Assembly: GCF_002072955.1 (NCBI RefSeq)
Contig: NZ_LPUF01000003.1
Location: 124,001-188,000, forward strand
Direction: 5' to 3'
Length of the DNA stretch: 64,000 nt
Origin: Methyloprofundus sedimenti
Lineage (GTDB): Bacteria > Pseudomonadota > Gammaproteobacteria > Methylococcales > Methylomonadaceae
The notes under the pieces are model-generated. The model saw nothing but the letters and a program-made list of their open reading frames with translations. It did no database searches and had not been told where the DNA came from. This document shows, piece by piece, positions 1-64,000 of this stretch (the first letter of the stretch is position 1; the number at the start of each line of letters is the position of its first letter). The position numbers were made by a program, and so were the translations under genes.

Positions 1-1328
1 TATCCCTGTTGCTGACTGAAGATGTGCTGTACAGCTATTCTCAGCAAAGCAATCCATCGGTCTTAACAGCGCTGTGGAGCGCCCTGCAACGCATTGCCGG
101 ATTGATGCATCAGCTACATCAGCCAGCGACTAAACAGCAAAATATCAGCATAGATTCAGAAACTGATAGCAGCGTAGCTGAAAACTGGTTTCCGGCTTGG
201 TTTGGCTATGAATTTTGGGCAACGCACGCCGACAGTCTACAATTCGGGATTAAATTTTCTCTTGGTGCCATACTCTGCATGCTGATTGTTCAGGGCCTAG
301 ACTGGCCAGATATTAATACAGCGATACCCACCTGCTTAGTTGCAGCGCAAACCAGTCTTGGTGCCGACTATCGCTTATCGATATTACGCTTGTCCGGCGC
401 AACGCTGGGTGGGGTTTGCGCATATTTTTATGTGATGGTATTCCAACCCCAGCTAGATACTATCGTCGGTTTTGCATTCGCAACAGCTCCATTTTGGGCC
501 ATTGCGGCATGGATTACCGCCGGTAGTGAACGCATAGCCTATATGGGCAGACAACTCGGTTTTTCATTCGCACTGTTTGTATTGCATGATTTCGGTGCAG
601 TCACTGATCTCTATTTGTCGCGAGACCGGGTTATTGGGATTCTGCTCGGTCTGATCGTGATGGCGGTACTCGACTATGCGCTGTGGCCACGGCGTTCGGT
701 AGTGCTTGCTCGACATCACAGTGTGTCAGCATTGCGCTCACTGGCCAAGTTCACTACCCGTCTACCTGACTTGAGTTATATGCTGAACTACATACTACCA
801 TTGCGTTTGTCGGCGGAAAAGGACCTGGCTGCCGGACACGATCTGTTAGCTCACGCAGTACTGGAACCGGATGCTCGATTAATTGCCAAGGTTCACGAAA
901 GAACAGCGCTTAGAACGGTTATCAGAGACACCAGCAGCTTGTCTGCTTTGTTACAGGTCAGGAAGCGCTATCGATTGTTAAGCGGCCAGCAATTCAGCAG
1001 TTTTCCTGATGAACTGCAGCAACATAGCCATGCTTTCGACACGTCGCTAGCAACTGCTTTAGAGTATGCTGCACTGACCCTGGAAGGCGAGCAACAAAAG
1101 ACCTGGAATCAGCCTGCTGACATTCACGCCCGCCTGAAACAAAGCTACATCGAACACCATCGTATTGCAAACTTGCCAGCCGATTTGGCCAAGGAATGGG
1201 AAATAAGATTTATGTTGGACCAACAAATCATGGATCTGGTAGAAAACATTCAAAAAAATGCCCAGGATCTAAATCCTGTCTCTGCCGGAAATGGCAGAAG
1301 TCAGAAGTCAGTAAACAGCATAGAGTAA
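1..1328 (+). CDS. FUSC-family inner-membrane transporter, C-terminal part
   Basis: The reading frame is open to the left edge of the window, so the N-terminal part is missing; the first possible start inside the window is a TTG at 9. The visible 440 residues contain a run of hydrophobic segments (about residues 75-225) with the pattern of the FUSC / aromatic acid exporter (AaeB-like) repeat, including a basic WPRRS motif just after the last helix, followed by a soluble helical tail. Full-length members are about 650-750 residues with two such halves, so this is probably the second half. The substrate cannot be read from the sequence. No partner gene is visible downstream. Confidence 0.75.
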   Translation, partial: SLLLTEDVLYSYSQQSNPSVLTALWSALQRIAGLMHQLHQPATKQQNISIDSETDSSVAENWFPAWFGYEFWATHADSLQFGIKFSLGAILCMLIVQGLDWPDINTAIPTCLVAAQTSLGADYRLSILRLSGATLGGVCAYFYVMVFQPQLDTIVGFAFATAPFWAIAAWITAGSERIAYMGRQLGFSFALFVLHDFGAVTDLYLSRDRVIGILLGLIVMAVLDYALWPRRSVVLARHHSVSALRSLAKFTTRLPDLSYMLNYILPLRLSAEKDLAAGHDLLAHAVLEPDARLIAKVHERTALRTVIRDTSSLSALLQVRKRYRLLSGQQFSSFPDELQQHSHAFDTSLATALEYAALTLEGEQQKTWNQPADIHARLKQSYIEHHRIANLPADLAKEWEIRFMLDQQIMDLVENIQKNAQDLNPVSAGNGRSQKSVNSIE

Positions 1329-1729
1329 TGGATTCAATTTTTTTCTGCTGAAGCGCAGGCCTGAAGCCAGCAAGGTCGCCCATCAAGCTTTGTACTCAGT
1401 TGCGGCCGTCCTGCAGCCTCAAGAGTTAACACGCACGTTGATGGACAAATGAAATCTACAGCCAATATTAACGGTTTACGTAATATTAGTTGGCCTGACT
1501 AAAAATCAAACTGGCGGGTCGAGTAGATGGGTTCTCCCGATAAGCTAGCCTATGCTTCGATAATACTTTTATTTAAACCTCGCTGCACACGACCAACTGG
1601 CTTGCGTCCATCGTGCTAAACATTTGGCATTTCCACCGCCTGCTCAATGTTAACTATCTGGTGATTAACCGACCTTGCTCGGCCGCATACCCCATTTATA
1701 TGCAGCGTATTACACTGTTCTATTACGCC
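1329..1729. other. Intergenic gap, nothing recognised
   Basis: About 400 bases between two convergent genes. I see no reading frame with a family resemblance, no strong hairpin followed by a T run, and no member of the repeat families found elsewhere in the window. Confidence 0.5.
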
Positions 1730-2554
1730 CTATAAAATGTTTACTTCTGCACTTTCGCCCCACAACTGAGTAATCACCTGTTTCGCATCTGCCGTTGTAC
1801 TATTTGTCCAAAAATGCACACTTGCTGGCTGCTCATTAACCAATAGTAAATCCGCTGCTTTCAAGCGACGCTTTAACTGGTTGGCAACAGCCGCGCCGGT
1901 ATCTATCAGGGTGATTTCTTTTCCTGTAATATCGTTAATCATTTCGCGTACAAAAGGGTAATGCGTGCAGCCTAACACAATGGTATCTGCGCCTTCTGCC
2001 AGTAATGGTGCGCAGTATTGCTGAATTAAAGCCTTGGTATGTGCGGTATTTAATTCTCCACGCTCAATACACTCCACCAGGCCTACACAGGCTTGCGTGA
2101 CGACTTTGACATTACGGCCGTAACTTTCCAGCAGTGCCGCAAACTGTGCACTTTTGAGCGTGCCGACCGTTGCCAGCACGCCGATGACGCCATTTTTACT
2201 GGCTTCTGCAGCCGGCTTAACAGCGGGCTCCATACCAAAAATTGGCAGTTTGTATTTTGCACGCATAGCTTCAATTGCTGCCGCAGTGGCGGTGTTACAT
2301 GCCACCACCAGGGCTTTTGCATCTTTTGCAATTAAAAAATCAGCAATAGCAAAGCAGCGTGCGGTAATTTCTGCTGGCGTTTTATTACCGTAGGGTGCGT
2401 ATTTGCTATCGGCCACATAAAATAATTGCTCGTGCGGTAAAAGTGCGTGTATGTGTTTAAGTACACTGATGCCGCCCACACCGGAATCGAATACGCCTAT
2501 CGGGCGATAGTCGCTTGGTTGGTTAGGCAAAGGCAGTATGGATTGTTCACTCAT
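1730..2554 (-). CDS. murI: Glutamate racemase
   Basis: Interconverts L- and D-glutamate in the cytoplasm to supply D-Glu for peptidoglycan. The signature GVFDSGVGG lies near the N-terminus. The two catalytic cysteines sit in VVACNTATAAA and VLGCTHYPF, with the expected spacing for Asp/Glu racemases. Length (about 274 residues from the chosen start) is normal for MurI. The frame also offers an ATG at 2620, but that adds 22 residues with no family counterpart, so the ATG at 2554 is preferred; neither has a strong ribosome-binding site. It stands alone, convergent with the FUSC gene. Confidence 0.93.
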   Translation of the reverse strand: MSEQSILPLPNQPSDYRPIGVFDSGVGGISVLKHIHALLPHEQLFYVADSKYAPYGNKTPAEITARCFAIADFLIAKDAKALVVACNTATAAAIEAMRAKYKLPIFGMEPAVKPAAEASKNGVIGVLATVGTLKSAQFAALLESYGRNVKVVTQACVGLVECIERGELNTAHTKALIQQYCAPLLAEGADTIVLGCTHYPFVREMINDITGKEITLIDTGAAVANQLKRRLKAADLLLVNEQPASVHFWTNSTTADAKQVITQLWGESAEVNIL

Positions 2555-2721
2555 AGCAAGGTCGGCATCAGTTACAACAGGCAGATTATAATTGAATTTA
2601 ATCCAGGCAACGGACTTCATTATGGGAAATAGAGCGAAGCACCCAGCTAAGCGAACATCTACTAGTGCTAATTGGATTTTGCGTTAAAATAGCCAATAAA
2701 TTTTATAAATTAGGCAATCAC

Positions 2722-3057
2722 ATGAGCGATACTGTATATACTGGAAAATTACGTCAATGGAATAAAGATAAAGGCTTTGGTCTTATCGGGCAAGCCAAAG
2801 GCAAGCCTGATATTTTTATTCATGCATCAGAATTAAAAGGCTTAAGTCGTAAACCAAAGGTCGGTGATGCTATTTCTTATCAAGTTATCACCTCAGAAAA
2901 TGGGAGAACTCAGGCAATAAATGGGTATATTAAAGGTGTCAGTGCTGCTCAAGTTGTTGTTAACAGGCAGAGTAACAGTATTCAAAGATTTGTTACATTT
3001 ATAGCCATATTTGTTGCTATTGTGATCCTTGTTAATATTGTTAAATACTTTATATAA
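2722..3057 (+). CDS. Cold-shock-domain protein with C-terminal membrane helix
   Basis: The first 70 residues form a CSD: a WNKDKGFGLI strand in place of the usual WFNxxKGFGFI RNP1 region, followed by DIFIHASEL (RNP2-like). The last 25 residues form one hydrophobic helix, as in Csp-DUF1294-type proteins, but here the membrane part is a single helix rather than the full DUF1294 domain. It probably binds single-stranded nucleic acid while anchored to the inner membrane. An in-frame start at 2665 exists; the ATG at 2722 begins directly at the conserved domain and is preferred. Confidence 0.75.
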   Translation: MSDTVYTGKLRQWNKDKGFGLIGQAKGKPDIFIHASELKGLSRKPKVGDAISYQVITSENGRTQAINGYIKGVSAAQVVVNRQSNSIQRFVTFIAIFVAIVILVNIVKYFI

Positions 3058-3058
3058 C

Positions 3059-3395
3059 CTATTGCCGTCGTTGCAACACCCTATAAACACTAGTCACCCC
3101 GATACCCATTACTAATTACCCTCAACTCTCAGCCACAGTGGAATAAAGAACTAAATATCAGTATGTTAAAAACATCGTCATTCCCGAAGTCTTATATCGG
3201 GAATCTATGCTTAACCTACTAGATTCCTGATAGAAATATGCAGGAATGGCGAATTATAGCTGAGAGTTATGGGTAATCAGCTACCCATTTGATCCGCAAC
3301 CGCTTGCCTGGTTAAGCCCTGCCCTAACAATTCATGTATCTGGCGGTTTGCTCCCTTTATACTTCCCTTCTGCCTTTGCTTTAATAAAAGGGGGC
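3059..3395 (-). pseudogene. Tn3-type serine resolvase, C-terminal remnant split by a MITE
   Basis: Read on the minus strand, 3395-3290 encodes KQRQKGSIKGANRQ, then HELLGQGLTRQAVADQMG, a resolvase linker and helix-turn-helix. The frame is cut at 3281 by a 171-bp insertion and resumes at about 3110-3060 with MGIGVTSVYRVLQRRQ and a stop. Removing the insertion and one copy of the 8-bp duplication joins the halves in frame as ADQMGIGVTSVYRVL, the expected end of a Tn3-family resolvase. The catalytic N-terminal domain is not present here. The fragment is too short and broken to appear as an ordinary ORF. Confidence 0.8.
3103..3289. mobile_element. MITE copy A1 (about 171 bp) with 8-bp target duplication
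   Basis: The element spans 3111-3281. TACCCATT occurs immediately outside both ends (3103-3110 and 3282-3289). The ends are imperfect inverted repeats of about 25 bp: left ACTAATTACCCTCAACTCTC, right (reverse complement) GCTGATTACCCATAACTCTC. The interior has the hairpin CGTCATTCCCGA...TCGGGAAT and a GGAATG-type arm. It carries no gene. It interrupts a resolvase remnant whose frame is restored by its precise removal, which shows that it moved as a discrete unit. Confidence 0.88.
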
Positions 3396-3459
3396 AAAAT
3401 CAAATGGTCAGAAATAACGAGGATCAGGATAAAATTAAAGTTTAATAACAAAGATGAAC

Positions 3460-3590
3460 GGTTTACAGCGAAAATTGAGTTATTGACGGAACCCAGGATG
3501 ACAGCAAATAGATAGAGAAACCTGTTAGCTGGTAGAAGAAAAAAGTAAGTAAGTAAATAATTTAAGTTTACCCTGACCGCATTTATATAG
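3460..3590. repeat. Dispersed intergenic repeat B, copy 1
   Basis: It begins GTTTACAGCGAAAATTGAG, has CCCAGGATGACAGCAAATA in the middle and ends near AATTTAAGTTTACCCTGACC followed by CATTTATA. Two related copies lie at 6840-6950 and 12819-12903. No coding capacity was seen. It sits between a resolvase remnant and the broken corA. Confidence 0.8.
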
Positions 3591-3647
3591 CTGGTTCGGG
3601 TCTATATACATATTGATCTGAAATTTTATTTTGGAGTTTAATTGCAA

Positions 3648-4618
3648 ATGATTAGAGTACAACTTTTTGACCCTATCTCACAGAGCATTGAGATGGGTGG
3701 TGCTGAACTAATTGAACGCTGGGCAAGCAATACAAGTTTAAAAATATGGGTGGATTTACAGGATAATGCACTAAAGAAAGAAAGTCGCTTATTGGAAGAG
3801 ACATTTGGCTTACACCCTTTAGCGATTGAAGATGCACAAAAAATACGCCATCCACCCAAGCTTGAGCGCTTTGATGATGTCGTATTTTTGCTCTTGAAAG
3901 GCCTGGATGCGGATTCAGAAAATATCGATTTTGGAACCATTCAAGTGGCTATTTTTGTTGCCGATCGATTTTTGATTACACGTCACTCAAATAAGTCTCT
4001 AAGTACTGATGCTTTATAGCGTAAAGTAAGTTCCAACAATAAAATATGGAACCAGGGGACGCAGTCTCAGGCATTGGAATTGGTGCGTTTAATTGTTGAT
4101 CGTTATTTAGATGTGTTACTGAAATTAGAACCTCGACTGGATGAGCTGGAAGATGAAATACAAGCGAATCCTAAAGATACGTTGTTACATGAATTAAGTG
4201 AATATCGTTCGCGCTTAAAAAAATGCGTCGTTATTTGACCTATCAAGTGCAATTATTTAGTGAATTAAAAGACAGTACTGACTATCCCATAGAAAAATCC
4301 CTTGAACACGACATTATTGATATTTATGAGCGCCTGGAAAGAGCCAGTAGTTTAGCTAATTTATACTCGGAACTCGCCACTGACTTAATGGATAGTTATA
4401 TTTCACTGGCATCGCATCATCTGAATAATATCATGAAGATTTTGACCGTGGTGACGGTGATTTTTGTACCATTAACATTTATGGCAGGCATTTATGGGAT
4501 GAATTTTGAACATATGCCGGAATTACATTATGAATACGGTTACTACTTTTTAATAAGTATGATGATATTACTAGCCGTTATTTTGTTGATAATTTTTCGT
4601 AAAGTGAAATGGCTATAA
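3648..4618 (+). pseudogene. corA: CorA-family metal transporter, broken by a TAG and a frameshift
   Basis: CorA/ZntB proteins are pentameric inner-membrane Mg2+ (or Zn2+/Co2+/Ni2+) channels. The N-terminal cytoplasmic domain starts at ATG 3648 (MIRVQLF; HPLAIEDAQKIRHPPKLE motif). An in-frame TAG at 4017-4019 interrupts it. The same frame continues with clear CorA sequence (DRYLDVLLKLEPRLDELEDE) up to a run of seven A at 4217-4223, where one missing A shifts the frame. The second half (MRRYLTYQVQLFSELKD) reaches the two C-terminal membrane helices with the signature GMN in YGMNFEHMPE and ends at 4618. The stop codon overlaps the start of the next gene (TAATG). Two lesions argue for a real pseudogene, although a homopolymer sequencing error could explain the second one. 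Confidence 0.85.
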
Positions 4619-6813
4619 TGATCAAATTCACCATTTTGATTTTATTACTTGGTATGACAGGCTCCTGCCTGGCTGAAGAAGACGATTTTACCTCTAAGTC
4701 AAACGAAACAACGACGCAAGAAGTAAAAACACTACCCATGCCAGGGAGCTTAAGTCCTGGATGGTGGGGGTATTTTGCGCAAACCGGCGAGATACTGGAA
4801 CGACGGCGTCAAGAGGCGCAGCAAAAATATACTCAATTAATCAAACAGATACCTGATAAGACACTTCAGGCTACAGCCCAGCATCATATTGACAAATTTG
4901 TTGGCAATTTGCAGATTCTTCAGGAACTATCTATTGCCGAAGCTGATTATCAGAAAGAAAGTGCACCAGATAATTTTAAAGAACGTTATTCAATAGAGGA
5001 ATGGTTAACGTTTGCCACTTATTTGCAAAGCGAAAAAATTGATGTCGATAATCAAACGTTGCGTTTTAACCGCGAACGCAATGAAGTAAAATTAATTGCC
5101 AAACGTATTAATAATCTGTTGCTGGCTTATATGGAACAGAAAGGGAATCGTGATAAAAAACTTTTACCTGGCTTAGAAATGATGGAGGCACGCAGTAGTA
5201 ATGCGGTTAGAGAGGCACAATTAAAACTGGATAAGCAAACACTTGCAGCACAGCGCATACAGTTAAATAGACTGCTTGCATTCAGCGAAGTGATTACCGT
5301 TCGATTATTTGCTGACCAGAGTGCTTTACAAACCATAGAACAAGCATTACAGCAGTTAGCCATACAACAGTCGCAAATTAAAATCCACCTGAGTCAGGAG
5401 CAGTCTGAAACTATCGGGCTATTGGGTAAAAATCCTTTACAGCGGGCTCAGGCGCGTTTAGATGATCAGGAAGTGACCAATGCATTGATTACTGACGCCA
5501 TTATTATGATCAAAATAGCGTCTTTAAATGCAGAAAAAGATCTGGCTATACTTTTGCTGGACGATAAGCGGCAACCCATGTCTGTGTTGCAAGAAAGCAA
5601 TGAACAACGCATAAAGTTAAGTGCTCAATTGAAGCTGAAAGTCGCAGCCTGGCGTACTGATACCACTAATGAAATGAGTCAAGTGCAAACGTCTATTTTG
5701 GCTTTAGCGCTGGACAATAATTCCCAGCAACTAAAAAAAATCTATAAGCAACGAATTAAACTAACCCAGCAAGCTTTAGCAGATTTAAAACAATTTGAAC
5801 TGGAAAGGGATAAATTAGCTATATTGATCACGGAGATTGAAAATCGAATAGCGCAACAGTCTGGTAACCTGGGGATTATGGTTAATTGGAGTGGTAACGT
5901 TTTAGGAAGTTTAAAAACTGACGTTATTGCCTGGTGGATTGAACCTTTGTTTCAAATAGGCGACACTCCAGTGTCTGCCTTTGGTTTAGTCAGAGTCATT
6001 TTAATCATAATCTTCGCTTCAATTGTCTCCGCTATGTTTCAGCGGTTGTTATTGCGCATTGCTGAGCGCAAAGATATGGAGGGATCCAGAGCATCGGCAC
6101 TATATACAGTGGGTCGATTAGCGCATTATTTGATTTTATTGATCGGGATTATTATCGCTTTATCGTCAATCGGGCTTGATTTTACAAATTTGGCTTTAGT
6201 TGCCGGGGCACTGAGTGTGGGCATCGGTTTTGGCTTACAGTCCATAGTTAATAATTTTGTATCCGGATTGATTTTATTATTTGAAGGTACGCTGAAAGTG
6301 GGCGACTTTATCGAGATAGAATCCGGGGTAACCGGCTTAGTAAAAGGCATTAATGTGCGCAGTACCTTGATTAATACCAACGATAATGTGGATATGATTG
6401 TGCCAAACTCAGTATTGGTGAGTAATCGAGTGACAAACTGGACGTTGCGTGAAGTAAATCGCCGTATTCATGTGCCTTTTGGTGTTGCCTATGGCACTGA
6501 TAAAAATTTAGTTAAAAAAGCAGTACTGGAAGCCGCTAGTAGAGTCCGTTTTACGCATCAATCAAAGCGCGGTGAAATGGTACAATGCTGGCTGGTTAAT
6601 TTTGGCGAAAACAGTCTGGATTTTGAGTTAGTCGTCTGGATTAACCAGGAAGCAGTCAGAAAGCCAGGAACGGTTCATGCGGCTTATATGTGGGAAATTG
6701 AAACCAGTTTAAGTGACTATGGTATCGAAATTCCTTTTCCACAAAGGGACTTACACATACGTTCTGTGTTTGGCAATAGTACGCCAAATAATACAGACGC
6801 TCCTTCAGAATAA
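4618..6813 (+). CDS. MscS-family mechanosensitive ion channel, large type
   Basis: Predicted to open under membrane tension and release solutes on hypo-osmotic shock. The start ATG at 4618 overlaps the corA stop and gives a signal peptide ending near SCLAEE. A long periplasmic, coiled-coil-rich region (about residues 30-430) is followed by membrane helices and the pore domain near residue 525 (ALSVGIGFGLQSIVNNFVSG), the beta domain (GDFIEIE..GLV..I..RST) and the cytoplasmic vestibule. Length (731 residues) and layout are those of MscK/YjeP-like or MscM-like proteins rather than small MscS. Coupling to corA suggests a former ion-homeostasis operon. Confidence 0.9.
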   Translation: MIKFTILILLLGMTGSCLAEEDDFTSKSNETTTQEVKTLPMPGSLSPGWWGYFAQTGEILERRRQEAQQKYTQLIKQIPDKTLQATAQHHIDKFVGNLQILQELSIAEADYQKESAPDNFKERYSIEEWLTFATYLQSEKIDVDNQTLRFNRERNEVKLIAKRINNLLLAYMEQKGNRDKKLLPGLEMMEARSSNAVREAQLKLDKQTLAAQRIQLNRLLAFSEVITVRLFADQSALQTIEQALQQLAIQQSQIKIHLSQEQSETIGLLGKNPLQRAQARLDDQEVTNALITDAIIMIKIASLNAEKDLAILLLDDKRQPMSVLQESNEQRIKLSAQLKLKVAAWRTDTTNEMSQVQTSILALALDNNSQQLKKIYKQRIKLTQQALADLKQFELERDKLAILITEIENRIAQQSGNLGIMVNWSGNVLGSLKTDVIAWWIEPLFQIGDTPVSAFGLVRVILIIIFASIVSAMFQRLLLRIAERKDMEGSRASALYTVGRLAHYLILLIGIIIALSSIGLDFTNLALVAGALSVGIGFGLQSIVNNFVSGLILLFEGTLKVGDFIEIESGVTGLVKGINVRSTLINTNDNVDMIVPNSVLVSNRVTNWTLREVNRRIHVPFGVAYGTDKNLVKKAVLEAASRVRFTHQSKRGEMVQCWLVNFGENSLDFELVVWINQEAVRKPGTVHAAYMWEIETSLSDYGIEIPFPQRDLHIRSVFGNSTPNNTDAPSE

Positions 6814-6839
6814 CTGAGCAGAATAACTGGGATCAGTAT

Positions 6840-6950
6840 GGTTTACAGCGGAAATTGAGAAATTGCCTGAGCCCAGGATGACAGCAAATAAACGGAGAGA
6901 CCAATGGTTGGCGGAAAAATAATTTAAATTTACCATGACCCCATTTATAC
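6840..6950. repeat. Dispersed intergenic repeat B, copy 2
   Basis: Starts GTTTACAGCGGAAATTGAGA, contains GCCCAGGATGACAGCAAATA and ends AATTTAAATTTACCATGACC then CCATTTATAC. It lies between the MscS gene and transposase remnants. Orientation is the same as for copies 1 and 3. Confidence 0.8.
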
Positions 6951-6959
6951 GCTTTAATT

Positions 6960-7046
6960 TCATTTGAGAACTTTCTCATTACCTTTTATGCTGTAAAAAT
7001 GGAATATATTTTTTGCGCTATCTAAACCAATCACGCTAGTATTCAT
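6960..7046 (-). pseudogene. IS110-family transposase, N-terminal remnant
   Basis: Only 28 codons. The start at 7046 gives MNTSVIGLDSAKNIFHF followed by YSIKGNEKVLK and a stop. This matches the N-terminus of IS110-type DEDD transposases (pattern VIGLDxAKNxF), with the first catalytic Asp in GLD. The remaining 300 residues are missing, so it is inactive. It abuts repeat B copy 2. Confidence 0.65.
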
Positions 7047-7066
7047 CTTAGATTCCTCTTTCCTGT

Positions 7067-7362
7067 TTACTTAATTCGTTGCATTATAAGGACATCGTTG
7101 AAGTAAGAGGCGTCTATATCATCACTACAAAATGTACTGGAGCGTTTTATCTTCCGTGTGGCAATATCACCATACTGAGTAGGCTTCCGAACGATTTCAA
7201 AAGCTACAGGAATTGAAATATCGTCATTAAAGCAAAGCGCATTCAATAAGTTGATACCTTTGACTGTAAGGCCTTTGCAGTGATCAAAGTGCCAGCATAT
7301 AATTTCAGTTTCATCTGTCCATTTCTTCTTGAATCGTAGCATCAAAAGTCAATATTGATTGT
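7067..7362 (-). pseudogene. DDE (IS4/IS701-like) transposase fragment
   Basis: The minus-strand frame from 7345 reads WTDETEIICWHFDHCKG then LTVKGINLLNAL, typical of a family whose catalytic Asp lies in the CWHxDHxK...VKGIN block. Just upstream the homology continues in another frame (LTFDATIQEE, about 7362-7330), so a frameshift is present. Both ends of the gene are absent. With the IS110 remnant and repeat B it forms a graveyard of insertion sequences between mscS and the ETF-QO gene. Confidence 0.6.
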
Positions 7363-7373
7363 GAATGGCATAA

Positions 7374-9023
7374 CTACATGCGGGTATAAGACGGTCCACT
7401 GCCACCTTCAGCGGGTACCCATACAATATTCTGCGTCATATCTTTGATATCGCAAGTTTTGCAATGTATGCAATTTTGCGCATTGATTTGCAATGCAGGC
7501 GTTCCATCCACCTGTATAATTTCATAAACACCGGCTGGACAATAGCGCTGTTCCGGTGCGTCATACAATGCCAGATTAACCCGTATTGGGACAGTAGGAT
7601 CCAATAACTGCAAATGACAAGGTTGATTCGCTTCATGGGCAATATTACTGAGACTAATTGAATTCAGTTTATCAAAACTGTACACACCATCAGGCTTGGG
7701 GTAATCAATTTTTGGCATATCCTTAGCCATGTGTGTACATGCATGATCGGCCAACTGATGCTGCAAAGTCCATGGCAGGCGTATCTTAAAGGCGGCTAAC
7801 CACATCTCTATGCCACCCAGTAATGAGCCGCCCCAGGTTCCAAACTTTGATAGCATGGGCTTGATATTGCGTACCGTGTCTAAATCATGCCACAGCCATG
7901 ATGTGCGTAATGCACTTGGATAGTCATGCAATAGCCTTTGTGCGACAGGCTGACCCAACGCAAAAAACGCCGCCTCTGCAGCCAGCATACCGGATTTCAT
8001 GGCGTTGTGGCTGCCTTTGATGCGAGGCACATTAACCATGCCTGCACTACAGCCAATAAAAGCCCCGCCGGGGAAAATCAACTCCGGCCAGGCTTGTATA
8101 CCGCCTTCATTAATCGCTCGTGCGCCGTAGCTTAGGCGGTTACCTCCTTGCAACAAAGCCTGCATAGTGTCATGGGTTTTAAAACGCTGAAATTCATCAA
8201 ACGGTGACAAGTGAGGGTTGGCATAATCTAAATGCACCACAAACCCTACAGCCACCAGTTGCTCACCATAGTGATAGACAAAAGACCCGCCGCCAGTATC
8301 TGCACTAAGCGGCCAACCCAAACTATGTTGCACTAATCCTGGCTGATGTTGCTCGGCAGGAATCTGCCAGATTTCTTTAAATCCCAGACCATATTTTTCA
8401 GCGGATGACGTTTTTCGCAAATCAAAATATTGCTCTAATTCACGAGTCAACGAGCCGCGAGCGCCTTCGGCAATCAGTGTATATTCAGCTCTGATTTCAA
8501 TACCGGCAGTGAATTGCGGACCTAGCTCTCCTTTGGCATCCCGTCCCATATCGCCGGTAATCACACCAACCAGCTGTTGCTGCTCATTATACAAACCTTG
8601 TTGCGCGGCAAATCCAGGGTAAATTTCCACGCCTAATGCTTCTGCCTGTTCAACCAACCATTGGCAGAGCTCACCTAAGCTAATGATGTAATTATCCGTA
8701 TTGCTCATCAATGGCGGTAATAGCCAGTGGGGAATCACCCAAGCCTGATTTTTACCCAGCACAGTCAATTGATCTTGACTCACTTTTGTCTTCAGTGGCG
8801 CACCTAATGCTTGCCAGTCAGGAATGAGTTCTTGCAGTGCAATGGGATCAAACACTGCACCAGAGACAATATGCGCACCGACTGCCGCACCTTTCTCCAA
8901 GACACAGACGCTGACTTCTCTGCCGCTTTCTAACGCCAACTGTTTTACTCGTATAGCCGCAGACAGTCCCGCAGGACCGGCTCCGACAATCAAAATATCG
9001 TAATGCATTACGTCACGTTTCAT
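7374..9023 (-). CDS. Electron transfer flavoprotein-ubiquinone oxidoreductase
   Basis: Passes electrons from reduced ETF to the quinone pool at the inner membrane. An FAD-binding GAGPAGLSAA motif lies near residue 15. The C-terminus carries the 4Fe-4S domain (Cys in YCPAGVYEI, then CIHCKTCDIKD) and ends GGSGPSYTRM, as in canonical ETF-QO of about 550 residues. The start MKRDVMHYDILIVG fits the family. It lies one base downstream of the LysR gene on the same strand, so the two form an operon facing away from etfBA. FixC-like chemistry for nitrogenase is possible, but the fused ferredoxin domain is that of the ETF-QO family, not of FixC. Confidence 0.93.
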   Translation of the reverse strand: MKRDVMHYDILIVGAGPAGLSAAIRVKQLALESGREVSVCVLEKGAAVGAHIVSGAVFDPIALQELIPDWQALGAPLKTKVSQDQLTVLGKNQAWVIPHWLLPPLMSNTDNYIISLGELCQWLVEQAEALGVEIYPGFAAQQGLYNEQQQLVGVITGDMGRDAKGELGPQFTAGIEIRAEYTLIAEGARGSLTRELEQYFDLRKTSSAEKYGLGFKEIWQIPAEQHQPGLVQHSLGWPLSADTGGGSFVYHYGEQLVAVGFVVHLDYANPHLSPFDEFQRFKTHDTMQALLQGGNRLSYGARAINEGGIQAWPELIFPGGAFIGCSAGMVNVPRIKGSHNAMKSGMLAAEAAFFALGQPVAQRLLHDYPSALRTSWLWHDLDTVRNIKPMLSKFGTWGGSLLGGIEMWLAAFKIRLPWTLQHQLADHACTHMAKDMPKIDYPKPDGVYSFDKLNSISLSNIAHEANQPCHLQLLDPTVPIRVNLALYDAPEQRYCPAGVYEIIQVDGTPALQINAQNCIHCKTCDIKDMTQNIVWVPAEGGSGPSYTRM

Positions 9024-9024
9024 T

Positions 9025-9963
9025 TTATGCTTGTCCTTTAAAAAATTCTGTCAGGTTAATTAAATCACTGCGCGTTACACCAGCACTGATTTTTTGGCAA
9101 AGGCTAATAAACTCGCGCATGCCTGTAGTTTGGTATTTCTGCTTATGCCAAAGTATATAAAAAAAGCGACTCAAATCCAGTTGTGGTGTCGCTAGCGGCA
9201 CCAAACTACCCCGCTGAAAAGCATCTTTCAATGCTAAGCGCGAGATACAGCTTATACCCAGGCCTGATTCCACTGCGCGTTTGATTGCCTCAGTATGCTC
9301 TAGTTCAAGCCTTATATTAAGACGCGCGTGGTAATTATGAAAAGCGTGATCAAAAGTCTCTCGAGTACCGGAGCCTTGTTCGCGCAATATCCACGACTGC
9401 TGTAATAACTGTTCCATACTCACTTGCTCCAGTTTAGTACAAGGATGATCGGGCGCTGCAAAAACCACTAACTCATCAGCAATCCATGGCTGCACTGCTA
9501 TGTCGGCATGATGACAGTCGCCTTCAATCAACCCAAGATCCAATTCATGGTTGGAAATTTGTTGCACGATAGTGCGGGTATTATGCACTTGTAACTGGAT
9601 GCGGCTCTCAGCATGTTGTTGTAAAAAATGAGCAACCAATATGTTCGCTAAATAATTCCCTATCGTTAAAGTCGCCCCTATTTTTATATGACCGAAACAG
9701 GCATTACCTTGCAATAAAACCTCAATCTCATGTGCGCGATCTAACAATTCGACCGCCCGTGGTAATAGTTGTTGCCCGGTTTCGTTTATACGCAAAGTTT
9801 TACCTATGCGGTCAAAGAGTTGCAAATTAAACTGACGTTCAAATTCACCCAGTGCCGAACTGGTAGCCGACTGCGATAAGGAGAGCTCTTCAGCTGCCCG
9901 TGATACGCTCTGCGCACGGCTAACAGTAACAAAAACCTCCAATTGTCTTAGGCTATATTTCAT
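9025..9963 (-). CDS. LysR-family transcriptional regulator
   Basis: A 312-residue protein with an N-terminal winged helix-turn-helix (about residues 1-60: LRQLEVFVTVSRAQSVSRAA then SQSATSSALGEFE) and a periplasmic-binding-like effector domain. It is transcribed divergently from etfB with 116 bases between the starts and lies directly upstream of ETF-QO, so it probably regulates the whole electron-transfer locus. The shared spacer contains an AT-rich imperfect dyad (TTATAGATATATATTATCAT region, 9990-10013), a possible LysR site. The inducer is unknown. Confidence 0.9.
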   Translation of the reverse strand: MKYSLRQLEVFVTVSRAQSVSRAAEELSLSQSATSSALGEFERQFNLQLFDRIGKTLRINETGQQLLPRAVELLDRAHEIEVLLQGNACFGHIKIGATLTIGNYLANILVAHFLQQHAESRIQLQVHNTRTIVQQISNHELDLGLIEGDCHHADIAVQPWIADELVVFAAPDHPCTKLEQVSMEQLLQQSWILREQGSGTRETFDHAFHNYHARLNIRLELEHTEAIKRAVESGLGISCISRLALKDAFQRGSLVPLATPQLDLSRFFYILWHKQKYQTTGMREFISLCQKISAGVTRSDLINLTEFFKGQA

Positions 9964-10079
9964 AGTTAATAGTCACCCTTATCTGTTTTATAGATATATA
10001 TTATCATTATAATTCATTTAACAAATACATAGACATACTTTACTATACAACTTACAGAAATTGCAAAAAGGAAACTGTC

Positions 10080-10832
10080 ATGAAAATACTAGTCGCGGTC
10101 AAACGCGTGGTCGATTACAACGTAAAAATACGCATTAATGCTGACGGAACTGATGTAGCGACTAATGGTGTCAAGATGGGCATTAATCCCTTTGATGAAA
10201 ATGCCGTTGAAGCAGCCTTACAACTTAAAGAACAAGATCAAGCCAACGAGATTATTGCGGTATCACTGGGCAGTAGTGCCAATCAAGATGTTTTGCGTCA
10301 TGCTTTAGCCATGGGTGTCGACCGTGCCCTTTTGGTAGAAACCAATAGTAAGTTACAACCGTTAGCGGTGGCCAAGCTATTAAAAGCAGTTATCGCACAA
10401 GAACAACCCGATTTAATACTTCTTGGAAAACAAGCGATTGATGATGATGCCGGGCAGGCAGGGCAAATGTTAGCGGCGCTATTAAACTACCCACAAGCAA
10501 CTTTTGCCTCTAGCCTGCAACTAGAAAATAACGAATTGCTAGTGACACGTGAAGTCGACGGCGGCACTGAAACCCTCGCATTGAGTTTGCCCGCAGTCAT
10601 CACCGCTGATTTGCGTCTTAATGATCCGCGATTTGTCAAGTTGCCAAACTTAATGATGGCGCGCAAAAAAACAATCACCACGATTCCGGTTGCTGACTTA
10701 GGAGTAGACATTGAGTCACGGCTTAAGCTGCTTAAGGTCGCCGAACCTGCTCCGAGAAAAGCAGGCGTGATGGTTTCCAGTGTTGATGAATTGTTCCAGA
10801 AATTGCTCGATCATGAAGGAGTTACACTATGA
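10080..10832 (+). CDS. etfB: Electron transfer flavoprotein beta subunit
   Basis: EtfB pairs with EtfA to bind FAD and (structural) AMP and shuttles electrons from dehydrogenases. The 250 residues show the conserved MKILVAVKRVVDYNVKIR start, the GINPFDENAVEAALQLK block and the LLGKQAIDDDAGQAGQMLA motif. It is preceded by a good ribosome-binding site (AAAAGGAAA) and overlaps etfA by four bases (ATGA), implying translational coupling. Confidence 0.95.
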   Translation: MKILVAVKRVVDYNVKIRINADGTDVATNGVKMGINPFDENAVEAALQLKEQDQANEIIAVSLGSSANQDVLRHALAMGVDRALLVETNSKLQPLAVAKLLKAVIAQEQPDLILLGKQAIDDDAGQAGQMLAALLNYPQATFASSLQLENNELLVTREVDGGTETLALSLPAVITADLRLNDPRFVKLPNLMMARKKTITTIPVADLGVDIESRLKLLKVAEPAPRKAGVMVSSVDELFQKLLDHEGVTL

Positions 10833-11764
10833 ATATACTTGTATTAGCCGAACACGATGGCCAACAATTAAACCCTTCTAGCCTGCAAGCGATTACTGCC
10901 GCACAGTTTTGGCAAGCACCAGTGCATGTATTGCTTGTCGGTAGTGCGCTGGACACTATTGCGTCCAGTCTGGCCACAGTTAGCGGCGTCACCAAGGTAA
11001 TCAAAGCCGAGGCAGCGCACTTAGAAAATCCATTGGCCGAAGATATTGCTAATCTACTGGTCAGCATCAGTTCTGAATATAGCGTGATTTTGGCCGCGCA
11101 TACCTCATTTAGCCGCAATACTTTGCCGCGTGCAGCGGCTCTACTTGATGTCGCGATGATTTCAGATGTATTGGAAATTCAAGCCGAGAATTGCTATGTA
11201 CGTTCGATTTATGCTGGCAACATACTGACCCATATTCAAAGCCAGGATGCACTGCAGGTACTGACCGTTCATAGCAGCCATTTTATTGCTGCAACCACTC
11301 AAGGCGGAAGTGCTGACATCAGCGCCATTGATGTGCCAGCACCTTTTACACAAACGCGCTGGATTTCTACTAAGCAGACCCAATCAGATCGCCCCGCTTT
11401 AAGTTCAGCTAAAGTCGTGGTATCAGGTGGCAGATCTCTCGGTAGCGCTGAGAACTTTGAACAAGTACTCGCTCCTTTGGCCGCAAAACTTGGCGCTGCT
11501 ATAGGGGCAACCCGTGCCGCAGTAGATGCAGGCTATGCGGCTAATGAACTGCAAGTCGGGCAAACAGGCATCGTCGTAGCACCTGATCTTTATATTGCCG
11601 TGGGTATTTCTGGCGCAGTGCAACACACCTACGGCATGAAAGATAGCCGCATTGTCGTTGCTATTAATCAAGATCCTGACGCACCCATTTTTCAAATCGC
11701 AGACTATGGCCTCGTTGGCGATCTGTTTGACACTATTCCCGCTATCACTGCGGCAATTCAATAA
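10829..11764 (+). CDS. etfA: Electron transfer flavoprotein alpha subunit
   Basis: Partner of EtfB. The C-terminal FAD domain is clear: VVSGGRSLGSAENFE, VDAGYAANELQVGQTG and YIAVGISGAVQHTYGMKDS, the standard EtfA signature. Its 311 residues are the usual length. No N-terminal ferredoxin extension is present, which places it in the ordinary (group 1-like) ETFs rather than in fused bifurcating forms. Confidence 0.95.
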   Translation: MNILVLAEHDGQQLNPSSLQAITAAQFWQAPVHVLLVGSALDTIASSLATVSGVTKVIKAEAAHLENPLAEDIANLLVSISSEYSVILAAHTSFSRNTLPRAAALLDVAMISDVLEIQAENCYVRSIYAGNILTHIQSQDALQVLTVHSSHFIAATTQGGSADISAIDVPAPFTQTRWISTKQTQSDRPALSSAKVVVSGGRSLGSAENFEQVLAPLAAKLGAAIGATRAAVDAGYAANELQVGQTGIVVAPDLYIAVGISGAVQHTYGMKDSRIVVAINQDPDAPIFQIADYGLVGDLFDTIPAITAAIQ

Positions 11765-11780
11765 TTAATAGATCAAAGAT

Positions 11781-12811
<1,031 letters not shown>

Positions 12812-12818
12812 TAATGTA

Positions 12819-12903
12819 GATTTACAGCGAAAATTGAGAGATTGACTGAGCGCAGGATGACAGCAAATAAATAATTTAAGTTTACCCCGATCCCATTTAT
12901 ACA
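12819..12903. repeat. Dispersed intergenic repeat B, copy 3
   Basis: TTTACAGCGAAAATTGAGAG, GCGCAGGATGACAGCAAATA and AATTTAAGTTTACCCCGATC followed by CCATTTATAC. It is shorter than copies 1 and 2 because the stretch between the middle block and AATTTAAG is missing. Confidence 0.8.
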
Positions 12904-13048
12904 TTTAACTCTCCTGCACCTCTGTATTGCTTTTTTCTTAGCGCAATCAAACGACTCTAAAATGCGGCATAAACAATGCTTTAATTATTTACTTAAATAC
13001 TTATAAATGATCCCCCTACTCTAATTCATTACTGAGGTTGTAAATATT

Positions 13049-15532
13049 ATGCCTGTATCCAATTTAAAACTGACAACAATTGAAGTTAAGCGCAGTTTTT
13101 TTCGTAACCTGGCTAATATTCAAGGGCAATTTCCTGCTCTAGCCAGCAGCCATGACTACTATATGGCACTGTCTTATACTGTGCGTGATATGCTGATGGC
13201 GCGCTGGGTAAGCACAGCCTCTGAATACACTGAAAAACATTCCAGAACCGTCGCTTATCTATCGGCGGAATTTCTGATGGGGCCGCATCTGGCAATCAAT
13301 TTGCTCAATCTGCAGGTGACTGATGTCGTCCGTCAAGCCATGTCAGAGCTTGGCTTAAATCTGGATGAACTCATTAAAGAAGAACCTGAACCGGGTCTTG
13401 GGAATGGAGGCTTAGGCCGTTTGGCAGCTTGTTTTCTGGACTCAATGGCGACTCTTGAAATTCCCTCGGTCGGCTACGGCATCCGTTATGAATTTGGTAT
13501 ATTCGAACAAATAATCGCTGATGGCTGGCAAGTCGAAAAAACCGACAAATGGTTGATGAAAGGTAATCCCTGGGAAATTGTACGTCCAGATTGGGCAGTG
13601 GAAGTTAAATTTGGTGGGTACACAGAACGGTATGAAGCTGAAAATGGCACCTTTATAGTGCATTGGGTACCCGGATGGCAGGTTAAAGGCGTGCCTTATG
13701 ACACGCCAATTCTAGGTTATAAAAACAACACCGCAAACACCTTGCGCTTATGGCAGGCAGTTGCGCCAGAATCTTTTAATTTTAGTCGTTTTAATGAAGG
13801 TGACTATTATGGTGCAGTCGAAGAAAAAGTCGCCTCAGAAAACCTCACTAAAGTACTTTATCCCAATGACGGCCCACTTCAGGGCAAACAATTAAGACTA
13901 CAGCAACAGTACTTTTTCGTATCTTGCTCATTACAAGATATGCTGCGAATCATGAAAACACAAAAAGTCCATTTGGATCATTTTCATGAAAAATTTGCCG
14001 TGCAACTCAATGACACTCATCCTGCTGTTGCCATTGCTGAGTTGATGCGTCTGCTCATCGATGAGCATAAATTAGAATGGGATATTTCCTGGCGCGTGAC
14101 TCAACGTACATTTAGCTATACCAACCATACCTTACTTCCCGAAGCTCTTGAGTGCTGGTCTATTGATTTGTTCGGACGTTTACTACCGAGATTGCTGGAA
14201 ATTATTTATGAAATCAATGATCGCTTTCTTGAACAAATTCGCCCCCAATGCTTACTTGATAGCGAACTAATAGCCCGCATGTCGCTATTGGGTGAGCAGG
14301 GAGACCGACAAATACTTCGCATGGCTCACCTTGCTTGCGTAGGCAGCCATGCGATCAACGGGGTTGCAGCGTTACATACTGAATTACTTAAAACGGATGT
14401 ACTTGCTGATTTTTATAGTTTCTGGCCTCAAAAATTTAGTAACAAAACCAATGGCGTTACTCCGCGCCGCTGGATTGCCCTGAGCAACCCCAGACTTAGC
14501 AGAGTCATAACTGAAGTTATTGGTGATCAATGGCTTAGTGATTTGAGCCAGTTAAAAAAACTGGAAACTAAAGCAAACAACAGTACTTTTCAGGAAAAAT
14601 GGTATCAAGCGAAACTGCTTAACAAACATGACTTTGCGCTTATATTGCATGATCGCACCGGCGTGAGTGTCGATCCGGATTCAATCTTTGATGTTCAGGT
14701 AAAACGCATTCACGAATATAAACGTCAGCACTTAAATGTTCTGTATATTATTGCGCTGTATCAACGACTTAAATCTGATCCGCAATTTGACATACACCCT
14801 CGTACTTTTATTTTTGCGGGTAAAGCAGCCCCGGGCTATCACCTGGCTAAACTAATTATTAAACTGATTAACTCTGTCGGTGACATGCTCAATCGCGATC
14901 CGACCACCCGAGATAAACTTAAAGTGGTCTTTTTACCTAATTTCAATGTCAGTAACGGTCAACTTATCTACCCTGTGGCAGATCTGTCTGAACAAATCTC
15001 TACAGCGGGAAAAGAAGCATCAGGTACCGGAAACATGAAGTTCGCAATGAATGGCGCACTAACTATTGGCACCTTAGATGGTGCCAATATCGAAATTCGC
15101 GAAGAAGTCGGTGCCGAAAATTTCTTTTTATTTGGCAATACCGCCGAACAGGTTAAACAATTAAGCAATTCTGGGTATTCACCTCAGGAATATTATCAAA
15201 ATGATAGTATCTTAAAAGAAGCCATTGATTTAATTCGCAGTGGCTTTTTCTCACACGGTGATCCTGAGACATTTCGCGACTTAACCAACAACCTAATCTA
15301 TAGCGACCCATTTCAGGTATTAGCTGATTTCAATGCCTATTATCAATGTCAGGAAGAGGTCGATGCGGTATACCGGGATAAATCCCGCTGGTGCCGGATG
15401 TCTATTTTGAATTCAGCACGATCAGGCAAATTTTCATCTGACAGAACCATCAGTGAATATTGTCAGGACATTTGGAAAGTTGAGCCTGTACAGATACAAA
15501 CGCCAGATATAGATCCATTCAAATTAGGGTAG
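13049..15532 (+). CDS. glgP: Glycogen phosphorylase
   Basis: Phosphorolysis of alpha-1,4-glucan to glucose-1-phosphate in the cytoplasm. The 827 residues have the full family layout: EPEPGLGNGGLGRLAACFLD near residue 112, the NDTHPAVAIAELMRLL block, and the pyridoxal-phosphate lysine in GTGNMKFAMNGALT near residue 665 followed by DGANIEI. The start is preceded by TGAGGTTGTAAAT. It stands alone with no other glycogen gene in the window. Confidence 0.96.
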   Translation: MPVSNLKLTTIEVKRSFFRNLANIQGQFPALASSHDYYMALSYTVRDMLMARWVSTASEYTEKHSRTVAYLSAEFLMGPHLAINLLNLQVTDVVRQAMSELGLNLDELIKEEPEPGLGNGGLGRLAACFLDSMATLEIPSVGYGIRYEFGIFEQIIADGWQVEKTDKWLMKGNPWEIVRPDWAVEVKFGGYTERYEAENGTFIVHWVPGWQVKGVPYDTPILGYKNNTANTLRLWQAVAPESFNFSRFNEGDYYGAVEEKVASENLTKVLYPNDGPLQGKQLRLQQQYFFVSCSLQDMLRIMKTQKVHLDHFHEKFAVQLNDTHPAVAIAELMRLLIDEHKLEWDISWRVTQRTFSYTNHTLLPEALECWSIDLFGRLLPRLLEIIYEINDRFLEQIRPQCLLDSELIARMSLLGEQGDRQILRMAHLACVGSHAINGVAALHTELLKTDVLADFYSFWPQKFSNKTNGVTPRRWIALSNPRLSRVITEVIGDQWLSDLSQLKKLETKANNSTFQEKWYQAKLLNKHDFALILHDRTGVSVDPDSIFDVQVKRIHEYKRQHLNVLYIIALYQRLKSDPQFDIHPRTFIFAGKAAPGYHLAKLIIKLINSVGDMLNRDPTTRDKLKVVFLPNFNVSNGQLIYPVADLSEQISTAGKEASGTGNMKFAMNGALTIGTLDGANIEIREEVGAENFFLFGNTAEQVKQLSNSGYSPQEYYQNDSILKEAIDLIRSGFFSHGDPETFRDLTNNLIYSDPFQVLADFNAYYQCQEEVDAVYRDKSRWCRMSILNSARSGKFSSDRTISEYCQDIWKVEPVQIQTPDIDPFKLG

Positions 15533-15973
15533 CGGTCTGTATAAGCATCTGATCGAAAATTAGACAACCTAATCCATTTCTACCTTTGCGCTTCATTGCA
15601 AACCAATGGATTAGACTCTAAAATCTAGTAAAAGTGGTTTATATTGTAAGCGTCATAATCGCAGGCGCATCACCTTTACGAATTCGGCTGTCATCTGCAC
15701 GAAAAACGACATCTAACCGCCAGTGCAGCTTATTTTCTATTCCACACAAACACATGAATAGACCCAGGTCTTGCAATCACGCAATGGGGTGATTGCAAGG
15801 CCTGAATATTCCCCTAACCCCATTTTCAGCATCTAAACAATCCTTAAGCAAAATGCAAACTGAAGAAATTGTACACATTATTGCTACAGATCCCTGTCGC
15901 ACATTTAGATATTGGCGTGTATGTCAAAGAAGAAAGCAGATAAGTCCTTTGATATTATGAAAAAACAGTAACC
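15533..15973. other. Intergenic gap with a palindromic repeat (see repeat C)
   Basis: No gene was recognised. The only structure I support is the palindrome at 15765-15804. A possible frame in the 15840-15970 stretch is too short to assign. Confidence 0.5.
15765..15804. repeat. Palindromic repeat C, copy 1
   Basis: CAGGTCTTGCAATCAC, an 8-base spacer, then GTGATTGCAAGGCCTG form a near-perfect hairpin. A second copy with the same outer arms is at 51721-51762. Neither has a following T run strong enough for an ordinary terminator. Confidence 0.75.
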
Positions 15974-16825
15974 TTAACACTGCGTCACCCATACCCCGAC
16001 ATCCAGCGTCGACTCGGCTACACCAAAAAATGATCCGGCGATCGGTGGCACTGACTCTGGATCTCGTGCGACTGCCACGGCAATATGATCCGCTCCCACA
16101 ATTGCACCGCTAGTGGGATCAAAACCCTTCCAGCCAGCACCCGGCAAGTACACTTCGGCCCAAGCGTGGGTTGCCCCATAATTTGTTGCTGAGGGAGCCG
16201 AATGCAGGTAACCACTGACAAAACGCGAGGCTAATCCTAAACACCGTGCTGTTTCCATAAATAATACGGCAAAATCACGACACGAGCCTGTTCCTTTAAG
16301 TAGTGTTTCTTTTGCTGACTGAACGCCCTGCTCTTCTCTGATGCAATATGACAATGAATGATTAATATGGCTACTCAACCGTTCTAATAAGGTAAAGGTC
16401 TGAATCTTTTCACCACTGAGCCAAAAGTTTACAAGCCAGTTAGTTAGCATATTAAACGTCTCAGACTCCGGGTATGCCATATAAGGTAATAACAACATTC
16501 GATCATTGAATGGGTAAGCAAAAGGATAATCGATAGCATAATCAGAGACCAGAAAATCCAATGGTGTCTCGTTATATTGCTGAATAATTATTTCACTTTC
16601 AATCACCAACTGAGTGGTAGGCGTATCAAAGCTTGCTATAGCCACTGAATTGCCTTCGGCATCACGATGCCAAAGCAGCTTGGCTGTTGGCGTTATCTTT
16701 AGATTTAAAGACTCAACATGCAATTCATAGTCTTCTCGTGGGCGTAGATGTAAGTAATGCGGTCCAAGCCGGACAGGATTTGAGAAGTTGTAATAGGTAC
16801 GGTGAAGAATTTTATAACGTTGCAT
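15974..16825 (-). CDS. Transglutaminase-like cysteine protease-fold protein
   Basis: Belongs to the bacterial transglutaminase-like family with an N-terminal beta domain (HRTYYNFSNPVRLGPHYLHL, residues 8-27). The catalytic triad is readable: Cys182 in GSCRDFAVLF, His220 in THAWAEVYLPG and Asp236 in GFDPTSG. Length 283 is typical. Members act as peptidases or amide-bond enzymes and often occur with DUF2126, alpha-E and circularly permuted ATP-grasp proteins; a DUF2126 protein is encoded 10 kb away (27011-29173), but no direct partner adjoins this gene. Substrate unknown. Confidence 0.85.
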   Translation of the reverse strand: MQRYKILHRTYYNFSNPVRLGPHYLHLRPREDYELHVESLNLKITPTAKLLWHRDAEGNSVAIASFDTPTTQLVIESEIIIQQYNETPLDFLVSDYAIDYPFAYPFNDRMLLLPYMAYPESETFNMLTNWLVNFWLSGEKIQTFTLLERLSSHINHSLSYCIREEQGVQSAKETLLKGTGSCRDFAVLFMETARCLGLASRFVSGYLHSAPSATNYGATHAWAEVYLPGAGWKGFDPTSGAIVGADHIAVAVARDPESVPPIAGSFFGVAESTLDVGVWVTQC

Positions 16826-17219
16826 ACTTAAGCCTGTTTGTTAAATTTAAGATAATTACCTGACTTTATTCGCGTCAAGGTTTGCACATCATGATTAAAC
16901 AGATAAACCCATGCTATGATACTTTGTCCATTGGCAAATGAGATTAAGCGCTTTGTTCTTAGATATTCATGAAGCTCTGGATACTGTTGCGTAAACTCTT
17001 CATAAGCATCTTATGAGTGGAGTATTTGTTTACGCTTTATTTTATAGACCTGGCATACACTTTATCGGTTTTCTGATCAGCTACCCCAGATAGACTGATG
17101 GTTGTACTATATAAAGATGGGCACGAAAAAGACCTTTGCCCATCCTACAGGTTGCTCATATTATTTCGTGTATGTTCCTTAGCAGTTTTCTGATCAGACA
17201 CTATAGCACCGGTATAGCC
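16826..17219. other. Intergenic gap upstream of IS66 element
   Basis: No gene recognised. It contains a short hairpin (GATGGGCA ... TGCCCATC, 17117-17145) and two partial direct copies of GGTTTTCTGATCAG / AGTTTTCTGATCAG. The end of this stretch is the target site of the IS66 insertion. Confidence 0.5.
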
Positions 17220-18882
17220 ATTTACTGGAAACTTCTCATTATCCACGGGAAAATATTAAAAAGTTGCTTTACAATATATTCTATGAACTCGCCTAAACCT
17301 GAATTACCAGAGATAAACAAAGAAGATCGCACACCGCTAGTCGATGTGTTATTGGAAATGCTTGCCTGGCAACAAAAGCAGATTGATGAGTTAGCACAAG
17401 AGATACTCAAGCTTAAAGGTGAAACCACAAAGCCTAAAATCAAACCGAGTACAATGGATAAGGAGGGTGCCCCAGGAAGTGATGACTCCTCATCAAAAAG
17501 GAAAAAAGGCCCAAGGCGCAGTAAAAAAGGCAACCTCAAAATAGATGAAACCCAAATTATTCAGCCGGATGAAATCCCGGAGGGTTTACGCTTTAAAGGG
17601 TATCAGGATCGTGTTATTCAGGATATTACCTTTCAAACTCATAACATTCGTTATCGTTTAGCAGAATATATAACGCCAGAGGGTCTTACGATTTTAGGTC
17701 AGCTTCCCGAAGACATTCAGGGAGGTAGCTTTGGTAAAAGCCTTATTGCCTTTATTCTCTATCAATACCATCACCAACATGTCACACAGCCATTACTACT
17801 GGAACAAATTCGTGATTTAGGCGTCGATATTTCGAGCGGTAAGCTCAGTTATATACTAACAGAAGATCTGGACGATTTTCATGCCGAAAAAGATGAATTA
17901 CTGAAGACGGGATTATCCGTTTCTAAATATATTCATACAGATGATACTGGCGCACGGCATAAAGGGCAAAATGGCTATTGCACACATATTGGCAATGATT
18001 TTTTTGCCTGGTTCAGTAGTACAGAAAGTAAAAGCAGAATCAATTTTTTAAACTGTCTATCACAAGGCAAAACAACGCTTTATACATTGAACACAGGTGC
18101 CATTGAATACATGGCACAAAATAAGCTGTCTGTTGTAATCTTGGCGACACTGGAAAATATCAGTGTCTGCATTAACACGGCACCTGACTGGTGCGAATGG
18201 CTGGATCAGCAAGGCATCGTTAAACCTCGGCACAGAAAAATAGTCACGGAAGGTGCTTTGATGGGAGGGCTGCTAGACCAAGGCATTTCCTCTGACTTTT
18301 CAATTATCAGTGATGATGCAGGGCAGTTTAACGTCTTTGATCATGCCTTGTGCTGGATCCATGCCGAACGAGTAATTAATCGCCTGATTCCTTTAAATGA
18401 CAGCCATACCAAGGCAGTCGATGACGCACGCGACTAGCTTTGGTCGATTTACCATGACCTGAAAGCTTATAAACTTAATCCTGTTACCGAACAGGCGAGC
18501 AGTATCAGGCAGCGCTTTCAAATCCTATGCAGCACCAAAACCTGTTACGAAACGCTTAACCAGGCTCTCGGGCGCATGGGGAAAAATCAACATGAACTCC
18601 TCCGTGTACTCGACAAACCCTACCTCCCACTTCATAACAATTTAAGCGAACGGGATATAAGGGATTACGTCAAGAAACGAAAAATCAGCGGGAGTACACG
18701 AAGTGATGCAGGGCGGAAAGCCCGTGATACTTTTGCCAGTCTCAAGAAGACCTGCCGAAAGCACGGCATGTCATTTTGGGGTTATTTAAAAAGTCGCTTA
18801 CTGAAGTTAGAAGGGATTCCTCCGTTATCGGAAGTCATTCGTGCGGCCGCTGCCAGTGTATAATGAGAAGTTACATTTACTG
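17220..18882 (+). mobile_element. IS66-family insertion sequence, single-gene type, with 8-bp duplication
   Basis: The element runs 17228-18874 (about 1.65 kb). ATTTACTG lies directly outside both ends (17220-17227 and 18875-18882), the 8-bp duplication expected for IS66. The ends are inverted repeats: left GAAACTTCTCATTATCCAC, right (reverse complement) GTAACTTCTCATTATACAC; the right end has the GTAA terminus common in IS66. It carries only the large transposase gene, without the small accessory genes, as in the ISBst12-like subgroup. Confidence 0.88.
17283..18863 (+). pseudogene. IS66-family transposase interrupted by an in-frame TAG
   Basis: The start ATG at 17283 gives MNSPKPELPEINKED with an N-terminal coiled coil (EMLAWQQKQIDELAQEILKL), a basic linker, and the DDE domain (IHTDDTGARHKGQNGYCTH; SDDAGQFNVFDHALCWIHAE). 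A TAG at 18435-18437 interrupts the frame after DDARD. The same frame continues LWSIYHDLKAYKLNP through the third catalytic block (NNLSERDIRDYVKKRKISG) to the stop at 18863. One point change, such as CAG to TAG, would explain it. A longer frame from 17136 begins outside the element and is not the gene. Confidence 0.85.
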
Positions 18883-19108
18883 CATATAACTGCCCTGGCA
18901 TATAGCCATCAGCAACACTTCACAGTGCTTAGCAAACTCATCAGACACGCTAGACACCAGCTTTTTACGTAAAGTTTTACAGGAACAAAAATAGATTCAT
19001 TATTCACGCGGAGAACTGCCTGTTTAATTGAGCAGGTCTTACTAGCCACGATTGCTCAGCTAGCTGATTATGCACCGGAAAGAAATAATGGGCATTGCTT
19101 TCATAATG
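18883..19108. other. Intergenic sequence between the IS66 element and a degenerate MITE
   Basis: Part of the 690-base gap between the IS66 element and ftsH. No gene or clear signal recognised in this part. Confidence 0.4.
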
Positions 19109-19111
19109 CTC

Positions 19112-19280
19112 CCTGACTACTCTCAGCTATAATTCGTCATCCTATGCTTATAGCTGGAATCTTTCGTGCATCAAGAGATTGCCGATAAAACAACTCGAGA
19201 ATGATGATACCTTGAATAGGCATTTGCCGTGACTAATGAAGTTTACGTCTTCTGCTCTTATGTTACATTTAGCTCCAAAA
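19112..19280. repeat. Degenerate MITE copy A3, inverted orientation
   Basis: Starts CCTGACTACTCTCAGCTATA ATTCGTCAT, the right terminal repeat of family A in reverse complement. It continues with recognisable interior blocks (GGAATCTTT, TTGCCGATAAAA, CGAGAATGATG) in the expected order. The far end is eroded and no target duplication could be read, so the right boundary is approximate. Confidence 0.6.
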
Positions 19281-19568
19281 AGGTGCGAACCTCCAGGCAA
19301 ACTACTAATAACATGACAACACACTGTCATAGTTTATTTTATATTTAAATTAAATCAACAACTTAAAAATATTTAAAAGTCGGCATCAAAAATGCTTTAC
19401 TTATTATGCTGGTGATGGAATATAAGCATATAAATCACATTATGCCTAGTCGGAACTGACCTGTGTAGATTTCTTAAATACATGTTTAACCCTCGTTCAT
19501 TGCTGCAAACATAACTGTTTGTTAATAAATGAGTTGATCGAACACGCTTCTGGTCTGGAGATAATATT

Positions 19569-21476
19569 ATGAAGAAATATTTATTAAGTCTCGTACTATT
19601 GGGATCAATTTTTAGTATAACCCTTTATTACTATTCTAATTTCAATAAAAGTCCTGATCAACTGGGTGATTTAGCATATTCCGATTTTGTTAAAAAAATA
19701 CACAATGGACAGATTGAAAAGGTAGAAATCACCGGAAAATATATTAATTTTCGAACCTCTTCCGGCGAAGAATTTGTCACCTATAATCCAGATGATCCCC
19801 AGTTAATTACTAATCTATTGGCAGCAGGAGTACAAATCAGAACTCCTCTCCCGGAACAGCAATCCATGCTAATGCAAATTTTTATTTCCTGGTTTCCGAC
19901 CTTTCTTCTTATTGCCTTTTTGTTATTTTTTATGCTGAAAATGCAAAAAAATAATGGCGGTGGAAATAATACCTTTCAAAAAAGTAAAGCTAAAATTTTT
20001 GCAGAAGATCAAGTCAAAATAACTTTTGCAGATGTGGCCGGATGTGAAGAGGCAAAAGCAGACGTTGAAGAACTCGTCGCCTTTCTAAAGGCCCCGCAAA
20101 AATTTCAAAAACTAGGTGGTAAAATACCACGTGGAGTTTTGATGGTGGGACCTCCTGGCACGGGTAAAACGCTGATTGCCCGAGCTATAGCTGGTGAAGC
20201 TAAGGTTAAATTCTTTTCTATTTCCGGCTCAGATTTTGTCGAGATGTTCGTCGGTATTGGTGCAGCAAGAGTAAGAGATTTATTCAAGCAAGCCAGAACT
20301 GACTCACCGTGTATTATTTTTATCGATGAAATTGATGCCGTCGGTAAAAAGAGAAGCAATTCCGCTGCCGGCAATAGTAACGAAGAACGCGAACAAACTT
20401 TAAATCAGTTACTGGTTGAAATGGATGGCTTTGCAGCCACTGAAGGCATTATTGTTATTGCTGCCACTAATCGCGTAGATGTGCTGGATGACGCGCTTTT
20501 AAGACCCGGACGTTTTGACCGACAAGTGAATGTTGGACTGCCTGATGTTCGCGGTAGAGAACAAATATTAAACGTGCACTTGCAATCGGTCCCCACGGCA
20601 GATGACGTCGAGGTCAGTTTTATTGCACGGGGTACACCCGGGTTTTCGGGTGCGCAACTGGCAAATTTGGTCAATGAAGCGGCTTTACTAGCTGCCCGCT
20701 GCGACAGAGTGGCCGTGACAATGATGCATTTAGAAAAAGCCAAAGACAAGATCTTAATGGGTGCCGAGAAACGCACGATGATCATGAGTGAAGATGACAA
20801 GCGTTTAACGGCTTATCATGAGGCCGGACATTGTATCGTTGGACGACTCATGCCTGATCATGATCCAGTCTATAAAGTAAGTATTATGCCCAGAGGTCAA
20901 GCATTGGGCATCACCATGTTTCTGCCAGAAAATGATCAGTACAGTGCCAGCAAACGCAAATTGGAAGGTCAAATCTCCAGTTTATTTGGTGGTCGACTCG
21001 CTGAAAAACTTATTTTCGGTGATGACCGAGTCACCACAGGCGCTTCCAATGATATTGAGCGTGCAACTGAACTAGCAAGAAATATGGTCACACGCTGGGG
21101 CTTATCAGATAAGCTTGGGCCCTTAGCCTATGGTGAAGAATCCGGACAAGCTATCTTTGGTCAATTAGGCGCTCAAGGCAGCTCCGTTTCCAGCAATGTT
21201 GCGCAGATGATTGATGAAGAGATCCGCGCAGTGATTGATCGTAACTATCAACGTGCCGACAAGATTTTACAGGAAAATATCACTATTCTGCATAATATGG
21301 CAGATGCTTTGATGACCTGGGAAACCATTGACAGTAAGCAAATTGATGACTTGATGGAAGGTAAAGTAGCGCGTCCCTCGTTAACATATGGCAAAGCTAA
21401 AATACAAAAGCCACCTAAAGTGGACATTGATACTACGAATAAAATCCCTGTCTATACCTTGCAGAATTTAACCTAG
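19569..21476 (+). CDS. ftsH: ATP-dependent zinc metalloprotease FtsH
   Basis: Membrane-anchored AAA+ protease that degrades misfolded and regulatory membrane and cytosolic proteins. Two N-terminal membrane helices (about residues 5-24 and 103-123) flank a small periplasmic domain. Walker [19 protein letters not shown] lies near residue 194, Walker [12 protein letters not shown] follows, the second region of homology has [20 protein letters not shown], and the zinc site HEAGH is near residue 419. At 635 residues it is full length. The C-terminal tail is lysine/proline rich. It is monocistronic and not next to rlmE or folP, so it may be a second FtsH paralogue. Confidence 0.95.
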
Positions 21477-21507
21477 TTTCCTCCGTGTGTGCAAGGATGC
21501 AATTCTA

Positions 21508-21540
21508 GCCCGGTTATTTACTTGCCGGGCATTTTTTTAT
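21508..21540 (+). terminator. Rho-independent terminator after ftsH
   Basis: The inverted repeat GCCCGG / CCGGGC encloses an 11-base loop and is followed by A and seven T. It starts about 30 bases downstream of the ftsH stop. Confidence 0.85.
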
Positions 21541-21618
21541 TCTAAAAATAGAACACCAAGTTAAAGGCCTAACATGGCTTTTACAAGAAGTGCTGGTTAG
21601 CTCTTTTTCTTAGCGCAC

Positions 21619-21924
21619 CTAGACAATCAAAACGACGGACGCTTCTTCAGCACTAAAGTTCAAGGTATTTTCGTCATCTTCTTCAGTGATGATTGCTTGC
21701 TTTAGTTGACCATTGTCATGATAGCTGTAGCGATGTTCTACTTCAGTTTCACCATAAACAATTTTACGGCAGATGGATAAACGATCGTCGGCATCAAAAT
21801 GTCCTTCGAAATAGGTATTACGGTTACCCATACTTTCTTGTGAAATTTCGCCAACTAACTTTAAAGGTAATTTGATTCCGCTATAACTGGTATAAAAGCA
21901 AACCTTATCTGTCTCAGAATTCAT
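21619..21924 (-). CDS. Small conserved protein at the end of the nif operon
   Basis: A 101-residue acidic protein, from an ATG at 21924 with a good ribosome-binding site (GGAAGAG). Visible features are YTSYSGIKLPLKLVGEI, NTYFEGHFDADDRLS and HRYSYHDNGQLKQA, a beta-rich pattern that I associate tentatively with the DUF6156 family; this assignment is from memory. The frame extends upstream to 22014 but that part overlaps nifQ. As the last gene of the nifB operon, it is likely a nitrogen-fixation accessory protein of unknown role. Confidence 0.7.
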   Translation of the reverse strand: MNSETDKVCFYTSYSGIKLPLKLVGEISQESMGNRNTYFEGHFDADDRLSICRKIVYGETEVEHRYSYHDNGQLKQAIITEEDDENTLNFSAEEASVVLIV

Positions 21925-21928
21925 GTTG

Positions 21929-22507
21929 TCACTCTTCCGACCCAAAACAACCCGAATAATCGACACAAACTTCACAGGAAGGTGCACGACATAAATATAA
22001 GCCTTCTGCTTCACATAGTTGTTTATACAGAAATTTTTTCCACTTCATGTCTTTGTTATTGCGCTCTGCCAGGTGCGGGAAATTATGCGCCAAAAAGGCT
22101 GACAAGTCTTTACGTTGCCAGAACCCGATATCCTGCCAAAGGTGATCACTGCCTAAACAGGCTGAAACCACTAAATCTATAATCCAGCCATTTTCTATAT
22201 CTTTATTTGGACTAAAGAAAAGCAGTAATTGCACCAGATCTTCTTTTTCTAGCATACGGGCATAATCAAGTTTGCTACCGGATGGTGCAGACTCGGGAAT
22301 AATAACATGAGGAAAATATGTTTCCTGCATTAATGCAAATTGTGCCGGCTCCAGTCCCAGGTAATCGGGCAATACACTTTTCCCTGTTAACCAGCTGGCA
22401 AGTATTTTTGCGAGCCATTGTCGATTGGGATTTGCATCCTGATCTGCTAACAGGGAGTCATAGATATGTTCCCGATTACCGTTTAAGAACTGAAGCACGG
22501 CGGTCAT
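21929..22507 (-). CDS. nifQ: Molybdenum-delivery protein NifQ
   Basis: NifQ carries a Mo-Fe-S cluster and donates molybdenum to the NifEN/NifH complex for FeMo-co assembly. The 192 residues have the family's C-terminal cysteine pattern C-x4-C-x2-C-x5-C (CRAPSCEVCVDYSGC) preceded by a helical domain with WKKFLYKQLCEAEG. It begins three bases after the upstream ferredoxin gene, inside the nifB operon. Confidence 0.9.
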   Translation of the reverse strand: MTAVLQFLNGNREHIYDSLLADQDANPNRQWLAKILASWLTGKSVLPDYLGLEPAQFALMQETYFPHVIIPESAPSGSKLDYARMLEKEDLVQLLLFFSPNKDIENGWIIDLVVSACLGSDHLWQDIGFWQRKDLSAFLAHNFPHLAERNNKDMKWKKFLYKQLCEAEGLYLCRAPSCEVCVDYSGCFGSEE

Positions 22508-22510
22508 CGA

Positions 22511-22864
22511 TTAATATTCGACGCGTAAATCTTCGTCGCGCACAATCATTTGGCAGGCAAGTCGCCATGGGCTAGGTAGATCATCAACAATCATTTGCTC
22601 CATTTCATCCTTGGTTAACTTGCCAATTGAGCGCAAAACAGTTTTCTCTTTTTCAGTCAGTGGGCCACCCATTAACGGCTTGTCTTTAGCCTCAATACTG
22701 GTGACTTTGACGACACAGGTACCGCACTCGCCATCTTGACATTCAAAGTTAATAGCAATCTTGTTTTCTCTTGCTATTTTAAGAATACTTTGAGTATGAC
22801 TACCGGCAACGGCATATACTGTTTTATCTCGGTATTCAGGGTTGGTAAAGGTTACTAAAGCCAT
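22511..22864 (-). CDS. 2Fe-2S ferredoxin (117 residues)
   Basis: Plant-type ferredoxin fold with cluster ligands in CQDGECGTCVVKV and the fourth Cys in LACQM. The extra region between them (LTEKEKTVLRSIGKLTKDEM) is longer than in simple ferredoxins and resembles nif-associated 2Fe-2S proteins such as the FeSII (Shethna) group, which protects nitrogenase from oxygen; whether it has that role is inference. It is the sixth gene of the nifB operon. Confidence 0.88.
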   Translation of the reverse strand: MALVTFTNPEYRDKTVYAVAGSHTQSILKIARENKIAINFECQDGECGTCVVKVTSIEAKDKPLMGGPLTEKEKTVLRSIGKLTKDEMEQMIVDDLPSPWRLACQMIVRDEDLRVEY

Positions 22865-22888
22865 TTTTTCTTCCTCTAAGTTAATTGT

Positions 22889-23197
<309 letters not shown>

Positions 23198-23208
23198 TTA
23201 TAAAAAAA

Positions 23209-24492
23209 TCAAGATAAATCGGCAAAATCGATCACTTTTGGTTTACTTAAACCCATTAGCTCTTCTGCCAACTCACGCCCGAATTGTGTACAGTCTGCGA
23301 GCTCCTGTTCCGTAGGAATCAGCTTTACTCGCATACCTGTTATTGGGACTCGTAGTTTGAGTCCTCGTAAACGGTCTTCAACCAGCCTGACGGCTTCACC
23401 GGTCCATCCATAAGATCCGAAAACACCGCCCAGCTTGTTTTTTAAATTGACCACGGCTAATGAAGATAATAAATCCCAGACAGGTTTTACCGAATCACCA
23501 TTAATGGTCGGTGTACCAAGTAACAGCGCATCTGCATCTTCGATCAGGTCAACAAAAGGCGAAACTTCTCCACCCTCCAGGTCATACAAGGACACACGAA
23601 CACCTGCAATACTCATGGCTCCTTCATAGATAGCTTCAGCCATATGTCGGGTATTACCGTAAGAACTGATATAAAAAATCAACATCGATTTTTCATGTAG
23701 CAAGTTTTGAACACCTAAGGATGGCTGTGATAATTCTTGATAGCGATGCACATAGCGCATCGGTTGATCACGTAATATCGGTCCATGCGTGGGCGCAATT
23801 AAATCTGGCTGTAGTGGCTCTATCAAAGCCAAAGCACGAATCACATACTCTTTAAAGGGTCGCATAATATGCGCATAATAATATTCAAAAGAGAATCTGA
23901 AATCGCCTGCCTGATCGTTAAATAAGCGGGTATCGCAAAAATGACAACCAAACACATCACCGGAAAATAGCATTTTCTCTTCCAGTAAATATGTACATTG
24001 TGTATCTGGCCAATGCAGATAAGGGGTATGCAGAAATTCCAGGTTGCGGTCACCTAAAGAGACTTTGTCTCCCGTAAGAACAGCCGTAAAACTGAGTCCA
24101 TCTCGCTTTAGCAATGCCTTCAGCATGGATTGTGCTTTTTGTGATATATACAACTGCGCCTGTGGTGCGCGTAACATTAATTCCGGCAATGCCCCGGTAT
24201 GATCTGGCTCCAAATGGTTCAGTACGATGACTTTAATTTCCGAATAATCAGCAACTGATTCCAGGCGAGCAAAAAAGTCATCGGAAAAATTTTCCTTAAC
24301 CGTGTCTATAATGGCAACACCCTCACTTCCTCGAATTAAATAAGAATTGTAAGTCGTACCATTTGCAGTTTTCAGAATAATATCAAAGCTACGTAGATCA
24401 GGATCGAAAGCCCCAATCCAATGCACACGCTCAGAGAGAGGAACGGCGATAGGCGTATTAGTCTCTGCTGAGATTGTCGCAATATTAGCCAT
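23209..24492 (-). CDS. A-type flavodiiron protein (O2/NO reductase)
   Basis: The N-terminal metallo-beta-lactamase-like domain has the diiron ligands in NHLEPDHTGALPEL, LFSGDVFGCHFCD and PTHGPIL. The C-terminal flavodoxin domain (FYISSYGNTRHMAEAIYEGA, about residue 265 on) binds FMN. The 427 residues fit class A. These enzymes reduce O2 to water or NO to N2O using ferredoxin or rubredoxin. Placement inside a nifB operon, with two ferredoxins immediately downstream, suggests oxygen protection of nitrogenase. Its start overlaps the end of nifO by eight bases. Confidence 0.92.
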   Translation of the reverse strand: MANIATISAETNTPIAVPLSERVHWIGAFDPDLRSFDIILKTANGTTYNSYLIRGSEGVAIIDTVKENFSDDFFARLESVADYSEIKVIVLNHLEPDHTGALPELMLRAPQAQLYISQKAQSMLKALLKRDGLSFTAVLTGDKVSLGDRNLEFLHTPYLHWPDTQCTYLLEEKMLFSGDVFGCHFCDTRLFNDQAGDFRFSFEYYYAHIMRPFKEYVIRALALIEPLQPDLIAPTHGPILRDQPMRYVHRYQELSQPSLGVQNLLHEKSMLIFYISSYGNTRHMAEAIYEGAMSIAGVRVSLYDLEGGEVSPFVDLIEDADALLLGTPTINGDSVKPVWDLLSSLAVVNLKNKLGGVFGSYGWTGEAVRLVEDRLRGLKLRVPITGMRVKLIPTEQELADCTQFGRELAEELMGLSKPKVIDFADLS

Positions 24493-24910
24493 GCTGACAA
24501 TCCTTTAATTCTCTATTTGGGCAAGTTTCAAGGTCGCTTTGCACCTGACTCTCTATTAAGCCTATCCAGCTATCTACCTCTTGCTCATTGAAACCAGCAC
24601 TTTTTTTACTGCCCACTTGCATTAATGGCCTGCGAATTAATAAAGGATCTGCTAACATCAGGCTAATAGCTTGTTCAGCATCAACAGTCTCTGGATTAAA
24701 AAGGCCTTGTTTAATGGCTGGCGCACTACGGTTAAACCATTGAGCCACTGATTTCCCAGTGAAAAATTCACGCAGCAGCTCAGTATTTGATGACCAATCT
24801 TCTGTTAACAAGTTTTTTGCGACAACAATATGCCCTGCTGCACGCAGTAACTTTTTTTGTCGGGCATTATTAATACAGCCCGGCTTTTCATAGAAGATTA
24901 TTTGCGCCAT
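24485..24910 (-). CDS. nifO: ArsC-fold nitrogenase-associated protein NifO
   Basis: A 141-residue thioredoxin-like (ArsC/Spx) protein: IIFYEKPGCINNARQKKLL at the N-terminus and IRRPLMQVG later, as in the NifO family. The single Cys11 replaces the usual CxxC. In Azotobacter NifO lies downstream of nifB-fdxN and influences molybdenum allocation; the same order is seen here (nifB, fdxN, nifO). Translationally coupled to the flavodiiron gene. Confidence 0.85.
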   Translation of the reverse strand: MAQIIFYEKPGCINNARQKKLLRAAGHIVVAKNLLTEDWSSNTELLREFFTGKSVAQWFNRSAPAIKQGLFNPETVDAEQAISLMLADPLLIRRPLMQVGSKKSAGFNEQEVDSWIGLIESQVQSDLETCPNRELKDCQHG

Positions 24911-24922
24911 GTCATTTACACC

Positions 24923-25201
24923 TTAATGCGCTTGTAACTCGGCCATCGCTTCGGCCATTTTTTCTGGCGGAATACCGGTTAAAGAACCGGGAGGATTGAT
25001 TGCCTCGCCCAAGGCATTAAGTATTGCTCCCTCAATGGGGCAAATAGTTGCGCATTGCGGGTCGGCAAAATCTCCCTCACATTCGGTACATTTTTTACTA
25101 TTAATTAAAAAATGCGGTTTCGCTTCATAAATGGCTTCACTAGGGCAGACAGGCTCACAAGCAAAACAATTCACACAGGACTCAATTATGGATAAAGACA
25201 T
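24923..25201 (-). CDS. fdxN: nif-specific 2[4Fe-4S] ferredoxin
   Basis: Small 92-residue ferredoxin with two cluster motifs: CVNCFACEPVCP and CTECEGDFADPQCATICP. The long insertion in the second motif is typical of FdxN. It follows nifB by nine bases and probably supplies electrons for NifB-dependent cofactor synthesis. Confidence 0.93.
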   Translation of the reverse strand: MSLSIIESCVNCFACEPVCPSEAIYEAKPHFLINSKKCTECEGDFADPQCATICPIEGAILNALGEAINPPGSLTGIPPEKMAEAMAELQAH

Positions 25202-25210
25202 AGGTCACTC

Positions 25211-26698
25211 CTAAGCATTAGCGCGTTTTTGTTGTGTAGTTTCATCGAGTTTTCCAGCTTCAGCCATTTCCAGATAAACAGCCATGACGGCTGCTTCAAT
25301 ATCTTCCATCGCATGCTCACCGTTAGGCTGTATACCAGCTGCTTCTAACTGTTCCCACGGCTCAAAACCAATTTTTGAACACAACACAACCTCACACCCT
25401 TCCAGAGTACGAATATTCTTTTCTAGCGCTGTTTCAGCTTCACCACAGGAATCATCACCACTACAATACAATTCAGTTTTACGATGACTTATAAAACGTG
25501 CGCCTTCAGACGAAGCTTCATAAATCAAAAACTCTTTGGCATGACCAAAATGCATATTAATAACACCTTGACCACTGGTTGCAACTGCCATCAATACAGG
25601 ACGTGTATTCAGTTTTGGTAAGGCTATTGTATGTTCTTCCTTGGAAGCACGTTTTTCATTCATTTCCGCTTCAATCGCTTGATGAATGACTTTACGTTTA
25701 ACCATCGCCGCTTGATAATCGATGTCCATATCTTCAATTTTATCCATGGTAAATTCATCACCACGATCCTCGCCTAACATACCTACTGCATCGGCACGAC
25801 ATTGACGGCAATGACGCATCATATTCATATCACCCGAACAAGAATCTTGTAGGGCTTGTAGTTCATCAGCCGTCGGGCCACGCTGTCCCATAACACCATA
25901 AAAAGTACCGTGCTCAGCTTCTGCAATCAAAGGCATTACATTGTGCAGGAAAGCGCCTTTTTCTTTAACTATACGGCTGACTTCAGCAAGATGTTGATCG
26001 TTAACGCCAGGAATCATAACTGAGTTAACTTTAACCAAAATACCTTTAGCAACCAGCATTTCCAGACCTTTTTGCTGTTGCTTAATCAATATTTTTGCTG
26101 CTTTTTTACCTTTTATTCGACGATTATTCCAATAGATCCAGGGATAAATTTTTGCGCCTACTTCAGGATCTACACAATTAATAGTAATCGTCACGTGATC
26201 AATATTATGTTTAGCAAGCTCTTCAACCGCATCAGGTAATGCCAGGCCATTGGTAGAAACACAAAGCTTAATATCCGGCGCATCTCGGCTAAGCGTTTGA
26301 AACGTTTCAAAGGTTCTTTCCAGGTTTGCTAACGGATCACCAGGACCGGCAATGCCTAAAACAGTCATTTGCGGAATATTGGCAGCAACCGCCATGGTTT
26401 TCTTAACCGCTTGCTGTGGTGATAGCAGCTCCGAAACTACGCCAGGACGAGATTCATTAGCACAGTCATATTTGCGATTACAATAATGACACTGAATATT
26501 ACAAGCAGGAGCAACAGCCACGTGCATACGCGCAAAATAATGATGCGCATCTTCTGAATAACAAGGATGGTTTTGAACTTTTTCTCGTATTTCATCAGAC
26601 AAATGATCTAATTGATCATCGGTTGAACCACATGATCCGGCTGAGCAGCCGCTTTCACCTTTGCTTTCTGGTTGGTCGTTAAGTACTGGCAGTTCCAT
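25211..26698 (-). CDS. nifB: Nitrogenase cofactor biosynthesis radical SAM protein NifB
   Basis: Makes NifB-co, the Fe-S-C core of FeMo-co. The radical SAM ligands are Cys66, Cys70 and Cys73 in ACNIQCHYCNRKYDC. Further cysteine motifs (CVSTNGLALP; MRHCRQCRADAVG) match accessory cluster sites. The C-terminus (about residue 370 on) is a NifX/NafY-like domain with HFGHAKEFLIYE. Its 495 residues match bacterial NifB with the fused domain. First gene of an eight-gene operon running to 21619, behind a sigma-54 promoter and NifA sites. Confidence 0.96.
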   Translation of the reverse strand: MELPVLNDQPESKGESGCSAGSCGSTDDQLDHLSDEIREKVQNHPCYSEDAHHYFARMHVAVAPACNIQCHYCNRKYDCANESRPGVVSELLSPQQAVKKTMAVAANIPQMTVLGIAGPGDPLANLERTFETFQTLSRDAPDIKLCVSTNGLALPDAVEELAKHNIDHVTITINCVDPEVGAKIYPWIYWNNRRIKGKKAAKILIKQQQKGLEMLVAKGILVKVNSVMIPGVNDQHLAEVSRIVKEKGAFLHNVMPLIAEAEHGTFYGVMGQRGPTADELQALQDSCSGDMNMMRHCRQCRADAVGMLGEDRGDEFTMDKIEDMDIDYQAAMVKRKVIHQAIEAEMNEKRASKEEHTIALPKLNTRPVLMAVATSGQGVINMHFGHAKEFLIYEASSEGARFISHRKTELYCSGDDSCGEAETALEKNIRTLEGCEVVLCSKIGFEPWEQLEAAGIQPNGEHAMEDIEAAVMAVYLEMAEAGKLDETTQQKRANA

Positions 26699-26737
26699 AA
26701 ATCACACCTCAAAATAGTTTAGATATATTGAGGATTT

Positions 26738-26754
26738 AGCACGGGCTATGCCAA
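26738..26754 (-). promoter_or_regulatory. Sigma-54 promoter of the nifB operon
   Basis: On the minus strand TTGGCATAGCCCGTGCT has the invariant GG and GC ten bases apart (consensus TTGGCACnnnnTTTGCT). The -12 GC lies about 40 bases upstream of the nifB start. Confidence 0.8.
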
Positions 26755-26826
26755 TTTGATTATTTATTGATATAACCTTGTTTTATAAGGATAAAATACC
26801 CATAAATGAAGTTTCACTTTATCTTT

Positions 26827-26842
26827 TGTCATAAACCTAACA
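26827..26842. promoter_or_regulatory. NifA-type upstream activator site, second copy
   Basis: TGT-N10-ACA (TGTCATAAACCTAACA), about 80 bases upstream of the nifB -24 element. Less symmetrical than the neighbouring site. Confidence 0.6.
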
Positions 26843-26859
26843 ATCAATTTGTGGGGCTT

Positions 26860-26875
26860 TGTGTCGATCGACACA
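26860..26875. promoter_or_regulatory. NifA-type upstream activator site, perfect palindrome
   Basis: TGTGTCGATCGACACA satisfies TGT-N10-ACA and is completely symmetrical, extending to TTGTG...CACAA. It lies about 115 bases upstream of the nifB -24 element, a usual distance for NifA. Confidence 0.82.
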
Positions 26876-27010
26876 ATATAAACTTCCCTTTGTTTGATAC
26901 TTACGCCTAACTTTGCTTGTTTCATTCAATATAATAATAGTTTGCACCCATAACGTACTGCTTATACACTATTAGGCTTGGCCCCTTAATTTGATTTTAT
27001 ATTTCATTCT

Positions 27011-29173
27011 ATGGATAAAAATGAATTCCAACGGATCATCAAAGCACAAGATGACTTGATTCGAGATCTTGGTGTAGATGTTTGGATCGGTATGGAGTCG
27101 ACCTTTACTCGACGCTTTATGGAGAAACCTGAATGGTTATCAGAGGCCTTGGGCCCGGAAAAATTAAAGTATGCTTATGCACTCCTTAATGCAGTGCATA
27201 AACGTCAGCCGGGAGGAGTCGTATTGCATACGCTTGGTAGACAATATGCCAGTGAGGACTTGCCTCGTTGGAGTATAGGTTATTTTCAAGCCAGAAATAG
27301 GCAATTTACCTGGGCAGGTCCACCTGACCCTAGCCTGATTGCAGATTCAAAAAAAAATGCCACTGCCAATCCCGAGGCTGTTGAAATCTTTTGGCAGTTA
27401 CTGTTAAATGAGCTGCACCAGTCTCCCTGGCAATCAACTTGTTTTCAAGTGAACGATGATTTGGCCCATCGAATATTATTCCGCATTGATGGAAATCGGG
27501 TGGATTCTGACATCCAACAAAAGCCAAACCTGGCTTGTGCTTCTATTCATACTTACAAAATTCCCTTAGATGGTTTAATAGATGAACTAGCAAGCAACGG
27601 CGACTTGTTATTAAGTATAGGACTGCATTCTACCAACGGCGCTCACCATAACGGTACCTCTGTGGTGATTGAGCTTCCTGAAATGCCAGATATAAAATCA
27701 TTTGTGCAGCTATTGGGCTACATTGCTCAAGCTGCTAAAAATGCTTCTCTTAAATCCCTCGTGATTCAAGGATTTCCACCACCGGTAGATGACACTGTGG
27801 CATGGGTCACCATTACCCCCGATCCGGCAGTCATAGAAATCAATCAGGCGCCCGCAGATAATTCTGCGACCTTTTATAAGTATTGTGATTTGTTTTATGC
27901 TTGCGCAGAAGAGGAAGGCCTCACCCCTTATCGGCTGCATTATAATGGTGTGATTTCAGATTCTGGCGGTGGCGGGCAATTTACTCTCGGTGGACCTAGT
28001 CCGCTAAGCAGTCCATTTTTCCGTTACCCACAATTATTGCCGAAACTGATTGCTTATCTCAATGATCATCCGGCCCTTTCCTACTGGTTTGCTCCTCCTT
28101 CAATTGGTAGTTCGAGTCAATCGCCACGCGCTGATGAGGGATTAGCCGATTCATTTAACGAATTGTCACTCGCCGTCGCACACTTAAATACCCAGAAAAA
28201 TCTCTCACCGGAACTTATCTGGCGCAGTTTGAGCCCTTTTTTAGTCGATCCTTCCGGTAACTCACACCGCAGCGAATTGAATATCGAAAAACTCTGGAAT
28301 CCTTATTTGCCTGGACGAGGATGTTTGGGTTTAGTCGAGTTTCGTGCCTTTAGCATGTCGCGTAGTCCTGAGTCTGCAACAGCTATCGCTGTGCTATTAC
28401 GCAGTCTGGTCGCGATGTTAAGTCAACAAAATGAAGCCTCTGAACTAGTTCATCATAGTTCATTGCTACATGATAAATATGCCTTGCCTTTTTATCTGCA
28501 ACAAGATTTTCAGACTGTATTCAGCGATTTAGAGAAATCTGGTTTACCTTTACATGATTCGATTAAGTCTTTACTCATAGAAGAACCTGTACGTCATATA
28601 GGTCAAACCGTGTTTAACGACTGCAAAATCGAATTACACCAGGCGTTGGAATTTTGGCCATTAGTCGGAGATGTCGCCTCTCAAGAGAATGGAGGCTCGC
28701 GTTTGATTGATGCCAGCACAACTCGCTTACAAATAACTTTGAGCCTGACGCCAGACAACCCTTTACAACTGAACGACTGGCATCTGTCGCTTGATGGTTA
28801 TGCGATCCCTTTACGCCAGGAACAAACACAGGAAAGTCAGGTAAAAATCATCGGCTTACGCTATCGAAATTTTCAACCCGATATTGGTTTACATCCAGGT
28901 ATTATTGCAAGAAGTGGCATTGTTTGTGTGCTTTCCCACCCGGATTTGCATCAAGCGCTGGAAATCACTTATCACGAATGGCACCCTGAAGGACTTGCTT
29001 ACTCAGGCTTGCCAGAAAATATAGACGATGCAAAGCAACGCTGTCAGGAGCGTTTCACCACAAAGATTATCAGCTTTAAAAGCGAACAAAAAGCAAAAAC
29101 CTTGCCCGTTTATGCAGCAACTGATTATTGTCTGGATCTGCGTCGTTTGCCTGTTCAGCCTGATACTGTATAA
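27011..29173 (+). CDS. DUF2126-domain (amidoligase-like) protein
   Basis: The whole 720-residue protein resembles the C-terminal DUF2126 region of large transglutaminase-DUF2126 proteins: GVDVWIGMESTFTRR at residue 22, LHTLGRQYASEDLPRWSIGY, TITPDPAVIEINQAP near residue 275, GGGGQFTLGGPSPLSSPFFR and HPALSYWFAPPSIGSSSQSP. The N-terminal transglutaminase part is missing, so it is a stand-alone version. The family has been proposed to be a glutamine-synthetase/ATP-grasp-related amide-bond-forming enzyme; no reaction is established. It is divergent from nifB and convergent with the DUF1704 gene; I see no sigma-54 promoter in front of it. Confidence 0.8.
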   Translation: MDKNEFQRIIKAQDDLIRDLGVDVWIGMESTFTRRFMEKPEWLSEALGPEKLKYAYALLNAVHKRQPGGVVLHTLGRQYASEDLPRWSIGYFQARNRQFTWAGPPDPSLIADSKKNATANPEAVEIFWQLLLNELHQSPWQSTCFQVNDDLAHRILFRIDGNRVDSDIQQKPNLACASIHTYKIPLDGLIDELASNGDLLLSIGLHSTNGAHHNGTSVVIELPEMPDIKSFVQLLGYIAQAAKNASLKSLVIQGFPPPVDDTVAWVTITPDPAVIEINQAPADNSATFYKYCDLFYACAEEEGLTPYRLHYNGVISDSGGGGQFTLGGPSPLSSPFFRYPQLLPKLIAYLNDHPALSYWFAPPSIGSSSQSPRADEGLADSFNELSLAVAHLNTQKNLSPELIWRSLSPFLVDPSGNSHRSELNIEKLWNPYLPGRGCLGLVEFRAFSMSRSPESATAIAVLLRSLVAMLSQQNEASELVHHSSLLHDKYALPFYLQQDFQTVFSDLEKSGLPLHDSIKSLLIEEPVRHIGQTVFNDCKIELHQALEFWPLVGDVASQENGGSRLIDASTTRLQITLSLTPDNPLQLNDWHLSLDGYAIPLRQEQTQESQVKIIGLRYRNFQPDIGLHPGIIARSGIVCVLSHPDLHQALEITYHEWHPEGLAYSGLPENIDDAKQRCQERFTTKIISFKSEQKAKTLPVYAATDYCLDLRRLPVQPDTV

Positions 29174-29306
29174 ATGAAACTTTAGCTGACCATACAAGGA
29201 ACGCCCTGAATAATGGGTATACAAAATATACTTTTTCAACTTTTTATGTAGATTCTACACCTTATGGCATCGCTTAAATTAACTGAGTTTTTTAATATTT
29301 ACGATG

Positions 29307-30470
29307 TCATTTAATTGCATGAGTTACAAATTTTTGAATATCATCGTTACTAACCGGATTTAAAAAAGACGGTGTTAACCTGATGGGCGCAATAAGAATT
29401 CCCTTTTCAATCAGACGCGTTATCATGCCAAGATAGTCCAGGGATACTTTGCCGGTGAGTAAATTATTAAAATCCGGAGCCTGTTCATAAGCATTCAAAA
29501 CCTGATGGAAGCCTTGTAGATAAAGATAATCCTTGGTGAAGCCACCTCCTCTGTATACTCGCGCAGTAATGGTAAATGCTTGATTATCATCAATATGATG
29601 CTGTTCTTTTAGAAACAAGAATGTCGTTCTGAAGTTTTTTTCTTTAATCATCGACTCAACGGCTAACACCCGCAGCGCAAGAATTTTTAACCTTTTTATA
29701 GTCATGCATCCGGCCAGATATTCACTCAATATAGCTAAGCCCTCCTGAGTCATAGTGTTGACCGGGCAACCTAGCGATAATATCTTTAATGGCTGGCTAC
29801 GGGCATTTAATGTTGTCAGCAGATGCACACCTAACTCATGATGTGCTAAAGCCTGAGCTTCAATTTCACTTACTTGTGCAGAACTATTTATCTTGATTTT
29901 TAGTCCAGAAACCAAAGCATTAGCGATCATCGAACTGTTTAGTATTAATTCGTAATCGTAGCCTTCCTTATCCGCAAAGGCTTTTAGTACGCTTTCTATA
30001 TAGCGGACATCCATCAACTGGCAGTTATCCGTTTCTGGTTCTTCCGGCAAATGCAATATAAAGTGGGCATTGCGCAGATCTTTAACTGATGGTTCGCCGT
30101 AATATCGCAATGAGTCGTAGAGAAACTCACTGCTACCTATGGATTTAAACTGGTCTATCTTATCAACATAGGAATCAACAACATCTAGATATAACCTTGC
30201 CAGGTCCTCATCTTGTATTTCATCTAATGGCAAATTAAACAGATCCCTTTTTAATTTGTAGGAATTAATCAGGTTTTCTCTGTACAGAAATTTTGGCTCA
30301 ATAGAATACAAGCCTTCAAAGAAGTTTTGTTTTTGCTCTAAATAATTTAATGGACTGACAGCCTCTAAAATATCAATGCCACTCACCAAAGCATGTAAGC
30401 TGTTATCAAGGTTCTGCATAAAAACACTTTGCGAAAAAGGCAAGGTGGTGGAATAGTCTGGCTCACTCAT
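29307..30470 (-). CDS. DUF1704 (QEGLA-motif) putative metallopeptidase
   Basis: The 387-residue protein carries the naming motif TQEGLAILSEYLAG and an HExxH-type site in AHHELGVHLLTTLNA, with the QEGLA Glu positioned as a possible third ligand. The family (also called flavohemoglobin-expression-modulating QEGLA protein) is related to the eukaryotic MATCAP tubulin carboxypeptidases; bacterial substrates are unknown. A terminator separates it from glnN upstream, so it may have its own promoter. It is convergent with the DUF2126 gene. Confidence 0.82.
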   Translation of the reverse strand: MSEPDYSTTLPFSQSVFMQNLDNSLHALVSGIDILEAVSPLNYLEQKQNFFEGLYSIEPKFLYRENLINSYKLKRDLFNLPLDEIQDEDLARLYLDVVDSYVDKIDQFKSIGSSEFLYDSLRYYGEPSVKDLRNAHFILHLPEEPETDNCQLMDVRYIESVLKAFADKEGYDYELILNSSMIANALVSGLKIKINSSAQVSEIEAQALAHHELGVHLLTTLNARSQPLKILSLGCPVNTMTQEGLAILSEYLAGCMTIKRLKILALRVLAVESMIKEKNFRTTFLFLKEQHHIDDNQAFTITARVYRGGGFTKDYLYLQGFHQVLNAYEQAPDFNNLLTGKVSLDYLGMITRLIEKGILIAPIRLTPSFLNPVSNDDIQKFVTHAIK

Positions 30471-30495
30471 GACTGACGCCTCATTTATTTATTAC

Positions 30496-30530
30496 AAAAA
30501 AAACCTCGCCAAAAATCATTCCAGCGAGGC
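30496..30530 (-). terminator. Rho-independent terminator after glnN
   Basis: Minus-strand hairpin GCCTCGC / GCGAGG with a 14-base loop followed by eight T. It lies 27 bases past the glnN stop and before the DUF1704 start. Confidence 0.85.
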
Positions 30531-30556
30531 TTTTGATTAAATTGAGTTAGTATTAC

Positions 30557-32731
30557 TTATTTAATGAACAGCATTTCCTGATACTTAGGTAAAGGCCATA
30601 GATCGTCTGCAACTTCAACCTCTAAAGTATCTGCGTGTACTCGAACGTCATCCATTATGCCACGAATATCATTGGCACAAAATTGCATATGCTCTTCAAT
30701 CGAGGCAAAATCATGTTTTTGTATTGCTGTACTCAGTTTTGCAACAGCAGCCATCATAGCATTGCTTTCTACTGCGACTTTTTCGGCTACTGAGCTATCT
30801 AACTCTATGCCCATCTCAGTCATTTTAGAATTAACGGTTGCTAGTTCAGAAAGATAATTCATAGCTGCCGGGTAAATCATCGTTTTAGCCATATCTACGA
30901 CTAGTTTTGCTTCTACTTGAATACTCAGGATATATTGCTCTGCATAGACGTCATAGCGACTTTTTAGTTCGACAGGTGACAAAACTCCAGTGCTGGCAAA
31001 AAGTTGTTTGACAGGCTCCTCAAGTAGTTCCGGCAGTGCATCCGCAGTATTTGGGATATTCTTTAAGCCGCGCTCTTTTACCGCCATTTCATGCCATTCT
31101 GAAGAATATCCATCACCGCCGAAAACAACATTTCCATAGGTTTCCATAAGCTCTTTCAGCACAGCAATCGATGCGCCAGCTTTATCACTTCCTTTAGCAA
31201 ATTCAGCTTCCAGTTTATCAGCAATCCAGTTAAGCGAATCTGCCAGCATGGTATTCATGGCGACAAGAGGCCCTGATACAGATTGTGAAGAGCCTACTGC
31301 CCGAAATTCAAAGCGATTTCCGGTAAATGCAAAAGGAGACGTTCTGTTCCTGTCACCTGGATCACGCTCAAACTTGAGGATCTGAGATAGTCCAAGATCC
31401 ATCAACCCCCCCTTTGCAGAAGTCGCTATTTTGCCGTCTTTAATGTCCTGAAAAACTTTTTCCAATTGATCACCAAGATAAACAGACAAAATAGCAGGCG
31501 GCGCTTCGTTAGCACCTAAGCGATGATCATTGGATGCCGAGGCAATAACGGCACGTAATAAGGGGCCAAATTTCTCAACACCGCGAATAACAGCACCACA
31601 GAATAATAAGAAGTTTAAGTTATCATGCGGAGTATCGCCCGGGTCTAGCAGATTTCCCTGTGTCGCGTTACCTACAGACCAGTTAACATGCTTACCGGAG
31701 CCATTGATTCCAGCAAACGGTTTTTCATGTAGAAGGCAAAGAAAACCATGTTTTTTAGCTACTTTTTTCATCAAGGTCATCATTAATTGCTGATGATCTG
31801 CTGCGATATTAGCAGATTCGAAATATGGTGCTATTTCGAATTGCCCTGGCGCGACTTCGTTATGGTGCGTTTTAGCAGGAATGCCTAATTTATAGAGCTT
31901 ATCTTCAAACTCCTGCATGAACACTTGCACACGCATAGGAATAGAACCGAAATAATGGTCATCAAACTCCTGACCTTTTGCTGGTGGGGCGCCAAATAGA
32001 GTACGACCCGCAAGCAGCAAATCAGGTCGGCTATTGGCAAAGTTACTGTCCACTAAAAAATATTCTTGCTCAGCACCACAGCTCGAGTTTAACGTAGCAA
32101 TCTCTGTTTCACCCATTAAAGAAAGCACTTTCTGAGCTGCTTTGTTCATGGCATGGTTAGAACGTAACAAGGGGATTTTTTTATCCAGTGCTTCACCAGT
32201 CCAGGACATGAAGACACTGGGGATCATCAAGGTTGAACCATTATCTGTCTGCATAATATAGGCAGGACTGGTTGGATCCCATGCGGTATATCCGCGTGCT
32301 GCATTAGTGGTGCGAATACTTCCATTAGGAAATGAAGAACCATCCGGTTCGCCTTTGATTAATAGGCTACCTGTAAACTCAGTAATCGCGTTGCCATCAG
32401 CATCGCTAACAATGAAACCATCATGTTTTTCAGCCGTGATATTAGTCATTGGGAAAAAAATATGCGAGTAAAACTTAACATTTTTAGTTAATGCCCACTC
32501 TTTCATTGCAGCCGCAACCATATCAGCAACAGCTGGATCGAGCTCTACACCAGTTTGTACTGTTTTCTTGACTGCCTTAAAAGCATTTTTAGAAAGCGAC
32601 TCTTCCATTTTTGCTAAATTAAAGACATCACTTGCCCAAATCTTACTTAATGGCTCTGGTGTATCTACAGCGATAGTTTCACGATTAGTAATTTGATAAA
32701 TAGTTTGTAGCCGAGATGCATTTCCACTCAT
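30557..32731 (-). CDS. glnN: Type III glutamine synthetase
   Basis: Ammonia assimilation: glutamate + NH4+ + ATP to glutamine. The 724 residues are far longer than GSI and match GSIII. Recognisable blocks are GINGSGKHVNWSVGN (ammonium/ATP site), NRTSPFAFTGNRFEFRAVG and the N-terminal FNLAKMEESLSKNAFKA. GSIII is often a nitrogen-starvation isozyme. A sigma-54 promoter upstream and a terminator downstream make it a single-gene unit. The start has a good ribosome-binding site (TGAGGAATAAAAA). Confidence 0.95.
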   Translation of the reverse strand: MSGNASRLQTIYQITNRETIAVDTPEPLSKIWASDVFNLAKMEESLSKNAFKAVKKTVQTGVELDPAVADMVAAAMKEWALTKNVKFYSHIFFPMTNITAEKHDGFIVSDADGNAITEFTGSLLIKGEPDGSSFPNGSIRTTNAARGYTAWDPTSPAYIMQTDNGSTLMIPSVFMSWTGEALDKKIPLLRSNHAMNKAAQKVLSLMGETEIATLNSSCGAEQEYFLVDSNFANSRPDLLLAGRTLFGAPPAKGQEFDDHYFGSIPMRVQVFMQEFEDKLYKLGIPAKTHHNEVAPGQFEIAPYFESANIAADHQQLMMTLMKKVAKKHGFLCLLHEKPFAGINGSGKHVNWSVGNATQGNLLDPGDTPHDNLNFLLFCGAVIRGVEKFGPLLRAVIASASNDHRLGANEAPPAILSVYLGDQLEKVFQDIKDGKIATSAKGGLMDLGLSQILKFERDPGDRNRTSPFAFTGNRFEFRAVGSSQSVSGPLVAMNTMLADSLNWIADKLEAEFAKGSDKAGASIAVLKELMETYGNVVFGGDGYSSEWHEMAVKERGLKNIPNTADALPELLEEPVKQLFASTGVLSPVELKSRYDVYAEQYILSIQVEAKLVVDMAKTMIYPAAMNYLSELATVNSKMTEMGIELDSSVAEKVAVESNAMMAAVAKLSTAIQKHDFASIEEHMQFCANDIRGIMDDVRVHADTLEVEVADDLWPLPKYQEMLFIK

Positions 32732-32769
32732 TTTTTATTCCTCAATATTAGGTTATAAAAAATATAACG

Positions 32770-32787
32770 AGCAATAAACACACCATT
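32770..32787 (-). promoter_or_regulatory. Probable sigma-54 promoter of glnN
   Basis: Minus strand ATGGTGTGTTTATTGCTC keeps GG and GC ten bases apart (TGGTGT-N5-TTGCT). The -12 element is about 40 bases upstream of the glnN start. The activator (NtrC or NifA) is not resolved: no clear TGT-N10-ACA was found. Confidence 0.62.
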
Positions 32788-32989
32788 TTATATAAATAAT
32801 CTATAGCCTTAACTCTATGCATGAAAGCCTTACTGTATAAGACTTATAACTGAATTAAGGAAAAATTATTTGGGGAAATCATAAGATTTAATGAACCATT
32901 ATTGTGCATAATGCAAAAATACAGGGCATAAATGAAATATTAAGTCAATACCCGGTATTTTATGTGTGTTGAGATTTCCTCTGTTTTTA

Positions 32990-34690
32990 TCAATTAGATT
33001 TACTATCCATTCCCCTAAATACTGAACAACGCTTAAAGACATCCAGCGAAGGCTGTACCTGTTTTTGTGCACAAAACTTGGCAGCGAGTTTTGCCAGTCC
33101 TTTGATTTCTCGCCCGGTTGCCCGGGAAAAAATATCCGCCAAATCTGCAATTAATTGAGCCTCAACGTTAAGCTCGAATTGTTTTGTCATCACCTGCCAT
33201 ATTTTCATTCGGTCTTCACGGTGTGGTGGATGATAGCTAATCATCGCAATACAACGAGAAATAATCGCTTCATCGATATCATCAATGCGATTTGTAGTTA
33301 AAAATAACAAGCCGTTAAAATATTCCAGGACGCGCAAAAACACACCAACTACCGCATTTGAAGACAAACTATCACTACGCCGCCGAATGTACACATCGGC
33401 TTCATCGATTAACATCACTGCACCCCAACGTTGCGCACGAATCAAAGTTTCTTGTAATGCTTTTTCCATTTCGGCAACATTCAAGCCTAGCTGCCCCGAA
33501 TGCACCCGATATAAAGGTCGTTTTATAATTTCTGAGTACACTTCAGCGGTTAATGTTTTACCCACCCCTGCTGGCCCCGCGCATAATAACGTTGTCCCCC
33601 CTGATTTACCTTCGACTATATCGTCCATTAACACATCCATTTCTGCGGTTAAAATGTCAATCAAGTCAATTTGCTCAGGTGGAAGAACCAGTTTATCTTT
33701 CAGTTCGGGTTGATATTGATAGGGCTTTAGTTCATCAACATGAACCCAGACATGATGATGCAACTCCAGATGGAACATTAATATGTAGCCATGTACCGGC
33801 AGTTCAGTAAATAAATCTTTAGGGATTGTTTCTTTGGTCTCTTCTGCCTGTTTTTCTATCTTGCTATCATAACGGTTACTTTTACCTGCCCTGCGCAAAA
33901 AACCACCTAATATGTCTCCCGAGGCATCCAGTGCTAAAACACGATCACTGATAATATTTTCATCATTAACCACTCGTGTACTACCGCCACTGGATGAAAG
34001 TACCACAACATTTTTTCGAGTCCAGTCGCTGCTACGGTGGCTAGCGGTTGGATCTTCGGCATAAATACCTGTACCCTTCGCTGAAAACTGCTCACCATAG
34101 CGCGCACGCCAATCAAAATAGAGTTCTATACTTTCATTGTAATGGGCGACTAATTCAGGTGTCTCCCTTAAATAGCCTTTCATAAGCAAGATTTCACTGA
34201 TGGATTGCTGCTCTATATCTTTACGCCGCAGAATAATATTTTCTATGGCAATTTTACCGCGTGAATTGGCTTTTAATTCAATCAGGATTCTGCCTGATTC
34301 TTCCTCTCCGGGTGGCGTATAATCAAGTCGAGTAATCAAATAAGCCATGATTTTGCCAGAGGCCATCACCCTAAACAACCAACCTTTCTGAGCACCATTA
34401 ATCAAGTATTGAGCAATGTCTGGAACCAGCAACTCTAAATCATCGCTTGAATATTTTTGCTCATCATCGTTCATTGCTTTTTTCAAGGTAGAAATCATTG
34501 CTGCCTGATTCTGCTTTCCTGATCCAGCTTGCTGATAAAGATTTTGCAAATAACTTAATTCTGAATTCGATAAATGATTAAATGGAATTTCTACTTTATT
34601 ACCGAAACGTAATTGCTCCCTGAGTTTAATCAACCCCGGAAACTCTGTTAATAGCGCATTAACATACGTTTTTTCAATCTGCAGTTTCAT
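32990..34690 (-). CDS. AAA-family ATPase of unknown role
   Basis: 566 residues. The C-terminal AAA module has Walker A AGPAGVGKTLTAEVYSE (about residue 367), Walker B AVMLIDEADVYI, sensor-1 FLTTNRIDDIDEAI and an arginine-rich SRC(I)A box. The N-terminal 350 residues have no domain I recognise. It lies 57 bases downstream of selO on the same strand, suggesting a three-gene operon (Fe-S protein, selO, ATPase). Possibly a remodelling factor; nothing indicates the client. Confidence 0.8.
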   Translation of the reverse strand: MKLQIEKTYVNALLTEFPGLIKLREQLRFGNKVEIPFNHLSNSELSYLQNLYQQAGSGKQNQAAMISTLKKAMNDDEQKYSSDDLELLVPDIAQYLINGAQKGWLFRVMASGKIMAYLITRLDYTPPGEEESGRILIELKANSRGKIAIENIILRRKDIEQQSISEILLMKGYLRETPELVAHYNESIELYFDWRARYGEQFSAKGTGIYAEDPTASHRSSDWTRKNVVVLSSSGGSTRVVNDENIISDRVLALDASGDILGGFLRRAGKSNRYDSKIEKQAEETKETIPKDLFTELPVHGYILMFHLELHHHVWVHVDELKPYQYQPELKDKLVLPPEQIDLIDILTAEMDVLMDDIVEGKSGGTTLLCAGPAGVGKTLTAEVYSEIIKRPLYRVHSGQLGLNVAEMEKALQETLIRAQRWGAVMLIDEADVYIRRRSDSLSSNAVVGVFLRVLEYFNGLLFLTTNRIDDIDEAIISRCIAMISYHPPHREDRMKIWQVMTKQFELNVEAQLIADLADIFSRATGREIKGLAKLAAKFCAQKQVQPSLDVFKRCSVFRGMDSKSN

Positions 34691-34747
34691 TGCTTACAGC
34701 CTCGTTCTAAATATTAATAACGACAGGATGGTGCGGTACGAAGCGCA

Positions 34748-36136
34748 TCACGTGAGCGGTTCTTGATAGGGATTTTTTAGCAAGGCCATCACTCTATCCA
34801 ACTCCGTAAAATCCCCTTTTTCAGCAGACTGGACGACCCTATTCAATATACTTTCACGCAATATATAAGCTGGATTTATCTGATTCATAGCCTTCCTACG
34901 CACTTTGTTGGGCCTCCTTTCCACGGCTAATCGTTCCTGATAACGATGCAACCAGCTTTGCAATAAATCCATATCAGCAATATCTGGAAACAAATCCTGA
35001 CTTTTACAGCCTGTTTCAAATTGAGCAAGATTCCTAAAGAAGTCAGTATAATCAGCGTGTGTATGCGTTAAAACGGTAAGTAAACTGTTGATAAACTCCC
35101 TATCACCATCAAGCTGAGTGTACAGCCCTAATTTCTCACGCATAATCTGCAAATACAGCTGTTGATAGGTTTGTCGATACAAGCGCAGTAAGCCGGCGGG
35201 TATGGTTGGCGTAGCTAATAAGGAACTTACTGCCTGGGCTAATGCCAAACAATTCCATCGCCCAATATCCGCTTGTTGATCAAATTGATATCGGTTTTGG
35301 TCGTCAGAGGGGTTTGGCGAAAAAGCCGGATCATACGCCTCCATAAAACCAAAAGGACCTAAATCCAGGGTTTCTCCACTCAAGGTCATATTATCGGTAT
35401 TCATCACGCCGTGTGTGAAGCCCACGCTTTGCCACGAAGCAAGCAGTCGTGCTGTACGCATAATCACGATTTCCAGAAATTTCAGCGGTCGCTGTGCTGG
35501 CACTTCATTAAGTAATTCAGGAAAATGCTGCTCCAGCACAAAATTAAATAATTCCCGAACAGCGCCGAAATCTTCTAGGTGATGAAAATACTCAAAGTGA
35601 CCAAAACGCAAATGAGACCTGGCTATTCTCACCAAAATAGCCGCCGTGCCCGATCCTATTTCAGTACGACTTCCCAATAGGCATAAAGCTCGGGTACAAG
35701 GAATACCAATCCCTGATAGAGCTTCGCTCGCCAGATATTCACGCAGCGCATCACTCAACAAATAACGTCCATTTAAAGTCCGCGAAAAAGGCGTTAACCC
35801 CGCGCCTTTTAGCTGGATTTCGTATTTATCGCCTTTAAATCCCAGCACTTCACCCAGCAAAATAGTGCGACCATCGCCCAGCTTTGAAGTAAAAATGCCG
35901 AACTGATGGCCGGCATAAACAGTGGCAATAGGCGATAATTGCGCGGCTATTTCATCGCCATTAAAATAGCGCAAGTTGCTATCACTGTTTAATTGTTCGG
36001 CACTTAATCTGAATAACTGCGCGACTTGCTCATTGCAATGTACAAAATACGGATCAGCTAGCGGCGTTGGTGCGACATATTGATAAAAAGCTTCCGACTG
36101 CTGTAGCCAGCTATTCGTCCGGATCATATTTTTCAT
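34748..36136 (-). CDS. selO: SelO/YdiU-family protein adenylyltransferase
   Basis: Pseudokinase-fold enzyme that transfers AMP to Ser/Thr/Tyr of proteins, linked to oxidative stress. Conserved blocks: SKLGDGRTILLGEVLG, LKGAGLTPFSRTLNGRYLLS and TDNMTLSGETLDLGPFGFME. Length 462 is normal. The C-terminus (LKNPYQEPLT) lacks the terminal Cys/Sec seen in some members. The start could be either MKNMIRT or MIRTNSW (three residues later). It begins ten bases after the stop of the Fe-S gene. Confidence 0.92.
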   Translation of the reverse strand: MKNMIRTNSWLQQSEAFYQYVAPTPLADPYFVHCNEQVAQLFRLSAEQLNSDSNLRYFNGDEIAAQLSPIATVYAGHQFGIFTSKLGDGRTILLGEVLGFKGDKYEIQLKGAGLTPFSRTLNGRYLLSDALREYLASEALSGIGIPCTRALCLLGSRTEIGSGTAAILVRIARSHLRFGHFEYFHHLEDFGAVRELFNFVLEQHFPELLNEVPAQRPLKFLEIVIMRTARLLASWQSVGFTHGVMNTDNMTLSGETLDLGPFGFMEAYDPAFSPNPSDDQNRYQFDQQADIGRWNCLALAQAVSSLLATPTIPAGLLRLYRQTYQQLYLQIMREKLGLYTQLDGDREFINSLLTVLTHTHADYTDFFRNLAQFETGCKSQDLFPDIADMDLLQSWLHRYQERLAVERRPNKVRRKAMNQINPAYILRESILNRVVQSAEKGDFTELDRVMALLKNPYQEPLT

Positions 36137-36145
36137 AGTAGACGC

Positions 36146-37489
36146 TTATTGATCAAGAGCTGCATATAATACTTCGGCAATATGTAGCGGTTTTGCAAAG
36201 CCACCATTCACTATTTGTTGCTGACACGAAAAGCCGTTTGCAATAACCCTTGCTTCAGCCTCTGCCCGAATCGCGGGATAAAGCCCCTGCTCTGCCATTT
36301 GTTTTGCATGTTCAACATGTTCCGCTTCCAGGCCAAATTGCCCGGCCATACCACAGCAGCTCGCTTCAATCTGGGCACTGTTCAACTCAGGAATTAACTT
36401 CAAAACTTTACGCATTGACTTAGTCGCACCCATGGCTTTTTGATGACAATGACCATGCACCAACATTTTTTGGTCGCCCAGGGATTTGAATTTTAATGTC
36501 CAGTGTTTAGCCGTTTGTTCTCTGGCTATAAATTCCTCAAACAATAAAACTTTGCCTGCTAATTGCCTTGCTGACTCACCCAAACCTAAAGTCAGATATT
36601 CATCTCTTAGACTTAAAATACACGAAGGCTCTAAACCTATAATGGTGCGATTGGCTTCCAGGTGGGGTGTTAAAGCAGCCAATAAACGCCGGGCTTCTTG
36701 TCTGGCTTGTTCGATCATACCATTTGCAAAATAGGTACGACCGCAGCATAAAGGCCTATTATCAACCAAATCATGCTGCGCTTTATCTAACACATAAACT
36801 GGGTAGCCTGCTGCTTTTAAAACCGCTACAGCCGCATCGGCAACCGCAGGATTAAAATGTCGATTAAAGGTATCAACAAACAAAACGACTTCAGTTTTGG
36901 TTTGATCTGCAGGTGTTTCAGTGGGGGCGATAAATGACTGCTTTGCCAGCTCGGGCAGCTTAACTTGAGCACTAATACCTAATAACTGCTCTCCAAGTCG
37001 AACCGCGAAAGGGGAATGATTACGCCACTGAATTAAGCGAGCAAAGAAAGGTACGTTAACAATTAATTTTGGCAAAGCCGCAAACAAGCGACTACGCAAT
37101 GGAACGCCTGTTTCACTATAACGCTGCGCCAGGAATTCAGCCTTAATAAGCGACATATCAACTTCATTCTCGCATTCACGTTGACACCCTTTACAGCTAA
37201 CGCATAAATCCATAGCCTCCGCTAGCTCTGAATGATTAAACGGCATTTTTCCGAATTCGCCATTCAGAGCGGACTTAAGTAATTTAACCCGCCCTCCGGT
37301 AGATAATTCCACTTTATCGCTAATGCGAAAGCTGGGGCACATTACGCCTCTGTCCTTATTTTCGCAGGCGCGACTGCCTATGCATACGGCAACCGCTTTA
37401 GCGAAATCATCACCCATTTTAGGTATATCAGCATAGGCATCGCCCATACCTGCATCTTTGTATGCAGACCAATCAAGAAAAAGTTTCAT
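36146..37489 (-). CDS. Fe-S oxidoreductase with CCG domains (YdiJ C-terminal half-like)
   Basis: 447 residues with a ferredoxin-like cluster motif (CVSCKGCQRECENEVDM, near residue 95), an additional conserved block VMCPSFRISDKVELSTGGR and two cysteine-rich CCG-type domains (RPLCCGRTYFANGM; EASCCGMAGQFGLE). This matches the C-terminal half of large FAD-linked oxidases such as YdiJ, or GlcF/LldE-like subunits. No FAD-binding half is encoded upstream; the sequence before the ATG is non-coding. It is therefore either a split subunit working with a distant flavoprotein or a truncated gene. Confidence 0.8.
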   Translation of the reverse strand: MKLFLDWSAYKDAGMGDAYADIPKMGDDFAKAVAVCIGSRACENKDRGVMCPSFRISDKVELSTGGRVKLLKSALNGEFGKMPFNHSELAEAMDLCVSCKGCQRECENEVDMSLIKAEFLAQRYSETGVPLRSRLFAALPKLIVNVPFFARLIQWRNHSPFAVRLGEQLLGISAQVKLPELAKQSFIAPTETPADQTKTEVVLFVDTFNRHFNPAVADAAVAVLKAAGYPVYVLDKAQHDLVDNRPLCCGRTYFANGMIEQARQEARRLLAALTPHLEANRTIIGLEPSCILSLRDEYLTLGLGESARQLAGKVLLFEEFIAREQTAKHWTLKFKSLGDQKMLVHGHCHQKAMGATKSMRKVLKLIPELNSAQIEASCCGMAGQFGLEAEHVEHAKQMAEQGLYPAIRAEAEARVIANGFSCQQQIVNGGFAKPLHIAEVLYAALDQ

Positions 37490-37613
37490 ACTGCCCCTAT
37501 TGTATTAATACAATAGTGACAGCAAGTTAAGTGCCAGTCATAAAGTATTCACAACCAATTGTTTTATAAACAATAAATATTAAAACAGACTGTAGCAAAC
37601 CTTACAAAACAAG

Positions 37614-38120
37614 CTAAACTTCTGATAGATTTTTTAACATTTTATAATCCTCCATTACAAAACCATTGCCAATATCCTGAATTAAACAGCCGACATTTCT
37701 ATATCCCCGCTGCTCATAAAAACGGATGGATCGAATATTATGTTGATTAACTGTTAGCCAAATATTCTTGACGCCCAGGTCACGACAAAAAGCTTCTATA
37801 AATGAAATAGTGGCAGTACCCACTCCCAAGCCTTGCTGATCCAGCTTTATATATAATTTGCTAATTTGTCTATTAGCCAGGTCACCACCAGGGCCAAGCG
37901 CAAAGTACCCTGCACTGTGTTGATTATGTTGTACTAAAAAGTATTTATACCCTGTAGCTATCTGCTCATTGATTGCAGCCTTACTTTGAAAAGTATCTAG
38001 CATATAGTCAATTTGCTTTTGTCCGATGATAGGCAAGTAATGAGCATTCCAGATTTCATAAGCAAGATCGACAACACGCTCAATTTCATCGTGAGTGGTA
38101 ACTTCATTAAAATTAAGCAT
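37614..38120 (-). CDS. GNAT-family N-acetyltransferase
   Basis: 168 residues with the acetyl-CoA-binding motif region (ISKLYIKLDQQGLGVGTATI) and the late WLTVNQHNIRSIRFYEQRGY strand-helix typical of GNAT enzymes. The substrate is unknown. Isolated gene, transcribed divergently from the YegP-like gene. Confidence 0.88.
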   Translation of the reverse strand: MLNFNEVTTHDEIERVVDLAYEIWNAHYLPIIGQKQIDYMLDTFQSKAAINEQIATGYKYFLVQHNQHSAGYFALGPGGDLANRQISKLYIKLDQQGLGVGTATISFIEAFCRDLGVKNIWLTVNQHNIRSIRFYEQRGYRNVGCLIQDIGNGFVMEDYKMLKNLSEV

Positions 38121-38384
38121 AAACTTGATTAAGGGACTAAATTGAAATTATGACTCAGCCTAGCATATTTTATATTGCAATAAACCTCATAGACTGACTT
38201 CAGCCGTCACAATACCCACATAAATCACTTTTAAATTGTTATAGAACAAACAATTTACTCAGATTTAGGGCGCTAGCCCCTATAAATACTAACAAGTGTT
38301 CTGGCATATCGCTTGCTTAATAAAAAACTTAGGAAGTCTCAATATTAAAATCCCTAACTACTTTTATTCTCAGGAGAATAACTT

Positions 38385-38717
38385 ATGCCTGCAATTTTTG
38401 AGCTTAAATGCAACGATGATAAACAGTTTTATTTCCATTATCTCAATAGCAACAGTGAAATTATTATGATGAGTGGTGATTATGATAATAAAGAAGAGGC
38501 AGAACAAGGCATTAAAGATACTCGAGTCGGCTCATTGATGGGCGAACTACTCGCGGCAGGCAGAGTACCAGGAGGCGAAAGCTTCTTTGTGATCAAAAAT
38601 TCTGCAGGTGACATTATTGCAAAAAGCATTTTATTTAACTCACAAATGGTTTTCGACAATGCCTTACACGCTATGAAAGACAATGCCTGTATTGCTGAAA
38701 TTTCAGATCTTACATAA
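38385..38717 (+). CDS. YegP-like DUF1508 protein, two tandem repeats
   Basis: 110 residues with two DUF1508 units: FELKCNDDKQFYFHYLNS and FFVIKNSAGDIIAKSILF, each followed by a short helix. YegP-family proteins are small soluble beta proteins of unclear function. Good ribosome-binding site (CAGGAGAATAACTT) before the start. A terminator-like hairpin follows. Confidence 0.85.
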   Translation: MPAIFELKCNDDKQFYFHYLNSNSEIIMMSGDYDNKEEAEQGIKDTRVGSLMGELLAAGRVPGGESFFVIKNSAGDIIAKSILFNSQMVFDNALHAMKDNACIAEISDLT

Positions 38718-38753
38718 GCTTGGGAATAAGCCGTTAATAACTTGAGCAGGCGT

Positions 38754-38773
38754 AAAAAAGCTTTAGCTTTTTT
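38754..38773. terminator. Hairpin terminator after the YegP-like gene
   Basis: AAAAAAGCTTTAGCTTTTTT, self-complementary with T and A tails, so it may work in both directions. A sibling lies at 57860-57880. Confidence 0.6.
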
Positions 38774-39271
38774 CGTCATACACAGCAACAGCTAAAGCTA
38801 TTGCACTCCTTATCAAATATCGAAGTTAATAAATACTTATTCCTTATGTTGGATACCTTAGCCTTTCATAGTTATATAAATGTTGGCAGAATAATTTCTG
38901 TCTACTACTCTGCCGCCAAGAGAAGCAATGATGAGTATTGAACTAATTATCGCCAAAGAATTTGCTAATATTTGCATCACTCATACTGAGCTGTCCTCCA
39001 TTGAAGCCATTCTAACAAGCGAAATTGGCAATAAGGATTTTATAGCACAACTCAATAAGGTCACCAGCCCTCTCGATAAAAGCTATGCGGTAATAAGCGA
39101 TAACTTACGCCCTTTTCTTGAGCTTAACTCAGAAGCCGCCTTTATAAGCCGGTTTGATGATTTATTTGCGCGATACAAAAGCGTCTATTTAACAGAATCG
39201 AGTAAGCCCAGAACGTATACAGACGAAGCTTTTGAAGCTTATCTTATGCTGAGAACCCTAAAAGAAACCCG

Positions 39272-40358
39272 AATTCATATAATAACTGCAACACCTCTTT
39301 AAAGGGTTAGATGGTATAGTTTCCGTCGACTAAAACCTGAAACTAAAAAGAGGTGCTCAATGAACACGTTTAACCATCTAACCCAAGAGGAAAGATTTTA
39401 CATTTATACGCAACTAAAACAAGGCGTTTCTAAGAATCAAATAGCCATCACATTGGGGCGTCATAAATCGACTATTGGACGTGAAATTACGCGTAATACA
39501 GGTCAGTGTGGTTATCGTTACAAGCAAGCTGAGAGAATAGCTAAACAACGCCATATTGATAAGCCCAAAAACATCAAGATGACGGCTGAGTTACAACAGA
39601 TAATAACGCCTTTAATCAAAGAGAAATGGAGTCCTGACTGTATTTCAGGACGCTTAAAACAACAAGGTAAGGACTCCGTCAGTCATGAGACTATTTACCG
39701 TTATATTTTAGCTAACAAAGCAGCCGGTGGCGATTTGTATACTTATTTGAGGCATCAAGCCAAACCTTATCGTAAGCGATATGGAAAAAATGATTATCGC
39801 GGAACGATACCCAGCCGTGTTGATATTGATGAGCGACCACAAGTGGTTGATGATAAAACGCGTTTAGGTGATTGGGAAGCAGATACTGTTATCGGTAAAG
39901 GACATAAAGGCGTATTGGTGACGCTGACTGAACGGGTCTCAAAGCTCAACTTCGCCATCTCAATTGAGCGTAAAGAATCTGAATTAACGAAAGAGGCGAT
40001 TATCAATGCTCTTGAGCCTTTTAAACGTTGGGTTCACACGATTACCTTTGATAATGGACGTGAGTTTTGTGGGCATGAAGCCATTGCAAAAACACTCGAC
40101 TGCGGCACTTATTTTGCCAAACCGTATCATTCGTGGCAACGAGGTTTAAATGAAAACCACAATGGCTTATTAAGGCAATACTTCCCTAAAAAAGAACCTT
40201 TGGATAAGGTAACTCAAGATGAGGTTGATAGTGCAATTACAGCACTTAATCATCGTCCAAGAAAAGGGTTAAATTACAGAACTCCATGGGAAGTATTTTG
40301 CCAAATAACGGGGGTTGATATAAATAAATCACAGGGTGTTGCATTAATTGCTTGAATT
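39272..40358 (+). mobile_element. IS30-family insertion sequence
   Basis: The element spans about 39276-40354 (1.08 kb). The ends are imperfect inverted repeats: left CATATAATAACTGCAACACC, right (reverse complement) CAAGCAATTAATGCAACACC. AATT occurs directly outside both ends; the surrounding GAATTC on each side makes the exact duplication ambiguous (2-6 bp). The interrupted reading frame rejoins cleanly. Confidence 0.85.
39360..40355 (+). CDS. IS30-family transposase
   Basis: 331 residues, full length. N-terminal helix-turn-helix (FNHLTQEERFYIYTQLKQG, then KNQIAITLGRHKSTIGREI) and DDE catalytic core (LGDWEADTVIGKGHKG; TFDNGREFCGHEAIA; NGLLRQYFPK with the final Glu region KKEPLDKVTQDEV). Ribosome-binding site AAAGAGGTGCTCA. 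Its TGA stop (40353-40355) borrows the final A from the duplicated target. The gene appears intact, so the element may still be mobile. Confidence 0.92.
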   Translation: MNTFNHLTQEERFYIYTQLKQGVSKNQIAITLGRHKSTIGREITRNTGQCGYRYKQAERIAKQRHIDKPKNIKMTAELQQIITPLIKEKWSPDCISGRLKQQGKDSVSHETIYRYILANKAAGGDLYTYLRHQAKPYRKRYGKNDYRGTIPSRVDIDERPQVVDDKTRLGDWEADTVIGKGHKGVLVTLTERVSKLNFAISIERKESELTKEAIINALEPFKRWVHTITFDNGREFCGHEAIAKTLDCGTYFAKPYHSWQRGLNENHNGLLRQYFPKKEPLDKVTQDEVDSAITALNHRPRKGLNYRTPWEVFCQITGVDINKSQGVALIA

Positions 40359-40613
40359 CGCGAAAGTAAAACCACATACCCGCTACTAAAACGCACTTTT
40401 GTGCGCCTTGATGAATTGATCGATAAATGGGTGACTAATGATGCGTGGCTAGCAATGACGATTGAAAACCTCTTTAAAATGCTTCCGCGCCTGCTAAATG
40501 AAATCGCAGAACTCAAACAAAAAGACCCTGGTGATGCCTATCTTATTTTCAATTCTGCTTTTAACTCTTTTGTTCCGTATCTGAATATAATTCGAGCAAA
40601 ATTGATAATATAA

Positions 40614-40957
40614 AGCGCTCTTTCAAGTCACAGATAAAACGTTCAATATCGTCATTCTATTACCCGCTGAACATAAGCGTGTTTAACAGGATTGTAATGT
40701 ATATAATCAACGTAGCTTTTATAATCCTCTATACTTCAATAAACAAAGGATGCTGCTGTTTAGTCAGTCGGAAAGCTTCACGCAAGCATTAAATGTAAAA
40801 GATCAGCCAATCATTATGGCTACGTTCAGCTAAATTAACGGCAAAAAACAAACACTGCCTTTTAGTTTAAGCTAATGATTATTTTATAGGTATGCCAGAC
40901 AAAATCTAAATGACTCAGTGCCCCTAATTCATTTCTATTTTCTCAAGGAGAGAAATC
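40614..40957. other. Intergenic gap before cytochrome b561 gene
   Basis: No gene recognised in this 344-base stretch, and no repeat shared with the rest of the window. A ribosome-binding site (TCAAGGAGAGAAATC) directly precedes the next gene. Confidence 0.45.
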
Positions 40958-41689
40958 ATGACACAACAACTAACTGCTTATCCTGTATGGGATCGTTCTG
41001 TTCGCATCTTTCATTGGGTAAATGTGTTCTGCATATTAGCCTCGATTGCCATTGGTGTGGCGATATTGAATGATAAAGCCCTTGGCGTGAGTAATGAGGG
41101 CAAGTTGATATTAAAAACGGTTCATGTTTACTTTGGTTATGTATTTGCAGCTAATTTAACGTGGCGGATTGTGTGGGGGTTTTTCGGTAACCGTTATGCG
41201 CGCTGGCATTCTATAGTACCGTTTAATGCAGAACATCGTGCTCAATTGTCGGCCATGATGACAGGGGCAAAATCAGCTAAACCAGTGGGGTTCCTGGGAC
41301 ATAGTCCTATTGCTCGATTAATGGTCGGATTATTGTTTTTGCTGATGACTGCACAAGCGATAACAGGCCTGGTCCTGGCCGGAACCGATGTCTACATGCC
41401 TCCCTTTGGTAATACCATTAAAGAATGGATCGCTAGTGATCCTTCGATGGTGGAGAGTGTGCAACCGTATTCAAAAGTAGGGATCAATGAAGCAGCTTAT
41501 AAAGAAATGCGTGATATTAGAAAACCGTTTATTACCGTTCATTATTACGTGTTTTACGTGCTTCTGGCTGCCATTATTTTGCATTTACTGGGAGTATTGG
41601 TATCAGAGTTAAAAGAGAATAATGGGCTTATTTCCGCAATGTTTACCGGTAAAAAAGTATTTTCTGAAAAACCATTTGATGCAGAGTGA
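40958..41689 (+). CDS. Cytochrome b561-type membrane protein
   Basis: 243 residues of the cytochrome b/b6 (PF01292-like) family, which carries two b hemes and passes electrons between quinones and periplasmic partners. Four hydrophobic segments with histidines in the expected places: VRIFHWVNVFC, LKTVHVYFGYVFAANLTWRI, and VHYYVFYVLLAAIILHLLG. A partner (hydrogenase, monoheme c or formate dehydrogenase) is not encoded nearby. Confidence 0.87.
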   Translation: MTQQLTAYPVWDRSVRIFHWVNVFCILASIAIGVAILNDKALGVSNEGKLILKTVHVYFGYVFAANLTWRIVWGFFGNRYARWHSIVPFNAEHRAQLSAMMTGAKSAKPVGFLGHSPIARLMVGLLFLLMTAQAITGLVLAGTDVYMPPFGNTIKEWIASDPSMVESVQPYSKVGINEAAYKEMRDIRKPFITVHYYVFYVLLAAIILHLLGVLVSELKENNGLISAMFTGKKVFSEKPFDAE

Positions 41690-41711
41690 TAATTTCTAAC
41701 GCGTTATTATC

Positions 41712-41807
41712 TCGGTCTAGTGAACATACACACTAACTCCCACTGCCTGTTAATAACAAGACGGGTAGGCACTGTAACTAAACGAGCTTATATGCATTAA
41801 TTAAGCT
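41712..41807. repeat. Direct repeat E, left copy
   Basis: TCTCGGTCTAGTGAACATAC ... AACAAGACGGGTAGGCACTG ... ATGCATTAATTAA. The right copy is at 44051-44144 in the same orientation; by eye about 80 of 94 positions match. The two copies bracket higBA and the RES gene. Confidence 0.8.
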
Positions 41808-41859
41808 CGTAGGCTGGGTTAGATTTTCAAGCGGAGCGCGGAAAACGTAACCCAGCCTA
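41808..41859. repeat. Inverted repeat F1
   Basis: TAGGCTGGGTTA and TAACCCAGCCTA, a perfect 12-bp pair, enclose about 26 bases. A related structure is at 42861-42895. Confidence 0.65.
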
Positions 41860-41862
41860 AGC

Positions 41863-41922
41863 GCTACTTTTAGCTCTTTTGCGCCGTATCTGAAGATGAT
41901 TCGAGCAAAAGACATAACATAA
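41863..41922 (+). pseudogene. 3' fragment of a paralogue of the IS30-split gene
   Basis: Reads ATFSSFAPYLKMIRAKDIT then a stop, against SAFNSFVPYLNIIRAKLII at the end of the split gene (40557-40613). The DNA matches too and continues past the stop (ATAAAGC). Only the last 19 codons remain. Confidence 0.65.
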
Positions 41923-41989
41923 AGCACATTAAAAGAGTGGCTATAAAATGAGGTATATTTAATATACAAAGCCGGGTTACGTTATTTCA

Positions 41990-42340
41990 TTAATTGATAA
42001 GAGATTCATATGGAATTTTTAAACCATGATGTAAGCGCTTTATCATACTAAGGCTCAAGTCTCTTTTTCGATTGAGTATTTCAGATACACGCCCCATACT
42101 ACCAATAAAGGGCTGTAAATCTTTTCGAGTTAAATTGTTTTGTGCCATTAAAAACTTTATGGCTTCAATCGGTTCTGAAGCAGGAATGGGGTAATGCTCT
42201 TCCTCATACTTTTCAATAAGTAACGATAAAACCTCTAATTCATCACGTTCTATAGTATCGCTTTTAGCACCCCAAAGTTGATTGACTCTTTCTAAAGCTT
42301 CATTAAGTTGTTTATCATTTTTGATGAGTTTTAATTTCAT
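41990..42340 (-). CDS. higA: HigA-type antitoxin
   Basis: 116 residues with a C-terminal helix-turn-helix (NNLTRKDLQPFIGSMGRVSE then ILNRKRDLSLSMIKRLHHGL). This is the antitoxin of a HigB-HigA system: it neutralises HigB and represses the operon. It follows the toxin gene by eight bases, in the toxin-first order typical of hig loci. Confidence 0.88.
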   Translation of the reverse strand: MKLKLIKNDKQLNEALERVNQLWGAKSDTIERDELEVLSLLIEKYEEEHYPIPASEPIEAIKFLMAQNNLTRKDLQPFIGSMGRVSEILNRKRDLSLSMIKRLHHGLKIPYESLIN

Positions 42341-42348
42341 ATTGTCAC

Positions 42349-42654
42349 CTATATTTCTTCAATATTCTTAATTTTGTCATATTCTGCATGAGTTCCAACA
42401 AACCGAATTAACATCATTTGGAATTGATAATCTACTCTTGTGACAATTCGATATTTATTACCACAAATATTAAATACAACACGATTGTTTTTCAGAATAC
42501 TTGCATTTTTAAGATTTTCCTTGATTTTATGAGGAGTAGTCCATTCAGCTTTCAATGAGTAGTTATACCATTCCGTCATTGCTATTTTTGCATCAATATA
42601 CTCAGGACTACTTTCCCAAAAAATTCTCAATGTCGATTTGGCTATAATCCTCAT
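42349..42654 (-). CDS. higB: HigB-type mRNA interferase toxin
   Basis: 101 residues of the HigB/RelE-like family: WTTPHKIKENLKNASILKNN, RVVFNICGNKYRIV and the C-terminal FVGTHAEYDKI signature. Predicted to cut mRNA on translating ribosomes. First gene of the toxin-antitoxin pair. Confidence 0.9.
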   Translation of the reverse strand: MRIIAKSTLRIFWESSPEYIDAKIAMTEWYNYSLKAEWTTPHKIKENLKNASILKNNRVVFNICGNKYRIVTRVDYQFQMMLIRFVGTHAEYDKIKNIEEI

Positions 42655-42854
42655 CGTTTAATAGTAGCATATTCCCTTTTTGGGAATATTTATTTTTTAA
42701 TCAATACCTCATATTTTCAGCTATAAATGATGAGGGCCGTAGCTTGCATCAAGCAATCCGTTATTTAGAGAATAATCAATATATTTTGCAACAAGCTTTC
42801 CAAAATTCTTGGTAATGAACTTGAGTGGGGGCTCACCTTGAAAAAAACAAAGCA

Positions 42855-42957
42855 AATAAGCTGGGTTACGCAGTGGAGCTGCTAACCCAGCCTAGGCGCT
42901 GTGGCAAATTTGGAGCGCTGCGGCAAATTTGTCCGACAGCAGCGCCTTGTTAGGTTG
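42855..42957 (-). repeat. Inverted-repeat region F2 with attC-like features
   Basis: GCTGGGTTACGCAGTGGAGC and TGCTAACCCAGCCTAGG form a hairpin related to F1. Next to it, read on the minus strand directly after the RES-gene stop, ACCTAACAAGGCGCTGC (fits the RYYYAAC core of integron attC sites) is followed by an inverted GCAGCGC and by a GTTAGC end. The GTTAGCA end does not fully match GTTRRRY, and no integrase is in the window. Confidence 0.4.
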
Positions 42958-42964
42958 TGCCCAC

Positions 42965-44014
42965 TCAATTTCTGACAGGCCCAAATCGTATATCATAAGC
43001 CACCTGACTGAGTACCAGCCTGTTTATACACTTTATCTTCAATTTACCGTCAGCAATCGGATGGCCAAATATTGCAGCGTTTGGAATAGCAGTATGCTGC
43101 TCATAGTCTTGGTACTGAGGAATTCTTCTGTGTGACAGCCCATAAGTTGTTTGAAAAGGCATAATACCAAGACGTAGCAAGCTAAAATAAGATGGATAAA
43201 TAATGCCGTCATAGCCCCTTTCTTTTGCTGCACGAGATATATTTCTTGTTATTGGGTAGGCATGTGAAGCTGCTAAGAAAAGCATATGCATAGCAAGATC
43301 TAGACTTTCAAATTCAGTGACATTCTCCTCTTTAATAAGCACGGTAAGATCCAACATTTTCAGCTGATTAACCGGTTGAAGTGTGGCCAAATATATATCA
43401 TCTTCAGCAGTAACTCGGCACTCATGAAGACAAACATCTAAATCTTCAGAGGTGTATAGTGCAGGAAAGGCCTGATCATCCAATCTACCGCTACTAGCAA
43501 ACTCTATAGGAGGACTATCGTATTCAGAATCAGATCCAGGAGACCTTGGTGATTTTCTAATGCGATACAACTGATGAGAGTTACCCAAGGGTCTTGTAGG
43601 GTACTCGGCAAATATTCGTTTAATTATTGCGCGCTGATTTCTTTCATCTTGAAGGTCTTTAAGTGGTTCTATTTCACCTACCATCCACAATCTTGGACTA
43701 TAGTGAAAGAAACCTACATCCAGTAGCTTTTCAAATAGGTGAATATCATTTCTTAGCCCCGGCGATACATCAATCGACGTTTCTTGATGCTGATTGAATT
43801 GAATCACTGGCGCTGTGCCAAAATCATATTTATGAAGTGAGCCCCAGACGAAAAATCTGTGCGCGAGCTGCTCCAGTGACTTTTCACTAAGTTTTCGACC
43901 CTCAGAATCACCACAGTTAGGACAGTTCGCTTTTTCTTCAACACCGAGGCGCCACGCATCTAAGCGCAACCCATGATCCTCAAAGCACTCTGAACATGCA
44001 ATATGTTTGATGAT
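42965..44014 (-). CDS. RES-domain protein with zinc-ribbon N-terminus, unusual start
   Basis: RES-family toxins are NAD+ phosphorylases. The RES core is at about residues 150-260 (HQLYRIRKSPRSPG; SSGRLDDQAFPALYTSEDLD; CLHECR). The first usual start codon is a TTG at 43969, but the same frame is open upstream and encodes HIACSECFEDHG, which adds a second Cys pair to CPNCGDSEG and completes a four-Cys zinc ribbon. AGGAG (44021-44025) lies six bases before an ATC at 44014, where the start is expected. No ATG, GTG or TTG is there, so translation starts at ATC/ATT or at a weaker TTG, or the gene has lost its start. No Xre-type antitoxin is adjacent. Confidence 0.65.
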   Translation of the reverse strand: MIKHIACSECFEDHGLRLDAWRLGVEEKANCPNCGDSEGRKLSEKSLEQLAHRFFVWGSLHKYDFGTAPVIQFNQHQETSIDVSPGLRNDIHLFEKLLDVGFFHYSPRLWMVGEIEPLKDLQDERNQRAIIKRIFAEYPTRPLGNSHQLYRIRKSPRSPGSDSEYDSPPIEFASSGRLDDQAFPALYTSEDLDVCLHECRVTAEDDIYLATLQPVNQLKMLDLTVLIKEENVTEFESLDLAMHMLFLAASHAYPITRNISRAAKERGYDGIIYPSYFSLLRLGIMPFQTTYGLSHRRIPQYQDYEQHTAIPNAAIFGHPIADGKLKIKCINRLVLSQVAYDIRFGPVRN

Positions 44015-44050
44015 GTTGGACTCCTACTTTTAAAACATAACAAACTACTG

Positions 44051-44144
44051 TCTCAATCTAATGATCATACACTCTAACTCCCACCTTCTGTCAATAACAA
44101 GACGGGTCGGCACTAAAGCTAAATGAGTTTACATGCATTAATTA
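44051..44144. repeat. Direct repeat E, right copy
   Basis: TCTCAATCTAATGATCATAC ... AACAAGACGGGTCGGCACTA ... ATGCATTAATTAC. See the left copy at 41712-41807. Confidence 0.8.
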
Positions 44145-44234
44145 CAAGGCAACCAGATACGAATAATAGCCAGCGCTTGGCTGTTTTGAGTCAGTCAATA
44201 TTTTGAAAATACTTAGCACTTTGTGGTCTCTAGT

Positions 44235-44663
44235 TTAAATCTGAACCTTTTCCAAAGTCGGCAGTTTCTCTACTTGCTGGCAAAATCCCTGCCAATCAGC
44301 ATTGACCTGCAATAACACCTCAGTAATATAATCCTGACTGGGGTTGTGTTCATCTGGAAAATTCGACAACGCGCAGGAAGTACGGTGTTTGTGTAAGGTG
44401 TATTGCATAAATTCTTCAATAAAACCCTCAAATAATGCTAATAACTGCGGCTTCATTATCTCATCAGTAAGATCCAGCTTTTGTATCTGTAGTAATGATT
44501 CCTGATAGGCTTGCTTTAGTGATTCTGTGACATTACGTTTAAATATTTCTTGCCATTTTTGTTGTGATAAATCCTTATTAATATTGCGATCATATTGCCG
44601 CCGTGTCATTTTCTTTAAAGCTGATAGATATTCTGCAAATGTGACTAATGTGTTTTCTGGCAT
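44235..44663 (-). CDS. Hypothetical helical protein divergent from a NifA-controlled unit
   Basis: 142 residues from ATG 44663 (ribosome-binding site AGGAAA, seven bases before it; an ATG-free extension to 44687 is less likely). Mostly helical and charged (YLSALKKMTRRQYDRNINKD; ESLLQIQKLDLTDEIMKPQL). No family recognised. It is transcribed away from the GST-containing nif cluster, and the NifA-type site at 44754-44769 lies about 100 bases upstream of it, but I see no sigma-54 promoter facing this way. Confidence 0.65.
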   Translation of the reverse strand: MPENTLVTFAEYLSALKKMTRRQYDRNINKDLSQQKWQEIFKRNVTESLKQAYQESLLQIQKLDLTDEIMKPQLLALFEGFIEEFMQYTLHKHRTSCALSNFPDEHNPSQDYITEVLLQVNADWQGFCQQVEKLPTLEKVQI

Positions 44664-44753
44664 AAATAAATTTCCTTTGTTTGTCAATGACTCAGACGTC
44701 TGGAAAAATTAAGTCGTCTTTACGACATGCGAACTCAGTTATTTTAAAATGAG

Positions 44754-44769
44754 TGTCGTAAAGCCAACA
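44754..44769. promoter_or_regulatory. NifA-type upstream activator site
   Basis: TGTCGTAAAGCCAACA fits TGT-N10-ACA. It lies about 109 bases upstream of the -24 element at 44868. Confidence 0.65.
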
Positions 44770-44867
44770 AATAACCTTATTTGGCTATGCTCTAAGCCTG
44801 ATCAATAATAAGGCAATCCTCGTACCATAACTTGCTTTTCCCATTCAATAACCACTGACAATGCACA

Positions 44868-44884
44868 TTGGCATCTAGCTTGCT
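44868..44884 (+). promoter_or_regulatory. Sigma-54 promoter of the GST-containing cluster
   Basis: TTGGCATCTAGCTTGCT is nearly identical to the consensus TTGGCACnnnnTTTGCT. The first gene starts at 44973. Confidence 0.82.
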
Positions 44885-44972
44885 GGGAATTCTATATGCC
44901 TTGTCAAATTGAATCCATAAAACTAATACTGCACTTGAATTTGACTTAATTAATACCCCAATAAAATTAGCA

Positions 44973-45356
44973 ATGACGACAGCTGACACGATTACTCAAT
45001 GGTCACTTAATAATCCTTTATCTCCCGAACAGGTAGATTGTGTCACTACTGTGATGCTTAAAATTCTGGATGGTAAATGTAAGATGAAAGCCGAAGAAAA
45101 AGACAGAATGTTATTACTTTATGATCAAGTAAAAACGCAACAGGGCAAGCTAATGGGTGAAGAAATGCACCAGTTAATTAACCATGCACGCAATAATCTT
45201 ACTGACGACATAAAAGACGTTATCTATGAAAAACGTGTATTAGCTGAAACCACACTGTCCCGCCCGGTAATGAAAGCGTTTAAGGCGATGATTAGGCAGC
45301 GCGGCTTGTTTAATAACGAAGCATTGCCGCTTAAAACCATAAGCATTCCAGATTAA
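44973..45356 (+). CDS. Hypothetical protein, first gene of a NifA/sigma-54 unit
   Basis: 127 residues, helical: LSPEQVDCVTTVMLKILDGK, CKMKAEEKDRMLLLYDQVKT and a basic C-terminal helix KAFKAMIRQRGLFN. No catalytic motif or known domain is visible. It heads a cluster with a GST and another small protein, behind a strong sigma-54 promoter, so it is probably made under nitrogen-fixing conditions. No clear Shine-Dalgarno sequence before the ATG. Confidence 0.75.
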   Translation: MTTADTITQWSLNNPLSPEQVDCVTTVMLKILDGKCKMKAEEKDRMLLLYDQVKTQQGKLMGEEMHQLINHARNNLTDDIKDVIYEKRVLAETTLSRPVMKAFKAMIRQRGLFNNEALPLKTISIPD

Positions 45357-45381
45357 ATCGACAACACAAATAACCAACAAA

Positions 45382-46017
45382 ATGGCAAATCTAAAATTAT
45401 ATATGACCCCCGGCTCCTGCTCGACAGGCATACATATTCTAATGGAAGAGTTAGAGCTGATCTTTGAAGCGCATATTGTTAATTTACCGGCGGGCGATCA
45501 ATACAAACCCGACTATATGGCGATTAATCCGAAATCCACTATTCCAACTCTGGTTACAAAAGAGGGCACCGCGATTACTGAGTTTAGTGCCATTGCTTAC
45601 TGGCTGGCACGTACCTACCCCAAAGCACAGCTAATGCCAGGTGATATAGAGGGTGATACTTTAGTGCTGGAGACCATGAACTATGTGGTTAATACCTTAC
45701 ATATGCAAGGTTTTACACGTATTTTTACCACGGACAATTATGCTTTTAACGAAGCCGATGTTGATCGCGTTAAAGCACAAGGCGACATCATTGTAAAAAA
45801 AGGCTTTGCTTTGATCAACAAACAACTGGAAGGAAAAAGCTTTATTAGCAATAAGTTTTCTATTGCTGATGCGGCTTTATTTTATTGTGAATTTTGGGCA
45901 GTACGCATAGGCATTCATTTACCTGATAACTGCCTTGCTCATTATCACACTATTTTAAAACGCCCCGCGGCTATTCAAGTTTTAAAAGAAGAAGGCTATT
46001 CCTCCTTATTTCAATAA
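45382..46017 (+). CDS. Glutathione S-transferase family protein
   Basis: 211 residues. Thioredoxin-like N-terminal domain (KLYMTPGSCSTGIHILMEEL, residues 4-23; NPKSTIPTLVTKEG; ITEFSAIAYWLARTYP) and an all-helical C-terminal domain (FISNKFSIADAALFYCEFWA). The Ser/Cys near residue 12 is the likely catalytic residue. GSTs are found in several nif regions; the substrate is unknown. Starts 25 bases after the preceding gene. Confidence 0.9.
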   Translation: MANLKLYMTPGSCSTGIHILMEELELIFEAHIVNLPAGDQYKPDYMAINPKSTIPTLVTKEGTAITEFSAIAYWLARTYPKAQLMPGDIEGDTLVLETMNYVVNTLHMQGFTRIFTTDNYAFNEADVDRVKAQGDIIVKKGFALINKQLEGKSFISNKFSIADAALFYCEFWAVRIGIHLPDNCLAHYHTILKRPAAIQVLKEEGYSSLFQ

Positions 46018-46063
46018 TACTTCAAAAACTGTTTTTTACTGCAATAACCCGAGACTACAAACC

Positions 46064-46414
46064 ATGACAGAAACAGTAAAAAATATTTGGCGCCTGGACA
46101 AAGATCCAACGATCAAATCTATACTTATCCTATTGCAGCACGAAGTCGGTCCTGATAACTTTATGCTACTGAACGAAAGCGAACTCAATGAAAAAGCGGT
46201 GCGTATTATTTATCCTTCAACGCAACGGGATTTATCCGCTTATATCTATAGCTATGCCCAGCGTATTGATCATTACGGTCTGGATTTAGAATTTCCCTAC
46301 CTGATTGAAGCAGCCGCAAATGACCAGAGCATACGCTTAGACAATTTAACGGCGGAAGAAGTGATAGAGAAAGTCATTGAGCACTTGCAAATTAAAGTAC
46401 CAAATTCAGTCTAA
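46064..46414 (+). CDS. Small hypothetical protein of the nif-regulated cluster
   Basis: 116 residues, acidic: IWRLDKDPTIKSILILLQHE, VRIIYPSTQRDLSAYIYSYA and a C-terminal helix AEEVIEKVIEHLQIKV. No domain recognised. Starts 46 bases after the GST gene and is the last gene before a palindromic region, so it probably ends the transcript. Confidence 0.75.
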   Translation: MTETVKNIWRLDKDPTIKSILILLQHEVGPDNFMLLNESELNEKAVRIIYPSTQRDLSAYIYSYAQRIDHYGLDLEFPYLIEAAANDQSIRLDNLTAEEVIEKVIEHLQIKVPNSV

Positions 46415-46418
46415 TGGC

Positions 46419-46437
46419 GTAACTTCTCATTACCCAC
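46419..46437. repeat. Solitary IS66-type terminal repeat
   Basis: GTAACTTCTCATTACCCAC matches the end of the IS66 element at 17228-18874 (GTAACTTCTCATTATACAC and GAAACTTCTCATTATCCAC) almost completely. No partner end or transposase is next to it; the long palindrome starts four bases away. Confidence 0.7.
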
Positions 46438-46440
46438 AGA

Positions 46441-46615
46441 TATTTAGGAGCGAGAATTCAATAATACCCGAGTCTGACTTGTCTTTTGACTTCACAGGCG
46501 TGCTAGAAAACCAGTTGCGTAGCCTGCTATGCGCCTGTTTTCCTAGCACGCCTGTGATGCCAAAATCCTACGTCATACTTTCGGGTATTATTAAACCCTC
46601 GCTCCTTAGCAATAA
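46441..46615. repeat. Long imperfect palindrome (about 170 bp)
   Basis: AGGAGCGAG plus AATAATACCCGA (46446-46471) are matched by TCGGGTATTATT plus CTCGCTCCT (46581-46606). CACAGGCGTGCTAG (46493-46506) is matched by CTAGCACGCCTGTG (46543-46556). The centre is near 46523. Transcribed RNA would form one long hairpin. The short frames across it are artefacts. Confidence 0.8.
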
Positions 46616-46621
46616 ATAATC

Positions 46622-46697
46622 CGTCTTTCCTGCACGCTGTTAGCAGGAATCCAGGTTGACACAATAGATCCCCGATACAAGACTTCGGGGATGACGA
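46622..46697. repeat. Family A-related hairpin repeat (A4)
   Basis: CGTCTTTCCTGC ... AGCAGGAATCC ... AGATCCCCGATACAAGACTT then CGGGGATGACG has the interior blocks of the MITE family in inverted order. Terminal repeats and target duplication are not recognisable. Confidence 0.5.
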
Positions 46698-46752
46698 TCT
46701 CTCCTACATCGAGATAACTGATCTGTAATATCAGGTAATCCTGGGGAAATAA

Positions 46753-47610
46753 TTATGTTTCTTTTAGAAAAAGCCCACACGCACTTAAATCCTCAGGAGT
46801 CAGTTCAAACTCAAAAATCGCTAGATCCTCTTTCATGTGCGTAATAGAAGTAGTACCAGTCAGTGGCACTATGCCTAAGTAAGTCAGGTAACGGAAAAAA
46901 ATCTGTGCAGCCGTTTTCTGATATTTCTGGGCGATAGCTTGTACATTATGACTTGATAGCACCCCTGGATTAGCCGTTAGACTCCAAAAACTCTGATAAA
47001 TAATACCCTGATTGGCACACCAGCGGCGAAGCTCTGTATCGTAATTCGTGTTTTTATAAAATCGATTTTGTACAATGGCGGGCTTTACTTCTGCATCGTT
47101 ATAAAGTAATTTTAATACCTCAAGATCATAACAATTACTAATGCCTAACTGACTCGCTGCACCCGTTTGTTGAATTTTCTCCATGGCTTGCCAAGCTGTC
47201 ATTAACTGTTCATGAGGAGCTAGCGGTGAATGCAATACGAAAGAATCAACATAATCAGTTTGTAAATTCGATTTTGATACTGCAAAAGACTGGGCAACCT
47301 GCAAATCAAGTGGCACATCACGATCATAAGGTATTTGTTTAGCATCCTGACCAGAAAGCGGGGTAAATTTTGTTTGTATAAACAGTGATTTACGTTCGAC
47401 ACCCTCACCTTTCACTCTTTGCAGCGCTGCGCCGACTTGGGGCTCGTTATAGTGTTTCGGCTGGCAAGCGGTATCAATCCCCCTAAATCCCGCTTGAATG
47501 GCCTGTACAACCAGCTCTGCCGTGTGCTCTTTTTTCCAGGCCGTGCCGTATATCAAGGGCGGCATGTTTACGTCAGCCAATGTTGTTAAGTAATGTTGAT
47601 TTTGTATCAT
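46753..47610 (-). CDS. Aldo/keto reductase
   Basis: 285-residue TIM-barrel NADPH-dependent oxidoreductase. Active-site elements are visible: GIDTACQPKHYNEPQVGAAL (Asp and Tyr), IQTKFTP (Lys) and DSFVLHSPLAP (His). It lies five bases downstream of the lrv gene and is the third gene of the nifF operon, so an involvement in nitrogen fixation is likely but the substrate is unknown. Confidence 0.9.
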   Translation of the reverse strand: MIQNQHYLTTLADVNMPPLIYGTAWKKEHTAELVVQAIQAGFRGIDTACQPKHYNEPQVGAALQRVKGEGVERKSLFIQTKFTPLSGQDAKQIPYDRDVPLDLQVAQSFAVSKSNLQTDYVDSFVLHSPLAPHEQLMTAWQAMEKIQQTGAASQLGISNCYDLEVLKLLYNDAEVKPAIVQNRFYKNTNYDTELRRWCANQGIIYQSFWSLTANPGVLSSHNVQAIAQKYQKTAAQIFFRYLTYLGIVPLTGTTSITHMKEDLAIFEFELTPEDLSACGLFLKET

Positions 47611-47615
47611 TTAGT

Positions 47616-48386
47616 TTATTCTGCCGTCTTTAATTCTAAGCTTGCCATTCTTTCTTGTACGGTTAGCCGCACTTCTTCATCCTCATCATTCAGCATATGT
47701 TGCAGTAAAGATAGCCCAGCCCTCAGTGCCACTTCATAGCGAACTGTCCAGTCACTATCCTTACTGATCATTTCCAGCTCATCTATCTCCATGCGCCTGG
47801 CAACAATACGGCGTATTTCAACGGCATTATCATTTGCCATAAGACCCAGGCTTACCGTAGGAATGCGCTCTGCTACTGCTTTTCTCACTTGATCATCCTG
47901 GTCAACCACCATACGAAACAAGCGACCTTCCGGTAAACGTCTAGCCACATATTCGCGCACTAAATAATCAGCATCATTAGCCATCAGCTCCAGTTGCTTT
48001 TCCGGTAAGCGATCGGCCACCGTTATTCTCACTTCACGATCAGGGTCATTGAGCAAATCAGGCAACCATTCCAAAGGCACACTATAGGCCAACACGCGCC
48101 TGACCGCTTCATCAGGATCGGTCATTAAAGGTTTTAAAAGCTTAGGAGAGACATATTGTGCTGCGATAGCCCGCCGCTCCCAAAAATCGTCCTGAGTATA
48201 ATCAACAGCATAACCGGGATTAGTACGGAAAAAGCGATCAATTTGCCGGCCGCTTTCAATGGCAACACAGCAATCCCCGAGCTTACAAAGACCTTCCGTT
48301 AACAAAGTCTGTCGATAGCTACAGGTGGAACAATCCGCTAAAGGCGTTGCGTCAATGACTTCTTGTTGCTGAGTATTTGAGTTCAT
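47616..48386 (-). CDS. lrv: LRV (leucine-rich-repeat variant) protein with N-terminal 4Fe-4S motif
   Basis: 256 residues. Four cysteines in CSTCSYRQTLLTEGLC then CCV near residues 19-42 form the Fe-S module. The rest is a stack of LRV repeats with a recurring pattern (DPDEAVRRVLAYSVPLEWL; DPDREVRITVADRLPEKQL; DQDDQVRKAVAERIP). The same kind of protein is encoded in the Azotobacter nif region. Function unknown. Overlaps the flavodoxin gene end by one base, indicating co-transcription. Confidence 0.9.
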   Translation of the reverse strand: MNSNTQQQEVIDATPLADCSTCSYRQTLLTEGLCKLGDCCVAIESGRQIDRFFRTNPGYAVDYTQDDFWERRAIAAQYVSPKLLKPLMTDPDEAVRRVLAYSVPLEWLPDLLNDPDREVRITVADRLPEKQLELMANDADYLVREYVARRLPEGRLFRMVVDQDDQVRKAVAERIPTVSLGLMANDNAVEIRRIVARRMEIDELEMISKDSDWTVRYEVALRAGLSLLQHMLNDEDEEVRLTVQERMASLELKTAE

Positions 48387-48943
48387 TATACGAGCTCCTC
48401 TGCCGTTTCAGGCAATAATTGCGATGTAATGTCTGCTAGCCAGGTTTTAATTCGTTGTTCCGTTAAATGCGCTTGAGTGCGTTGATCAACCACTAAGCCA
48501 ACAAATTTACCATCGATGACTGCATCAGAATGTTTAAATGTATAGCCATCAGTACTCCAGGGTCCGACTATATCAGCACCATAGCCGTAAAAAAACCGAT
48601 AAAGATGAATCATTGAACTGGCAAAGCGATCAGCATAACGCTCCTGGGAGCCCAAGCCAAATAAGGCGACACGTTTACCAGAAAGATTAATATCATCCAA
48701 TCGCGGTAAAAACTCTTCCCAATTGGCTTCCATACAACCCACTGACATACCGGGTAAGTCGCCAATACCATAACTGGGCGTACCCAGAATCAAAGCATCA
48801 TACTGCGCTAATTCCTCGGCACTAGTGCGGTTAACATTCTTAGGTTTATCGGCTAATTCACTCCCCAGCAGACTATAAATCTTCTTAGCAACCAATCGAG
48901 TACTGCCGGTATCTGTACCGAAAAAAATGCCAATTTTACTCAT
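48386..48943 (-). CDS. nifF: Nitrogenase-type flavodoxin
   Basis: Long-chain flavodoxin of 185 residues. FMN phosphate loop GTDTGSTRLVAKKI near residue 9, tyrosine loop YGIGDLPG and the long-chain insertion region LFGLGSQERYADRFAS. NifF donates electrons to the nitrogenase Fe protein. First gene of a three-gene operon (nifF, lrv, aldo/keto reductase) with sigma-54/NifA signals. Confidence 0.92.
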   Translation of the reverse strand: MSKIGIFFGTDTGSTRLVAKKIYSLLGSELADKPKNVNRTSAEELAQYDALILGTPSYGIGDLPGMSVGCMEANWEEFLPRLDDINLSGKRVALFGLGSQERYADRFASSMIHLYRFFYGYGADIVGPWSTDGYTFKHSDAVIDGKFVGLVVDQRTQAHLTEQRIKTWLADITSQLLPETAEELV

Positions 48944-48990
48944 AAATCACCTCTATTCAAAATTATCGTTATTGGACTTTCTTCAATAAC

Positions 48991-49009
48991 AAGCAAATCT
49001 CGATCCAAA
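48991..49009 (-). promoter_or_regulatory. Sigma-54 promoter of nifF
   Basis: Minus strand TTTGGATCGAGATTTGCTT has GG and GC ten bases apart and a strong -12 TTTGCT. About 50 bases separate it from the nifF start. Confidence 0.75.
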
Positions 49010-49081
49010 GAGAAAAAGGATTTATTTTTAATAAATATCAATAGGTTAATTTAATTTCACCCACATATATTAAAACCTTTC

Positions 49082-49097
49082 TGTCGCTAATCTTACA
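49082..49097. promoter_or_regulatory. NifA-type upstream activator site of nifF
   Basis: TGTCGCTAATCTTACA fits TGT-N10-ACA and lies about 85 bases upstream of the -24 element. Confidence 0.65.
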
Positions 49098-49246
49098 ATT
49101 ACAAGGAACCATGATACATCGCAACGGCTAATACAGAGAAATTACAAATTGCACTGTATTCAAAAGTGAATAATACACAATTAAGTTCAGGAAAAAACTA
49201 TAGTTTTTATTAACACTATAAGATAATCTATAACTTATTTTTATAC

Positions 49247-49292
49247 TATACTTCGCGCGGTCACGGATGCGGTTGCGGTCACGCGAAGTATA
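49247..49292. promoter_or_regulatory. Composite operator-like inverted and direct repeat
   Basis: Perfect 11-bp arms TATACTTCGCG and CGCGAAGTATA enclose 24 bases that contain the tandem CGGTCACG (49258-49265 and 49276-49283). It ends 32 bases before the start of the next gene, within the likely leader or promoter, so it is a candidate binding site or RNA hairpin. Confidence 0.55.
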
Positions 49293-49323
49293 AACATCAG
49301 CTTATTTTTTGGGAGCAATACCT

Positions 49324-50553
49324 ATGTCACACTCACTACCTTTCGCGCGTCATGGTGATAAACAGAATTCTGAATTTTTTGAAGAATTTCTGGTGCGCCT
49401 ATTAGAAGAAAGGGACGCTATTGGTTTAACCGATATGATTCACGAAATTGATGCCATGATGATCACTGTGGATCCTGGGCATTCTTGTCGTTATATTGCT
49501 GAATTGGCGCTTATGTCGCCTTATCATTACCTGGTTACTTTAGAAAGTGAAAGTCATTGGACACATATTCTACGTATTGATATGAACTCCCCTGATTTAT
49601 TGATCCGTGAAGTTAAAGATGCGAATACCCAGGGAATATTTCGTAGCCTGAATGAAATCTACCCGATTGGAGCGTTTAAACCAAATAGTCGTTACATGGG
49701 TGAGATTCTTAGGGTGAATGATCTACATGGCGTGGTGCAGTTACAGCAAACGCGTGATTTTCGATTTTTTTCACAAGATCAAGTTCGCAAGTTAGAACTA
49801 CCCGGAAATTTAGCCGTCAGTAAACCATCACCTTACACGCATAATATCGTCGGCTATATGGAGCGGCCTGAAAACCAGTTACGTATTTATGCACTGGGCG
49901 TCAGCAGTATCAGGACAGAGATACAAGACGCCTACTATGCTGCTAAAGAATTACAGAAATTATTACAGATTGATGACCTGATATTACCTATTGACCATTT
50001 GGCAACGCGCATTTATAGCCAGAACCGAGAGGTCGCTATACTGGAGTGGTTATCTTTATCAAGCTATCGCTATTGGGGATCTTATAATATCAAAGATCAG
50101 AATTCTTCGACGAATGTCACCAAAAGTGTGCATTATACGAATGAATTAAAGAGCCCCGCCAAAGTTTTTACGGCAAATAATACCCCTTATTTTGTCAATC
50201 ACCTGATGAATTTACCCTCTCCAACTGAAACATTTGTGCGCAATTACGGGCCACGCTTGCATCATATTGCCATGGCGGTTTTAGATGGTGAGCGCCATAA
50301 TATGGAAAATATTGATTGGGTCGTTAACCAAATTACAGCACAAGGCAAAGAGTTTTTATTGGATGTCATTGGTTCTAAGCAAGAAGGTCTCAAACAAATT
50401 TTCTCCAGTGCCTCCGAGCATTCATCTCTGATTATCGAATATGTTCAACGCTTTGGTACCTTTGATGGTTTTTTTACTAAGGATAATGTGGCTGAGTTGA
50501 CTCGTGCAGCCGGAGTAGAAGAAGAACTTAATGAGCTTTCTGGAAATACTTAG
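49324..50553 (+). CDS. VOC-fold, HPPD-like protein
   Basis: 409 residues from ATG 49324 (ribosome-binding site GGGAG, eight bases before it). The C-terminal half resembles the metal-binding domain of 4-hydroxyphenylpyruvate dioxygenases: GPRLHHIAMAVLDG (possible His ligand), and LIIEYVQRFGTFDGFF, comparable to the EIIQR...GFGEGNF end with the Glu ligand. LPIDHLATRIY may supply another His. The N-terminal half is not recognised. A dioxygenase role is inferred only from this pattern. Confidence 0.5.
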   Translation: MSHSLPFARHGDKQNSEFFEEFLVRLLEERDAIGLTDMIHEIDAMMITVDPGHSCRYIAELALMSPYHYLVTLESESHWTHILRIDMNSPDLLIREVKDANTQGIFRSLNEIYPIGAFKPNSRYMGEILRVNDLHGVVQLQQTRDFRFFSQDQVRKLELPGNLAVSKPSPYTHNIVGYMERPENQLRIYALGVSSIRTEIQDAYYAAKELQKLLQIDDLILPIDHLATRIYSQNREVAILEWLSLSSYRYWGSYNIKDQNSSTNVTKSVHYTNELKSPAKVFTANNTPYFVNHLMNLPSPTETFVRNYGPRLHHIAMAVLDGERHNMENIDWVVNQITAQGKEFLLDVIGSKQEGLKQIFSSASEHSSLIIEYVQRFGTFDGFFTKDNVAELTRAAGVEEELNELSGNT

Positions 50554-50592
50554 GAACGCGGACTAGCTTAAGGCGAGACGTTCATCTTATTT

Positions 50593-50621
50593 GTAGGGCG
50601 GACTTCAGTCCGCCCTGCTAC
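50593..50621. repeat. Hairpin repeat D, copy 1
   Basis: GTAGGGCGGACTTCAGTCCG then CCCTGCTAC. Same class as the GTAGG...CCTAC hairpins at 56073 and 60014. It lies just past the VOC gene and may serve as a terminator-like element although no T run follows. Confidence 0.55.
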
Positions 50622-50722
50622 AATTTTCAGGTATCTCTTGTTAAGTGGGTAGCCTGCCTGCTACATTCCTGAACCTGGAAATTCAAAATAGAAAAGTAAC
50701 GGCTGCTTTTACATTATCTATA

Positions 50723-50941
50723 ATGAACATCGCTAATAATTTTTTTGCTCTATCCTTTGTATTAGCTTCACCTATTGGAATATCCAAAATATTAGGTACT
50801 CTGTTCAATCAGGCCTGGCCAATAATAGTTTCACCTTTAGCTGACTGGATCAAGATATCAATAAACAAATACGCGAGCAGAGCAAATAACAGTTACTGCT
50901 CGCCCAAAAGTTTTAATTATCGGCCTTTAAATTTAAATTAA
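50723..50941 (+). CDS. Doubtful small hydrophobic ORF
   Basis: 72 residues (MNIANNFFALSFVLASPIG start) with one or two hydrophobic stretches. No ribosome-binding site and no family resemblance. The gap between the VOC gene and yceI has nothing better, so it is listed with low confidence. Confidence 0.15.
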   Translation: MNIANNFFALSFVLASPIGISKILGTLFNQAWPIIVSPLADWIKISINKYASRANNSYCSPKSFNYRPLNLN

Positions 50942-51000
50942 CTGACCTGTATCACATACATGTCCCTGTACTATTTTTACCCCAGACTCAGAGCTATTCA

Positions 51001-51567
51001 TCAATCTTTAATCGCTTCCACCTGAATCACTATTTTTACGTCATCAGCAATCATCGGCACATACTTATCCACCCCAAAATCAGAACGTTTAAACGTGGTA
51101 AAGGCATTTGCCCCACAGACACTTTTCAGAGTTTTCAGATTACGACCGCAATAAAAATGATCTACCGTCAGATGAACTGGCTTAGTAATACCATGCAAGG
51201 TCAATCGTCCGTCTATCGCCACCAGTTTACTGTCTTTAAACTTTAATTTTTCCGAAGAAAAATATATCTTCGGATAACGCGCAACATCAAAAAAATCTTC
51301 ACCACGTAAATGTGTTTCCAACTCGTCAAGCCCCGTATCAATTGATGCAGCGTTTACCTCAACCTTCAAACGACCAGTTCCCGCCTCCGGATCCATCGTC
51401 AATGTACCACTGGTCTGGTTAAAGCGTCCACGCTGCATTGAAAATCCTAAATGATTGACTTCAAACTCAGGAAAAGTATGCCGGGAATCAATCGTATAAG
51501 AATCCGCCGCCCATAAAGACGCACTAGGTAATGCAAGCATCAATAACAATAAAGTCATTTTTTTCAT
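51001..51567 (-). CDS. YceI-family periplasmic protein
   Basis: The signal peptide MKKMTLLLLMLALPSASLWA is followed by the YceI lipocalin-like barrel (YTIDSRHTFPEFEVNHLGFS; GRLTLHGITKPVHLTVDHFY; FTTFKRSDFGVDKYVPMIAD). YceI proteins bind isoprenoid chains in the periplasm. The frame extends three residues further to 51576 but the ATG at 51567 gives the better signal peptide. Confidence 0.92.
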   Translation of the reverse strand: MKKMTLLLLMLALPSASLWAADSYTIDSRHTFPEFEVNHLGFSMQRGRFNQTSGTLTMDPEAGTGRLKVEVNAASIDTGLDELETHLRGEDFFDVARYPKIYFSSEKLKFKDSKLVAIDGRLTLHGITKPVHLTVDHFYCGRNLKTLKSVCGANAFTTFKRSDFGVDKYVPMIADDVKIVIQVEAIKD

Positions 51568-51720
51568 GATATCCACCTGTATTAAAAAAAATTGTCAAGT
51601 AAGACTAGTTTATCAAGCTCACTACAATATAAACGAAATAAAAGATAATTGTGCTGGTATGAGTAAATTTGTTTATTTTGCTTCAGTAACTGTTGCAAAA
51701 AGTCAAAAACAGCAAATGTT

Positions 51721-51762
51721 CAGGTCTTGCAATCGCGCAATTTGGTGATCAAGCAAGACCTG
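51721..51762. repeat. Palindromic repeat C, copy 2
   Basis: CAGGTCTTGCAATCGCG ... GATCAAGCAAGACCTG. It shares the outer arm CAGGTCTTGCAATC with copy 1 at 15765-15804. Confidence 0.75.
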
Positions 51763-51835
51763 AGCCTGTTACTGCTACTATATCTTGATTTTATTTACCA
51801 TGCGACCTTTAACGATTTATTCCGGGGTATACGAG

Positions 51836-52101
51836 TCAGTTTTGTCGGTTTCGTTGAGTTTCAGGCATATACTCCAGCATAACCAAACGCAAAAAACACA
51901 GGATCAATGCCTCATGCTCTAGCAAATGGGCCGACTTTTTTTTAATGGCACTGGCGTTAGCCCTTGCTTCAATATAGTAATAATATTGGGGTTATCATAG
52001 CCCATTTCCTGGGAAATCAGCTTTTGTGTTTTTCCTGAATGCGCGATAGCATCAGTTAAATATTCGGCGACAGTTTTACGTTCAATAAATTTTGATGACA
52101 T
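51836..52101 (-). pseudogene. Xre-like small helix-turn-helix regulator, frameshifted
   Basis: The N-terminal frame from 52101 encodes MSSKFIERKTVAEYLTDAIA and a helix-turn-helix (LISQEMGYDNPNIITILKQG). A homopolymer of eight A (TTTTTTTT on the plus strand) then shifts the frame to a stop. The lost continuation is readable in other frames: KVGPFARA, IDPVFF and LRLVMLEYMPETQRNRQN, ending at 51836. At least two lesions are needed, so it is a decayed gene. Confidence 0.7.
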
Positions 52102-52237
52102 ATATTTTCTCCTTCATAATTAAAATTAATGTCACTACTTACTATAAGTAGTCTGTTTGTTAATTTTCGGGAAAAAATTAATTATCTTTAGGTAGCCTAT
52201 AGGCAGTAAAATTCAGTTTTAACTGGTATTAAGACTT

Positions 52238-52927
52238 ATGCTAAACATCTCAAAAGAAGACTTTCTGGCGAACAAATATCGCTGCTATGGTGAACAAAAT
52301 CCTGACATCATGAATTCTCCATTTTGGAATTACATGGTGAAGAGCCGTGTATCTGTCTGGGAAGCATGCCAGCAGTTCGCAATGGATGGAGAGCGATTTA
52401 ATGATGCAATATGGTGTTTTGATCGCTTTGGTAGCAGTGAAACAACACTGGCTGATGGCAGGAAGATTCTTATTGGCGGTGAACATGAAGATTTTTACGA
52501 TGATGACTTCTGTATTTATAACGATGTAACTGTGTTTGATGGTGATAATAACTTCACCATTTATGGCTATCCCAAACATGTTTTTCCACCAACGGATTTT
52601 CATACAGCCACATTAGTGGATAACACAATCTATATTATTGGTGATCTTAGCTATAGGAGCGAGAGGTCTTTTACTGAAACACCCCTTTACGCACTCGACA
52701 CTCTTTCTTTTAAAATCAAGGGCATCAAAACACAGGGAGACAAACCAGGCTGGATACATAATCATGAGGCGATTTATCTGGAAAAAGAAAACCTGATTTA
52801 TCTTAGTGGCTGTCTGATTTCTTATCAGCGTGATGACAAAGAAATTCTCGCCGCCAATACCGGAGATTATTATCTTGATTTATCTCTGATGAAGTGGTCT
52901 CGGGTAAAAGTGAATCACCATATGTAA
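52238..52927 (+). CDS. Kelch-like beta-propeller protein, partial propeller
   Basis: 229 residues. After a helical N-terminus (FWNYMVKSRVSVWEACQQFA) come beta-propeller-type strands: RKILIGGEHEDFYDDDFCIY, HTATLVDNTIYIIGDLSYR and IYLEKENLIYLSGCLI, each with the kelch-like G-G or I-G-D pattern. At most three or four blades are present. Function unknown; such proteins are sometimes linked to ankyrin repeats. Isolated gene. Confidence 0.6.
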   Translation: MLNISKEDFLANKYRCYGEQNPDIMNSPFWNYMVKSRVSVWEACQQFAMDGERFNDAIWCFDRFGSSETTLADGRKILIGGEHEDFYDDDFCIYNDVTVFDGDNNFTIYGYPKHVFPPTDFHTATLVDNTIYIIGDLSYRSERSFTETPLYALDTLSFKIKGIKTQGDKPGWIHNHEAIYLEKENLIYLSGCLISYQRDDKEILAANTGDYYLDLSLMKWSRVKVNHHM

Positions 52928-53164
52928 AATGATGCTTCTCGGCTACATGGCTAAAAAAGCCAGTTTAAAACCTGAACAACTAAAGAACGATCACATTATC
53001 GATATTTATTCTGTCAGTGCTTGCATATCAGCGGATTTTACTGGCTATGTTTGTTATTGATGTCATGGTTACTGCCGAATAATTAGAATATTCAGAGCGT
53101 CCTATATTTGGTCCATAAGAAACAAGAAGATATTTGATGTGCTCTAAGGATTTCTTACAGGCAT

Positions 53165-53190
53165 AAAAAAAGCCCTTGTAAACAAGGGCC
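53165..53190 (-). terminator. Terminator after tRNA-Ser
   Basis: Minus strand GCCCTTG-TTTA-CAAGGGC followed by seven T, directly downstream of the tRNA. Confidence 0.85.
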
Positions 53191-53203
53191 TTTCACTTAT
53201 TCA

Positions 53204-53293
53204 TGGCGGAGAGGCAGGGATTCGAACCCTGGGAGGGGATAAACCCTCAACGGTTTTCAAGACCGCCGCTTTCGGCCGCTCAGCCACCTCTCC
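53204..53293 (-). tRNA. tRNA-Ser (anticodon TGA)
   Basis: The reverse complement folds as a class II tRNA: acceptor stem GGAGAGG/CCTCTCC, anticodon loop CTTGAAA with TGA, a long variable arm, TTCGAAT in the T loop and an encoded CCA end. Mature length is 90 nt. Confidence 0.95.
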
Positions 53294-53434
53294 GTAAGAG
53301 CTGGTATAATACGCAATTTTCAGCCAAATGGAAAGCATTTTATTAAGAAAATTTTGTTCCCAATTGTTTTAATTAATATTTCAAGGATTTAAAAATCTCT
53401 TGTTTTCTTATTCCCTGTCATTAGCTACCTATTT

Positions 53435-53731
53435 TTATTGTTCATTACTTGAGACGCGCCCCGTCTTATGCATTAAAGTGTTATAAACTTTAATGCATAA
53501 AATTGAAGATGCAAGAATCAAGGTAATAGCATTTGCATAGATAATAGCGACATCATCAAGATATATTCCATAAACAAGCCACAGCAAGACACCAATCGTA
53601 AAAGTAGCATACATGCCTAAAGAAAGTGACTCGGTGTCTCTTGTTTTTAGCGTCATGATTGCTTGTGGTAAAAAAGAAATAGTAGTGAGAGTTCCCGCCA
53701 CATAACCTATAATTTTCGGCGTAATTGTCAT
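53435..53731 (-). CDS. SemiSWEET-family sugar transporter
   Basis: 98 residues with three membrane helices and the PQ-loop motif: GYVAGTLTTISFLPQAIMTL, then LGMYATFTIGVLLWLVYGIY and IYANAITLILASSILCIKVY. SemiSWEETs dimerise to transport sugars. The frame begins at 53749 (MLNEVL); the ATG at 53731 starts nearer the conserved part. Start choice is uncertain. Confidence 0.85.
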   Translation of the reverse strand: MTITPKIIGYVAGTLTTISFLPQAIMTLKTRDTESLSLGMYATFTIGVLLWLVYGIYLDDVAIIYANAITLILASSILCIKVYNTLMHKTGRVSSNEQ

Positions 53732-53828
53732 TAGGACTTCATTTAACATGATATTTTATTCATTAATTACGTTCTCATCATTATTATTTCAAAGCTCAGT
53801 TGACTTCATCAGGCTTTAACAGATCTGA

Positions 53829-54449
53829 TTATTTATCCCCTGCTCTGCGATTATATTCCTGATCCTCAACGACCTCTTTAACAAAATCATTTTTATTTTT
53901 AAGTGTTGGAAATAAATGCGACTTTTCCCAATAAAAACCCATCCATAAAACCGGGATAGCGAACAGCAGATCTATACCAAATGTAGTTTGCATAAGAATA
54001 GTCAGTGCAGCAGTACAAAATAATAAACCACCAATTAAATAAAATCGAACACCTAAAATAATACCGTTTAAAAACACTGTATGTGCCAGGATAATATGTA
54101 TCACAATCCCCGCTTCACTCGCTTTAATAGTCTCTGCATGCCAACTTAGAAAAACCAATAAAACAGCGACAAAAGCACTCCCCCAATACAGAAATTGATA
54201 GCGATATAAATTTTTAATTGTATGACCTGTTGCACTTGCTTTCGTTTTTGCACTAAGGATGGAAAAGAAACAAAAAATTGGCGTCATTAATAGCCAGTAA
54301 AAAATCCCAGACCGATCAAATACTTCAAGAATGACCTCACCCAAAAAAATTAAAAAAACCATAGAAACAAACATAATCTCATTAATATAAATATGATTTA
54401 ATGCTGCATCCATATTCCACTTAGCCTGTATTTTATCTTGCTCACTCAT
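53829..54449 (-). CDS. Multi-pass membrane protein of unknown function
   Basis: 206 residues with about six hydrophobic segments (for example IMFVSMVFLIFLGEVILEVF, FYWLLMTPIFCFFSILSA, IVIHIILAHTVFLNGIIL) and a charged C-terminus (KEVVEDQEYNRRAGDK). No motif recognised. It follows hemN by 14 bases, suggesting co-transcription. Confidence 0.7.
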   Translation of the reverse strand: MSEQDKIQAKWNMDAALNHIYINEIMFVSMVFLIFLGEVILEVFDRSGIFYWLLMTPIFCFFSILSAKTKASATGHTIKNLYRYQFLYWGSAFVAVLLVFLSWHAETIKASEAGIVIHIILAHTVFLNGIILGVRFYLIGGLLFCTAALTILMQTTFGIDLLFAIPVLWMGFYWEKSHLFPTLKNKNDFVKEVVEDQEYNRRAGDK

Positions 54450-54463
54450 AACATCCCCTTCTG

Positions 54464-55843
54464 TTAAATGACTTTTGAAAATTGTTCGGTATTTGACTTT
54501 AAATAAGCATCAAATATCATACAAATATTCCGTATTAATAAGCGTCCGACTGCTAACACCTGAATCCCGTCATCATTCATGACCAACAGGCCATCATCCC
54601 GCATTATTTTCAAGGCGCTTAATTCCGAGGAGAAATAATGTTTAAAATCTATATTATAAATCCGTTCAATATCACTAAAAGACAAAGAAAAGTGACATAT
54701 AAGCTGAGTAATCACTGCGCGACGCAACTGATCTTCAGCATTTAAAACGAAGCCTTTAAATACAGGTAATTCACCTTTGCTAATTAGCACATTATAAGCG
54801 GCTAGCTCTTTTACATTTTGCACATAACTATCTGCCACGCGCCCAATCGAGGTTATACCCAAGCCAATTAGATCACAATCTGAATGAGTCGAATAGCCCT
54901 GAAAATTTCGATATAACTTATTTTCTCTTTGCGCAATCGCCAATTCATCATCTGGTTTGGCAAAGTGATCCATACCTATATATACATAGCCTGCTTCCAG
55001 CAGGCGCCGAATAATCATTTGTAAAATATCCAGCTTCACTTCGGCGCTGGGCATATCTTTTTCGTTAATCTGACGCTGTGTTTTAAAGCGCGCAGGCAGA
55101 TGCGCATAATTAAAAATTGAAAAACGATCCGGTGAAACACTTAAGATTTTATCCAAAGTCACAGAAAATGATGTGACAGTCTGCAAAGGCAAGCCATAAA
55201 TCAAGTCGATGCTTGTAGAGCGAAAACCTTCTTTCCTTGCAGCCTCTAATACCGCAAACGTTTGTGCTTCTGACTGAATACGGTTCACTGCTTGCTGTAC
55301 CGCCGGATCAAAATCCTGCACCCCTAGACTGATCCGGTTAAAGCCCAACTCTCTTAACTGACTAATAGTTTTATCATCCGTTGCACGCGGGTCAATTTCT
55401 ATCGAATACTCACCCGTATCGTCTTCTTTAAGATTAAAATGCTGGCGAGCAGCCGCCATAAGGCGATGCATTTGTCCGTAATCTAAAAAGGTGGGCGTGC
55501 CGCCGCCCCAGTGCAACTGGTTAACTACGCGCTTACTATCAAATAGCGCGCCTTGTAGTTGAATTTCTTTAAATAAATTAGCCAGATAAGGTTCGGCATG
55601 CTCTCTGTTTTTAGTAATAATTTTATTACAGGCACAGTAATAACAGACGGTATCGCAAAAAGGAATATGAAAATACAGTGATAAAGGTCCGCCGCGTGCA
55701 TTAGATAATGCAATTTGCTGTGTATAATCTTGCTCACTAAAGCCGTCATGTAGTTCTAAAGCAGTAGGGTAAGAGGTGTAACGTGGACCCGATTTATCGT
55801 ATCGATTAATTAAGTCCAGGTTAAATTTTACTGATTGATCCAT
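54464..55843 (-). CDS. hemN: Oxygen-independent coproporphyrinogen III dehydrogenase
   Basis: Radical SAM enzyme of heme synthesis. The ligands are Cys63, Cys67, Cys70 with an extra Cys72 (FCDTVCYYCACNK), plus the downstream HWGGGTPTFLDYGQM and IEIDPRATD blocks typical of HemN rather than HemW. Its 459 residues are full length. Works under low oxygen. Confidence 0.95.
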   Translation of the reverse strand: MDQSVKFNLDLINRYDKSGPRYTSYPTALELHDGFSEQDYTQQIALSNARGGPLSLYFHIPFCDTVCYYCACNKIITKNREHAEPYLANLFKEIQLQGALFDSKRVVNQLHWGGGTPTFLDYGQMHRLMAAARQHFNLKEDDTGEYSIEIDPRATDDKTISQLRELGFNRISLGVQDFDPAVQQAVNRIQSEAQTFAVLEAARKEGFRSTSIDLIYGLPLQTVTSFSVTLDKILSVSPDRFSIFNYAHLPARFKTQRQINEKDMPSAEVKLDILQMIIRRLLEAGYVYIGMDHFAKPDDELAIAQRENKLYRNFQGYSTHSDCDLIGLGITSIGRVADSYVQNVKELAAYNVLISKGELPVFKGFVLNAEDQLRRAVITQLICHFSLSFSDIERIYNIDFKHYFSSELSALKIMRDDGLLVMNDDGIQVLAVGRLLIRNICMIFDAYLKSNTEQFSKVI

Positions 55844-55870
55844 TGTATTTTTCTTCTTTGAAACTTTATA

Positions 55871-56056
55871 TAAGTTTACCAGATTACGTACAAAACTCGG
55901 CTATTCCAAATATGGCTTTAAGTACCAGCAAGTTAAAGAATACGTCATTCCCGAAATCTTTTATCGGGAATCTGTGCTTAATTTAGGAGATTCCTGCTAA
56001 AAGCATACAGGAATGACGGAGTATAGCTGAGAGTTATGGGGAATCAGGTAAGTTTA
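55871..56056. mobile_element. MITE copy A2 (170 bp) with 8-bp target duplication
   Basis: The element is 55879-56048. TAAGTTTA lies directly outside both ends (55871-55878 and 56049-56056). Left end CCAGATTACGTACAAAACTC, right end (reverse complement) CCTGATTCCCCATAACTCTC. The interior carries CGTCATTCCCGAAATC and GGAATGACGGAGTATAGCTG. Length and structure match copy A1. Confidence 0.85.
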
Positions 56057-56072
56057 TTCCTGCGCAGAACGA

Positions 56073-56106
56073 GTTGGGTTGGGTAGGCTAAAGCCTACGC
56101 CCCAAC
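56073..56106. repeat. Hairpin repeat D, copy 2
   Basis: GTTGGG ... GTAGGCTAAAGCCTAC ... CCCCAAC, immediately after the prfC stop on the minus strand and probably part of its transcript end. Confidence 0.6.
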
Positions 56107-56110
56107 ATGC

Positions 56111-57706
56111 TTACAATTCACGTGTTGCACTGAATTTTATATCTGGCCAGCGCTCTTCTGTCAATTGCAAGTTAACACGACTAGACGCCAGATAAACTAA
56201 GTATCCGCCCCCATCTTTAGCTAAATTATCAAAAGCTTTTTTCTTAAATTCTTCAAATTTAGCGGGGTTGTCAGAGCTCACCCAACGGGCAGTGTTAATT
56301 GATACATTATCATAAACACATTCAACATTATATTCCGCTTTTAAGCGAAAAGCGGTTACATCAAACTGTAAAATCCCGACCGCTCCCAATATTAAGTCAT
56401 TATTTTTTAAGGGCTTGAATAATTGTGTAGCCCCTTCTTCAGTTAACTGAACCAATCCTTTTTGCAATGCCTTGCCGCGCAAAGGATCTTTTAAGACCAC
56501 ACGGCGAAACAGTTCCGGAGCAAAATATGGAATACCTGAGTATTTCAGTACTTCGCCTTCAGAAAAAGTATCGCCCACCTGGATCGTTCCGTGATTGTGT
56601 AAACCGATAATATCGCCTGAATAGGCTTCTTCAATATTTTTGCGACTATCCGCCTTAAAGGTAATCGCATTTCCAACCTGTATTTTTTTACCAATACGCA
56701 CATGATTAATTTTCATGCCTTTATCAAACTTCCCCGAACAGATGCGCAAAAATGCAATTCTATCCCGGTGCGATGGGTCCATGTTTGCCTGTACTTTAAA
56801 CACAAAGCCAGAAAAATTTTCTTCCTGTGCACTTACAAATCGTTGATCAGCCTCTCTGCCTTGAGGAGATGGCGCATAATCAGCGAAGGCATCCAGTAAT
56901 TCTAAAATACCAAAATTATTAATCGCAGAACCAAAGAAAACAGGGGTTTGTGTACCGGCTAAATACGCTTCTAAATTAAATTCGTGGCTAGCGCCTTTGA
57001 CTAATTCGATTTCTTCGCGTAATTCTTCCGCTTGATCACCTACCAGAGCATCTAACTCTGGATTATCCAAACCTTTAATGGTTTCACCCTGCATGATTTT
57101 TCCGCCATGTGTCGCACTAAACAAATGTATCGTATCTTCATACAAATGATATACACCTTTAAAACGCTTACCCATGCCTATAGGCCAGGTCATCGGAGCA
57201 CATTCAATATTGAGTACCGACTCGACTTCATCCAGTAATTCAATCGGCTCTTTTCCTTCCCGGTCCAACTTATTTATAAAGGTTAAAATCGGTGTGGTAC
57301 GCAAGCGACAGACTTCCATCAATTTAATGGTGCGATTCTCTACCCCTTTAGCGACATCAATTACCATCAAAGCTGAATCAACAGCGGTTAAGGTGCGGTA
57401 AGTATCCTCTGAGAAATCCTCATGTCCTGGTGTGTCCAGTAAGTTCATGATGGCATTTTTGTGTTCAAACTGCATCACCGAGGTAGTCACGGAAATGCCT
57501 CGCTGCTTTTCCATTTCCATCCAGTCTGAAGTCGCATGTCGGTCTGCTTTACGGCCTTTCACTGATCCCGCTTGCTGTATTGCACCACCGAATAATAATA
57601 ATTTTTCAGTTAAGGTCGTTTTACCCGCATCGGGGTGAGAGATAATGGCAAAGGTTCTGCGCTTTTTGATTTCTTTAGCGTTTATGGATTCTGATTCTTG
57701 ATTCAT
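56111..57706 (-). CDS. prfC: Peptide chain release factor 3
   Basis: GTPase that recycles RF1/RF2 from the ribosome. G1 motif [18 protein letters not shown], then the RF3-specific [15 protein letters not shown]3 [16 protein letters not shown] and G4 [11 protein letters not shown]. 531 residues, full length. Monocistronic as far as visible. Confidence 0.96.
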
Positions 57707-57859
57707 TCGTTAAATTAAGTTGATCAATTTATTATTCTAAGATTGCTTAATTTTAACTGAATTTGGGCGATGACGCATAACAGAGTATGTTGTTTTAAGC
57801 ATAACAAGGTATTAATAACCCGGAATGCAAGCGCTTTAGCGATTGTTGTAACTGCGTTA

Positions 57860-57880
57860 GAAAAAAGCTAAAGCTTTTTT
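57860..57880. terminator. Hairpin terminator, probably bidirectional
   Basis: GAAAAAAGCTAAAGCTTTTTT between prfC and the lipoprotein gene; it is downstream of the lipoprotein gene on the minus strand. Confidence 0.6.
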
Positions 57881-57930
57881 ACTCCTGTTTATTTAGTAGG
57901 AAACATGATAAACGGGCGCATTTTGTGCGG

Positions 57931-58623
57931 CTAAAGTAACGACCGGCCACAACCTATATACCTTTTATCATCTAGATCGACGGTTACACTGAAATCAAAT
58001 GATTCGCCACTCATAGTGTCCTGACAAGGTGTGCCAATAATCGTTACTAATATAGTATGGTCTTTATTAGTAACCTTAAACTCTGTTTTACGTGCTACCT
58101 GATCGATTACCGGTTCCGCTCCGGTAAACAGATACTTGTTTATTGTTTTGCCAAAAAAATCGGCAAAGATAATATTCTCGCCTTTAACTATTTCTAATAT
58201 CCAGCTTGGTTGATTACCAAGCGCTCTGAAATCAACACCATTCAATTTTGCATGCGCCCAAATTGCTTTGGCCTGATTGTTGTGGCAGTCTTCATGAATG
58301 ACTGAATCAATTTCAAGCCTGGCTACGTCTTTTTCTATCCACAAAGTCGTTTGTTTGACATTGAATTTTGCACCGAACATTGAAAACGCATGCGCTAATG
58401 TTATGCTCTGTTTCTGTCCGGAAAAAAATAACCTGGCTTGATTGTTTCCTATGTTAGCCGTAAAGCTATAGCCATCGGAACATTCGTAAACATAGGTTTT
58501 CGCTGCAACAGGTTCAACAAGCCCTAAATGCATATATTCAACCGACTCATTAAATTGTGCACATGCCGTTAAAAAAACAGATAAAAGCCATAAAACAGCA
58601 AAATTCAATTTACTAGACTTCAC
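57931..58623 (-). CDS. Lipoprotein with MliC-like and COG3650-like domains
   Basis: 230 residues with a lipobox (SVFLTAC, Cys21). The first domain (YECSDGYSFTANIGNNQARL...TTLWIEKDVARLEID) resembles the MliC lysozyme-inhibitor fold. The second (LGNQPSWILEIVKGENIIF...CQDTMSGESFDFSVTV...YIGCGRSLL) has the GNxPxW, CxDxMSG and YxGCGR motifs of COG3650 proteins. Probably outer-membrane or periplasmic. Isolated gene. Confidence 0.8.
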   Translation of the reverse strand: MKSSKLNFAVLWLLSVFLTACAQFNESVEYMHLGLVEPVAAKTYVYECSDGYSFTANIGNNQARLFFSGQKQSITLAHAFSMFGAKFNVKQTTLWIEKDVARLEIDSVIHEDCHNNQAKAIWAHAKLNGVDFRALGNQPSWILEIVKGENIIFADFFGKTINKYLFTGAEPVIDQVARKTEFKVTNKDHTILVTIIGTPCQDTMSGESFDFSVTVDLDDKRYIGCGRSLL

Positions 58624-58767
58624 ATTAATTCCTATAAAAATTATGGCATTTCCGGGGCTGATCTGAAGCGATTAAATCACCCGATCTTCGCATGAATAAC
58701 TATGTTGGTTTACTAGCCATTTTGCTAAAGACAAGTTAAGGGCGTTAACAAAAATACTGCAATGAGT

Positions 58768-59253
58768 TTACATTTTACGACGCGCATAAAGCAAAGAAAT
58801 AGACACTAAGATAATTAACGTGGCCAGGGAGATTTCCAGCACCAGAAAACTGGCTATTTTAAAATACGCAAAATCAGGGTGTACAAACCTAACTAGCCAG
58901 CCAGCGACCTCATCAGCTATTGCAGAACTATAAACCAAAGCACTCACCCATACTTTAACGAGTACTGATAAATTGGTCATAATCATCAAATGCGTCAGCG
59001 TCAATACCAGCATACCCATGGCAAACACATGAAAATGCGAAACTTCCAGCATACTCTGGTAACTTTTGGGCTGGGTAAAATCTTGTTCAGAGCCGAGATA
59101 ATAGCTAATCACTGATCCTGGGGTAAGATCCATTTTATGAAAATACATCATACCATTACTGATCCAGAGCAACAGGATGTAGCCTAAAAACATTAAAATC
59201 AGTGAATTTAATAATAGTTGGCGATTTTGCTCACCAGTGACAAAAAAGCGCAT
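58768..59253 (-). CDS. Four-helix membrane protein with conserved histidines
   Basis: 161 residues with hydrophobic segments (LLLNSLILMFLGYILLLWIS; HVFAMGMLVLTLTHLMIMTN; VSALVYSSAIADEVAGWL; FLVLEISLATLIILVSISLL). HFHVFAMGMLVLTLTHL contains three histidines on one helix, suitable for heme binding, but no heme protein family is recognised. Its start overlaps the FMN-binding gene stop by one base, so the two are translationally coupled and third/second in the Fur-box operon. Confidence 0.75.
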   Translation of the reverse strand: MRFFVTGEQNRQLLLNSLILMFLGYILLLWISNGMMYFHKMDLTPGSVISYYLGSEQDFTQPKSYQSMLEVSHFHVFAMGMLVLTLTHLMIMTNLSVLVKVWVSALVYSSAIADEVAGWLVRFVHPDFAYFKIASFLVLEISLATLIILVSISLLYARRKM

Positions 59254-59801
59254 TATTGTTTCTCTGCTATAGTCACTTGATACACGGCCAATACCTTGCG
59301 TACACTATCTATAGCAGCACGACTACTTAATGTAGCACCGGAAATGCCCTGTACTTTGGCTCTAAAACTTAGCTCATCAAGTGGTAAATTAAATAATTGC
59401 GCATACCACCGCGCTGTTGGCTGGTATTCAGGTGGTTCATGGAAAGCCAAGGTCTGCACTTGAATTAACTCCCCTTGAGGGTTTAAAACAATCAGCAAAG
59501 TTTCTGGTTTGGTGCGCACTTTATGAGATTCTATCGCGGCATAACCTAGTATTTTGCCTGCATTTTTTCCAACATAAAAGGTAAACAATGATGAATCTAG
59601 TTTAACTCGCGCTAATTGTTGAATTCTCTGCACTTCATCGTCTTTGAGAAATAACGACAAATTTTCAACCTGCGTCTCCATACCAAAAGCTAGTTCCATG
59701 GCCTCTTGTTTACTGTAATAAACTTTGGCATAAGCAGGCGTTGCCACTAATAATGACAGAATGAGAGAAAAAAACAGGCGATAACTTTTAAAAAAATTCA
59801 T
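59253..59801 (-). CDS. Periplasmic FMN-binding-domain protein
   Basis: 182 residues. Signal peptide (FFSLILSLLVATPAYA) followed by an FMN-binding domain ending in the flavinylation motif ISGATLSSRAAIDSV (Thr of SGAT is the expected attachment site used by ApbE). Such proteins carry electrons outside the cytoplasmic membrane. ApbE is not encoded in the window. Lies between the porin gene and the membrane-protein gene. Confidence 0.87.
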   Translation of the reverse strand: MNFFKSYRLFFSLILSLLVATPAYAKVYYSKQEAMELAFGMETQVENLSLFLKDDEVQRIQQLARVKLDSSLFTFYVGKNAGKILGYAAIESHKVRTKPETLLIVLNPQGELIQVQTLAFHEPPEYQPTARWYAQLFNLPLDELSFRAKVQGISGATLSSRAAIDSVRKVLAVYQVTIAEKQ

Positions 59802-60013
59802 ATTAACTCTTAGGAAGCGAGCACAAATATTTGCTCGAAATAAATATCCTTACTATTTTAGCTAAAAATTCAGTTCCTCACTCTATAAACTATTTGATCC
59901 TCCAGGAGCGTTCACCTATGAAGGTTACTACACAGAGCTGGAAACCGGAATATCACGTGTACTTGTAAGCTCTATTTATTCCCAAAAACAACCAAATTCT
60001 AAGTGCTAAATAA

Positions 60014-60074
60014 GCGGGGAAGTAGACTTCGGCCTACACAAGTTGAGCGCCATGTAGGCTAAAGCCTACTCCCC
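60014..60074. repeat. Hairpin repeat D, copy 3
   Basis: GGGGAAGTAGACTTCGGCCT AC and GTAGGCTAAAGCCTACTCCC C are imperfect arms around a short loop, in the space between porin and FMN-binding genes. It may attenuate transcription between them. Confidence 0.6.
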
Positions 60075-60105
60075 TACTATTTATACGGAAAGCAGATTTA
60101 TTTGC

Positions 60106-61533
60106 TTAAAAAATAAAACCAAATCCTACATTTACTTCATCAGGCACAGTACCCGCTTTTGCATTTCTATTACGATAATCTAATTTAATAACTACCTCAG
60201 GTATAGGTTTATAGTTAAACCCGACCTGAAAAATATCCTGGTCATACTTTAAATCATCCTTATAGCCAGTTGGCGCTGTTGCAATAGTATCAAATTTCTC
60301 ATAGCGGAAAAAAGGCGCTAAATATTGCGAAGTATTAGTAAAAATAAGCGGTAAGATATTATAAGCCACTTCAGCATAGACCCCGTAATTTGAACTACCA
60401 ATGGTTTCTTTTTTCAGTGCACTTAAAGTTGCCGCATCTCCTATATGCCCCCAGGATCCCAGAACCCGGGTCTCAAAACCATAATATTTCCATTCCATAT
60501 GCGCTTCATAAAGCTGGGTGAAAACATTAGCGTCTATTTGATCCTGCCCTGTGTTGCCTAAAAAGCTTGAAGCACCGAATGTTAAGCCAGGAAGTGCTGA
60601 AGGCGTATAGTCCAGGCGTCCTATAAAAGCCCAGTCTTCTGCAAGCGCTTTTGAGCCCTGCTGCCGTCCACCACGTATTCCCGCAGAGGTGAAACCCTCG
60701 GCATCTAAACTATCAACAGCATACATAGTATAATTCAGGTCAGGTACAATTTGTCCAAAAAGCCCTGCACCAAGACTACGCCAGGTAGTTGGAATAATAA
60801 CACGCTCTACTTCAGGACGGTTGTTACCAAAATAAAAGGGTGGTTCATGAATCAAGTTAATAAATCCCATCGGCACAAGCATTAAACCTGTACGAACGTT
60901 GACCATAGGATCAAGCAAAAAATCCAGTGTCATCATTTCAGCTGACACCGAACCATTCTTTGCAGTTGTAGAGTGCTCGAATTCTATTTCACTATTGAAA
61001 ATTATCGAATCAGTAAATTTATATCCTAAATAAAGTACTAAACGTTCAAGATCCGCATTGTCATTTTTAGAGCCTTTATCTGCAACAATGGCCTGATAGT
61101 TCATCTCGCCATACCCGCCTATTGATAAACCCTGGTCAACCTGGTAAACCTTCGATGCAGCGGGCCCTAAACCATAAGTACTTTTTAATTCCTTTTTATC
61201 AGGCAAAACCAATGCAGTGCGCATTGATTCAACAGCCTCAGTCAAAACATTTGTTTTGTGTTTTAATTCTGCAACTTCTTCATCCGTTTTCTGCTGAGAC
61301 TCAGCAATCTCGGTATCCGTTTGCGGATGCGTCTGATCCCTTTCTTGTGCTACGGGAGGAGGCGCAGCTTTTGTCTCTTCCAGCATCTTTTTCATAGCAT
61401 CAAGCTGTTCTTGCTGGGCTTCAATAATTTTCCACATTTCCTCCATGGTTTGCGGCCTTTCTGCTGCATTTACATGACTACTGAGCAACAATAATGCTAC
61501 TCCTAAACCTATTGATTGTTTAATAATATTCAT
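60106..61533 (-). CDS. Outer-membrane porin, OprP/phosphate-selective-like
   Basis: 475 residues. Signal peptide (LGVALLLLSSHVNAAE) then an N-terminal coiled coil (MEEMWKIIEAQQEQLDAMKK; TDEEVAELKHKTNVLTEAVE) and a beta-barrel with the final Phe (VNVGFGFIF) expected for outer-membrane insertion. GYGEMNYQAIVADKG and VPMGFINLIHEPPFYFGNNR blocks resemble this porin group. The solute is unknown. First gene of the operon behind a Fur box. Confidence 0.87.
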   Translation of the reverse strand: MNIIKQSIGLGVALLLLSSHVNAAERPQTMEEMWKIIEAQQEQLDAMKKMLEETKAAPPPVAQERDQTHPQTDTEIAESQQKTDEEVAELKHKTNVLTEAVESMRTALVLPDKKELKSTYGLGPAASKVYQVDQGLSIGGYGEMNYQAIVADKGSKNDNADLERLVLYLGYKFTDSIIFNSEIEFEHSTTAKNGSVSAEMMTLDFLLDPMVNVRTGLMLVPMGFINLIHEPPFYFGNNRPEVERVIIPTTWRSLGAGLFGQIVPDLNYTMYAVDSLDAEGFTSAGIRGGRQQGSKALAEDWAFIGRLDYTPSALPGLTFGASSFLGNTGQDQIDANVFTQLYEAHMEWKYYGFETRVLGSWGHIGDAATLSALKKETIGSSNYGVYAEVAYNILPLIFTNTSQYLAPFFRYEKFDTIATAPTGYKDDLKYDQDIFQVGFNYKPIPEVVIKLDYRNRNAKAGTVPDEVNVGFGFIF

Positions 61534-61587
61534 TGCCTGATTCGATAAATTTTAAAATTAGGCTAAGTATACCTACAGTCTAATTTT

Positions 61588-61606
61588 AATGCAAACGATT
61601 CTCATT
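61588..61606. promoter_or_regulatory. Fur box upstream of the porin gene
   Basis: AATGCAAACGATTCTCATT closely matches the classical 19-bp Fur site. It lies 55 bases upstream of the porin start codon. Confidence 0.72.
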
Positions 61607-62203
61607 GGCTTTGTTATTTATATATCCGATTAATACTAAAGTGTATTCCCCCTGCTTACAAGGCGCTCCAGCATTTTTTGTAGTGATTTAATATAGCAGA
61701 ACACTTAACAAACAGATCTAAGTGTCTTGATAGGTAAATAGGAGTAACGAAAATAAGCAGGAAATCAAAACCTGAACTGCTATTTGATCCAGGTCTGGCT
61801 AGCCAGCAGGCAAGCCAGGAATATACCATTATCATTTGAGTATGATGAATATGAAGCTTAAACATAAGCCGAAAGGCATAAACTGAAATAATAGCCTTAT
61901 ACAACTATGTTTCCGTAGTCTAAAAAAACATCATTATTTGAATTACGAATGTCAGAACTATACAGATGCAGCAAATCTTAATATTGGCGAACATTCTCTA
62001 AATTGGGCTATAAATCGTCTTTAGAGTATGAGCGTAAATCCCATCATAAAGGGTCTAAGAGCATGTTCTTTTACCTAATCATGTCAGTCTCGATAAAAGA
62101 TGCCATAACGCACATGGAAGGAAACGGCATAGTGTCATTTTAACCGTTAAAAATAGGAAATTGTCCCTGGTTTTACTAAACTTTGCGACAAATCCCTAGG
62201 CTG
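61607..62203. other. Intergenic gap, nothing recognised
   Basis: About 600 bases with short frames only (one of 82 codons at 61656-61904 has no family resemblance and no ribosome-binding site). No repeat shared with the rest of the window was noticed. Confidence 0.45.
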
Positions 62204-64000
62204 TCAATACAAACATCTGTCAATATAATTTCCCGCTATCCCCGTTTCCGATACTGGCTGTTCAAACCAGAAGGAAACAGGGTATTCAAAGCCCGTATTG
62301 TGCATATAATTGTACAAAGCTTTCTTTAAACCCAGGCCAAGCATTTCATGATCAGTCTCAACTGAATCGATATAATCAATATCATTTTCAGCAAATAAAA
62401 CATTTTCGTTCGCGATCAGTTCTATGCCATAAGCACCTGGATTTAATCCAACTGGACTGTGGATAGTCGCCGCAAAACGGTGCCAATAGGCGGACTGGAT
62501 ACAGCCATGCCGCATTAATTGCCTGACGTATTCTAAAGCATCGACTGTTTCCTGTTCTGTCTGACTGGGAAATCCATACATCAGATAGGCATGTACTAAA
62601 ACACCTGCATCCGCAAAGGCTTTGGTAATTCTGGCAACCTGAGCAACACTAACGCCTTTTTGCATTAAGTCTAACAGCCTATCAGAAGCGACTTCCAATC
62701 CACCGCTGATGGCAATACAACCGGAATCAGCTAATAACTGGCATTTTTCTGCTGTAAAGGTTTTTTCAAAGCGTATATTGCCCCACCAGGTGATCACGAT
62801 ATTTTGTTCTATTAATTTTGTCGCCAGGGCAAACAGCGCTTTAGGAGGTGCTGCTTCATCGACAAGATGAAACCCGGTCTGGCCTGTTGCGGCAATCATT
62901 GTTTTGATGCGCTGGATGGTAATATCAGCCCCGGCATCATCATAATGACCTATATAATCCAGACTAATATCACAAAAGCTGCATTTGGCCCAATAACAGC
63001 CATGTGCTAGGGTAATTTTATTCCAGCGGCCATCGCTCCAGATGCGATGCATAGGGTTAAGCATTTCACATAAGGACAGGTATTTATCGATTGGCAAACC
63101 ACTATAATCCGGCGTTCCTACGTCTTTTTGGGCAATATCATGTAAGTTTTTACTGGTTTTAAAAACAACCCGCCCTGCTTCTATAGTGTAGGTTCTATAC
63201 AGTTCACTGCTTTGTGCCTGTATATTTTCTAATAATGTTAATAAAGGCCGTTCGCCGTCATCAAGACAAACGTAATCTATATATTCAAACAAACGGGAGT
63301 CTTTTAAGGTACGTAATTCGGTGTTTACAAACCCCCCACCCAGGGTAATTTTAATATGCGGAGCATATTCCTTGCAGTATCTTGCTGCCTGTAATGCACC
63401 CAGCATATTTCCTGGAAACGGTACGCTAATGCCTAGTACGTCAGGGTTTTCTGCAGCGATGTATTGCTGCATAAATTGCGCAATAATTGTCTCGGTATAG
63501 CTAGGCTCAGAGGGATGTAATGCGGCATATAAATCATCAAACCGAGGATTGGAAGCGGCGAGTCGTTCTGCATAGCGTGAGACTTCAAAATGTGGATCGA
63601 CCCCATCTTTAATCACAGCTGCAATATCATTAATAAATAAAGTAGCCAGATATTTTGCCTTATCCTGAATACCCAGTGAACCAAAAGCCTGAGCTAACAC
63701 TTCACTGTTCAGCTCTTCCATTTGATACAGCGATTCAAATTGCGGGCCTTCCGGTAAAAATCGGCGTGAGGCGATACGTAAAGCTAAGCTTGGATCTTTA
63801 CCCTGCAAAAAACGAATAACAGCATCGATACATTGATAATAATCGGCATAATTCGCTAAAAAATGATAAATACTATCGGGCAAATCTTCATCATCAATAT
63901 CTGCGTAATTTGTTTCAATCTGGTTGAATAAAGATTCCAGTCCAGACCGCGACAAGATATTTAATATCAGGTCTATCGCCAAATCGCGTTGTACCGCATC
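62204..64000 (-). CDS. Cobalamin-binding radical SAM protein, 5' end outside window
   Basis: The frame is open to the right edge (residues DAVQRD precede the first TTG at 63982), so the N-terminus is cut. About 600 residues: a B12-binding domain (VLGISVPFPGNMLGALQAAR ... ITLGGGFVNTEL) followed by the radical SAM domain with Cys ligands in HGCYWAKCSFCDIS, then ISGGLEVASDRLLDLMQKGV and MYGFPSQTEQETVDAL. Class B-like enzymes of this layout act as methylases or carry out other chemistry; the substrate is unknown. Confidence 0.88.
   Translation of the reverse strand, partial: DAVQRDLAIDLILNILSRSGLESLFNQIETNYADIDDEDLPDSIYHFLANYADYYQCIDAVIRFLQGKDPSLALRIASRRFLPEGPQFESLYQMEELNSEVLAQAFGSLGIQDKAKYLATLFINDIAAVIKDGVDPHFEVSRYAERLAASNPRFDDLYAALHPSEPSYTETIIAQFMQQYIAAENPDVLGISVPFPGNMLGALQAARYCKEYAPHIKITLGGGFVNTELRTLKDSRLFEYIDYVCLDDGERPLLTLLENIQAQSSELYRTYTIEAGRVVFKTSKNLHDIAQKDVGTPDYSGLPIDKYLSLCEMLNPMHRIWSDGRWNKITLAHGCYWAKCSFCDISLDYIGHYDDAGADITIQRIKTMIAATGQTGFHLVDEAAPPKALFALATKLIEQNIVITWWGNIRFEKTFTAEKCQLLADSGCIAISGGLEVASDRLLDLMQKGVSVAQVARITKAFADAGVLVHAYLMYGFPSQTEQETVDALEYVRQLMRHGCIQSAYWHRFAATIHSPVGLNPGAYGIELIANENVLFAENDIDYIDSVETDHEMLGLGLKKALYNYMHNTGFEYPVSFWFEQPVSETGIAGNYIDRCLY

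What the first reader, a model, noticed from the sequence alone, without database searches (positions are those of the whole stretch)
3103..3289. A roughly 170-bp MITE family with 8-bp target duplications
Copies A1 (3111-3281) and A2 (55879-56048) have the same length and same imperfect terminal repeats, and each is flanked by its own 8-bp duplication (TACCCATT; TAAGTTTA). They encode nothing and must be moved in trans. Two independent duplications make a chance explanation unlikely. The autonomous partner is not in the window; an 8-bp duplication would suit an IS66- or Tn3-unrelated DDE element, which is not settled.
Basis: seen in the sequence. Interest (0 to 1): 0.75.

Follow-up and report, generated by a model that had tools for sequence, protein, structure and literature searches.

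The report
IS1595-driven MITEs carrying a shared palindrome
Two short DNA elements in a methane-eating bacterium's genome are miniature jumping genes that borrow the enzyme of a known transposon family (IS1595), and their inner palindrome also turns up inside miniature jumping genes of other, unrelated transposon families, which suggests how a class of bacterial repeats with no known mover may spread.

Summary
In detail: A1 (3111-3281) and A2 (55879-56048) have the stated ends and perfect 8-bp duplications. I found 40 copies with both ends in this genome; in 29 the flanks match at 7 or 8 of 8 positions, against 18 of 1560 mispaired flanks. A2 has an orthologous empty site in a relative; two other copies have a paralogous one.

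The missing partner is an IS1595-family transposon: decayed copies with the same ends in this genus, and full-length 1028-1030-bp copies in other gammaproteobacteria, one with a 339-aa open frame and an 8-bp duplication.

Unexpected is the interior: a head-to-head dimer of CGTC-type REP palindromes. Related dimers occur inside MITEs with other ends: IS66-type (8-bp duplication), IS630-like (3-bp) and others. Of 117 core copies from three genomes, 88 lie between both ends of one of six shells (4% at random places). CGTC REPs are described as lacking a dedicated transposase (PMC3733652); hitch-hiking inside MITEs would explain their spread here. An IS1595-derived MITE itself is not new (PMC3852290). 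How cores pass between shells is inferred.

The parts
3103..3110 (.). A1 left target duplication TACCCATT
3111..3281 (+). MITE copy A1, IS1595-type ends, 171 bp
3111..3133 (+). A1 left terminal inverted repeat (ACTAATTACCCTCAACTCTCAGC)
3176..3252 (+). A1 core: CGTC-type REP head-to-head dimer (imperfect palindrome; z -5.2 as RNA)
3259..3281 (-). A1 right terminal inverted repeat (reads GCTGATTACCCATAACTCTCAGC on the minus strand)
3282..3289 (.). A1 right target duplication TACCCATT
55871..55878 (.). A2 left target duplication TAAGTTTA; a single copy stands at the orthologous empty site in relative G001
55879..56048 (+). MITE copy A2, 170 bp
55943..56018 (+). A2 core: CGTC-type REP head-to-head dimer (z -6.4 as RNA)
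56049..56056 (.). A2 right target duplication TAAGTTTA

Best explanation
A1 and A2 are non-autonomous derivatives (MITEs) of an IS1595-family insertion sequence. SHOWN by sequence: the family shares the IS's ends (CCTGATTAC..., often with the same GT-left / CC-right asymmetry as one full-length IS, L096), sits between 8-bp duplications of A/T-rich targets (consensus WAANNTTW), codes for nothing and has empty sites. INFERRED: an IS1595 transposase (zinc-ribbon plus DDE) bound the ends and moved them in trans; in this strain the probe found only fragments and broken copies of that transposase, so the family may be inactive here now. SHOWN: the interior is a head-to-head dimer of CGTC-type REP palindromes, and closely related dimers lie inside MITEs with IS66-type ends, IS630-like ends and further kinds of ends, flanked by their own 8-bp or 3-bp duplications. 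INFERRED: the dimer is a cargo cassette that spreads by riding in MITE shells driven by several unrelated DDE transposases, and passes between shells by nested insertion followed by recombination within the palindromes.
For: Partner: a transposase 3' end of this family runs straight into the MITE's right end in G000 (PF12762 4e-11); left end followed by an IS1595 transposase in same-genus G009; right ends in G006 and G001. Full-length elements elsewhere: L098 1030 bp, identical 23-bp ends, duplication AAGCATTT twice, 339-aa open frame (PF12762 1.8e-35, PF12760 2.1e-16, NF033547 3.9e-66); L101 1028 bp, TACTTCTT twice; L096 1028 bp with GT-left/CC-right ends and a full domain match but no duplication. 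Duplications 29 of 40 vs 18 of 1560 mispaired in G000. Empty sites. Core in other shells: 88 of 117 copies in G000, G009 and G013 lie between both ends of one of six shells vs 123 of 3000 random places. Duplications at 7-8 of 8 in 28 of 40 core-bearing IS1595-shell copies of the three genomes (46 of 1560 mispaired) and 12 of 15 IS66-type copies (0 of 210 mispaired); 3-bp exact in 18 of 27 IS630-like copies (225 of 702 mispaired; 0 of 20000 permutations as good). Partners: IS66 element with the same ends (526 aa, PF03050); IS630-like 1155-bp element in G009 (HTH_33 6.3e-13, DDE_3 1.9e-26). Three of 117 core copies join half of one shell to half of another, switching within the core.
Against: No intact IS1595 transposase was found in this genome, though the probe was only 74 aa of its C-terminus. 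L096, L112 and L113 have the ends but no clear duplication. 11 of 40 own copies lack a duplication at 7-8 of 8 by script. The six-shell test passes 4% of random places, 114 of 123 through the short IS1595 motif, and one G009 copy counted as IS1595 (L206) has a doubtful left end. The core copies come from a similarity search that scored 40 candidates per genome of 45, 71 and 49, so they are those most like the A1 core and not a census. The three hybrids are all from G013, a fragmented draft with 7% contamination, where misassembly at repeats is possible, and the right half of L217 is assigned on only 40 bp. Partners of three of the six shells were not found, and the two shell-5 copies show no clear duplication. 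Covariation in the core hairpins is weak.
Confidence: 0.87

Rival explanations
1. The core is an independently mobile REP dimer (REPIN-like) moved by a REP-associated tyrosine transposase (RAYT), which happens to insert into or next to MITEs.
For: The core looks like a REP dimer; the genome has 30 matches to the RAYT domain PF01797, 27 of them over the cut-off.
Against: In 20 of the 30 RAYT loci (those with sequence in hand, about 1.5 kb each side) an exact-word search found one CGTCATTCC, 1.4 kb away, and none beside the gene; degenerate cores could be missed. 88 of 117 core copies lie inside complete MITE shells, against 4% of random places, which untargeted REP insertion would not give. PMC3733652 also found no RAYT flanked by CGTC repeats (passages).
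Confidence: 0.12
2. A1/A2 belong to one ordinary MITE lineage that formed once by internal deletion of an IS1595 element; the core is its own interior, and cores in other shells were taken from it by illegitimate recombination now and then, with no general cassette behaviour.
For: In this genome 31 of 39 core copies are in the IS1595 shell; nested insertions and hybrids exist.
Against: In G009 the IS630-like shell carries more cores (16) than the IS1595 shell (8), and in G013 the IS66 and IS630-like shells dominate (12 and 11). The IS1595 shell also carries a different palindrome (GTAG-type, 5 of 40 copies by motif), so shells and cores combine both ways.
Confidence: 0.2
3. The IS66-family element found inside a MITE copy is the autonomous partner.
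For: It lies between MITE halves at L073 4035-5860, and IS66 elements also make 8-bp duplications.
Against: It has its own ends (GTAACTTCTCATTATCCAC) and its own duplication TATCGTCA inside the MITE. Of 15 pairs of such ends 1647-1648 bp apart in the genome, only this one lies between MITE ends, judged by comparing the coordinates.
Confidence: 0.02

Closest known systems
MITE of ISHwa6 (IS1595 family) in Haloquadratum walsbyi, Table 4 of PMC3852290 (passages seen)
   Same: 165 bp, 25-bp inverted repeats, 8-bp duplications, attributed to an IS1595-family element
   Different: Archaeal, 7 copies; no shared REP core reported in the passages I saw; sequence not compared here
CGTC-type REP dimers (PMC3733652; outline, passages and sections seen), including Neisseria dRS3 and Rickettsia RPE-4/6
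   Same: CGTC tag outside, 8-bp stem starting A-T, 3-nt tail, mostly head-to-head dimers, some with unequal stems; no associated transposase
   Different: Loop here is 9 nt in A1 instead of 4-5; here 88 of 117 copies examined lie inside inverted-repeat shells, mostly with target duplications. The paper reports a parallel, Halothiobacillus neapolitanus, whose CGTC-1 dimers all lie in 41-bp palindromes, and names no IS for it in the passages I saw
IS1595 family, e.g. ISApl4 (PMC12561309; passages seen)
   Same: A/T-rich 8-bp duplications, one transposase gene
   Different: ISApl4 is 712 bp with GGGG ends; the elements here are 1028-1030 bp with CCTGATTA ends
BOX elements of Streptococcus pneumoniae (PMC3049150; search listing seen only, modular structure recalled)
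   Same: Small repeats of modular build
   Different: Modules within one family, not one core in shells of several IS families (recalled)

Membership tests
MITE of the IS1595 family | Short, non-coding, terminal inverted repeats | tested here: met
   171 and 170 bp, no ORF of 100 aa over either; 22-nt ends, 86% complementary in A1
MITE of the IS1595 family | Target duplication of the family's length (8 bp), A/T-rich | tested here: met
   29 of 40 at 7-8 of 8, 18 of 1560 mispaired; consensus WAANNTTW
MITE of the IS1595 family | Ends shared with an autonomous IS1595 element | tested here: met
   L086 left end, L060/L087/L088/L094 right ends; full-length elements L098, L096, L101
MITE of the IS1595 family | Mobilised in trans by that transposase | not testable with these tools
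   needs a bench assay
MITE of the IS1595 family | Empty sites | tested here: met
   A2: G001 has a single TAAGTTTA; L014/L022: L061 has a single AAACATTA. Not shown for A1
CGTC REP head-to-head dimer (core) | CGTC outside, about 8-bp stems starting A-T, 3-nt tail, inverted pair | tested here: met
   CGTC-ATTCCCGA...TCGGGAAT-CTA and its inverted, unequal partner (definition in PMC3733652)
CGTC REP head-to-head dimer (core) | Loop of 4-5 nt | tested here: not met
   9 nt in A1, so a variant; PMC3733652 section 6 also lists some families with other loops
REPIN moved by a RAYT | RAYT gene flanked by the same repeat | tested here: not met
   20 of 30 RAYT-domain loci examined by exact word, none with the core beside the gene
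IS66-type MITE (second shell) | Ends of an IS66 element and 8-bp duplication | tested here: met
   12 of 15 copies at 7-8 of 8, 0 of 210 mispaired; same end words as the IS66 element of L073

The most novel reading that the evidence does not exclude
CGTC-type REP dimers are a transferable cassette without a mover of its own: they live inside MITE shells of several unrelated transposon families (IS1595, IS66, IS630-like and others), are copied by whichever transposase recognises the shell, and pass from shell to shell by nested insertion and recombination within the palindromes. This would answer how these repeats spread without a dedicated transposase, perhaps beyond this genus.
Probability: 0.55. 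Interest if true: 0.75.

Novelty: new variant of a known kind. Interest (0 to 1): 0.6.

Why it matters
The MITE family itself is an ordinary new member of a known kind. [quoted passage not shown] Here an answer can be read from flanking duplications: three unrelated DDE transposase families appear to carry closely related palindromes. That makes a question about a widespread class of bacterial repeats testable in a laboratory assay.

Tried and rejected
IS66 as the partner: rejected. Unpaired ends as borders of autonomous elements in this genome: one was the 3' end of a broken IS1595 element, the others I looked at were decayed or half copies, a nested IS or a second sub-family with a GTAG-type core. 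RAYT as the mover of the core: no support. RNAalifold on a MAFFT alignment of cores gave a poor structure because gaps spread; a gap-free count on 85 of 117 cores (65 distinct) gave only weak covariation: the two local hairpins reach or just pass the best shuffles in paired cells, the long-range pairing does not exceed shuffles; yet the predicted fold of A1 and A2 is the long-range hairpin. A scan of 26 loci from other organisms for CGTC dimers found none, but these loci hold only about 3-5 kb each. Empty site of A1: not found; relatives' hits cover the upstream gene and stop before the element, and I looked no further. Literature: 10 searches; none listed a paper that I recognised as reporting REP dimers shared between MITE families, but the library lacks most subscription journals. 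Papers: PMC3733652 outline, passages, section 6 and part 1 of section 17; PMC3852290, PMC12561309 and PMC4853749 passages; all others search listings only. The family name IS630 for HTH_33 plus DDE_3, and the usual duplication of that family (TA, which the 3-bp TWA here does not quite fit), are recalled.

Full report
The observation. A1 is 3111-3281 between two copies of TACCCATT; A2 is 55879-56048 between two copies of TAAGTTTA. The window is G000 contig 3, 124001-188000, of a 4.29-Mb genome in six contigs. A search with A1 plus its duplications gave 47 matches in that genome, and the 22-bp end with up to 3 mismatches gave 84 hits against none for the reversed control. After deduplication I have 40 copies with both ends within 420 bp; 29 have flanks matching at 7 or 8 of 8 positions (18 at all 8), against 18 of 1560 mispaired flank pairs. 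The 40 include two mispairings of neighbouring ends (L005 1415-1673, L026 1500-1729), counted as misses; two other misses (L024, L028) show full duplications when the end is placed by eye on the sequences. Target consensus is WAANNTTW.

Empty sites. At the A2 site the same-genus genome G001 keeps one TAAGTTTA with homologous sequence on both sides and no insert; the region also aligns in G006 and G016 without a MITE, but there the target itself has changed. Copies L014 and L022 lie at the same site of a dispersed host repeat, and L061 holds that repeat uninterrupted with a single AAACATTA. By eye, a family A copy also sits inside a family B copy (L075). For A1 no empty site was shown.

The organism. 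Names come only from loci of genome contigs. Locus L088 of same-genus genome G001 is 100% identical over 2995 bp to L111, from the Bathymodiolus japonicus methanotrophic gill symbiont, so the window is most likely from a methanotrophic gammaproteobacterium of the genus of that symbiont.

The partner. One unpaired MITE end in G000 (C1:224211) is also the 3' end of a transposase fragment, PF12762 (DDE_Tnp_IS1595) E 4e-11, cut by an unrelated insertion. The six matches to this 74-aa fragment in G000 are fragments or have stops or frame breaks. In G009 the element begins with CCTGATTACGTAGAACCCTCAGC and runs into an IS1595 transposase with an in-frame stop and a frameshift; no right end was found there. 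G006 and G001 keep the right end. In other organisms 26 loci were found. Among these L098 (Methylococcales bacterium) is full length: 1030 bp, identical 23-bp ends, AAGCATTT on both sides, a 339-aa open frame with both IS1595 Pfam domains and NF033547 at 3.9e-66. L101 (Methylococcaceae bacterium, 1028 bp) has TACTTCTT on both sides but a shorter open frame (268 aa). L096 (Gammaproteobacteria bacterium, 1028 bp) has both Pfam domains and the same GT-left, CC-right asymmetry as many MITE copies, but no matching duplication; L112 and L113 have similar ends and no clear duplication. In 19 of the other 21 loci I did not establish both ends; L102 and L107 show similar ends. MITE and IS share little beyond the ends (matches of 12-34 bp), as PMC3852290 reports for other MITEs.

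A false lead. In L073 a 526-aa IS66-family transposase (PF03050 7.2e-19; below the NCBIfam cut-off, 132.8 against 180 bits) lies between two halves of a MITE. Its own ends and the duplication TATCGTCA show that it inserted into the MITE. Fifteen pairs of these ends, this one included, lie 1647-1648 bp apart in G000; another is at 17228-18874 of the window with ATTTACTG on both sides.

The core. Inside A1 and A2 is a palindrome of 76-77 bp that folds far better than shuffles (z -5.2 with 1 of 200 shuffles as good, and -6.4 with none). It consists of two inverted, unequal palindromes, each tagged CGTC outside: CGTC-ATTCCCGA-loop-TCGGGAAT-CTA and its partner; the predicted fold pairs them into one long hairpin. 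That is the description of a CGTC-type REP head-to-head heterodimer, which may fold either way (PMC3733652), apart from a longer loop. The paper states that CGTC repeats are not associated with transposase genes and leaves their movement open.

One core, several shells. Aligning core copies with their flanks showed related cores between quite different ends. One search listed 41, 41 and 42 matches in G000, G013 and G009 after scoring 40 candidates per genome of 45, 71 and 49. I fetched these places (three in G013 were left out: C207, C112, C135), re-searched all loci in hand by blastn and deduplicated, which gave 39 + 39 + 39 = 117 copies. 88 of 117 have both ends of one of six shells: G000 31 IS1595 and 1 IS66; G009 8 IS1595, 1 IS66, 16 IS630-like, 2 shell 4; G013 2 IS1595, 12 IS66, 11 IS630-like, 1 shell 4, 2 shell 5, 1 shell 6. 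At 3000 random window places 123 pass, 114 of them through the short IS1595 motif; one G009 copy counted as IS1595 (L206) has a doubtful left end. Of the other 29, 26 have at least one end word, which is weak evidence because half of random places do too (1558 of 3000). Three had none (L160, L213, and L145 at 1499).

Duplications by shell. IS1595 shell with the core, three genomes: 28 of 40 at 7-8 of 8 (46 of 1560 mispaired). IS66-type: 12 of 15 (0 of 210). Shell 4: 3 of 3 at 7 of 8 (0 of 6). Shell 6: 1 of 1 at 8 of 8. IS630-like: exact 3-bp TWA-type duplication in 18 of 27, against 225 of 702 mispaired and 0 of 20000 permutations as good. The two shell-5 copies show no clear duplication. The IS630-like shell has an autonomous relative in G009 (L249, 1155 bp, reading frames matching HTH_33 6.3e-13 and DDE_3 1.9e-26). 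Partners of shells 4, 5 and 6 were not identified; the GTAAC ends and 8-bp duplication of shell 6 resemble IS66.

One shell, several cores. The IS1595 shell also carries a GTAG-type palindrome (5 of 40 copies by motif, and L078 by eye). A module of about 26 bp (ACCCAGTCAAGCGTGGGCACAAGCTT) sits in the loop of one or the other hairpin in IS1595, IS630-like, shell 4 and shell 5 elements.

How cores may pass between shells. Three of the 117 copies, all from G013, join the left half of one shell to the right half of another, switching within the core: L167 (shell 5 to IS630-like), L183 (IS630-like to IS1595), L217 (IS630-like to IS66, the right half resting on 40 bp). L183 continues after the IS1595 end into what looks like the rest of the IS630-like shell, as nested insertion followed by recombination between two cores would leave it. 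This is inference, and G013 is a fragmented draft with 7% contamination. RAYTs are an alternative mover: 30 PF01797 matches exist, but none of the 20 loci examined has the core word beside the gene.

Verdict. A1 and A2 are IS1595-family MITEs: a new member of a known kind, since an IS1595 MITE of 165 bp with 8-bp duplications is listed for Haloquadratum walsbyi (PMC3852290). The core shared between shells of unrelated transposon families is the new variant and carries most of the interest.

Noticed in passing
window 17228-18874: IS66-family element, 1647 bp between ends, ATTTACTG duplicated on both sides; one of 15 such end pairs in the genome; the frame listed stops at 18437, short of the element's end.
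   Followed up: partly
window 46419-46740: IS66-type left end followed by another inverted-repeat element (AGGAGCGAG...CTCGCTCCT) and a degenerate CGTC core (46627-46698): apparently nested miniature elements.
   Followed up: partly
L014 1506-1673, L022 1506-1697, L061 about 519: Two MITE copies of different length lie at the same base of the same dispersed host repeat, in the same orientation: a hot spot, or the repeat was copied after insertion. L002 has the same target word in unrelated flanks.
   Followed up: partly
L021, L022, L024-L026, L028, L171, L195, L207, L244-L247: A module of about 26 bp (ACCCAGTCAAGCGTGGGCACAAGCTT) in the loop of either core hairpin, in several shells; origin unknown.
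   Followed up: no
G000, 30 places (L224-L243 and others): Many RAYT-like (PF01797) genes; of the 20 loci scanned, one (L241) has GTAG-type repeats close by.
   Followed up: partly
G000 C1:618000-628000 (L073): Three MITE copies within about 7 kb, one of them interrupted by the IS66 element: a local cluster.
   Followed up: no
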